From contig JADYYF010000075.1 of NCBI GenBank assembly GCA_020853795.1, positions 1-36,025 of the forward strand: a stretch of DNA of 36,025 bases, read 5' to 3'. Shown here piece after piece: positions 1-36,025 of the stretch (the first letter of the stretch is position 1; each line of letters opens with the position of its first letter). Position numbers and translations under genes: made by a program. The notes under the pieces were generated by a model. The model searched no databases and was not told where the DNA came from. It saw only the letters and a program-made list of their open reading frames with translations. This DNA comes from Candidatus Zixiibacteriota bacterium. Its GTDB lineage: Bacteria; Zixibacteria; MSB-5A5; CAIYYT01.

Positions 1-173
1 ACCTGCTCCGTACCGCCATCAGCAAACTCGGCCTCTCGGCGCGCGCCTACGACCGCATCATCAAGGTCGCCCGCACCATCGCCGACCTCGAGGGCTGCGA
101 CAACATCACCGTCCCCCACATCTCCGAGGCGATCCAGTATCGCAGCCTCGACCGCAATCTCTGGATGGGGTGA
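1..173 (+). CDS. ComM/YifB-family AAA ATPase, C-terminal fragment
   Basis: The reading frame is open from base 3 to a TGA at 171-173 and gives the last 56 residues of a protein whose start lies outside the window. The fragment contains [20 protein letters not shown], then an aspartate-containing turn, then [13 protein letters not shown]. This is the typical C-terminal helical bundle (Mg-chelatase C-terminal domain) of YifB/ComM-type Mg-chelatase-like ATPases. In Gram-negative bacteria ComM acts as a hexameric helicase that aids branch migration during natural transformation. The Walker motifs are not visible here, so the call rests on this short terminal signature. A ComEC-like gene lies about 21 kb away, which fits but does not prove a transformation role. 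Confidence 0.75.
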
Positions 174-229
174 GTCTGCCGGCGTCGGGGCAGACCATGA
201 TCCGGCACCGAAAAAGGGCCTTGACCAGG

Positions 230-258
230 TTGATCGGGGCGATTAACCTTTATATAAG
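230..258 (+). promoter_or_regulatory. Putative sigma-70-type promoter for the FG-GAP/dockerin gene
   Basis: A -35-like TTGATC at 230-235 is followed, after exactly 17 bp, by TATAAG at 253-258 (five of six matches to TATAAT). The start codon is at 298 with GGGAGGG at 284-290 as ribosome binding site. The call rests on pattern only. Confidence 0.5.
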
Positions 259-297
259 GTGGAATAACAGGCACATATAGTCAGGGAGGGTTGAACT

Positions 298-2664
298 ATG
301 CCACAGGTGCTTCGTATCCTGCTCGGCGTATTTGTCCTTGTCGGATTGATTCTGGGAATTCCTCAAGTTGGCAATGCGTCCCCGGAAGTCGTCGCCGACG
401 CGGCAGCCTCAAAAGTCATCATGGACGATCTTTACACTTACGGGCAGTTCGGCACCGGCATTGGCACCGGCGAAATTGTCTGCGGCGACTTCGATCATGA
501 TGGAGACAACGAAGTCCTCTGCAACGCAATCTCGTATGCCGGAAATTACTGGTATATTTTCGAGTATCACAGCGCGAGCAACAACTACGAGATCAATCGA
601 CTTGGACCGGTCTATTCCAAGCGCATCGTACATCTCGTTGTTCGCGCCGGCGTTTCCGGTGAAGGCGATTTGATCTATGTCGGTCTGGAGAACGGCGAGG
701 TCATCGTGTACAATGCCGTGACGCTCCGCGAGATCGATCGCCTGATCACCCCTTCTTATGGACTCTCGCGAATGGCGATTGGAGACGCCGACAACGACGG
801 CAGCGACGAGTTGGTCGTCACCAGCAGCTTTTACGGCTATCCGAGCTCTGCATACACTTTCGTGTATGATCTGATCTCGCTCGATCTCGAGTTGCAGATT
901 GAATACGGTGGCTCTGACCTCGCGATCGCCAATGTCGATGTCGATGCCGACAATGAGCTTGTGCTCAGTTCCGGCTTCGTGCTGCAAGTGAATGGAGATG
1001 ACGTCGCAGTCGAGTGGGAGTATGCCCCTGGCTTCGGTGATCAGATCGGTCTGGCCGATATCGATGAAGACGATAAGGCGGAGATCGTCGGAAGCGCCGG
1101 TTGGTACTACATAACCAGCTACGACGTCGACCTCCAGTCTCCCGTGTGGCAGATCGCCGCGTATCTCGATGTAGCTGACATCCAATTGTACGATGTTGAG
1201 GGCGACGGCCAGATCGATTTGCTTGTTGGCGACGGCCAGTGGGGGAGCATTCATTGCTTCGAGACGCTGGATCCCAATCACGACGGTGTCCTGACCGAGA
1301 AGTGGAGCGTGGCTAACCCTGAACACGGTGTTACGGATGTCGGTGTCGGCGACAGCGACAATGACGGTGAATTGGAATTGCTTTGGGGGGCGGGTTACTC
1401 TTCGTCAGGACCTGACTACCTGTTTGTCCACGACTTGCCTTCGCTCGCCTTCCAATGGAAGAGCCAACCCATTGAAGGTCCCTTTCGGCAAATTGCCGCT
1501 GGGGACCTGAACGACGACGGACTCGAAGAGCTGGTGCTCCTTCCGGGAGAATTCAACTATGTCACTAACGGTGGGGAGTTCCTCGTCTACTATCCTGCTA
1601 CGCAAACGCTTGTACCGCATCCGCTGTCATACCCGGTGGTGGCTTGTCGGATAGCAAACGTAGACCAAGAACCGGCAGAGGAACTTTTGCTGACAATCGG
1701 CGGATGGCTGGGTCCAACGATACGGATATTGGACGGGACAAACTTTGCTATGGACCGGGAGATCCAGTTCACCTCGTTCGACGGCGTCGCCGTGGGAAAT
1801 CTGATCGCTCTGGACGCCGGAGATGTCGATGCTGACGGTGTGCTCGAACTGGTGGCAACCGACCGGAGCTACTTGTATCAGATCGATCTGCCTTCCGGCA
1901 GTATCGAGTGGCGGAGCATCCACCTGGAGGGATATGGTGACGTCGAATTGCATTTAACCCAATTTGATGACGATCCAGCCCAGGAAATCGTGCTCCTGGC
2001 AAACTCGCTTTACGTAATCGACGGTGCCTCTCATCAAATGTGGCAGTCCGCATTCTCCGAGTACAAGCTGATGGATTTGACGGATGTCGACGGCGACGAT
2101 CGCCCCGAGATCGCGGTGATTGAGACGCCCGGGACAATCACGGCGATCGACGGCGCGACCCATCTTGTGGATTGGAGTGGCAGCGGCTTTCCAACCACCT
2201 CACACACCCTCAAGTTCTTTGACTTTGATCTCGATGGCCTGAGTGATGTCTTGCTCGATCTCTCCGGCAGGCTCCAGATCTGGAACAACACCGCACAATT
2301 ACTCATGTGGGAATCCGAGCAGTTGGCAACGAATCTTTCCGTCTTTCAAGGCGTCGCGGTCGGCGACTTCGACAGCGACGGGCTCCCCGAAATCGGCGCC
2401 ACGATCAATCATCGATTTGATCACTTTGAAGTGTCGGCAATCAGGCCCTTGAGCTGCGGTGATGCCGATGGCGATGGGATCATCGCGATTGGCGACATTG
2501 TGTATCTGATCAACTTCCTGTACGTAGCCGGTGCTGCGCCCCACGATCCCACGGGTTCGGACGTGAACTGCGACGGCCGCTTGAATCTGACTGACGCCGT
2601 TTACCTGGTCAATTTCATATTCAGCGCCGGTAACACACCCTGCAGTAATTGCCCATCGCCATAG
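298..2664 (+). CDS. Secreted FG-GAP/VCBS-repeat beta-propeller protein with C-terminal dockerin-like domain
   Basis: A 788-residue exported protein. The N-terminus has a classic signal peptide: an Arg at residue 6, a hydrophobic core at about residues 7-22, and a likely cleavage after GNA near residue 27. The body holds about eleven FG-GAP-like calcium-binding turns of the form D-x-D-x-D-G-x-x-E-L, for example DFDHDGDNEV, DADNDGSDEL, DSDNDGELEL, DVDGDDRPEI and DFDSDGLPEI. This implies one or two beta-propellers. Residues from about 720 to the end form a pair of dockerin type I calcium loops (DADGDGIIAIGD and DVNCDGRLNLTD), each followed by a hydrophobic helix (YLINFLY, YLVNFIF). The specific ligand or partner is unknown. 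The start at 298 is well supported by GGGAGGG upstream. The minus-strand gene at 7382-9511 has the same signal-peptide, repeat and dockerin design. Confidence 0.85.
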   Translation: MPQVLRILLGVFVLVGLILGIPQVGNASPEVVADAAASKVIMDDLYTYGQFGTGIGTGEIVCGDFDHDGDNEVLCNAISYAGNYWYIFEYHSASNNYEINRLGPVYSKRIVHLVVRAGVSGEGDLIYVGLENGEVIVYNAVTLREIDRLITPSYGLSRMAIGDADNDGSDELVVTSSFYGYPSSAYTFVYDLISLDLELQIEYGGSDLAIANVDVDADNELVLSSGFVLQVNGDDVAVEWEYAPGFGDQIGLADIDEDDKAEIVGSAGWYYITSYDVDLQSPVWQIAAYLDVADIQLYDVEGDGQIDLLVGDGQWGSIHCFETLDPNHDGVLTEKWSVANPEHGVTDVGVGDSDNDGELELLWGAGYSSSGPDYLFVHDLPSLAFQWKSQPIEGPFRQIAAGDLNDDGLEELVLLPGEFNYVTNGGEFLVYYPATQTLVPHPLSYPVVACRIANVDQEPAEELLLTIGGWLGPTIRILDGTNFAMDREIQFTSFDGVAVGNLIALDAGDVDADGVLELVATDRSYLYQIDLPSGSIEWRSIHLEGYGDVELHLTQFDDDPAQEIVLLANSLYVIDGASHQMWQSAFSEYKLMDLTDVDGDDRPEIAVIETPGTITAIDGATHLVDWSGSGFPTTSHTLKFFDFDLDGLSDVLLDLSGRLQIWNNTAQLLMWESEQLATNLSVFQGVAVGDFDSDGLPEIGATINHRFDHFEVSAIRPLSCGDADGDGIIAIGDIVYLINFLYVAGAAPHDPTGSDVNCDGRLNLTDAVYLVNFIFSAGNTPCSNCPSP

Positions 2665-2709
2665 CTGGCCCGTTTCGCATATCTACATGCCCGCCAGGCG
2701 CCCACCTCT

Positions 2710-2765
2710 GCGGGAATGACGCTCTCTCCCCTCTCCCTTTGGGAGAGGAGTCGGGGGTGAGGGCT
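2710..2765. repeat. Composite B-A palindromic repeat (copy 1)
   Basis: GCGGGAATGACGCT (family B right arm, 2710-2723) runs into family A: CCCTCTCCC, TTT, GGGAGAGG, then a right tail CGGGGGTGAGGGCT ending at 2765. The A part forms a short hairpin. The same composite occurs at 4860-4928. It lies in the gap between two secreted-protein genes. Confidence 0.75.
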
Positions 2766-2850
2766 GGGCAGTTTCAATTATCTCGCACTTACTTGAACGA
2801 TTTCCACCCTTGCCGCGTAACAATGAGTGATGTTTCTTCAGGGACGACGC

Positions 2851-4563
2851 ATGAAATCAATCTTTCGCGCTAATATCTCGATCAAGGCCAGCCTGCTTGC
2901 CGCGATCTTCGGACTTGTCGCTGTCTTGATTCTCACGAACGACAGCCTGCGCAGCCAATCCAAAATCCGCATCCCGAAGACCATGTTGACTGAAGACTCC
3001 GTCAAGGTCTGGGTACTCTTCACCGACAAGGGCGAGACCACTGCGACACCGTCCCGCAAGGCCGCTATCTCGTCTGCTGCGATCCAGCGGCGTGACCTGC
3101 GCGGCACGAACGCCGCCACTGATGTTCTCGACCGCGAGGTCAGCCGCGTTTACATCGACCAGGTGCGCGCCCATGCTTTGCGCATCGTTCACCCGTCCCG
3201 CTGGCTGAACGCCGTCAGCGCCTATGTTACCCCGGCGCAACTGGATGACATCGCGCAACTCGATTGCGTGTCCGAGATCCGTCCCGTCGCCCGTTTCACC
3301 CGACCGGAGGAACCGATTTCTCCGGTGAGCGCGGAACTCCTTCGCCCGACAATTCCGTATCCGACCTTTTACGGCCCGTCCTACGCCCAGTTGAACTTGA
3401 TTCAAGTCCCGCTCCTTCACGATCTCGGTTACACCGGCGTAGGCATCCGCATTCTCATCCTCGACACCGGCTTCAATACCGAGCACACGGCGTTTCTTGC
3501 CACCGATATCGAAGCCACTTGGGATTTCATCAACAACGATGAAGATGTCATCGATGCCGCTTCAGCGAGCGACGGCCAGCAGGCGCACGGCACGGCCACC
3601 CTCTCGTTGATCGGTGCTGCGGAAGAAGAGAAGGCGATCGGCGCAGCGTACGAGGCCACTTTTCTGCTGGCCAAGACCGAGGTCTATGGCAGTGAGACCG
3701 CCATCGAGGAGGACAACTGGGTGGCCGGTATTGAGTGGGGCGAGTCGCTCGGCGCCGATGTTGCCTCCAGCTCGCTGGGTTATGTCGACTGGTACGAGTA
3801 CGCCGACCTTGACGGCAACACCGCCCTCTGCACGCAGGCCGCCGATATCGCCGCCTCGCTCGGCGTGATCGTCGTCAATGCCATCGGCAACGGCCAGCGG
3901 CTGTCGACATTCCCGACCTTGATCGCACCCTCCGATGGCGACAGCGTCATCGCCGTCGGCGCCGTCTCAAACGGCGGTGATATTGCGTTCTTCTCTTCCA
4001 ACGGTCCCACCGCCGATGGCCGCATCAAGCCCGATGTTTGCGCGCAGGGCACCAGCAACTACATCGCCAGTCACGTGGGCGGCTACGGCCTGGGGCAGGG
4101 AACTTCCTATTCCACGCCGCTGGTCGCCGGCGCCGTCGCACTCCTTCTGCAGGCACATCCCGAGTGGAAATTCGGCAACCTCTATCGTGCTCTGACTCTC
4201 ACCGCCACGCGTGCCGCTGCTCCTGACAATGTCTACGGCTACGGCATTGTCCGCGCACTCGAGGCACTCAACTACGATGGTTCCGCCCCCAAATTCATCA
4301 AGGGTGTAACTGCCTATCCGAACCCCTTCGATGATTTCGTTGAATTCGACTTCGAGAGCCCGCCGGCCGGCACGGTCGAAATCCGCATCTACACGGTTGC
4401 CGGCGAGAAAGTCGCCACCTTGACCCGCCCGGCCTCCGATCCGTTGCCGCTCAAATGGCAAGGCCGCAACGATTCCGGCGAGGAGGCCGCTCCCGGAATC
4501 TACATCGCCTACATCTCCGCCCCCGGCCTCTCCGAAACCCGGAAGATCTTCAAGACTCGCTGA
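2851..4563 (+). CDS. Secreted subtilisin-like serine protease (S8) with C-terminal FlgD/T9SS-like domain
   Basis: A 570-residue exported subtilase. I chose the ATG at 2851 because AGGGA sits about 6 bases upstream; an in-frame GTG at 2827 is possible but weaker. Residues 1-36 form a signal peptide or membrane anchor. A prodomain follows, with VWVLFTDKG and a basic RR-containing segment typical of secreted FCB-group subtilases. The catalytic triad is visible: Asp in ILDTGF (about residue 205), His in AHGTATLS (about 246) and Ser in GTSYSTP (about 419). The oxyanion Asn lies in NAIGNG (about 347). The last 85 residues start with AYPNPF and contain IYTVAGEKV and a W-x-G-x-N-D-x-G turn followed by PGIYI. 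This matches FlgD Ig-like and type IX secretion C-terminal domains. Whether it is a real sorting signal here is unknown, since no T9SS genes are in the window. Confidence 0.88.
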   Translation: MKSIFRANISIKASLLAAIFGLVAVLILTNDSLRSQSKIRIPKTMLTEDSVKVWVLFTDKGETTATPSRKAAISSAAIQRRDLRGTNAATDVLDREVSRVYIDQVRAHALRIVHPSRWLNAVSAYVTPAQLDDIAQLDCVSEIRPVARFTRPEEPISPVSAELLRPTIPYPTFYGPSYAQLNLIQVPLLHDLGYTGVGIRILILDTGFNTEHTAFLATDIEATWDFINNDEDVIDAASASDGQQAHGTATLSLIGAAEEEKAIGAAYEATFLLAKTEVYGSETAIEEDNWVAGIEWGESLGADVASSSLGYVDWYEYADLDGNTALCTQAADIAASLGVIVVNAIGNGQRLSTFPTLIAPSDGDSVIAVGAVSNGGDIAFFSSNGPTADGRIKPDVCAQGTSNYIASHVGGYGLGQGTSYSTPLVAGAVALLLQAHPEWKFGNLYRALTLTATRAAAPDNVYGYGIVRALEALNYDGSAPKFIKGVTAYPNPFDDFVEFDFESPPAGTVEIRIYTVAGEKVATLTRPASDPLPLKWQGRNDSGEEAAPGIYIAYISAPGLSETRKIFKTR

Positions 4564-4859
4564 TCTGCCGTCGAACCTTGTCAATTCTACATGAAGTAAC
4601 TCGACTGTAGTTCCGTCTTCAGTCGGACTTTCTCGACGCCGTCAGGAATCCGCTAACTCGCGCCATCAGGATCCCTTCCTACAAGCGTCGAGGCAGGTCT
4701 TGATCCCGCGCATCACCACGATCGCCACATCCCCTCGCTCTCCCGCGCGGGATTGTGACCTGCCGCCCACTTGACCACCGACGGCCACGAATCTTTGACG
4801 TCCCCGCTCTACCTGCCAATAAGAGATCCCCATTAGCAAAGAGCTCTTCATTCACGCTG

Positions 4860-4928
4860 GATTCCCGCCTCCGCGGGAATGACGCTTCCTCCCCTCTCCT
4901 CCTGGGAGAGGGGCCGGGGGTGAGGGCT
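4860..4928. repeat. Composite B-A palindromic repeat (copy 2)
   Basis: The family B palindrome GATTCCCGC, CTCC, GCGGGAAT (4860-4880) is followed by GACGCT and family A: CCCCTCTCC, TCCT, GGGAGAGGGG, then a right tail CGGGGGTGAGGGCT ending at 4928. From 4873 on it closely matches 2710-2765. Confidence 0.8.
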
Positions 4929-5035
4929 GCTTGCGCACCATCGACCGCGACATCCACCGCCCCCGCCGGCCCGATTCCCCCGTAGGTCGGGGGTGAGCGC
5001 GCGCCCCCCCTTGTGAAATCCGTCACATTTTCGAT

Positions 5036-5064
5036 TTGACTTGATAAATCCACTCTTGTATTCT
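5036..5064 (+). promoter_or_regulatory. Putative sigma-70-type promoter for sucCD
   Basis: TTGACT (5036-5041, five of six matches) is separated by 17 bp from TATTCT (5059-5064, four of six). The sucC start is 62 bases further on, preceded by TGTGAGGAG at 5113-5121. Pattern evidence only. Confidence 0.55.
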
Positions 5065-5126
5065 TCCCTCCGTGGACGCGGCCAATTCCCGCGTCCTCGC
5101 ATTTTACTGCTTTGTGAGGAGTCCAC

Positions 5127-6317
5127 ATGCGCCTTTACGAGTATGAGGCCAAAGAGTTGTTCGCCAAGTTTAGGATCCCGATCAGCGCCGGCAAACTTGC
5201 CCAAACCCCCGCTGATACCGTCAAACTGGCCACCGAAATCGGCTACCCGCGCGTTCTGAAATCGCAGGTTCTCACCGGCGGCCGCGGCAAGGCCGGCGGG
5301 ATCAAGATCGTCAATTCCGAATCCGAGGCGAAAGCCGCCGCCGACGCTTTGTTCAAGCTGACCATCAAAGGCTTTCCGGTCACTCGCGTTCTCGTCGATG
5401 AGAAGCTGAATATCACCCAGGAATACTACCTCGGCGTCACCATCGACCGCGCCAACTACAAGCTGGTCATGATCGCCTGCGCCGAGGGCGGCGTCGACAT
5501 CGAAGAGACCGCGGCCAAGTCGCCGGAGAAGATCCTCAAGCTCGCCTTCGACATCGATGACGACTTCATGTCGTTCCATGCCATCAAGGTCGGTCACTTC
5601 CTCGGCTTCCAAGGTGACCAGCTCAAGGCGTTCATCCCGATCGCGCGCGGCTTGTACAGCTTCTTTGTCAAGTATGACGCCAAGCTCGCCGAAATCAACC
5701 CGCTCGTGCGCACCGCCGACGGCAAACTCATTGCCGCCGATGCTCGCGTATCCCTCGATGACGACTCGCTCTTCCGCCACAAGGATCTGCAGGACATGGG
5801 CATCGAGAAGCGCCATGAAGAGGGCGAAATGACCCCCCGCGAACAACAGGCCCAAGCCTGGGAAATTCCTTATCTCGACCTCGACGGCGATATCGGCATG
5901 TTCCCCGGCGGCGCCGGTTTCGGCATCATGGGTAACGATTTCATCCAATACTACGGCGGCAAACCGGCCAACTTCATGGATTCCGGCGGTGGCCCGACAC
6001 CCGAACGTCTCGCCAAGATGCTGATCCTACTCGACGAAAACCCGCAGGTAAAGGCCATCTTCGGCGCCCGCTTCGGCGGCATCAGCCGCTGCGACGACTT
6101 CGCCAAGGGCGTGCTGATGTTCCTCAAGGACCACGGCCTTTCCAAACCGATGGTGATGCGCTTCACCGGCAACATGTGGAAGGAAGGGATGCAGATCTTC
6201 GCCGACGCCAAACAGGAAAATCCCAAGCTCTTCGAGAAAATCGAATACCACGGTATCGAAACGCCGATCGAGGAAATCGCCAAACGGGCCGTCGAACTCG
6301 CGCGGGAGGTGAAGTAA
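5127..6317 (+). CDS. sucC: Succinate-CoA ligase (ADP-forming) subunit beta
   Basis: The beta subunit of succinyl-CoA synthetase converts succinyl-CoA to succinate with substrate-level ATP (or GTP) formation in the TCA cycle. The protein has 396 residues, close to the usual 385-400. It opens with the family signature MRLYEYEAKELF. The ATP-grasp glycine-rich segment GGRGKAGGIK lies at residues 51-60, the metal-binding AEINPLV at 188-194, and the C-terminal ligase domain has SGGGPTPERLAKM. The start is fixed by GAGGAG at 5116-5121 upstream. sucD begins one base after the stop codon, so the two subunits are almost certainly co-transcribed and translationally coupled. Confidence 0.96.
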   Translation: MRLYEYEAKELFAKFRIPISAGKLAQTPADTVKLATEIGYPRVLKSQVLTGGRGKAGGIKIVNSESEAKAAADALFKLTIKGFPVTRVLVDEKLNITQEYYLGVTIDRANYKLVMIACAEGGVDIEETAAKSPEKILKLAFDIDDDFMSFHAIKVGHFLGFQGDQLKAFIPIARGLYSFFVKYDAKLAEINPLVRTADGKLIAADARVSLDDDSLFRHKDLQDMGIEKRHEEGEMTPREQQAQAWEIPYLDLDGDIGMFPGGAGFGIMGNDFIQYYGGKPANFMDSGGGPTPERLAKMLILLDENPQVKAIFGARFGGISRCDDFAKGVLMFLKDHGLSKPMVMRFTGNMWKEGMQIFADAKQENPKLFEKIEYHGIETPIEEIAKRAVELAREVK

Positions 6318-6318
6318 C

Positions 6319-7185
6319 ATGGCAATCCTGGCTGACAAGAAATCGCGCGTGATCGTGCAGGGCATCACTGGCGGCGCCGGCTCATTCCACTGCAAGCGCA
6401 TGAAAGCCTACGGCACCAACATTGTCGCCGGCACCTCGCCCGGCAAGGGCGGCTCGAATGTCGAAGGCGTTCCCGTTTACGATACCGTCGAGGAGTGCGT
6501 CAAGCAGCAGGGCGCGGACACTTCCGTGATCTTCCTGCCGGCGCAATTCGTCAAAGAGGCCGCGATTGAGGCCATCTACGCCGGCATCAAATTCATCGTC
6601 GTCGTGCCGGAGCATATCCCGATTCTCGACATGATGAAGGTGCGCAAAGAGGCCCTCAAATTCGGCGCGACCGTTCTCGGCGGCAACACCGCCGGCATCA
6701 TCACCCCCGGACAGGCCAATCTCGGCATCATGCCCGATATCGCTTTCAGACCCGGCCGCGTCGGCACGGTGAGCCGTTCCGGCTCGCTCACTTATTACAT
6801 CGCCGACACGCTCACCCGCGAAGGTTACGGCGAGACTACCTGCGTCGGTCTCGGCGGCGACCCCGTGCTCGGTTCGACCTTTGATGAAATCCTCTGGAAG
6901 TTCGAGCAGGACCCTGAGACCAAGGCGGTCGTCATGGCCGGTGAGATCGGCGGCGTTTACGAAGAGCGCGCCAAAGACACGATCAGCAAGATGAAGAAGC
7001 CGGTGGTCGTCATGATCGGCGGCGTCTTCGCGCCTCCCGGCAAGCGCATGGGCCATGCCGGCGCGATCGTCGAAGGCAATATGGGTACCGCGGAATCAAA
7101 ACTGAAGGTCCTGGAAAGTGCCGGCGCCCACCGCGCCAAAACCTTCCTCGACATCCCGCGCATCCTGAAGTCGCTGGGAGTATAG
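6319..7185 (+). CDS. sucD: Succinate-CoA ligase subunit alpha
   Basis: The alpha subunit carries the CoA-binding Rossmann domain and the phosphorylated histidine of succinyl-CoA synthetase. It has 288 residues, the normal length. The N-terminus has [14 protein letters not shown] and later GTSPGKGG (CoA site). The active-site histidine is in [12 protein letters not shown] at residue 246, the same number as in E. coli Suc[15 protein letters not shown] and [13 protein letters not shown] are further family signatures. It is coupled to sucC with a 1-bp gap, and GGGAGG lies just before the sucC stop. Downstream come four hairpins in convergence with the minus-strand gene ending at 7382. Confidence 0.96.
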
Positions 7186-7204
7186 GGAGAACAGCCGAAG
7201 TCGT

Positions 7205-7226
7205 GATTCCCGCGCAAGCGGGAATC
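7205..7226. repeat. Family B palindrome
   Basis: GATTCCCGC (7205-7213), loop GCAA, GCGGGAATC (7218-7226): a perfect 9-bp stem with a 4-base loop. It is the same family as 4860-4880 and 11890-11908. Confidence 0.75.
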
Positions 7227-7237
7227 CAGCTTCCGGC

Positions 7238-7263
7238 GCCGTCAGGAATCTATTCCTGACGGC
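7238..7263. repeat. Family D perfect palindrome
   Basis: GCCGTCAGGAAT (7238-7249), CT, ATTCCTGACGGC (7252-7263): 12-bp perfect arms. A half copy of the same unit lies at 4638-4653. Confidence 0.75.
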
Positions 7264-7277
7264 CAGACACACTGGAG

Positions 7278-7300
7278 GTCAGGATCCCCGCGATCCTGAC
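7278..7300. repeat. Hairpin related to family D
   Basis: GTCAGGATC (7278-7286), CCCGC, GATCCTGAC (7292-7300): a perfect 9-bp stem with a 5-base loop. Its GTCAGGA core resembles family D. Confidence 0.65.
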
Positions 7301-7328
7301 GCAAGACCAAGATCCCGCCCAAAACAAC

Positions 7329-7354
7329 GATGCCCCGTCATCTGACGGGGCATC
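7329..7354 (-). terminator. Rho-independent terminator, probably serving the minus-strand LVIVD gene
   Basis: GATGCCCCGTCA (7329-7340), TC, TGACGGGGCATC (7343-7354): 12-bp perfect arms. Read on the minus strand, the stem is followed by GTTGTTTT, a moderate T-tract, just past the stop of the gene ending at 7382. On the plus strand it could also stop sucCD transcripts, but no T-tract follows there. Confidence 0.7.
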
Positions 7355-7381
7355 GCCATTATCTTGAACTCGCCGTCGCTT

Positions 7382-9511
7382 CTACTGCCGACACGGCGCC
7401 GGTCCGCCTCCAAATATCCACATGATCAAATTGACCGCATCCGAAATCGTGACTAACCGATCGCAGTTGACATCCGCCGATCGATAGGGCAATGGTTCCG
7501 GACCGTCACTGAAGATGAAGTTGATCATGAAGACCGCATCGGAGACGCTGGCTTCCCCGGTGTTGTCGCAGTCTCCGTTCAGAATCACCGGCGCCGGAGC
7601 CTCGAGCACATACAGGCTGCCGTTGGCGTAGAGGAACAAGTTGCCGCCCTCAAACTCGATCGCCTCACCGCGGTCACCGTAGAAGTTGGTTGATACTTCT
7701 TGCGGATACCACGGGCTGTAGAGATCCACGATTGACAAACTCCTCGCGCCGGTGAAGACATAGTCGCCGTCTATCACACTGCCGTAGGCACGTCCGTTCA
7801 TAAGATACTCACTACCGACCTTGACCGGCGTCGCTGGCGAACTAATATCGATGACATCAAAGTGACCGCCGCCCTCGATGAGGCAGAGGTAGTCCCCGGC
7901 AAGCACTATGTCCTTGCCCTGCGGGCTGTAAGCGCTGACGTATTCACCAAGCTTGACCGGTGCCGACGGGACTGTGACATCGACGAAAGAAACGGTACTG
8001 GTTTGCGCTCCGGTGAACCAGTGAACGAACAACGTCTTATCTCGCATCTGCATGCTGGTGGTATACTCCATCCCCGGCTCCGAGTACACCATCTCCGCCA
8101 CCGGATGGAGTGGATCGCTGAGATCGATGAACTGAACTCCGGCGCCGCCGGTAGAGTACGCGCGATCGCCGTCAATCAGGACATTCATCGACAAATATGG
8201 CTCGACGACTCGGCCTGTAAGGACCGGGTTCGCCGGATCGCTGATGTCGAGCGCGTTAATGGCCTCGCCGTCGGCCACGTAAGCAATGCCGTCCTCCAGT
8301 TCAACACTCCATGCGCCGTACCCCGGTGGATACCACGAGGCCAACATCTGCGGATGTGCCCGGTCGGTGATATCCGCCAGAATCAGGTGCCCACAGGCGA
8401 TCGCCGCCAAATTGCCCCTGACATCAATATCGTGCGCCCACGAATAGATGCCCTCGTAACTACCGATCAGCACCGGGGCCGCCGGATTCGTCGCACTGAA
8501 TATGCTGATCTTGTTCAACAACTCGAAATACAACTGGTGTCCAACGGCCATCGCGCCCCACGACTGGGTTAGCACCGATCCAACTCGCACCGGCTGGGCC
8601 GGATTGTTGAAGTCAATAACCTGGACGTATTCGTTCTGACCGCGCGTGCCATAGACATTCGCATCAATTACATCGATTTGTCCATACAGGGGCCCGTTGA
8701 AGGCGCCCAGCCGTACCGGAGCTGCTGGCGCGCTGATATCGAGGGCCACGATTTCGTTGGTGTCCTCGCCTGTGCGATCGACCACATAAAGCCGATCGCC
8801 TTCACCGGTCAGATACTCCGCGTCAACAAACTCCGTGTAGGTGGTCACGGTTGTCGGAGCGGTCGGAACCGAAAGGTCGACGACCCGTACGTCCGCACCC
8901 TCGATTGTAAAGAGCTTGTCACCGCGCATCACGCCGCGCCAGCCGCTGGTTCGGTACTGCATGGCCACCGGCTGCGGCGCCGCTGGGTTGGAGATATCGA
9001 CAACTGCGATATTGCCCAAATCAAGAATGACCAGATACTGCCCGTAGTTAATGAAGCAGTAGCCTAATGATTCCAGCTGGCACTCGCCGCTGATCACGGG
9101 CGCCGCTGGATTGCTGACATCCACCGAGACCAAATATCGCTCGGTGCCCGTTCCACGCCGAATCAAGTACACGTGCGTGCCGGAAACACCGATGCCATTA
9201 CTGTAGATGCCGGCATCGAAGAACACCTGGGATGCCACGACCGGCGCCAAGGGATCACTGGCATCAACAATGAAGAGCCCCCAAACCGCCAGGCAGTAGA
9301 TGATATCGCCGTTGACCGCAAACGTCTCCACGTAGGGCAGTGCCAGATGGCCCACGACATTGACAGGATACCGTGGGTCAGTTGCAGCCGGCAGAAGCCG
9401 TTCTTCGCTCGCGGCTGACGGCCCCGGCAGTAGAGCCTCACCGGGAAGCAGTACGGCCTGCAGTTGAACGAAGAAAACCAGGATCAGTAACGGCAGAAGC
9501 AAGCGTCTCAT
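7382..9511 (-). CDS. Secreted LVIVD-repeat beta-propeller protein with C-terminal dockerin-like domain
   Basis: A 709-residue exported protein. The start at 9511 (MRRLLLPLL) is chosen because GGGAGG lies 8-9 bases upstream on the minus strand; the earlier ATG at 9526 would place that ribosome site inside the gene. A signal peptide covers about residues 1-35. About thirteen LVIVD-type repeats follow, of the form h-x-h-h-D-h-S-x-P-x-x-P-V, for example LFIVDASDPLAPV, IAVVDISNPAAP, INALDISDPANPV and FDVIDISSPATPV. They are predicted to build beta-propeller blades for surface or extracellular binding. The last 65 residues contain two dockerin-like calcium loops. The first (DCDNTGEASVSD) lacks the central Asp, and the second (DVNCDRLVTISD) lacks the usual Gly after it. 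The exact ligand is unknown. Confidence 0.85.
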   Translation of the reverse strand: MRRLLLPLLILVFFVQLQAVLLPGEALLPGPSAASEERLLPAATDPRYPVNVVGHLALPYVETFAVNGDIIYCLAVWGLFIVDASDPLAPVVASQVFFDAGIYSNGIGVSGTHVYLIRRGTGTERYLVSVDVSNPAAPVISGECQLESLGYCFINYGQYLVILDLGNIAVVDISNPAAPQPVAMQYRTSGWRGVMRGDKLFTIEGADVRVVDLSVPTAPTTVTTYTEFVDAEYLTGEGDRLYVVDRTGEDTNEIVALDISAPAAPVRLGAFNGPLYGQIDVIDANVYGTRGQNEYVQVIDFNNPAQPVRVGSVLTQSWGAMAVGHQLYFELLNKISIFSATNPAAPVLIGSYEGIYSWAHDIDVRGNLAAIACGHLILADITDRAHPQMLASWYPPGYGAWSVELEDGIAYVADGEAINALDISDPANPVLTGRVVEPYLSMNVLIDGDRAYSTGGAGVQFIDLSDPLHPVAEMVYSEPGMEYTTSMQMRDKTLFVHWFTGAQTSTVSFVDVTVPSAPVKLGEYVSAYSPQGKDIVLAGDYLCLIEGGGHFDVIDISSPATPVKVGSEYLMNGRAYGSVIDGDYVFTGARSLSIVDLYSPWYPQEVSTNFYGDRGEAIEFEGGNLFLYANGSLYVLEAPAPVILNGDCDNTGEASVSDAVFMINFIFSDGPEPLPYRSADVNCDRLVTISDAVNLIMWIFGGGPAPCRQ

Positions 9512-9855
9512 GATTGAACCTCCCATTTAACATTGATTTCCAAGCAATCCCTTACCGGCCACTCGGCTCTGTTGCCGCGCTCTGATGAGGTTCGAAGTCG
9601 AATAGCCGCCTCGGTGCCGCTATCTCGTTCCTTTGAGAATTGTTTCAAAATCGTTGAGTTACAACACCATATTACAGCAATTCTCAAGATCCGTCAAGAG
9701 CATTTTCGACTTGTCGCTGCCCAGGCCGGCGCATTCGCCGTTCGATTCCGTTGCTTCCGCACCGCGGATCGCTTATGTTGGCGTCGCTTTCAGGCTCCCG
9801 TCGGAGGTAAGACTACCCCCGAATCGGGACCAGACTTGTAACCAAGAAGGACCCC
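9512..9855. other. Divergent intergenic region between the LVIVD gene and the asparaginase gene
   Basis: 344 bp without a supported gene. The middle part is more AT-rich than its surroundings and holds the inverted repeat at 9633-9687. Promoters for both flanking genes should lie here, but I could not pick convincing -35/-10 pairs. Confidence 0.5.
9633..9687. promoter_or_regulatory. Spaced 10-bp inverted repeat, possible operator
   Basis: TTGAGAATTG (9633-9642) and CAATTCTCAA (9678-9687) are perfect inverted copies separated by 35 bp of AT-rich sequence, between two divergent genes. It could bind a dimeric regulator or form a long-looped hairpin. No function is shown. Confidence 0.4.
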
Positions 9856-10863
9856 ATGTCCGAGATTTTAGCCTCCGTTTTTCGCAACACATCCGTCGAG
9901 TCGGTCCATTACGGCTCGATCGTTGTCACCGACAACAAGGGCACCGTCCTGTACTACTGCGGCGACCCGGAATTGGTCACGTACACGCGCTCGTCAATGA
10001 AGGCATTCCAATTCCTCGCCGTCTACGAGTCCGGCGCCACCAAACGCTTCGGTCACAACCTGCAGCAAATCGCCATCATGCTCGGCTCGCACAACGGCAG
10101 CGAACTGCATCAGAAGGTCGCCAAATCGAACCTCGACCTGATCGGCCTCGACGAATCGTACCTCAAATGCGGCACGCATCTGCCGATCGAATTGCGCAAC
10201 CAGGGCGAAGTCCCGGTTGCCGGTGTCAAGTACTCGCCGCTCGCGCACAACTGCTCCGGCAAACACTCCGGCCAACTGGCGCTCGCCGTCCACATTGACG
10301 ACGACGCGCACAACTACATCGATCCTGAATCGAAGACGCAAGTCATGGTGCGGCAGGCGATCAGTGAAGCCTACGATTATCCCGCCGACCAGTTCGGTCG
10401 CGGCACCGACGGCTGTTCGCTGCCGAACTACGCTCTGCCGCTGCGCAACATGGCCAAAGGCTACGCGAATCTCGTCACCCGGACTGCCGCGTCACCGTTG
10501 CGCCGCGAAGCCTATGGCGTCGTCATCGACGCCATGACCGAGCACGCCCTGATGGTCTCCGGCAATGGCCGCAGCGATCTGGCGATTACCGAAGCCGGCA
10601 AGGGCGATGTCATCCTCAAGATCGGCGGGGAAGCCGTCCAGGTGGTCGGCGTCATCTCCAGGGGTCTCGGCATTGCCATCAAGATCGCCGACGGCAACTC
10701 CCGCGCACTGGCGCCGGTGATCTGCGAAGTCTTGCGCCAGCTTGGAGTCCTCGATGATGCCGCCGTCAAATCCCTCGGGACTTTCGCGCGTACTCCCCTT
10801 TACAATGATCGCAAAATTCTCATCGGCGAAATTGTGCCGACGTTTAAATTGCAGAAAGGTTGA
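9856..10863 (+). CDS. Asparaginase II-family (ReAV-type) hydrolase
   Basis: 335 residues with full-length similarity to the asparaginase II family (Pfam PF06089, Rhizobium etli inducible L-asparaginase), predicted to hydrolyse L-asparagine to aspartate and ammonia in the cytoplasm. From what I recall of the R. etli enzyme, its zinc is held by Cys135, Lys138 and Cys189 and its nucleophile area has Ser48-Lys51 and Ser80. Here the matching residues are Cys133 and Lys136 (NCSGKHSG), Cys187 (GTDGCSLPNY), Ser46/Lys49 (TRSSMKAFQ) and Ser78 (LGSHNG), a constant offset of two. There is no signal peptide. AGAAGGA precedes the start. The HD-domain gene begins one base after the stop. Confidence 0.88.
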   Translation: MSEILASVFRNTSVESVHYGSIVVTDNKGTVLYYCGDPELVTYTRSSMKAFQFLAVYESGATKRFGHNLQQIAIMLGSHNGSELHQKVAKSNLDLIGLDESYLKCGTHLPIELRNQGEVPVAGVKYSPLAHNCSGKHSGQLALAVHIDDDAHNYIDPESKTQVMVRQAISEAYDYPADQFGRGTDGCSLPNYALPLRNMAKGYANLVTRTAASPLRREAYGVVIDAMTEHALMVSGNGRSDLAITEAGKGDVILKIGGEAVQVVGVISRGLGIAIKIADGNSRALAPVICEVLRQLGVLDDAAVKSLGTFARTPLYNDRKILIGEIVPTFKLQKG

Positions 10864-10864
10864 T

Positions 10865-11404
10865 ATGAAGGATTTCCTGAAATCCAAATTCCCCGAGCTG
10901 AACCAGATCAAAGACACCAAGCTTCGCGAGGGCGTGCTCAATGTTATGATCGAGGCCGTCGAACTCAGCGGGTTCTCCCAAGCGGAACTCGAGCAGGTGC
11001 CGTTCACGCTGCTGATCCCCGGCACGCCGATTTCGCTGATTACCCACACCCGCGCCGTGCTCGACACCGCCCTCCGCGCCGCCGATTCGCTCGCGCAGTT
11101 CTTCGGCGATCGCATCCCGGTCAATCGCGACTACCTGATCGCCGGCGGCCTGCTCCACGACATCGGCAAGTTCGCCGAGTACAAGAACGACAACGGCAAG
11201 TTCGGCAAGTCCGACTTCGGCAAACTGGTGCGCCATCCGTTCTCCGGTGCGGCGCTCGCGATGAAACACGGCTTGCCGCCCGATGTCGTCCATCTGATCG
11301 CGACTCACGCCGGCGAAGGTGACAAGGGCTATCGCACCCCGATGTCGATTATTTTGCACCACGCCGACTTCATCAACTTCGAAGCCCTCGGCGGTAAGCT
11401 TTAA
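10865..11404 (+). CDS. HD-domain metal-dependent phosphohydrolase
   Basis: 179 residues. The ATG at 10865 lies one base after the asparaginase stop, with AGAAAGG overlapping the end of that gene as ribosome site. An in-frame open region extends further upstream but only as a shadow of the asparaginase gene. The HD signature is clear: LLHDIGK with His98-Asp99, then VRHPFSGA, THAGEGD and LHHADF, giving the His/Asp set of a metal-dependent phosphohydrolase. The substrate (nucleotide, phosphate monoester or other) cannot be told from sequence. The N-terminal 90 residues are helical. Coupling to the asparaginase suggests shared regulation, not necessarily a shared pathway. Confidence 0.82.
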   Translation: MKDFLKSKFPELNQIKDTKLREGVLNVMIEAVELSGFSQAELEQVPFTLLIPGTPISLITHTRAVLDTALRAADSLAQFFGDRIPVNRDYLIAGGLLHDIGKFAEYKNDNGKFGKSDFGKLVRHPFSGAALAMKHGLPPDVVHLIATHAGEGDKGYRTPMSIILHHADFINFEALGGKL

Positions 11405-11445
11405 GCTCTCATTCGCTCCCAGCATACAAACTGCATCACCTCGTT

Positions 11446-11482
11446 CCCCTCTCCCCCTGGGAGAGGGGCAGGGGTGAGGGCT
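11446..11482. repeat. Family A palindromic repeat (copy 3)
   Basis: CCCCTCTCCC, then CTGGGAGAGGGG, then the right tail CAGGGGTGAGGGCT. The orientation is the same as all other copies. Confidence 0.75.
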
Positions 11483-11495
11483 TCCTCTCGCCGCC

Positions 11496-11567
11496 GGTGG
11501 GATAGACATTCCTGTCTGGCACTCTTTGCTGTGACCCACACCGACAGACAGGGACGTCCGTCCCACC
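11496..11567. repeat. Family C inverted repeat (copy 1)
   Basis: The left arm GGTGGGATAGACATTCCTGT (extending to 11520) and the right arm ending GACGTCCGTCCCACC (11543-11567) are imperfect 25-bp inverted copies with 22 bp between them. The same element recurs at 13469-13540, and its left arm alone at 34644-34668. Confidence 0.7.
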
Positions 11568-11741
11568 ATCGCACTTCCAGTTGCGTCGATTCTTGATTTC
11601 GCGCGGAATCCCTGGAATCCGCAAACTATCGGCGGTATCCAGCTCGAAATTGTGAACCGACGCGCCTCAGTTTCTGGGCAATCACAACCCATGGGACAGC
11701 CTCGAAATCACCATCCCCCCAGCGGCGGTCCGACTTCTAAA

Positions 11742-11780
11742 CTCCCCCTCGCCTCTGGTGGCGGGGCAGGGGTGAGGGCC
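11742..11780. repeat. Family A palindromic repeat (copy 4, diverged)
   Basis: CTCCCCCTCGCC, TCTGGTGGCGGGG, then CAGGGGTGAGGGCC. The left palindrome has drifted, while the right tail GGGGTGAGGG is kept. Confidence 0.6.
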
Positions 11781-11889
11781 TTTACGAGCAGCCATTTTCC
11801 CCGTCCAATTCGCATGACTTTCCCCTCCATGATTGCTATATTCAACGGACTATCCCTCCCCCTTCCAGCAAGGGGGCGAGTACTGTGTT

Positions 11890-11908
11890 ATCCCGCGGCA
11901 GGCGGGAT
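11890..11908. repeat. Family B palindrome next to the tryptophanase ribosome site
   Basis: ATCCCGC (11890-11896), loop GGCAG, GCGGGAT (11902-11908). It ends 7 bases before the GGGAG (11916-11920) used by the downstream gene, so it may lie in its 5' untranslated region. Confidence 0.6.
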
Positions 11909-11926
11909 TCAACTTGGGAGCCGATG

Positions 11927-13321
11927 ATGGAACATTTTGCCGAGCCCTACCGCATCAAGGTTGTTGAGCCGATTAATCTGATCTCCCGCGAAGAACGCGA
12001 ACAGCGCATCCGCGAAGCCCATTTCAACATTTTCAACCTCAAATCGCGTCACGTCTTCGTCGATTTGCTCACCGACTCCGGCACCAGCGCCATGAGCGAC
12101 AACCAGTGGGCCGGCATGATGCTCGGCGATGAAGCCTACGCCCAATGCCGCAACTACGAGAATTTCGAGGAGGCGCTCCGCGACATCTTCGGCTTCAAAC
12201 ACTTCATCCCCGTCCATCAGGGTCGCGTCGCCGAGAACCTGCTATTTTCCACGATTGTTAAACCCGGTGACTTCATCATCAACAACACCCATTTCGACAC
12301 CACCCGCGCCAATACGATGCACAAGGGCGGTATCCCGGTCGACATCCCCTGCAAGGAAGCCCGCGACCCGCACTCGCAATTTCCGTTTAAGGGCAACATG
12401 GACGTCGCGAAACTGGAAGACTTCATCCGCGAGAAGGGCGCCGCCAAAATTCCGGCCTGCTTCATTACGTTGACCAACAATTCCGCCGGTGGCCAGCCGG
12501 TCTCGCTCGAGAACATCAAGGCCGTGCATTCAGTGCTGCAAAGATTCGGCGTGCCGCTCTATTTCGATTGCGCCCGCTTTGCCGAGAATGCCTATTTCAT
12601 CAAGACCCGCGAGCACGGCTACGAAAACAAATCGATCAAAGAAATCGCCCGCGAAATCTTCTCCTACGCCGACGGCGCGCTGATGTCCGCCAAGAAGGAC
12701 GGCCTCGTCAACATGGGCGGCTTCCTCGGCGTCAACGACTCCGAACTCGAGCAGAAACTGACCAATCTCATGATCCTGATCGAGGGCTTCCGTACTTACG
12801 GCGGATTGGCCGGACGCGACCTCGAAGCAATTGCGCGCGGCATCTACGAGGCGCTCGACGAACGCTATCTCGAGTTCCGCACCAAGCAAGTGAAGTTCCT
12901 CGGCGATGAACTGATGAAACGCGGCGTGCCGATCATCGAACCCGCCGGCGGTCATGCCATCTTCATCAATGCCGGCGAGTACCTGCCGCACATCGAGCCC
13001 AAGGATTTCCCCGGCCAATCCCTCGTCGTCGCGCTCTATCGCGAGGGCGGCATCCGCGCCTGCGAAATCGGCTCGATCATGTTCGAGACCAAAGACCCGC
13101 TCAGCGGCAAGCAGGAATACGCGCCCTACGAGTTGGTGCGTCTCGCGGTACCGCGCCGCGTCTACACCAACGCGCACCTGATGCACGTCGCCGTTACGCT
13201 CGAGAAGATCAACAGTTACAAAGACAAGCTGGTCGGCTTCGAATTCGAGTACGAAGCCCAGTATCTCCGCCACTTCACCATGAAACTGCGCGAAAAATCC
13301 ACCGTCAAAGCGAAGGTGTAG
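11927..13321 (+). CDS. tnaA: Tryptophanase (tryptophan indole-lyase)-type PLP enzyme
   Basis: 464 residues of the beta-eliminating lyase family: tryptophanase (L-tryptophan to indole, pyruvate and ammonia) or tyrosine phenol-lyase (TPL). Much of the backbone resembles TPL, for example SGTSAMSDNQWAGMM and FGFKHFIPVHQGR. The residues that set specificity follow tryptophanase. As I recall, TPL needs Thr124 and Arg381 for the phenol hydroxyl; this protein has Asp124 (HFDTTR) and Ile381 (CEIGSI), as in E. coli TnaA. The PLP lysine is Lys257 in MSAKKD, and ARFAENAYFIK and NNSAGGQPVS are also TnaA-like. Of two adjacent ATGs (11924, 11927) I took the second because GGGAG is then 6 bases away. No tnaC-like leader or tnaB permease is visible. 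Confidence 0.85.
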   Translation: MEHFAEPYRIKVVEPINLISREEREQRIREAHFNIFNLKSRHVFVDLLTDSGTSAMSDNQWAGMMLGDEAYAQCRNYENFEEALRDIFGFKHFIPVHQGRVAENLLFSTIVKPGDFIINNTHFDTTRANTMHKGGIPVDIPCKEARDPHSQFPFKGNMDVAKLEDFIREKGAAKIPACFITLTNNSAGGQPVSLENIKAVHSVLQRFGVPLYFDCARFAENAYFIKTREHGYENKSIKEIAREIFSYADGALMSAKKDGLVNMGGFLGVNDSELEQKLTNLMILIEGFRTYGGLAGRDLEAIARGIYEALDERYLEFRTKQVKFLGDELMKRGVPIIEPAGGHAIFINAGEYLPHIEPKDFPGQSLVVALYREGGIRACEIGSIMFETKDPLSGKQEYAPYELVRLAVPRRVYTNAHLMHVAVTLEKINSYKDKLVGFEFEYEAQYLRHFTMKLREKSTVKAKV

Positions 13322-13468
13322 GGGGAGCTGTCGACCGAAACCCCGGTGGCAGATTCTCGAAATCGCGGACGTATCTGCTGGATTGCCGTCGCATCAGGTC
13401 CTCTCGTGCGCCGCAGACGCTGCAAGAACTACGACACAAGTCCGCTAAAGGCGACCTGACAGCATCCT

Positions 13469-13540
13469 GGTGGGTTAGACATTCCTGTCTGACATTCCCG
13501 CAACAGATATTGGACGACAGACACGAATGTCTATCCTACC
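13469..13540. repeat. Family C inverted repeat (copy 2)
   Basis: The left arm GGTGGGTTAGACATTCCTGT (to 13493) and the right arm GAATGTCTATCCTACC (within 13516-13540) are 25-bp imperfect inverted copies, 22 bp apart as in copy 1. Confidence 0.7.
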
Positions 13541-13580
13541 GGTGCCCCATCGCTTTCTGCCTTCTTGTTAGCGACTGAAT

Positions 13581-13617
13581 CCCCTCTCCGTCTGGGAGAG
13601 GGGCAGGGGTGAGGGTT
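13581..13617. repeat. Family A palindromic repeat (copy 5)
   Basis: CCCCTCTCC, GTCT, GGGAGAGGGG, then CAGGGGTGAGGGTT. It lies between the stop codons of two converging genes, so the hairpin could also help end transcription. Confidence 0.75.
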
Positions 13618-13623
13618 GCCCCT

Positions 13624-14187
13624 TTACCGCACCACCTTCACATCCCCCAACCCCACCTTCGCAAACACCCGAATCTTCACGTCAGCGCCATCGTAATTGC
13701 CGTCCTTATGATCCAAACTCGCGCCGAATCCGTCGCGCTTGTTGGTCAGGATTTCCACGTCGCCGATCCCTGAATTGCCCGTCGCCATCAGCGGAATTCC
13801 CGCCGGGACAATCACGTGAATGTCACCGATCCCGAGACTACACTCGACTTTGTTCTCGCCCGTCGCCAGCGTCGTCTGCGTCAGATCCAGATTGATCTCG
13901 CCGATCCCTTCCTCGACGTGCAACCCCGCGGAATCAATCGCGCTCGGCCGCAAGTTCACATCGCCGAACGTCTTCTTGAACTGCCGCCCGTCAAACTTCG
14001 CGTAGTCGAACACGTGCTGTTTCTCCGGACGAATCTTCTCGACCAACATCCACCCGCCCAGCACGATCAACACCACCGGCCAGTAGGTGCTCACCGCCTC
14101 GCCCAGATCGAACTCGAACCAGCGCATGTTGTCCGCCAGAAACAACACCCCGATCAGCAGCAATAGCAATCCCCAGAATATTCGCAT
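13624..14187 (-). CDS. LiaF-like membrane protein with DUF5668-type N-terminus
   Basis: 187 residues. Residues 1-20 (MRIFWGLLLLLIGVLFLADN) and about 33-50 (STYWPVVLIVLGGWMLV) are two membrane helices of the LiaI/LiaF type. The rest is a beta-rich domain with repeated phrases such as FGDVNL, GIGEINLDL, LGIGDIHVIVP, GIGDVEIL and VGLGDVKV. These are the turns of the LiaF C-terminal beta-helix-like domain (cell-wall-active antibiotic response). In Firmicutes LiaF inhibits the LiaRS two-component system; no such pair is nearby here, so the role is probably envelope-related but unknown. The gene is divergent from argF. The ribosome site on the minus strand is GGAGGT at about 14192-14197. Confidence 0.78.
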   Translation of the reverse strand: MRIFWGLLLLLIGVLFLADNMRWFEFDLGEAVSTYWPVVLIVLGGWMLVEKIRPEKQHVFDYAKFDGRQFKKTFGDVNLRPSAIDSAGLHVEEGIGEINLDLTQTTLATGENKVECSLGIGDIHVIVPAGIPLMATGNSGIGDVEILTNKRDGFGASLDHKDGNYDGADVKIRVFAKVGLGDVKVVR

Positions 14188-14380
14188 AATACCTCCAGTT
14201 CAACTACGACCGTCGTATTTCGTAAGTTGCCTTTGGACTCGCTTCGTTCGACCAAAGTCGAACCCACAAACGCAAATTATCGATATGACACCGGTCGGGC
14301 ACAAGGAAATTCCTTGACTCTCCCCGTGCACCCCGATAGCTTCACCGCGGTTTGATTTTGTATTATTAAGGAGCTTTTTC

Positions 14381-15301
14381 ATGAAAAGAGACTTTCTCGC
14401 CGAAACCGACTTCACCACCGCCGAAATCAAGCGGATTTTCGAGCTGTGCGCCCAGATGAAGAACGGTGAGATCGCCCCCAAGCCGTTGGCGGGCAAGACC
14501 GTCGGTTGCATCTTCCACAAAGCCTCGTTGCGCACCCGCATCTCCTTCGAGGTCGGCATCAGCGAACTCGGCGGCTCCTCCCTCTATATTACCGAGAAGG
14601 AAATCGAGCTGGGCAAGCGCGAGTCGATTTACGATGCCGCCAAGGTACTCTCCCGCTACCTTGGCATGATCACCATTCGTACTTTCGCCCACAGCGACGT
14701 CGAGCAACTGGCGCAGCATGCGTCGATTCCCGTGATTAACGCCTTGACCGATTTGCTTCATCCCTGCCAGATTTTTGGCGATGCCTTTACTATTATAGAG
14801 AAGAAACAAAAGCTTGAGGGGCTCAAGATTGTTTACCTGGGGGATGGCAACAACATCGCCAACTCCTGGATCAACCTCACCCGCCGCTTCAACTTCCATT
14901 TTGTGGTCGGTACCAACCCTAACACCATGCCGGACGAGAACTTGCTTAAGGCCGCCCGGGCCGACAACCTCGGCAAGGTGGAGGTAGTGTACGATCCTAA
15001 AGTCGCCGCCCGCGATGCCGATGTAGTCTATACGGATGTGTGGGCGAGCATGGGCCAGAAGCATCTGGCGGAAGAAAAAGCGGCGCTACTCAAAGACTTT
15101 CAGGTTAACGACGCGTTGACGAAACTCGCCAAGCCCGATTGTCTCGTGATGCACTGTCTGCCCGCTCTGCGCAACGCCGAGATCACTGACTCGGTGATGG
15201 ACGGCCCTAACTCGGTTGTTTTCGATCAGGCCGAAAACCGACTCCACATCCAGAAAGCAATCATGCTTGTGTTGATGGATGACAAACGACTGAAGAACTG
15301 A
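14381..15301 (+). CDS. argF: Ornithine carbamoyltransferase
   Basis: 306 residues, normal for OTCase, which makes citrulline from ornithine and carbamoyl phosphate in arginine synthesis. The carbamoyl phosphate loop is SLRTR (49-53), the HPCQ motif is at 127-130, DGNNIANSW begins at 155 and supports ornithine binding, and the DVWASMG loop is at 219-225. HCLPALR (258-264) holds the catalytic Cys259; many OTCases have His where Leu263 stands. Its classical DGNN and SMG motifs argue against the N-succinyl or N-acetyl ornithine variants. The start is fixed by AAGGAG (14368-14373) 7 bases upstream. A lipoprotein gene follows after 21 bp and may be read through. No other arg genes are in the window. 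Confidence 0.92.
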   Translation: MKRDFLAETDFTTAEIKRIFELCAQMKNGEIAPKPLAGKTVGCIFHKASLRTRISFEVGISELGGSSLYITEKEIELGKRESIYDAAKVLSRYLGMITIRTFAHSDVEQLAQHASIPVINALTDLLHPCQIFGDAFTIIEKKQKLEGLKIVYLGDGNNIANSWINLTRRFNFHFVVGTNPNTMPDENLLKAARADNLGKVEVVYDPKVAARDADVVYTDVWASMGQKHLAEEKAALLKDFQVNDALTKLAKPDCLVMHCLPALRNAEITDSVMDGPNSVVFDQAENRLHIQKAIMLVLMDDKRLKN

Positions 15302-15322
15302 TTCTTCACAAAGGAGTCACAC

Positions 15323-16141
15323 ATGTTGCGCCAAAGTCTGGCCGTCGGACTGTTTCTGGTCCTGGCCGCGACCCTCACGTTTGTCGGTTGTTCCGATGAC
15401 AATCCGACCAACAGCACCGTCGGCGATCCCAACGCGCCCGCCTTTCAGCCGATGAAAGCCGCGATCGCGCAGGCCGTCGACTCCACTCTCGCGATGTCGC
15501 TCAAGTTCGCTTACAAGCCCAATCGCTACCCGTCCGACATCGACTGGGAATGGCCGGCCCTCGGTCCGAACGACTCGCTGCTGTACAACTACGTTGGTGA
15601 CTGGCACGTCCTCTATCTCGGCCTCAGCACCGCGTTCGACTACAGCTACGTCTATGTCGACTCGGCCCGGTTCTGGGAAGGCACCACCGCCGTCCAGTAT
15701 TTCCGCTCACCGTATATCACCGGTCTCGATCTGATCCGCCATCAGACCTACACCTATACCGGTAGCGGCGACGACTACACGAACATTTCCAGCTCCCTTG
15801 ACCTGAGTTTCCGCGACTTGCAGGACCCGACCCGCTACTTCTATGGCGATGCTCAGGTGACGATCGACGACTACTACGTCGAAGGCGGCAGCCAAAAGAC
15901 CGCGCGGTACGAATTCACCGCCAATGCCGACGACATCACCTACAGCGTTGATCACGCGAATCCCTGGTACGATTCGTATCCGACCGGCGGAACGTTGACC
16001 CTCACCGCCGCGGTCGAGCGTGATGACGCCAGCGTCGAGTGGGATATCACGATCGAATTCCAGTCGAACGGTGCGGCGCAGGTGAGTGCCACTGACGGCC
16101 ACCTGACGTACTCGTATACCTTTACGCCCGAGTACAACTAA
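15323..16141 (+). CDS. Putative lipoprotein of unknown function
   Basis: 272 residues with a lipoprotein signal peptide: Arg3, a hydrophobic core, then a lipobox-like F-V-G-C with the acylated Cys at residue 23, followed by SDDNPTNS, a flexible linker. The mature part is rich in Tyr, Asp, Ser and Thr, with alternating beta-strand patterns (for example YVYVDSARFWEG, YYVEGGSQKTARYEF, LTYSYTF), suggesting a beta-barrel or beta-sandwich on the cell surface or in the periplasm. I do not recognise a family. AAAGGAG precedes the start. It sits 21 bp after argF, which looks like a shared transcript with no obvious functional link. Confidence 0.75.
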   Translation: MLRQSLAVGLFLVLAATLTFVGCSDDNPTNSTVGDPNAPAFQPMKAAIAQAVDSTLAMSLKFAYKPNRYPSDIDWEWPALGPNDSLLYNYVGDWHVLYLGLSTAFDYSYVYVDSARFWEGTTAVQYFRSPYITGLDLIRHQTYTYTGSGDDYTNISSSLDLSFRDLQDPTRYFYGDAQVTIDDYYVEGGSQKTARYEFTANADDITYSVDHANPWYDSYPTGGTLTLTAAVERDDASVEWDITIEFQSNGAAQVSATDGHLTYSYTFTPEYN

Positions 16142-16144
16142 GCC

Positions 16145-16182
16145 GTCCGACCATCGGACCGCCCGCCTTCCGGGCTGTCCTT
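16145..16182 (+). terminator. Possible terminator after the lipoprotein gene
   Basis: Two small hairpins follow the stop codon: GTCCGA/TCGGAC (16145-16159) and GCCCG/CGGGC (16161-16175), then TGTCCTTCT. The T-tract is weak, so this is tentative. Confidence 0.35.
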
Positions 16183-16294
16183 CTACCACAACGCTTCCGG
16201 GGTGTGCTGCTTCCGCCGCACACCCCGCTTCATTTCCGGTCGCACCAGTTCTCCGGCTGCTCCCGACCTGGAATTCCGTCTGCACTGAGATTCC

Positions 16295-16332
16295 CCCCTC
16301 TCCTCCTGGGAGAGGGGTCGGGGGTGAGGGCT
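16295..16332. repeat. Family A palindromic repeat (copy 6)
   Basis: CCCCTCTCC, TCCT, GGGAGAGGGG, then TCGGGGGTGAGGGCT. It is nearly identical to 4891-4928. Confidence 0.75.
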
Positions 16333-16490
16333 TCCGCGCTGCTCGCTCCAGAAACATGACCTCTCTCGCCTCCCGCGGGATCGAGACGAAGTGTATCGCT
16401 CGATCATCCGCGCCATCGCCTCAACTGCAGGGGGGCCGGGAGTGAGGGCCCCCCCTTGACCCGCCCGCCCTTCCTTCCTATACTCTCCCA

Positions 16491-16928
16491 ATGGAAAAAG
16501 AAGTCGTCCGCTACAACGGCTGCTTCGTCTGCGGCCCCAACAACCCGATCGGCCTCAACCTGAAATTCCTCTTCGACGGCGCCGTCTGCCGCACCGAATT
16601 CCACCCCGATGACCGCCACGAGGGCTACAAGGGCATTCTCCACGGCGGCATCCTTGCCGCTATCCTCGACGAGGTCATGATCAAGGCCGCCCTTGCGCTC
16701 GATGTCCTTTGCGTCACCGCCTCCATGGAGGTTCGTTTCAAAGCCCCCGCTGATATTCGTTCGACCTACTCCTTCACCGGCCAGATTCTCAGCCATCGCG
16801 GTCGGGTGATCGAGACGGAGGGAAAGGCGTTCGACCAGGACGGCACCCTCGTTGCCGAGGCCACCGGCAAGTACATGACCGTCTCTCCTCAGATGAAAGA
16901 ACGGCTGCGCCAGTCGCTCGATTCCTGA
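16491..16928 (+). CDS. PaaI-type hotdog-fold thioesterase
   Basis: 145 residues with the hotdog thioesterase pattern. The N-terminal CFVCGPNNPIGLNL is typical of PaaI/YbgC-like cytosolic acyl-CoA thioesterases. The central HGGILAAILDE holds the HGG motif and the acidic residue that usually polarises water in this family. The VRFKAPA strand and the GRVIETEGKAFDQDG hairpin complete the fold. The likely reaction is hydrolysis of an acyl-CoA; the substrate cannot be assigned. The ATG at 16491 fits the family's usual N-terminus, but no strong ribosome site precedes it (CCTTCCTATACTCTCCCA). The gene appears monocistronic, flanked by gaps of 349 and 200 bp. Confidence 0.85.
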   Translation: MEKEVVRYNGCFVCGPNNPIGLNLKFLFDGAVCRTEFHPDDRHEGYKGILHGGILAAILDEVMIKAALALDVLCVTASMEVRFKAPADIRSTYSFTGQILSHRGRVIETEGKAFDQDGTLVAEATGKYMTVSPQMKERLRQSLDS

Positions 16929-17128
16929 CACCGGGCTATGCAGCCGCTTTCGCCTTAAGCGCAATTCGCTTCATTTGCGCCCGGATTCCCTCGACCGCGT
17001 CAACTCCCTTGTCGCTCCCCCATACCGAGTCCGGTCAATGATAACGCCTTAAGCGGAACCTCGAATCCGCCCGATCCGGCCGCACAACGGCACGATCCTT
17101 GCAAAAGACTCCCTCCGAGGAGACTTTT

Positions 17129-17614
17129 ATGAATTGCTACTTCTACGGCTCGAACCTGCATCCCGAAAAACTCGTGCGCCAGAAGGGCATCATTTCCTTC
17201 GCGATCCCTGACTACGGCGTCATGTTCCGCGCCCAGTACGAGGGTAATCGCTACGAATGCGAGTACCAGGCCGGCATCGCCCTGATTCGCTTCCTGCAAT
17301 TGAATCAGGCCCACTTCGCCGGCAAAGGCGTCAAGCTCCTCACTGACTCGCCGATCGTCGTTTACCAGGTGAATAACAAGCTCGCCGCCGCCGGCAACCT
17401 CGAACGCCTGCGCGATATCATCATGTACTATAAGCGCCGCCTCGGTTTCGAGCTGAAATGGATTCCCACCAAGATGAATCGCGCCGAAATGGGGCTCGAC
17501 GATCTGGCCATTAGTCAGAATACGCCGAAGTTCAATTACGACATCTTTGATGAGAGCACCCGGCGTCGCGAGGCCGCCCAACCCGGCAGCGGCCAGAACT
17601 CCAAACTCGTCTGA
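17129..17614 (+). CDS. Small protein with RNase H-like fold and incomplete catalytic set
   Basis: 161 residues. The start at 17129 is chosen because GAGGAG (17117-17122) lies 6 bases upstream. The pattern resembles ribonuclease HI. ECEYQAGIALIRFLQL (43-58) looks like the Glu-bearing helix (QAEYxAL), KLLTDSPIVVYQVNNKL (69-85) like the TDSxLVVxQ strand and helix, and FELKWIPTKMNRAE (107-120) like the W-x-P-x-x-x-N-x-x-A segment before the last catalytic Asp. The first RNase H Asp (the DG of strand 1) is missing, and the last position is Glu120 or Asp124/125. It may be an inactive nucleic-acid-binding relative or a divergent nuclease. The tail after residue 140 is polar and probably disordered. 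The call is by eye, so moderate confidence. Confidence 0.55.
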   Translation: MNCYFYGSNLHPEKLVRQKGIISFAIPDYGVMFRAQYEGNRYECEYQAGIALIRFLQLNQAHFAGKGVKLLTDSPIVVYQVNNKLAAAGNLERLRDIIMYYKRRLGFELKWIPTKMNRAEMGLDDLAISQNTPKFNYDIFDESTRRREAAQPGSGQNSKLV

Positions 17615-17716
17615 TTTGACGCGCCCGTCCCATCCGATTTTCCGCTTTCAGATTCATCGAAATCGCCGGCTCAAGCGTACAAACCAACAAGAAAACTTGC
17701 CGATGATGATAGCATT

Positions 17717-18838
17717 ATGTACATACCGCGCTCTATGAAGGCCACTGCTACTTCTGCTGTATTCTTGATGCTGTTGCTGGCCGTCGCCTCTCTCAAGGCT
17801 GAGCAATACCAGGTCGCGCCGGAACTGATCGACACGGTCGATCTCACCGAACATCGCCGTACCTGGGGCGCGCCCGACGGTGCCTTTTTCATTCTCAAGA
17901 AATCGGGCGCCGAACTGCGTCAATATCCCGATGTCAACGTGCGCGCCCTTAATCCGCGCGCCAATCAGAAGCTGATTTCGTCCGAGCGCGGCAAATACTA
18001 CGCGCTGCTCGGCTATGCGAGTTTCTCTCCGAGCGATCTGAAGATTCAATCCATCACGCTCTACGGCGCCTCCGGCGAGCAGATCTGGAGCGTCAAAGAT
18101 CCCGGCTGCAATTCCTTCATCCTCTGTGACGGTGCTCCGGTAGCGGTAGGTGTTTCCGGCGCCGAGGGCTTGGCGGAATCGCGGCTGCAGTTCTACGGAC
18201 CGACCGGTGAATTGCGCGGCTCCACTCGCGTGCAGAATTTCTATGCCGGCCAATGGTGTGCCGACGGCGAGTGGTTCTTCGCCATCACCGGCGGCCAGTT
18301 GATGCGCTTTGCCCCCAACGGTCAGGATGTCACCTTGATCGGTCCGGCCGCCAAATACTTCGTCGACGCGCGCGGCACCGCCGTCGCAGCCCAGACTGAT
18401 TCCTTGCTGGCCTTTGTCCTGCCCGGATCAACCTTTGCCCTGCCGCTCCAAATCGCCGACCTGCGCGAAGTCCGTTTCTCTGCCGATGGCGCCCGCGCCG
18501 TGATCCTCACCCGCACCGACCTCGAAATTCTTGATCTGGGCACTCGTGAGACGGTAGGGAAGCTGGCGCTGGCAAATTCGCCCTTCCAATTCTTCCATGT
18601 GGACGCCGACGCCAACTTCAACTTCTTCATCTGCGGCGTTAACAACTCCGCCGACCTGCCCGACCGTCGCAACACCGCGGGCAAGGTGATGCTGCTCAAC
18701 GCTTCCGCCGTCCAGCTCTGGGAGGAAACCTTCGGGTATGAAGACTGGTCGGTGCGCTTTCCCGATGTCCGTCTTGACGGCGAGCGCCGCATCTTCTCTG
18801 TCCTCACCGCCCACGACCTGTTCATCTACCGCTACTGA
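17717..18838 (+). CDS. Exported beta-rich protein of unknown function
   Basis: 373 residues (367 if the second ATG at 17735 is used, giving MKATATSAVF, a better signal peptide start). A signal peptide is clear: a Lys, then AVFLMLLLAVASLKA with likely cleavage after LKA. The rest has repeated beta-strand motifs (GASGEQIWSVKD, GPTGELRGSTRV, APNGQDVTLIG, LDGERRIFSVL) suggesting WD40- or PQQ-like propeller blades. I recognise no family. Neither ATG has a good Shine-Dalgarno sequence, unlike most genes in this window. The last three sense codons and stop overlap the first unit of a 38-bp tandem repeat. Confidence 0.72.
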   Translation: MYIPRSMKATATSAVFLMLLLAVASLKAEQYQVAPELIDTVDLTEHRRTWGAPDGAFFILKKSGAELRQYPDVNVRALNPRANQKLISSERGKYYALLGYASFSPSDLKIQSITLYGASGEQIWSVKDPGCNSFILCDGAPVAVGVSGAEGLAESRLQFYGPTGELRGSTRVQNFYAGQWCADGEWFFAITGGQLMRFAPNGQDVTLIGPAAKYFVDARGTAVAAQTDSLLAFVLPGSTFALPLQIADLREVRFSADGARAVILTRTDLEILDLGTRETVGKLALANSPFQFFHVDADANFNFFICGVNNSADLPDRRNTAGKVMLLNASAVQLWEETFGYEDWSVRFPDVRLDGERRIFSVLTAHDLFIYRY

Positions 18839-18942
18839 CCGGACCTCCACTCCCATAACTCCGATGCCGCCACTGACCGAACCTCCGCTCCCGCAACTCC
18901 GATACCGCCACTGACCGCCCCGCCGTTCCTGTAGCTCCGACT
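18829..18942. repeat. 38-bp tandem direct repeat, three decaying copies
   Basis: Units begin at 18829, 18867 and 18905. Each starts CCGCYACTGACCG and the first two continue with ACCTCCRCTCCC, then AACTCCGAT. Copies one and two are close; copy three diverges in its second half. The first unit includes the stop codon of the preceding gene. Confidence 0.7.
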
Positions 18943-18951
18943 TCAGTCGGA
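18930..18951. repeat. Family E palindrome
   Basis: TGTAGCTCCGACTTCAGTCG plus GA, with TCCGACT/AGTCGGA arms. A diverged copy lies at 4606-4627. Confidence 0.55.
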
Positions 18952-19050
18952 GACCCGTCTCACAAGCCCCGGTGCCCCACCGCTTGCGGTGGATTCTCGC
19001 GCAAAGGATCGCGGTGGGTCTTCCCGCGATGGTCTCCGATGGGTTTCCCC

Positions 19051-19085
19051 AAACAAAAAGGGCGGTCCCAATCGGGAACCGCCCT
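19051..19085 (-). terminator. Rho-independent terminator of rpsT
   Basis: Arms GGGCGGTCCC (19060-19069) and GGGAACCGCCC (19074-19084) pair with one bulged base. Read on the minus strand the stem is followed by TTTTTGTTTG. It lies 23 bases past the rpsT stop. Confidence 0.8.
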
Positions 19086-19107
19086 CAGCTTGACGCGCGC
19101 CGAAAAT

Positions 19108-19368
19108 CTACTGCGGCTGCGCTTTTTTGTTGAGCATTTTCGCCAAACGGCTTTTCTTGCGGGAAGCGGTATTCTTGTGCATGACATTGCGCTTAACCGC
19201 TTTGTCGAGCAGGGAAGTCAACTCCGAATACGACTCGGCGTTCGCGCCCGGCCCCTGCTTCACGGCCTTGATGGCCGACCGCAATTCCGATTTCACCGCG
19301 CGGTTGCGCTCGCGCGCCACCAATGATTGCTTGTGCCGTTTGACGGCGGACTTATGACGTTTAGCCAA
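19108..19368 (-). CDS. rpsT: 30S ribosomal protein S20
   Basis: 86 residues, the usual size. Lys/Arg-rich helices bind 16S rRNA during early 30S assembly. Signatures are MAKRHKSAVKR at the start, VKSELRSAIKAV in the middle and KRNVMHKNTASRKKSRL near the end. The start codon is TTG (minus strand, 19368-19366), supported by GGAGGA 8 bases upstream and by exact fit to the S20 N-terminus. E. coli rpsT also starts with UUG, and there the weak start is part of its autoregulation. The gene has its own promoter and a strong terminator and is divergent from murJ. Confidence 0.96.
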   Translation of the reverse strand: MAKRHKSAVKRHKQSLVARERNRAVKSELRSAIKAVKQGPGANAESYSELTSLLDKAVKRNVMHKNTASRKKSRLAKMLNKKAQPQ

Positions 19369-19405
19369 TTCTCTGTTCCTCCAGGGTCCTTAACATCAAA
19401 GCCTG

Positions 19406-19435
19406 ATAATATAGGCTTCCGGCGATTCTTGTCAA
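19406..19435 (-). promoter_or_regulatory. Strong sigma-70-type promoter of rpsT
   Basis: On the minus strand, a perfect TTGACA (19435-19430) precedes TATATT (16-bp spacing, 19413-19408) or TATTAT (18-bp spacing, 19411-19406), each five of six matches. The start codon is about 40 bases downstream. A weaker plus-strand pair (TTAACA at 19390, TATAGG at 19412) overlaps it and could serve murJ. Confidence 0.75.
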
Positions 19436-19468
19436 TTGGAAACTGACGCCCCCGAAAAAGGCAGCCTG

Positions 19469-21016
19469 ATGCGCTCGGCCGGCATCGTCTCCGCCGCCAC
19501 CCTCATTTCCCGGGTGCTGGGACTGGTACGCGAACAGGTTACCGCCTATTTGTTCGGTGCCGGCGATCTGGTTGATGCCTTCAAGTCCGCCTTTCGGATC
19601 CCCAACCTCCTGCGCGACATGTTTGCGGAAGGCGCCCTTTCCGCTGGTTTCGTCCCGCTCTTCACTCAGAAGCTCCGTTCCGGCGGCCGCGAGGAAGCCA
19701 TCCGCTTCGCTGGTCTGGTTTTTGGCGCTCTCACTGCCGTGGTCTCGGCGGTCGTGATCTTTATGATCGCCGTCACGCCGCAGATCGCCACTGTCATCGC
19801 CGAGGGCTTCGAAAGCGTTCCCGGCAAGCTGGATGCCACGATCGCCATGGCGCGCGTCATGATGCCGTTTCTGCTCCTGGTCTCGCTCGCGGCCATGCTG
19901 ATGGGCGTCCTCAATTCCCTCGGCAAATTCTTCATCCCGGCGCTGGCGCCCGCACTGATGAACGTCGGCATGATCATCTGCTCGATCGTTCTTGCGCCCT
20001 TCGTTGACCCGCCCGTGATGAGTCTGGCGATCGGCGTCCTCGTCGGCGGCGCCATGCAATTTTTCATTCAATACCTGGCGCTGAAAAAAATCGGTTTTCG
20101 TTTCCCGCTGATCTTCGATCTGGCCAATCCCGACCTGTATCGACTCCTGCTCTTGATCCTGCCGACCGCCGTTGGTCTGGCCGCCACGCAGATCAATGTT
20201 GCCGTCATCACCCGCATTGCCTCCGGCGATTCCGGCGCGGTTTCGTATCTCGATTACGCCTTTCGCTTGCTGCATTTGCCGCTGGGGCTCTTTGCGATCG
20301 CCATCGCGACCGTGGCGCTGCCGCGGCTTTCCGGTGAAGCCGCCGCCGGGAATGACGCCGAATTCGGCCGCATCCATTCCAGCGCGCTGCGTCTCGGCCT
20401 GTTCCTCAGCCTGCCCGGCACGGTCCTGATGATCCTGCTCGCGCACGAAATCTGCGCCGCCGTCTATCAGTATGGCGCCTTCACCGCCAGTGATGCCGTC
20501 AACACCGGCCGCGCGCTGGCGATGTACGGCATCGGCCTGCCGTTCTTCACGCTGGTGCGCATCTCCGTGCCGGCTTTCTATGCCATGCGCGATACCCGCA
20601 CGCCGGCGCTGGTCTCGATCCTGAGTGTCGCCATCAATATCGTCCTCTGCTTCCAACTGCAGGGTCGCCTCGGTTTTGCCGGACTGGCGTTGGCGGCTTC
20701 GCTTGCCGGCCTCGCCAACTTCGCCCTGCTCTCCTTCTTGCTGCACCGCCGTACCGGCCTGGCACATGACGCCGCCTTCTACGGTGCGCTGCTCAAGATC
20801 GCCGCGGCCGCCGCCGCCATGGGCGCCGCCGTCTGGGCAACGCGGGAATTCGTCCTTCGGGAACTGATCAAAAGTGATTTGCATCGGCTGCTGCAAGTTG
20901 TCATCCTCTGTGCGGTGGCGGCGGCGGTGTTCGTTCTGATGTGCAAAATTCTTAAACTCGAGGAGTGGACGCGCCTGTGGGGCGCGGTTAATCGGAAGCT
21001 GTCTCGTCGCAGTTAA
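19469..21016 (+). CDS. murJ: Lipid II flippase MurJ
   Basis: 515 residues of a polytopic membrane protein (about 14 helices) of the MOP superfamily, which flips lipid II across the inner membrane for peptidoglycan synthesis. Family signatures are SAATLISRVLGLVREQ, FKSAFRIPNLLRDMFAEGALSAGFVPLF, and YLDYAFRLLHLPLGLFAIAIATVALPRLS. I chose ATG 19469 since it gives the standard MurJ N-terminus and has AAAGGCAG a few bases upstream. A TTG at 19436 is in frame but abuts the rpsT -35 box and lacks a ribosome site. The comEC-like gene follows after 12 bp, with its ribosome site starting inside the murJ stop codon. Confidence 0.93.
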   Translation: MRSAGIVSAATLISRVLGLVREQVTAYLFGAGDLVDAFKSAFRIPNLLRDMFAEGALSAGFVPLFTQKLRSGGREEAIRFAGLVFGALTAVVSAVVIFMIAVTPQIATVIAEGFESVPGKLDATIAMARVMMPFLLLVSLAAMLMGVLNSLGKFFIPALAPALMNVGMIICSIVLAPFVDPPVMSLAIGVLVGGAMQFFIQYLALKKIGFRFPLIFDLANPDLYRLLLLILPTAVGLAATQINVAVITRIASGDSGAVSYLDYAFRLLHLPLGLFAIAIATVALPRLSGEAAAGNDAEFGRIHSSALRLGLFLSLPGTVLMILLAHEICAAVYQYGAFTASDAVNTGRALAMYGIGLPFFTLVRISVPAFYAMRDTRTPALVSILSVAINIVLCFQLQGRLGFAGLALAASLAGLANFALLSFLLHRRTGLAHDAAFYGALLKIAAAAAAMGAAVWATREFVLRELIKSDLHRLLQVVILCAVAAAVFVLMCKILKLEEWTRLWGAVNRKLSRRS

Positions 21017-21028
21017 AGGAGGCCCAAC

Positions 21029-23221
21029 ATGCGCGCGCCCGCGCTCCATGCTCTGCTGCTCTTTGTGGTCGGCATCCTGCTGGCCGCCGCCGTCGAAATC
21101 CCGTCACTGGCCTATCTCGGGGTGGCGCTGCTGTCCACCGGCGCGGCTTTGGTTTACACACTTGTCGAACGCTTGATCCTTAGCCGCATTACTCTGGCCG
21201 TCGCGCTGGTCGCCTGCGGCGGCTTCCTGACGCGGCAGCAACTGAGCGACTTTCCCTCCAATCACATCTCGCACTTCACCGAGCTGGGCGGCAAAGCCCA
21301 TATCATCGGCGTCGTCGCCGACGAACCCGACATTCGCCCGACCCGCACCTACCTCGTGGTTGCCGCTGAGTCCCTCAGCTATCGCGATCGAACGATCCCG
21401 GTCTCCGGTCGTCTGCGCGTGCGTATCAACGAACCGACCACCGCGTTCAATTATAAGGATCGCGTGGCTTTTGGCGGTTTCATCGGAACTCCCAGCGCCG
21501 CCCGCAATCCCGGCGCCTTTGATTACCGCCACTATTTGGGCAGCCGCGGTATTCATGCTGTCTGCTATCTCGCCGCCGACGATCGCGTCGAGCTGCTTGC
21601 TTCCGGTGCCGGCGAGCCCTTTATCCGCTCGATTGTCGTGCCGGTGCGCGACTACATCATTCGCACTTATGAACGCTACCTGAGTGTCGAGCACGCTGCG
21701 CTCTTGCGCGGTTTCTTGATCGGTGACGTTCGTTTCATTCCCGAGTCCGTCCACAACCGCTTCCAGGACACCGGCACCCTGCACGTGCTGGCCGCTTCCG
21801 GTTCGAATGTCGGCTATGTTCTCGCCACGATCTTCCTGATCCTGCGACCGTTGCGCTTGCGCCGACCCTATCGCTACTTGCCCGCGCTCGTCGGCGTGGT
21901 CATTTTCTCCTTTCTCGCCTTCAATCAACCCTCCGTCGTCCGCGCTTCCGTGATGGCGATCGTCGCCTTGGTCGGCATGATGGCGCACCGCGACAATAAT
22001 TGGCTCAACTCGGTCAGTGTTGCCGGCCTGATTATCCTCGCCTTTCGCCCGCTGTACCTGTTTGATCTCGGCACGCAATTGTCTTTTGCCGCCGCGATCG
22101 CTCTGATTCTCTTCATGCCGGCCTGCGAACCGTGGCTGCCGCAAGGGAAGTCGTGGCCCGTCAAACTCGCCCGCTACCTGCTTATTCTCCTTCTCGGCAG
22201 CATCATTGCCCAGCTCGGTGTGGTGCCGATCCTGCTCCATAACTTCCATACTGTGCCGCTGGTAAGCTTTCTGGCCAATCTCGTGATCGTCCCGCTTGTC
22301 GGCATCATCACCATGCTTGGTATCATCCTTATTTTTCTCTCGCCGATTACATTCGTTGCAACCGTTGTCGGTGCCGCCCTCAATCATGCCATGGACTTCC
22401 TCGGCTCGGCGCTGACAGTTTTCGACAGCCTGCCGATCCCGCCGCTGCGTCTCGGCGCGCCGTCTCTGTCGATGATCTTTGCATACTACTTGACTCTTCT
22501 TCTGCTGCTGGCGCTTCTCAAGAAAAGTAAGTCCGCCGTTGCCTTCGTCTGGCTGCTTCTGATTGCCCTCAACCTCGGCCTCTGGAGCGCCGCGATCGGT
22601 GGAGAAGCCGCCCAGTCGCGGGTAACTTTCCTCGATGCCGCCAAACTGCCGACGCTCGTCGTCGAGACTCCCGGCCACGCTCCAACCTTGATCAACGCCG
22701 GCACGGTCGAACGCGGATTCGACGCCGGTGAGGCGATCGTCCTGCCGTTCCTGCGCTATCGCGGCATCACGCAGGTGCAGCACGCGTACGTCACGAGCAC
22801 CGAGTCGCACGCCAGGGACGCCCTTGCTTCCGTTCTGTGCGGCTTGTATCGGCGCTCGCCGATCCCGATCATTGAGCCGCGTGACCCCATCATCCGCCTC
22901 GAATTCGACTCACTCCGCTTTTTGCTCATTACCGCCAATCTTCCTGTGCAACAATTGCACAAGTTCGTTGAACGGGTCGATGTTCTCGGCTTGGACTGGC
23001 GGCTTCTGAACAATCCGGCCACCGGCGATTTCGTCCGTCGCCTGCAGCCAGCCATCGTCGTAATCCTCAACTATTTCAGCCGTTACGGCGGTGAGGCTGC
23101 GCTCACGTCGTTCCGTCTCGCCCACCCGCATTGTCGTGTCTGGAGTACCTTTGAATCCGGCGCCCTTCAATTGATTGTCGCTCACGGTACCGTCCGGGTA
23201 TTGCCGATGGCCAATACTTAG
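21029..23221 (+). CDS. comEC: ComEC/Rec2-family DNA channel protein with degenerate C-terminal MBL domain
   Basis: 730 residues. ComEC forms the inner-membrane channel for single-stranded DNA in natural transformation. The N-terminus has membrane helices and a DUF4131-like OB region (VSGRLRVRINEP, GFIGTPSAARNPGAFDYRHYL). The competence domain spans about residues 200-490: LLRGFLIGD, FQDTGTLHVLAASGSNVG, NQPSVVRASVMA and FDLGTQLSFAAAIAL are strong signatures. The C-terminal 200 residues align with the metallo-beta-lactamase domain, but the metal motifs are gone: FLDAAKLPT for FLDVGQGDA, LINAGT for LIDGG, and VTSTESHARDA for the LTHPDADHIGG-type site. It may transport without nuclease action or have another function. 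AAAGGAGG, overlapping the murJ stop, gives a firm start. Confidence 0.88.
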   Translation: MRAPALHALLLFVVGILLAAAVEIPSLAYLGVALLSTGAALVYTLVERLILSRITLAVALVACGGFLTRQQLSDFPSNHISHFTELGGKAHIIGVVADEPDIRPTRTYLVVAAESLSYRDRTIPVSGRLRVRINEPTTAFNYKDRVAFGGFIGTPSAARNPGAFDYRHYLGSRGIHAVCYLAADDRVELLASGAGEPFIRSIVVPVRDYIIRTYERYLSVEHAALLRGFLIGDVRFIPESVHNRFQDTGTLHVLAASGSNVGYVLATIFLILRPLRLRRPYRYLPALVGVVIFSFLAFNQPSVVRASVMAIVALVGMMAHRDNNWLNSVSVAGLIILAFRPLYLFDLGTQLSFAAAIALILFMPACEPWLPQGKSWPVKLARYLLILLLGSIIAQLGVVPILLHNFHTVPLVSFLANLVIVPLVGIITMLGIILIFLSPITFVATVVGAALNHAMDFLGSALTVFDSLPIPPLRLGAPSLSMIFAYYLTLLLLLALLKKSKSAVAFVWLLLIALNLGLWSAAIGGEAAQSRVTFLDAAKLPTLVVETPGHAPTLINAGTVERGFDAGEAIVLPFLRYRGITQVQHAYVTSTESHARDALASVLCGLYRRSPIPIIEPRDPIIRLEFDSLRFLLITANLPVQQLHKFVERVDVLGLDWRLLNNPATGDFVRRLQPAIVVILNYFSRYGGEAALTSFRLAHPHCRVWSTFESGALQLIVAHGTVRVLPMANT

Positions 23222-23379
23222 CCCGACAAAACACTTACACCGCTTCAACATCACATTCCGGATTGGCAATTCACCCTTAAGAATCCCGACCCACCTCCCG
23301 ATAATGAATATGAAGTAAACCCTGCGGCGAATTGTGTCCGCAGCGAGTTAATTTTTGAACAGTCTAACAAGCTGAGATC

Positions 23380-24570
23380 ATGAGTTTTACCGGCAATCTC
23401 CAAACGGTGGCGTTTCCCGATTTGCTCCAGTTGTTCTCTGCGGGCAAGAAAACCGGCACCGTAACCATCATTCGCGGCAATATCCGCAAAGAGATTGTCT
23501 TCAAGGAAGGCAACATCATCAGCGCCAGCTCGCAGGATGCGGAAGAGGACTACCTCGGCCAAATCGTGCTCAAGAGCGGCCGCATCACCAAGACTGACCT
23601 CCAGCGCGCCGTCTATATGCACAAGACGTCGGGCAAGAAGATCGGCCAAGTCCTGGTTGAGATGAAGCTGCTGAACCGCGAAGAACTCGGCCTCCTTCTC
23701 AAACAGCAGGTGGAAGAGATCATCTACAACCTTTTCAGTTGGAAAGAGGGCGAGTTCATTTTTAAGGAAGGCCAGCTGCCCGCCTCGCGCGAAGGTCTCG
23801 TTGAACTGAACACCATGAACATCATCATGGAAGGCACGCGCCGCATCGACGAGTGGGTCGAAATCCAGAAGGTGATGCCATCCGACCACCAGATTCTACG
23901 TGTCGCCGGTACGCCGCAGATCAAGTCCGACGAAGTCACCATCTCGCTCGACGAATTCCGCGTCCTGACTTTGATCGACGGCACCCGTACCGTGCAGGAC
24001 ATCCTCTCGCAGTCGCCGCTCGGCGATTTCGCCACCTCGCGCGCCGTCTATAAGCTCCTGCTCGGCAAGCTGGTGGAAGTCGCCGGCGCCAAGGAAGCGG
24101 AAGTGGCCGACCCGCGCGAAGAGGACTCGCTCTTCTGGCTGTTGTTGCGCGTCTACGCCGCCGCGTTCAGCACCGTCCAGCGTACGCTCGAAAAGAAACT
24201 CGGCACCGAGAACGAGAAGGTGCAGGTGACCCTCGCCAATTTCCGCAAGGGCATCTGGCAGTACTTCAACGGTGTCAGTCACGCCGATTTCCCGACGAAT
24301 TTCGAAGCCCTCAAACGCGCGCTGGCCAAGACACCGAAGGAAACCCGCACGCTGAAACTGATCAGCGGCTTGAACCAGATTCTCGAAGAACAGCTCGCCT
24401 ACGTCTACAACTACCTCGGCATCGAAATCCGCAAGCAGGTCGCGGCCGATATCAAGAAGGAAATCGCCCTGCCGCTGGCCGAGCGCCGCGAAATCGACAA
24501 GAAGTACGACGTCGGCAACGAACTGTACCGGATCCTGAAGGAAGTGAAAGTGACCAAGGAGGTCCTGTGA
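23380..24570 (+). CDS. DUF4388 (PatA-type) domain protein, first gene of the Mgl/pilus cluster
   Basis: 396 residues. The N-terminus (GNLQTVAFPDLLQLFSAGKK, then TGTVTI and EIVFKEGNIISASS) is the DUF4388 domain, found in bacterial signalling proteins, often with response-regulator or GTPase modules. Residues 70-140 form a second unit (KKIGQVLVEMKLLNREELGL, then LFSWKEGEFIFKEG). The rest is helical with EISLDEFRVLTLIDG-like winged segments and a charged C-terminal part. It has no membrane helix. It opens a run of ten genes in one direction with gaps of at most 42 bp, ending with pilC. DUF4388 proteins are plausible partners of Mgl-type GTPases, but the function here is inferred from context. 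The start at 23380 (ATG) lacks a strong ribosome site. Confidence 0.8.
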   Translation: MSFTGNLQTVAFPDLLQLFSAGKKTGTVTIIRGNIRKEIVFKEGNIISASSQDAEEDYLGQIVLKSGRITKTDLQRAVYMHKTSGKKIGQVLVEMKLLNREELGLLLKQQVEEIIYNLFSWKEGEFIFKEGQLPASREGLVELNTMNIIMEGTRRIDEWVEIQKVMPSDHQILRVAGTPQIKSDEVTISLDEFRVLTLIDGTRTVQDILSQSPLGDFATSRAVYKLLLGKLVEVAGAKEAEVADPREEDSLFWLLLRVYAAAFSTVQRTLEKKLGTENEKVQVTLANFRKGIWQYFNGVSHADFPTNFEALKRALAKTPKETRTLKLISGLNQILEEQLAYVYNYLGIEIRKQVAADIKKEIALPLAERREIDKKYDVGNELYRILKEVKVTKEVL

Positions 24571-24944
24571 TGCGCCTGAACCACACGGCCGGGCTGAGCC
24601 TGCTCGCCCTCGTGATCTTGCCCTTCACCGGCGCGGCGGCGCAGACCGCTCCCGGCGAGTCCTCGGCGGTTGCCGTGGCGGTGGATATTCTGCTGCTGAT
24701 CGCCGGGTTGCTCTGCTTCTCGATGTGCATGAAGATTTTCGCCCTGCTGAAAGGCGGGGAATTGTCGCCCGGCTGGCAGTTGCTGTCGGTCTCGTTCCTG
24801 ATCTTCTCGATCGGCCAGGCCCTCAGCATCTCGCTCGAACTCGACTTCTTGTCGCTGCCCCAGGGCGCCGTCAGTGCGCTGCAGGTGCTGGCCCTGTTTA
24901 TGATCGTGATGGGCGTCGCCCGCATCAAGAAGAGTTTGACCTAA
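24570..24944 (+). CDS. Small membrane protein of unknown function
   Basis: 124 residues. The ATG at 24570 shares its first base with the upstream TGA stop, so translation is coupled; AAGGAGG lies 6 bases before. A signal-peptide-like first helix (about 5-24, ending GAAAQT) is followed by three membrane helices (about 35-56, 68-87 and 97-115) and the basic end KKSLT. No family is recognised. Its place between the DUF4388 and TPR-roadblock genes suggests it is a membrane partner of the Mgl/roadblock module, but this is only inference from position. Confidence 0.72.
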   Translation: MRLNHTAGLSLLALVILPFTGAAAQTAPGESSAVAVAVDILLLIAGLLCFSMCMKIFALLKGGELSPGWQLLSVSFLIFSIGQALSISLELDFLSLPQGAVSALQVLALFMIVMGVARIKKSLT

Positions 24945-24965
24945 CCCCAATCCGTGAAGGTCTCT

Positions 24966-25832
24966 ATGATGGAATCAGCAAGTCTGGCAGAGCGGATCGA
25001 AAAGTGCGAGCGGATTCTCAAGGAGAATTCGAACTCCCAGGTGTTCGCTGCGCTCGCCGACGCTTACCGGGCTAACGGCGATCTCGACCAGGCGTTCCGC
25101 GTCTGTCGGCAAGGCCTGCGCGTCCATCCGACTTATGGGCCCGGCCACCTGGTGATGGCTCGCATCAGCTTCGAGCGCAAAATGTTCGATTGGGCCGAAC
25201 AGGAACTGGCCGAAGCCGTCGCCCTCGACGGCGAAACCCGCGCTACCTCGCAACTCCGCGTCGAAATCCAGATCGCCAAAAGCAACTTCGGCGAAGCGGA
25301 ATTGGAGATCAAGAAACTCCGTGCCACCGGCACGAACCCGCTCCTGATTCAGGACCTGCAGCAGCGCCTGGAAAAAGCCAAGAAGGAAGCGCGCCGCCGC
25401 CGCAACGAGCAGGCGCCCGCCGTCGGCTTTGCCGCCCCGACCTCCTCGCTGCCGCCGTCGCCGCCGACCAAAGTGCAGGAACCGCCGCTGACCTTAAGCC
25501 AGATGATGGATTGTGTCAGCGACTTCCCCAATGTCACCAGCGTCGTCTGCGCCAATCACGACGGCACTGCCGTCGATCACCGCGGCGCGCCGGCGCAGTC
25601 CCCCGGGGAAATCGCCGCCTTCGGCATCGAAATGTGCCGCAATACGCAGACCGACGGCGCCCGGCAGGTGCTGGGCGAAGCTCAACAAATCGTCGTGGAA
25701 ACTCAGGACGCCACCATCGTGATCGTGCGCCTCAGCCGGTACGATCTCGTCCTGATGTGTGATAAGGATGTCAACCTGGGCTCGATGCGTCTCAAGCTGG
25801 ATGAGATCATCGACCGCCTCCGGATTGAATAG
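24966..25832 (+). CDS. TPR protein with C-terminal roadblock/LC7 domain
   Basis: 288 residues. Residues about 10-120 hold three TPR-like helical hairpins (VFAALADAYRANGDLDQAF, GHLVMARISFERKMFDWAE, LRVEIQIAKSNFGEAELE). A charged helix and a Pro-rich linker (about 150-172) follow. Residues about 175-285 resemble a roadblock/LC7 domain: VTSVVCANHDGTAVDHRG, then IVVETQDATIVIVRLSRYDL and a final LDEIIDRL helix. Roadblock domains dimerise and bind small Ras-like GTPases in bacteria and eukaryotes. The ATG at 24966 is taken with GAAGG just upstream; an adjacent ATG at 24969 is also possible. It sits four genes before mglA and may act as a scaffold for it. Confidence 0.8.
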   Translation: MMESASLAERIEKCERILKENSNSQVFAALADAYRANGDLDQAFRVCRQGLRVHPTYGPGHLVMARISFERKMFDWAEQELAEAVALDGETRATSQLRVEIQIAKSNFGEAELEIKKLRATGTNPLLIQDLQQRLEKAKKEARRRRNEQAPAVGFAAPTSSLPPSPPTKVQEPPLTLSQMMDCVSDFPNVTSVVCANHDGTAVDHRGAPAQSPGEIAAFGIEMCRNTQTDGARQVLGEAQQIVVETQDATIVIVRLSRYDLVLMCDKDVNLGSMRLKLDEIIDRLRIE

Positions 25833-25847
25833 AGTTGAGAGGATGCT

Positions 25848-26798
25848 ATGGCTTTGACGATCAGGGATGTTCGGCACTTGGTTCTGTTCCTGCTGATTCT
25901 CGCGGCACTGCCGATGCTGGTCTATCCCAATACCCTCGGCTTCGGGATTGGGTTGACCGGTTGGTCTTACGTCGCCGGCGAGCTGCTGTTCTTTCTGGCG
26001 GTCAGCATGATCTTCAACCGCGATACCTCGCTCACCCGTGGCGCTGCCGCCGCCGTCTTAATCTGGGCCGGCCGCATCGCCATGTCCGGCGTCTTCTGCC
26101 TCTTCTTGATGGGCATGGAGCGCGTGGCGCCGGCCGCCGCTTGGAGCGATGCGTATCTCGAATTTCCGCCGGCCGTCTACCTGTTTACACTCACCGCTCC
26201 GTTTGTCTTCAACTCGACCGTGAGGTCCATCATGGCTAAAAAACGCCGCGTCCGCAAGCACACCAGCGAACGCATCATCATCGACGGCGCCGCGCGCGCC
26301 ACGACGATGACGACGCCGTCCGCCCCGGTGCCGCGCGACTATTCCGTCACCGCCGTACCGCAACCGCGACCGACGGCGGAATTCCTCGAACGCACGTTCC
26401 AGCACGCCGTCCAGCACGTCGGCGAATATTCCGGCGTCCTCTGCGCCATGCTGATCGACGGGGAGGGCCTGCCGGTTGCCGGCTGGAGCCGCGGCCGCTA
26501 TGACCAGGAAATGTGGAGCGCGCTCGCGCGCAAAATCGTCGACGATGTCAACCGCACCTGCGCCCAGGGCGGCACCGTCCATCCCCAAACCCTCGAGTTC
26601 AAAACCGGCCAGGAGCGCTTCTATCTCCAACGCGTCGCCGATATGTGGCTCCTCTCCATCGCTGACGCCGCCTCGGACGAACTCGAAAAAATCCGCGTGC
26701 ACCAGGCGGTCGATATGGTGCTGCGCCATCTTCAGGATCGTTACAGAAATCTCTATATGAGCGAAGCAGGGAGAAGTTATGCGGGAAGTACTGTCTGA
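25848..26798 (+). CDS. Membrane protein: four helices plus cytoplasmic roadblock-like domain
   Basis: 316 residues. Four hydrophobic segments at about 9-26, 37-56, 64-90 and 104-124 are followed by a basic stretch (KKRRVRKH, about 130), which by the positive-inside rule puts the C-terminal part in the cytoplasm. After a low-complexity linker (about 147-180), residues about 182-305 form a roadblock-like alpha/beta domain: YSGVLCAMLIDGEGLPVAGW, RFYLQRVADMWLLSIAD and a final helix. This would bring a GTPase-binding domain to the inner membrane. The start has GAGAGGA upstream, 15 bp after the TPR-roadblock gene. Its 3' end overlaps the next gene by 20 bp. I know no named family with this layout. 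Confidence 0.72.
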   Translation: MALTIRDVRHLVLFLLILAALPMLVYPNTLGFGIGLTGWSYVAGELLFFLAVSMIFNRDTSLTRGAAAAVLIWAGRIAMSGVFCLFLMGMERVAPAAAWSDAYLEFPPAVYLFTLTAPFVFNSTVRSIMAKKRRVRKHTSERIIIDGAARATTMTTPSAPVPRDYSVTAVPQPRPTAEFLERTFQHAVQHVGEYSGVLCAMLIDGEGLPVAGWSRGRYDQEMWSALARKIVDDVNRTCAQGGTVHPQTLEFKTGQERFYLQRVADMWLLSIADAASDELEKIRVHQAVDMVLRHLQDRYRNLYMSEAGRSYAGSTV

Positions 26799-27114
26799 AC
26801 TGAATAAGACCTCCGGGATCACCGGCAGCATGCTCGTCGGGCACGACGGCATCGTCATCGCCGCCGATCTCAACAGCAAATTCGACAACGAAACCATCGG
26901 CGCCCTGGCCGGGTCGATCAGTTCCACCGTGGCCAAGAGCCTCGAACGGCTCCAGCAGACGCCGCTGAAACAACTGACCATCGAAGCGGATGAGGCCAAA
27001 ATGTTCATCGCGGCCACCCCGGTCGGCTATCTCGTAGTGACCGCCGAACCGCGCGTCAACATCGGTCTCGTTCGTCTCGAAATCAAGAATGCGATCACGC
27101 AGATCAGTCTGTAA
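26779..27114 (+). CDS. Stand-alone roadblock/LC7 domain protein
   Basis: 111 residues, essentially one roadblock/LC7 domain. ITGSMLVGHDGIVIAADLNS gives the two strands and turn of the fold, followed by a helix with GALAGSISSTVAKSLERL, then LTIEADEAKMFIAATP and GYLVVTAEPRVNIGLVRLEI. Such proteins form homodimers and bind Ras-like GTPases. The start lies inside the preceding gene (20-bp overlap) with AGGGAGAAG upstream, so the two are translationally coupled. mglA follows after 31 bp. It is shorter than the MglB at 28238 and lacks its C-terminal tail, so it may be a heterodimer partner or a separate regulator. Confidence 0.88.
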   Translation: MREVLSELNKTSGITGSMLVGHDGIVIAADLNSKFDNETIGALAGSISSTVAKSLERLQQTPLKQLTIEADEAKMFIAATPVGYLVVTAEPRVNIGLVRLEIKNAITQISL

Positions 27115-27125
27115 GGCCACGGCAG

Positions 27126-27145
27126 GGAGACTCTAGGAGACTCTA
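27126..27145 (+). promoter_or_regulatory. Duplicated Shine-Dalgarno sequence before mglA
   Basis: Two perfect copies of GGAGACTCTA stand in tandem (27126-27135 and 27136-27145), the second ending at the ATG. The near copy gives AGGAG at about 6 bases spacing. The far copy could load a standby ribosome. Confidence 0.6.
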
Positions 27146-28222
27146 ATGGTATCAATCAACTACGCGAGCCGGGAAGTCAGCTGCAAGATTGTCTACTACG
27201 GCCCCGGCTTGTCGGGCAAGACGACCAACCTGCAATATGTCCACGCCAAGGTGCCGAAGAAAACCCGCGGCGATCTCATCAGTCTGGCCACGGATGCCGA
27301 TCGCACGCTCTATTTCGACTTTCTCCCGATCAACATCGGCGCCATTAACGGCTTCGCCACCAAGTTCCAGCTCTATACCGTGCCGGGACAAGTCTTCTAT
27401 AACGCGACCCGCAAGCTCGTGCTCCGCGGCGTCGACGGCGTCGTCTTCGTCGCCGATTCCCAGCGCTCCAAGAAAGACGAGAACATCGAATCGCTGAATA
27501 ACCTCAAGGAGAACCTCGTCGAATACGGCTACGACCTCAACACCTTGCCGATCGTGCTCCAGTACAACAAGCGCGATTTGCCGGAGGTGATGTCGGTCGC
27601 CGAACTGCAGGCCGATCTCAACTGGAATAACCTGCCGTTCTTCGAGGCCTCCGCCGTTAAGGGTGTCGGCGTCTTCGATACGCTGAAACTGATTACCAAG
27701 CTGGTGCTCAATAAAGCCAAGAAGGGCGATGACTCGTCCACCGCCGGCGCCGAGGATGCCGAACCTGCGACCGCCTATCCGGCCGGCCCGCAGTCGTCCG
27801 GCCCGCCATCACCGGCCGCCCCGGAGCCGGAACCGGCCTACGAACGCGTCGCCGCAACGGCCGTCGCGCCCCCCGCGACCGAAACGGTGCCGCGCCGCGT
27901 TGAGGTGCAGGCACCGCCCGAAGAGGAAGAGTGGGCCCTGGCGCGCCCGGCGGCGACCGCCGCTGCGGCAGTTGCGCCCAAGCCGCACAAGCCGACCATC
28001 GCGGAAATCGAATCGCATCTGCAGCCCATCGGCAATGACGATTTCAACGCCTTGAAAATGGATAAACCCGCGGCTGCCAGAGCTGCCGCGGAAGCGCCTG
28101 CGACCGACTACGCCGAAACCTTCGAGGTGCCCAAGGTCGTCGGCATGCAGCGCAGCACCCGCGTGAAAAAGAAAAAGAAAGTATTCTTCTTATTCCGCTG
28201 GTTCAGCCGGGATAAGGATTAG
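27146..28222 (+). CDS. mglA: MglA-type Ras-like GTPase with long C-terminal tail
   Basis: 358 residues; typical MglA has about 195. Residues 1-194 match Myxococcus MglA closely: P-loop GPGLSGKTTN (19-28), the intrinsic arginine finger Arg53 in DADRTL, TVPGQ (78-82, with the unusual Thr78 and Gln82), VVFVADSQ, NKRD (141-144) and SAVKG (169-173). MglA-GTP sets the leading pole and drives pilus-based and gliding motility; MglB acts as its GAP. Residues about 195-335 form an Ala/Pro/Glu-rich tail with a short conserved-looking helix (PTIAEIESHLQPIGNDDF). The end has five lysines (341-345), then VFFLFRWF and SRDKD, a possible membrane anchor like the polybasic tails of eukaryotic Ras. The mglB gene follows after 15 bp; in Myxococcus the order is reversed. 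Confidence 0.93.
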   Translation: MVSINYASREVSCKIVYYGPGLSGKTTNLQYVHAKVPKKTRGDLISLATDADRTLYFDFLPINIGAINGFATKFQLYTVPGQVFYNATRKLVLRGVDGVVFVADSQRSKKDENIESLNNLKENLVEYGYDLNTLPIVLQYNKRDLPEVMSVAELQADLNWNNLPFFEASAVKGVGVFDTLKLITKLVLNKAKKGDDSSTAGAEDAEPATAYPAGPQSSGPPSPAAPEPEPAYERVAATAVAPPATETVPRRVEVQAPPEEEEWALARPAATAAAAVAPKPHKPTIAEIESHLQPIGNDDFNALKMDKPAAARAAAEAPATDYAETFEVPKVVGMQRSTRVKKKKKVFFLFRWFSRDKD

Positions 28223-28237
28223 TCAGGAGGTCTGAAA

Positions 28238-28726
28238 GTGGCTGGCGACAAACTCATTGTCTACTGGGACGACACCGAGAAAATCGATGCGGTGATGACC
28301 CGGCTTCTGAAAGGTTCGGAAGCTAAGTGCGCCCTTCTGGTCGATAAGGATGGTCATCTTATCGCCCGACACGGCTTCACCCAATCCCTCGACACCACCG
28401 CGCTCTCGGCGCTCATGGCGGGCAGCTTTGCCTCCACCGCCGAAATCGCCAAGCTGGTGGGTGAACCGGAATTCTCCGTCCTCTTCCACCAGGGACGCAA
28501 AGACCATATTCACATGGGCATCGTCGGCGACCGCTCGATTTTGGCGGTCATCTTCGACGATCGCACCACCATCGGCATGGTTCGGCTCTACGCCAAGGAA
28601 GCGGCCGAAGAATTGCAGAAAATCTTCGAAACCGTCCTGCGCAAGGTCAACAGCACCGACCAGGGCCTGTCCGAAGAATTCACCGCCTCGGCGGAAAATA
28701 AACTGGAGGATATCTTCCGCGAATAG
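28238..28726 (+). CDS. mglB: MglB, roadblock-type GTPase-activating partner of MglA
   Basis: 162 residues, close to the 159 of Myxococcus MglB and similar throughout: LLVDKDGHLIARHG, SLDTTALSALMAGSFAST, IAKLVGEPEFSVLFHQG, then ILAVIFDDRTTIGMVRLYAK. The C-terminal tail ends in ENKLEDIFRE, matching the short acidic end helix of MglB proteins, which in Myxococcus affects nucleotide exchange on MglA. The start codon is GTG at 28238, supported by AGGAGG (28225-28230) 7 bases away. It follows mglA by 15 bp and precedes pilB by 38 bp. Confidence 0.92.
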   Translation: MAGDKLIVYWDDTEKIDAVMTRLLKGSEAKCALLVDKDGHLIARHGFTQSLDTTALSALMAGSFASTAEIAKLVGEPEFSVLFHQGRKDHIHMGIVGDRSILAVIFDDRTTIGMVRLYAKEAAEELQKIFETVLRKVNSTDQGLSEEFTASAENKLEDIFRE

Positions 28727-28764
28727 CTGCGGCCGGAATCGCAGCGGCAGCACCAGGAAGGACT

Positions 28765-30462
28765 ATGCCGAGCTCTAAAGAATTAGGGACAATGCTCGTC
28801 GACGCCGGCAAGATCACCGGCGACCAGCTCACCAAGGCCCTCGCCCTGGTGGAGCAGGGCAAGGGCCGCATCGAACAGGTCCTCGTGCAGATCGGCGCTG
28901 TGCCGGATGAAGAAGATATCACCAACTTCATCGGCAAACAGCTCAACATCGGCGCGATCCGCCTCTCCGATCTCGAGCTCAATCCCGATATCGTCAAGCT
29001 GATCCCCAACGACATTGCCCGCAAGTTCAATGTCATTGCGGTCAGCAAACTCGGCAAAACCCTGGTCGTCGCAATCAGCGATCCCAACAATATCTATGTG
29101 CTCGATGCGATCAAATTCATCACCGGCTGCACCGTGCAACCGGTTATCTCGCCCGAACCCGCCATCCAGAAGGCGGTCGAGCACTACTATTCCAATTCCT
29201 CGCAGTACACCGAAATTCTCAAGGGCCTCGAAGATTCCGAAATCGAGGTCATTACCGCGGGCGACGATGATATCAACGTCATGGAGCTGCAATCGGCGGT
29301 GCAGGACAAACCGCTGGTCAAGCTCGTCGACTCGATTATCGCCGAAGCCGTCCGCAAGGGCGCCTCGGATATTCACATCGAAACCTATGAGAAGCGGCTG
29401 CGCCTGCGCTACCGCATCGACGGCGATTTGATCGAAATGGCGCCGCTCCCCTTCAAGTACCGCGCGGCCATCGTCAGCCGCGTCAAGATCATGGCCGATC
29501 TCGATATTTCCGAGCGCCGTTTACCCCAGGACGGACGCATCAAAATCAAAATCAGCGACCGCGCGATTGACCTCCGCGTATCGGTCCTGCCGACCATCTT
29601 CGGCGAAAAAGTCGTGATGCGTATTCTCGACCCGAAAGCCCTGATGCACGATCTCACCCATCTCGGCTTCCCGGAACTCTCGCTCAAGAAATTCGACAAG
29701 GCGATTCACCTGCCGTACGGCATTATCCTCGTCACCGGCCCGACCGGTTCCGGTAAGACGACGACCCTGTACTCGGCGCTCAAGGCAATCAACACCGTCG
29801 ACGTCAACATCATGACCGCCGAAGACCCGGTCGAATTCAACTTCGAAGGCATCAACCAGGTCGCGGTCAAGCCCGATATCGGCCTGACCTTCGCCGCCGC
29901 GCTCCGGTCGTTCCTGCGCCAGGACCCGGATATCGTCATGGTCGGCGAAATCCGCGACGGCGAAACCGCCGAAATCGCCATCCGCGCTTCGCTCACCGGG
30001 CACCTGGTTTTCAGCACCCTGCACACGAACGATGCGCCCTCGTCGATCAACCGTCTGATCGACATGGGCATTCCCAATTACCTCGTCGCTTCTGCCGCCA
30101 AGTTGATCATGGCCCAGCGTATGGTGCGCAAGATCTGTAAGCGCTGTCGCGAAGAGGTCAAGACTGAATCGGAAGTCCTCTTGCGCCTGGGTGTGCCCGA
30201 GGCCGAAATCAAGGGCTTCAAGGTCTACGAGGGCAAAGGCTGCTCCGAATGCAACAACACCGGTCTCGCCGGACGAACCGGATTATTCGAAGTGATGGAA
30301 ATCACTCCCGAAGTCGAGCGCCTCATCCTCGAGAATGCGCCGACCCCGGACATTCAGGCCCAGGCCATCAAGGAAGGCATGCATACGCTGCGCATGGCCG
30401 GCATCGAAAAAGTTAAACTCGGCGTCACGACCATCGAACAGGTCCTGGGCGAGACGTCATAG
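28765..30462 (+). CDS. pilB: Type IV pilus extension ATPase
   Basis: 565 residues, normal for PilB/GspE. PilB powers pilus assembly at the inner membrane. Residues 1-150 form the N-terminal GspE/MshEN-type domain (LVDAGKITGDQLTKAL, LNIGAIRLSDLELNPD). The Walker A motif GPTGSGKTTT begins at residue 325, followed by the Asp box (AEDPVEFN), Walker B (DPDIVMVGEIRD) and the His box (GHLVFSTLHTND). A tetracysteine zinc site has two CxxC pairs (ICKRCREE and GCSECNNTG), typical of extension and not retraction ATPases. The short distance to mglB (38 bp) suggests co-transcription with the Mgl module. AGGAAGG lies before the start. Confidence 0.95.
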   Translation: MPSSKELGTMLVDAGKITGDQLTKALALVEQGKGRIEQVLVQIGAVPDEEDITNFIGKQLNIGAIRLSDLELNPDIVKLIPNDIARKFNVIAVSKLGKTLVVAISDPNNIYVLDAIKFITGCTVQPVISPEPAIQKAVEHYYSNSSQYTEILKGLEDSEIEVITAGDDDINVMELQSAVQDKPLVKLVDSIIAEAVRKGASDIHIETYEKRLRLRYRIDGDLIEMAPLPFKYRAAIVSRVKIMADLDISERRLPQDGRIKIKISDRAIDLRVSVLPTIFGEKVVMRILDPKALMHDLTHLGFPELSLKKFDKAIHLPYGIILVTGPTGSGKTTTLYSALKAINTVDVNIMTAEDPVEFNFEGINQVAVKPDIGLTFAAALRSFLRQDPDIVMVGEIRDGETAEIAIRASLTGHLVFSTLHTNDAPSSINRLIDMGIPNYLVASAAKLIMAQRMVRKICKRCREEVKTESEVLLRLGVPEAEIKGFKVYEGKGCSECNNTGLAGRTGLFEVMEITPEVERLILENAPTPDIQAQAIKEGMHTLRMAGIEKVKLGVTTIEQVLGETS

Positions 30463-30504
30463 CGCCGCTGACACGGAAAGAGATTCAGAACTGAGGATAT
30501 TGCC

Positions 30505-31587
30505 ATGATTAACTTGCGCGAATTGCTCGAGATCCTGCTCGAACGGAAAGGCTCCGACCTGCACCTGTCGGTCGGCTCGCCGCCCCAGGTCCGCGTCGAC
30601 GGCCGCCTGATTCCACTCGACATGGACGTGCTGACGCCGGAAACCACCAAGAAGCTGGCCTACAGCATGATGTCCGAAAAGCAGAAACAGCGCTTCGAGG
30701 AAAACAACGAACTCGATATGTCGTTCGGCATCGAGAATATGAGCCGCTTCCGCGTCAACGTCTATATGCAGCGCGGCAATATCTCCGTCGCCCTGCGCCA
30801 GATTCCGTTCAAGGTGCCGACCTTCGAAGAACTCGGCATCGACAAAACCATCGTTGAATTCGCCAACGTTCCCAAAGGCCTTGTCCTGATCACCGGGCCG
30901 ACCGGTTCCGGTAAGTCGACGACCCTGGCGGCGCTGATCGACAAGATCAATCGCGAACGCAAGGCGCATATCCTGACCGTCGAAGATCCGATCGAATACT
31001 TGCACCGCCACCAAAGTTGTCTGGTCAACCAGCGCGAAGTCGGTGCCGATACCCGCTCCTTTGCGGCGGCGCTCAAGTACGCGCTGCGGCAGGACCCCGA
31101 CGTTGTCCTGATCGGCGAAATGCGCGACCTCGAGACCGTGTCCGAGGCGCTCAACATTTCCGAGACCGGCCATCTGACCTTCGCCACCTTGCACACCAAC
31201 TCCTGCGCGGAAACCATCAACCGTGTCATCGACGTCTTCCCGGTTAACCAGCAGGAGCAGATTCGCGTGACGCTCTCCTTCGTGCTGCAAGGTGTCGTGT
31301 CGCAGCAGCTGGTGCCGCGCATCGGCGGCGGCCGCGTCCTGGCCACCGAAATCATGGTCTGCACGCCCGCCATCCGCGCCCTGATTCGCGACGATAAGAT
31401 TCACCAGATCTATAGCATGCTGCAATCCGGCCAGAAGTACGGCATGAAGACGATGAACATGTCGCTGGCCGAACTCTACCTGGCGCGTAAGATCACGATC
31501 GGCGAGGCGATGTCCCGTTCGTCCAACGTGCAGGAACTCAACGAAATCCTCTCGCGCGTGCAGACGGTCGCGGAAGTGCATCGTTAA
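30505..31587 (+). CDS. pilT: Type IV pilus retraction ATPase
   Basis: 360 residues, the usual PilT size. PilT depolymerises the pilus and gives twitching force. KGSDLHLSVGSPPQVRVDG is the N-terminal PAS-like domain. Walker A GPTGSGKSTT starts at residue 131, then VEDPIEYLH, QDPDVVLIGEMRD and GHLTFATLHTNS. The C-terminal AIRALIRDDKIHQI corresponds to the AIRNLIRE motif that marks retraction ATPases. There is no tetracysteine zinc site. It follows pilB by 42 bp with GAGGA before the start. Having both motors next to mglAB suggests direct control of extension versus retraction by the GTPase module. Confidence 0.95.
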   Translation: MINLRELLEILLERKGSDLHLSVGSPPQVRVDGRLIPLDMDVLTPETTKKLAYSMMSEKQKQRFEENNELDMSFGIENMSRFRVNVYMQRGNISVALRQIPFKVPTFEELGIDKTIVEFANVPKGLVLITGPTGSGKSTTLAALIDKINRERKAHILTVEDPIEYLHRHQSCLVNQREVGADTRSFAAALKYALRQDPDVVLIGEMRDLETVSEALNISETGHLTFATLHTNSCAETINRVIDVFPVNQQEQIRVTLSFVLQGVVSQQLVPRIGGGRVLATEIMVCTPAIRALIRDDKIHQIYSMLQSGQKYGMKTMNMSLAELYLARKITIGEAMSRSSNVQELNEILSRVQTVAEVHR

Positions 31588-31608
31588 CGAAGATAACTGG
31601 AGGTTGTT

Positions 31609-32808
31609 ATGCCGGTTTTTGAATACAAAGGCAAGACGGTCACCGGTTCGCAGGTCGAAGGCGAACTGAAAGTCAAAGACCGCGCCGAACTCGATCGCAT
31701 TCTGCGCCGCAACAAGATCCTGGTCGACAAGGTTTCCAAGAAGCCGTCGCAGATCCAGATCAAGATCGGCTCGGGCATTAAGAAAGTGCACATCTCCCGC
31801 TTCACGCGCCAGTTCGCGACCATGATCGGCGCCGGTCTCCCGATGGTGCAGTGCCTGGATATTCTCTCCAAGCAGATGGATTCCCAGGAATTCTGCAAGA
31901 TCATCGGCGACATCAAGGACGCCGTCTCATCCGGTTCGACGCTCTCGGAGGCGATGGGCAAGCATAAAAAGGTCTTCGACGAGCTCTACGTTAACATGGT
32001 CGAGGCCGGCGAAATGGGCGGCGCCCTCGACACGATTCTCGTCCGCCTCGCCAACTATCGCGAAAAAGCCGACGCGCTGACCCGCAAGGTCAAGGGCGCT
32101 CTGGTCTATCCGGCGATTGTGTCGCTGGTCGCGACCGGCGTGACGATCGCGATGTTGACCTTTATCGTGCCGATCTTCGCCAAGATGTTCGCCAATCTCG
32201 GCGCCGAGCTGCCCGGCCCGACCCAGTTCGTGCTCGGCATCTCGCATTTTTTGCAGAACTATTTCCTGGTGATCCTCGGCGCGCTGGTACTGCTCTTCGT
32301 CGGCTTCAAGATCATGATGCGCAACGAAGAAGGCCGCTTCCAGTTCGACAAGTTTATGCTCAGGACCCCGGTCTTCGGCGACCTGATCCGCAAATCCGCG
32401 GTTGCGCGCTTCACCCGCACCCTCGGCACGCTGATCCAGTCCGGCGTCACCATTCTCGACGCCCTCGAAATCACCGCCAAAACCGCGGGTAACAAGGTAC
32501 TCCAGCGGGCGATCAAGAAATCGGTGCTGTCGATCGCCGAAGGCGATACCATCACCAACCCGCTGAAGGAATCGGGCGTGTTTCCGCCGATGGTGATCCA
32601 GATGATTGGCGTCGGTGAAAAAACTGGCGGTCTCGACGAAATGCTGTCCAAGATCGCCGACTTCTACGATGAGGAAGTTGATGCGGCTGTCAGCGCCCTG
32701 ACCTCGATGATCGAACCGATCATCATCGTCTTTATGGGTATCGTGATCGGCGGCATCCTGATCGCCATGTACTTGCCGATGTTCGACATTATTGGCAAGA
32801 TCAACTAA
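31609..32808 (+). CDS. pilC: Type IV pilus inner-membrane platform protein
   Basis: 399 residues of the GspF/PilC family. PilC is the inner-membrane platform that couples PilB and PilT to pilin movement. The first about 60 residues are cytoplasmic (FEYKGKTVTGSQVEGELKV). Two homologous GspF domains follow: FTRQFATMIGAGLPMVQCLD with GEMGGALDTILVRLANY, and FTRTLGTLIQSGVTILDALE with GEKTGGLDEMLSKIADFYDEEVD. Three membrane helices lie at about 166-190, 215-237 and 368-393. GGAGG precedes the start, 21 bp after pilT. A strong hairpin follows 31 bp after the stop. No pilin gene is in the window, so major and minor pilins must be elsewhere. Confidence 0.95.
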   Translation: MPVFEYKGKTVTGSQVEGELKVKDRAELDRILRRNKILVDKVSKKPSQIQIKIGSGIKKVHISRFTRQFATMIGAGLPMVQCLDILSKQMDSQEFCKIIGDIKDAVSSGSTLSEAMGKHKKVFDELYVNMVEAGEMGGALDTILVRLANYREKADALTRKVKGALVYPAIVSLVATGVTIAMLTFIVPIFAKMFANLGAELPGPTQFVLGISHFLQNYFLVILGALVLLFVGFKIMMRNEEGRFQFDKFMLRTPVFGDLIRKSAVARFTRTLGTLIQSGVTILDALEITAKTAGNKVLQRAIKKSVLSIAEGDTITNPLKESGVFPPMVIQMIGVGEKTGGLDEMLSKIADFYDEEVDAAVSALTSMIEPIIIVFMGIVIGGILIAMYLPMFDIIGKIN

Positions 32809-32839
32809 GCGTCCGTTCGGCAGACAACCTTCGACAGAG

Positions 32840-32871
32840 GCCACCTCCGCTTGAGCGGAGGTGGCTTCTTC
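32840..32871 (+). promoter_or_regulatory. Hairpin that contains the pilS Shine-Dalgarno; possible pilC terminator
   Basis: GCCACCTCCGC (32840-32850), loop TTGA, GCGGAGGTGGC (32855-32865) form a perfect 11-bp GC-rich stem, followed by TTCTTC and the pilS ATG at 32872. The right arm carries GGAGG (32857-32861), the only good ribosome site for pilS, so a folded hairpin would hide it. The T-poor tail makes it a weak terminator. Either partial termination or translational masking would lower kinase output relative to the pilus genes. Confidence 0.6.
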
Positions 32872-34626
32872 ATGACGATGAAACAGCGTAAGAAAAAGCT
32901 CAAGGAAGAGTTGCGCAGCTTCTGGTTTATCCCGCTGCGCCTCTCGATCTTCCTGTTGCTCTTCGGCGCCGTCGTCCTCAACGAAAGCACCCAGCGCCAG
33001 AATTTCTGGCCGTTCCTGCTTTACTCGCTGGCCACGCTGCTGTTCCTGCTCGTCATCGAGATCGACGCCCGCTTCTTCCGCCCCGGCTTCCTGCGGACAA
33101 TCATTTTCGTTCACTTCGCCTTCGAACTGCTCGCCGAGGGCGCCATTATCCAGAGCGCCGGCCAGTTGACGGTGCAGTATTCCATCCTGTTCCTGCTCAC
33201 CATCGTCTCGGCCAGCCTGATCTACAAGCTCGTCGGGACGATCACCATCGCCACGCTGGCGTCGCTGACCTACGCCTTCACCTCCAGCCTCAATCGGCTC
33301 TTTGAGAAAGGCGAGGCCATCTCCTTCGACACCTTCCGCATCACCGTGCAGGGCAATGACGACGTCTTCTACGCCATCTTCATCCACGTCTGCACCTTCT
33401 ACCTGGTCGCCTTTATCTCCGGCTTCCTCGCGCAAAAACTTCGCGCCAAGGAAGGCGAACTGACGCACGCTTCGGAAGAACTTGAGCGCGTTCAGCTCGA
33501 CACGGACGACATTCTGCAAAATCTCCATTCCGGTCTCGTCACCGTCGATGCCGCCGGCCGCATCGTCTATTTCAACCGCGCCGCCGAGAATATCCTCGGC
33601 TATCGCGGCATCGATGTGAAAGGGAAGAGCTTTCTGGAGGTCTTCAATCACTCCATGCCCGACTTTTGCGAGCGCGTGCTTTCGGTACTGAAGCTGGCCA
33701 AGCCGAATGTGCGCACCGAGGTGGAAATCGTCGGCAAGAATGGCCGGCGCCTGCCGCTCGGCCTCTCCGCCTCGATCCTCGGCGATGAACGCATCGGCCT
33801 CCGCGGCGTCGTCGCCGTCTTCCAGGACCTCACCGCCGCCAAGGAGATGGAACAAGCGCTGATCAAGGCGGACCGCCTCGCCGCCGTCGGTGAACTTTCG
33901 GCCCGCATCGCCCACGAAATTCGTAACCCGCTGGCCTCGATCTCCGGCTCGGTGGAAGTCCTCAAGAACGAAATCGCCTTGCAGGACGACAACGCCCGCC
34001 TGATGCAGTTGATCGTGAAAGAATCGGAGCGACTGTCGCGAATACTCAACGATTTCCTCAGCTACGCCCGCACCGGTCCCGGTCGCTCGGCCAAGATCGA
34101 AATTGTCTCGGTCGCCGGCGAGGTCGTCGAACTGCTGCGTCATGACCCGCGCGTGCCGGCCGGCGTCAAGTTCGAATTCGTCACCGCGCAACCGACCGAC
34201 TACGTCATCGGCGACGAAGATCAGATCCGCCAGGTCTTGCTCAATATCCTGACCAATGCCGTCGATGCCGTCGCCCCCGATGACGGCCGCATCATCGTGA
34301 AAGTCGGCCTCCACGCCGAGCGGGTGGAATTTCCCGCTGGCGACTGGCTCAGCCTCGTCATCACCGACAACGGCTGCGGTATCAGCCACGACGTCAAAGA
34401 CAAACTCTTTGAACCGTTTTTTTCCCGCAAGAAGGGCGGCACCGGTCTTGGCTTGGCGATCGTTAAACGCTGCGTCGACAACATGAAAGGCCACATCGAA
34501 ATCGAATCGGCGCCCGGCGCCGGTGCCAAGTTCATCCTCTATCTCCGCCGCTACCAGCTTGCCCGTGACGAAGACCTCGCTGCACCCGCTCCCGCCGAGA
34601 CTCGCGCCACCGCCCTGCGATCATAG
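32872..34626 (+). CDS. pilS: PilS-like sensor histidine kinase
   Basis: 584 residues. The ATG at 32872 is 10 bases after GGAGG; an in-frame TTG at 32851 lies within the hairpin and is unlikely. The first about 190 residues have several membrane helices (six in a typical PilS). A coiled-coil linker (KEGELTHASEELERVQ) leads to a PAS domain (about residues 210-320: ILQNLHSGLVTVDAAGRIVY, FNRAAENILGY). Kinase core: H-box with His348 in IAHEIRNPLAS, N-box NILTNAVDAV, G1 ITDNGCGIS, F-box FEPFFSRKKGG and G2 GTGLGLAIVK. PilS with its partner PilR controls pilin transcription through sigma-54. No response regulator follows; the next gene is unrelated. Confidence 0.85.
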   Translation: MTMKQRKKKLKEELRSFWFIPLRLSIFLLLFGAVVLNESTQRQNFWPFLLYSLATLLFLLVIEIDARFFRPGFLRTIIFVHFAFELLAEGAIIQSAGQLTVQYSILFLLTIVSASLIYKLVGTITIATLASLTYAFTSSLNRLFEKGEAISFDTFRITVQGNDDVFYAIFIHVCTFYLVAFISGFLAQKLRAKEGELTHASEELERVQLDTDDILQNLHSGLVTVDAAGRIVYFNRAAENILGYRGIDVKGKSFLEVFNHSMPDFCERVLSVLKLAKPNVRTEVEIVGKNGRRLPLGLSASILGDERIGLRGVVAVFQDLTAAKEMEQALIKADRLAAVGELSARIAHEIRNPLASISGSVEVLKNEIALQDDNARLMQLIVKESERLSRILNDFLSYARTGPGRSAKIEIVSVAGEVVELLRHDPRVPAGVKFEFVTAQPTDYVIGDEDQIRQVLLNILTNAVDAVAPDDGRIIVKVGLHAERVEFPAGDWLSLVITDNGCGISHDVKDKLFEPFFSRKKGGTGLGLAIVKRCVDNMKGHIEIESAPGAGAKFILYLRRYQLARDEDLAAPAPAETRATALRS

Positions 34627-34643
34627 CAATTCAACTTCTTCTC

Positions 34644-34668
34644 GGTAGGTTAGACATTCCTGTCTGAC
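34644..34668. repeat. Family C repeat, left arm only
   Basis: GGTAGGTTAGACATTCCTGT extending to 34668. It matches the left arms at 11496 and 13469 almost exactly, but no right arm follows. Confidence 0.65.
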
Positions 34669-34732
34669 ACTCTTCGCCGCCTCATACATTCCTCCCATTC
34701 GTATCCACGGCCGGACGTATCAATTGGAGACT

Positions 34733-36025
34733 ATGCCGGAACACACCAACCGCCTGATTCACGAAACCTCACCCTACCTGCTCCAGCACGCGCACAACCC
34801 CGTCGACTGGTACCCTTGGGGCGAGGAGGCCTTCGCCAAAGCCCGCACCGAGGACAGACCGATCTTTCTCTCGATCGGCTACTCCGCCTGCCATTGGTGC
34901 CACGTGATGGAGCGCGAGTGCTTCGATAATGAAATCATCGCGGCTCTCATGAATCGGCTCTTCGTCAATATCAAGGTCGATCGCGAAGTGCGTCCCGACC
35001 TCGACGATCTCTACATGACCTTCGTGCAGATGACCACCGGCTCCGGTGGCTGGCCGATGTCGGTCTGGCTCACTCCCGACGGCCGCCCTTTTTTCGGCGG
35101 TACTTATTTTCCGCCCGAGGACGCCCACGGTCGCCGCGGCTTTCCTGCAATTCTACACGCCGTCGCCGACGCCTGGCGCACCGAGCGCGACAAGATCATC
35201 GCCGGCAGTGAGGAAGTCGTCGCACATCTTAAGGCGGCGAGCGCCTTGCCCGCGGGCGGCGCCAAACTGAACGCTACGACTGTCGCCACGGCCGTTCATC
35301 AGCTGCTCGAGCGCTTTGATCCCGTCGAGGGCGGCTTCGGCAATGCCCCCAAGTTCCCGCCCAGCTTCGCGCTCTCGCTCATGCTGCGTCGCAATCGTCG
35401 TGACAGCGAACCGCGCATCCTCCACGCCGTCAGACTGACACTCAACAAGATGGCGAGCGGCGGTATCTACGACCACCTCGGTGGTGGCTTCCATCGCTAC
35501 TCGGTTGACAACATGTGGCTGGTGCCGCACTTCGAAAAGATGCTCTATGACAACGCCCTGCTTGCCGTCGCCTACGCCGATGCCTGGCAGGTCACGCATG
35601 ACGATCGCTTCCGGACCATCGTCACCGAGATTCTCGACTACGGACTGCGCGACCTGGCCGATCCCGCCGGCGGTTTCCACTCTGCCGAGGATGCCGACAG
35701 CGATGGGGAAGAGGGCAAGTTCTACGTCTGGACTGAATCGGAAATCATGGAGGCCTTGGGTGCGACCGACGGCCATCTCTTCTGCGATTACTACGGCGTC
35801 GATCGTCGCGGCAACTTCGAACATCAGCGCTCGGTACTGAACATCCGCAGCGATCCGTACGAATTCGCCCCGCGCTACAATTACTCGGTCGAGTCGCTGA
35901 CCGATCACCTGCGCAAACTGCGCGGCCGCCTGCTCGAACACCGCGACCGTCGCAACCGCCCATTCAAGGATGATAAGGTTCTGACCGAGTGGAATGGCCT
36001 GATGCTTTCCGCCCTCGCCCGCGGC
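34733..36025 (+). CDS. DUF255/YyaL-type thioredoxin-fold protein, N-terminal part
   Basis: 431 codons are visible before the window ends; the family (thioredoxin domain plus glycoside-hydrolase-like six-hairpin domain; human SPATA20) is usually 650-700 residues. The opening [21 protein letters not shown] is a hallmark. [11 protein letters not shown] gives a CxxC pair (Cys53, Cys56) in the thioredoxin-like domain, followed by [29 protein letters not shown] and [10 protein letters not shown]. Later [25 protein letters not shown] and [19 protein letters not shown] belong to the (alpha/alpha)6 barrel. No enzymatic function is firmly established for the family. GGAG lies 3 bases before the ATG, a tight spacing. 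Confidence 0.92.

Follow-up and report, generated by a model that had tools for sequence, protein, structure and literature searches.

A four-helix membrane protein with a C-terminal roadblock domain, encoded with an MglA/MglB-type switch and type IV pilus motor genes in Zixibacteria

The window, which is the whole stretch of 36,025 nucleotides analysed here (contig JADYYF010000075.1 of a Candidatus Zixiibacteriota bacterium), carries genes in the order murJ, comEC, DUF4388 protein, small membrane protein, TPR-roadblock protein, 4TM-roadblock protein, small roadblock protein, MglA-type GTPase, MglB, pilB, pilT, pilC, pilS and pilR. The names murJ, comEC and those of the pil genes were assigned from the translations, presuming established family knowledge. 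The seven genes from the DUF4388 protein to MglB form a unit, flanked by comEC and by pilB-pilT-pilC-pilS. Four roadblock proteins and one GTPase are thus encoded in one operon, and one of these roadblock proteins has four predicted membrane helices. The roadblock domain is a fold by which Ras-like GTPases are handled. The features of the locus are the following.

23380–24570, + strand: DUF4388 protein with an MshEN-like c-di-GMP motif, opening the unit (Pfam DUF4388, 6.3e-34)
24567–24944, + strand: small membrane protein of the seven-gene unit, 125 aa (translation, locus comparison)
24954–25832, + strand: protein with TPR repeats and a C-terminal roadblock domain, 292 aa (TPR Pfam matches; hhalign)
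25848–26798, + strand: 4TM-roadblock protein, 316 aa, the subject of the analysis (open reading frame from ATG to stop, and translation)
25878–26216, + strand: predicted membrane domain of the 4TM-roadblock protein, with TM1 at about aa 11–26, TM2 at 39–56, TM3 at 66–89 and TM4 at 106–123 (hydropathy, positive-inside, alignment)
26223–26273, + strand: basic patch after TM4, predicted cytoplasmic, aa 126–142, including AKKRRVRKH (sequence)
26274–26372, + strand: unconserved, gap-rich linker, aa 143–175 (alignment)
26373–26777, + strand: roadblock/LC7 domain, aa ~176–310 (hhalign, PDB profile search, model, Foldseek)
26779–26798, + strand: overlap of 20 nt between the stop of the 4TM-roadblock gene and the start of the small roadblock gene (ORF coordinates)
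26779–27114, + strand: small stand-alone roadblock protein, 111 aa (Pfam Robl_LC7, E 4.2e-9)
27146–28222, + strand: MglA-type small GTPase, with a G domain at aa ~1–195, a long linker and a polybasic-aromatic C-terminus (Pfam, alignment)
28238–28726, + strand: MglB-type roadblock protein, 162 aa (Robl_LC7, 1.4e-12)
28765–32808, + strand: type IV pilus motors and platform, pilB (28765–30462), pilT (30505–31587) and pilC (31609–32808) (translations; identical order in the loci of relatives)

The open reading frame at 25848–26798 is a real gene, because orthologues align over the whole protein in 25 other genomes (18–59% identity) and 123 of the 132 genomes searched from the phylum, candidate division Zixibacteria, carry it. 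The closest named relative is from a Zixibacteria MAG, with 58% identity across the whole protein; the relatives encountered are metagenome assemblies. The order from comEC to pilS is retained in the loci fetched around 33 genes, as far as their contigs extend.

In the GTPase, the G domain is conserved, with P-loop, TVPGQ and NKRD motifs. It is followed by an extension of about 160 residues that ends in a polybasic-aromatic stretch (aa 335–358, window 28148–28219; STRVKKKKKVFFLFRWFSRDKD). Comparable ends rich in Lys/Arg and aromatic residues are present in nearly all relatives with a complete 3' end and likewise in another phylum (L099); judged by its composition, the tail is probably membrane-seeking or membrane-targeting. 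MglB matches the NCBIfam MglB model NF052242 with an E-value of 1.4e-25, under the cut-off of that model, and the DUF4388 protein matches NF053729 (2.9e-9, 36.6 bits) just under the cut-off of 38, with its MshEN-type c-di-GMP motif. The TPR-roadblock protein gives no Pfam Robl_LC7 match up to an E-value of 1 and only LAMTOR5 and MAPKK1_Int matches at 0.02–0.05; its C-terminus scores 99.2% in hhalign against the small roadblock family. The small membrane protein (24567–24944) is poorly conserved: BLAST finds it in 16 loci, other loci have membrane ORFs of similar size at the same place, and no Pfam family scores above its cut-off. Elsewhere in the same genome, a further roadblock domain is encoded (G000:C156:40933–41187; 29.3 bits, above the cut-off).

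In the 4TM-roadblock protein, three hydrophobic segments pass a Kyte-Doolittle scan at a threshold of 1.5, while in most orthologues four do. Over 28 aligned members, an average of 7.2 Lys and Arg residues lie on the predicted cytoplasmic side and 1.6 on the outside, with more inside than outside in 27 of the 28; an N-in/C-in topology is therefore predicted. The segment after TM4 has a mean of 3.6 Lys and Arg residues over the same members. The predicted periplasmic loops span only about 12 and 16 residues. Glu45 in TM2 and Arg76 in TM3 do not vary across the 28 rows of the alignment, one of which comes from a second phylum. A search of the PDB with the membrane domain retrieved no relative, and Pfam gave only weak, scattered matches (CHASE8, DUF2298 and others). 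Kinship with the neighbouring small membrane protein was considered and rejected (hhalign, 0.3%).

On its own, the window protein matches Pfam Robl_LC7 (PF03259) with an E-value of 0.003 and 17.7 bits, under the gathering cut-off of 23, and a phmmer search of the PDB with the single domain sequence gave nothing useful. Sixteen of 26 orthologues match the same family, the best at 2.6e-7; by sequence profile, Robl_LC7 membership holds for the 4TM-roadblock family but not for the window member taken alone. The orthologue profile scores 98.0% in hhalign against the TPR-roadblock C-terminus, 97.3% against the small roadblock protein and 77.5% against MglB, compared with 0.0–0.2% for control comparisons with five unrelated alignments. 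When a profile of 29 orthologues was used to search the PDB, roadblock/LC7 chains came out on top, with 7f8f at 3.2e-11 and Myxococcus xanthus MglB at 0.001–0.002.

A model of the domain was predicted with a pLDDT of 74.6 and a pTM of 0.69, its elements following the order helix-strand-strand-helix-three strands-helix; its alignment included the other roadblock proteins of the window, and these paralogue rows bias it towards a roadblock. A model from an orthologue-only alignment of two rows (pLDDT 44.4) was not usable. The assignment of the fold thus rests mainly on the profiles. With the former model, Foldseek retrieved LAMTOR2/p14 and the MglB proteins of M. xanthus and Thermus with a probability of 1.00 and TM-scores of 0.6–0.8; the top match is a chain of a LAMTOR-containing complex, and for MglB the TM-score reaches 0.80. 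As judged from profiles and prediction, the C-terminal domain is a genuine roadblock domain.

A sequence-only reading of the window had described four hydrophobic segments, then basic residues, a disordered linker and an LC7-like alpha/beta domain, in an architecture for which it knew no named family. The hydropathy, the AKKRRVRKH patch and the unconserved linker agree with this description. The resemblance to LC7, which had been set as a test, is borne out by the orthologue-only profiles, by the model with paralogue rows and by Foldseek. As to a named family, no entry of Pfam or NCBIfam covers the whole architecture, and the titles, abstracts and passages of open-licence literature that were searched contain no earlier description of a membrane-fused roadblock or of a Zixibacteria MglA.

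MglA was found in 119 of the 132 genomes. Both genes are present in 118, neither in eight, only the 4TM-roadblock gene in five and only mglA in one, an association for which the Fisher p of 6e-9 is merely indicative, the genomes being related. In 116 of the 118 genomes with both, mglA lies 329–444 bp downstream on the same contig and strand, a gap that just fits the small roadblock gene; the other two genomes have them on separate contigs. The expectation that orthologues adjoin mgl genes is thus upheld. The lone mglA-only match starts at contig base 1, and at least three of the five 4TM-roadblock-only genomes have partial matches or matches near contig base 1. Genomes without the 4TM-roadblock gene were also considered as counter-evidence to the linkage, which was rejected for four of them: in G003, G009 and G096 mglB-pilB lies at contig ends and in G004 mglA is cut at base 1, so these gaps are attributed to assembly breaks.

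A chance similarity, in which the C-terminal domain merely resembles a roadblock and has no part in GTPase control, would be in line with the score of the window protein under the Pfam gathering cut-off and with the low confidence of the two-row model. It is effectively refuted by the hhalign values of 97–98% over the controls, by the orthologue-only search of the PDB, by the model with its Foldseek matches and by the adjacency to mglA.

In one genome of family f3, comEC is followed directly by pilB (L118, G006:C30), and the seven genes from the DUF4388 protein to mglB are gone as one block, while pilB, pilT, pilC and pilS are retained. Because this genome lacks the entire block yet keeps its pilus genes, the unit is inherited whole and counts as an accessory of the pilus, outside the core machinery. 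The absence, by natural deletion or non-acquisition, marks the borders of the unit.

In the tree of roadblock domains, the 4TM-roadblock proteins form a clade of their own (support 99/97), apart from the MglB clade (100/100). MglB is a soluble, single-domain roadblock protein of 129–179 aa (PMC4316618), and the 4TM-roadblock protein, with 316 aa, four membrane helices and no NCBIfam match, does not fit this definition. Its identification as MglB was therefore rejected, given the separate clade and the presence of mglB itself at 28238–28726.

The junction between the 4TM-roadblock and small roadblock genes overlaps in 27 of 32 loci, by 8–29 nt, more often than any other junction measured; the roadblock and mglA genes overlap in none of 33 loci, and mglA and mglB in four of 31. 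Gene overlaps of this kind commonly accompany translational coupling that keeps the amounts of the encoded subunits matched. As their genes overlap most often, we infer that the 4TM-roadblock protein pairs with the small roadblock protein.

An alternative is an adaptor resembling MglC, whose roadblock domain would bind MglB or the small roadblock protein, never MglA, and would merely tether the GAP to the membrane. MglC of M. xanthus, a roadblock paralogue, does bind MglB by a face other than the one that binds MglA (PMC7949163), and the 4TM-roadblock domain is fast-evolving and separated from MglB in the tree. MglC is, however, a soluble homodimer, no sequence feature of the 4TM-roadblock protein points to MglB as its partner, and the gene overlap is with the small roadblock gene, not with mglB. 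We consider such an adaptor role improbable.

The membrane part is not universal. Families f10 and f14 have a soluble roadblock orthologue of 133–160 residues (L051, L058, L059, L060, L062), and these loci contain no separate membrane ORF alongside, apart from the usual small membrane protein. The two f10/f14 orthologues sampled in the tree nest inside the 4TM-roadblock clade with modest support, which suggests that these families lost the anchor. They offer a natural test of its purpose. TPR-roadblock/roadblock/mglA/mglB loci that lack a 4TM-roadblock gene occur in several other phyla; these loci, and the f10/f14 proteins without a membrane part, argue that the switch can do without anchoring. 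Near mglA-mglB-pilB-pilT-pilC in another phylum, there are four additional roadblock-like ORFs (L099:12368–15164), one of them a fusion of receiver, DUF4388-like and roadblock domains.

Among 386 genomes, the membrane domain is confined to Zixibacteria except for six of the 17 genomes of one other phylum. In this second phylum, it heads a protein of 537–825 aa with long acidic linkers (L095:9707–12082, L108:6047–8524, L109:2–2401, L110:1348–2961). These long proteins share a conserved domain (ISLRK.IE.N...NFELSIP...VNFMSSDQSGDLSE); the two that were tested gave no significant Pfam match. Beside the long protein lies a 4TM-roadblock ORF (313 aa in L095, assigned as a roadblock by a profile match of 5e-6) or a 1TM-roadblock ORF (200 aa in L109, assigned by a weak Pfam match of 0.069), followed by roadblock, mglA and mglB genes. 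We count this gene order, in which roadblock-mglA-mglB is again preceded by 4TM- or 1TM-roadblock ORFs and by a protein bearing a related membrane domain, in support of the preferred reading set out below. In L110, Glu45 and Arg76 are replaced together.

The same observations bear on whether the four-helix domain could be a receptor instead of an anchor. It would then sense a signal from the membrane or the envelope (such as pilus load, a lipid or contact with another membrane protein) via the buried Glu45-Arg76 pair and alter the GEF or GAP activity of the roadblock platform. The invariance of both residues across 28 rows, the second phylum included, exceeds the needs of a plain anchor; their joint replacement in L110 and the separate evolution of the membrane domain, which in the second phylum is joined to a protein of quite another kind, point the same way. 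Conserved buried charges may also serve helix packing or assembly, though, and the short periplasmic loops hold no ligand domain. With no relative of known function found for the membrane domain in Pfam or the PDB, a receptor role seems unlikely, if less so than the MglC-like one.

The 4TM-roadblock protein is encoded with an MglA-type GTPase and MglB. Our preferred reading, which we hold to be probable, is that it is an integral-membrane subunit of a pilus-dedicated MglA/MglB-type switch, which, in partnership with the small roadblock protein, keeps MglA and MglB on the inner membrane close to the pilus motor. Next to the established architecture and linkage to mglA, docking of the GTPase is a well-supported guess; the proximity to PilC is suggested by gene order. 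The predicted N-in/C-in membrane domain would put the roadblock domain in the cytoplasm, where it could pair with the small roadblock protein, the TPR-roadblock protein or both to form a membrane-fixed platform, similar in its logic to Ragulator. By recruiting the MglA-MglB complex to the inner membrane, this platform would let MglA-GTP act locally on PilB, PilT and PilC. The DUF4388 protein may provide a c-di-GMP input, and the polybasic tail of MglA may make it easier for the GTPase to reach the platform at the membrane. The GTPase may also not need the platform, as its basic tail might suffice to take it to the membrane.

The TPR-roadblock protein would be the obvious candidate for an effector arm, as SgmX is in Myxococcus. 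There, according to the cited passages, MglB acts as a GAP, and SgmX, a TPR protein bound by MglA-GTP, matters for type IV piliation and for placing PilB at the pole (PMC7519303); in Bdellovibrio, MglA is likewise described as binding a TPR protein, Bd2492 (PMC3983030). Both resemble the neighbouring TPR-roadblock protein, but the cited passages describe them without mention of a roadblock domain.

The MglA/MglB modules of M. xanthus and Thermus (MglB structures 6hjm, 6izw and 1j3w) similarly consist of a GTPase and a roadblock GAP tied to type IV pili. Their MglB is a soluble homodimer, whereas the Zixibacteria operon adds a roadblock in the membrane, a TPR-roadblock and a small roadblock protein; RomR, RomX and Frz genes were not noticed within this operon. 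MglC likewise adds a roadblock paralogue to an MglA/MglB system (PMC7949163), but is soluble and has no membrane domain. The Streptomyces conservons (CvnA-D) combine a roadblock protein, an MglA-type GTPase and a membrane protein in one operon as well (PMC4316618); there, however, the roadblock CvnB stands alone and a histidine kinase is the membrane component. Heteromeric roadblock complexes are a recurrent theme among GTPase regulators (PMC9481161). In the eukaryotic Ragulator (LAMTOR1-5), roadblock proteins likewise form part of a membrane-anchored platform for small GTPases, but p18/LAMTOR1 wraps the roadblock heterodimers and anchors them to the membrane (PMC5680233), and no four-helix domain is fused to a roadblock. 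The likeness is one of logic only. In Zixibacteria, too, several roadblock proteins are encoded with the GTPase, at least one of them predicted to be membrane-anchored. More tentatively, and with the odds rather against it, the 4TM-, small and TPR-roadblock proteins might form a Zixibacteria counterpart of Ragulator, a membrane-embedded scaffold that pins the polybasic-tailed GTPase to the inner membrane and switches the pilus motors, with the Glu-Arg pair as a signal receiver.

While the MglA/MglB switch is known, the membrane-fused roadblock architecture is new: it is phylum-wide in Zixibacteria and unnamed in the libraries searched. The roadblock proteins of MglA systems, as presented in the cited passages, are soluble and need others to reach the pole or the membrane. 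A roadblock welded to the membrane beside MglA and the pilus motors would explain, in a concrete and testable way, what can keep a Ras-like GTPase of bacteria at its target. It also suggests that bacteria, like eukaryotes, evolved membrane-anchored roadblock platforms for small GTPases.
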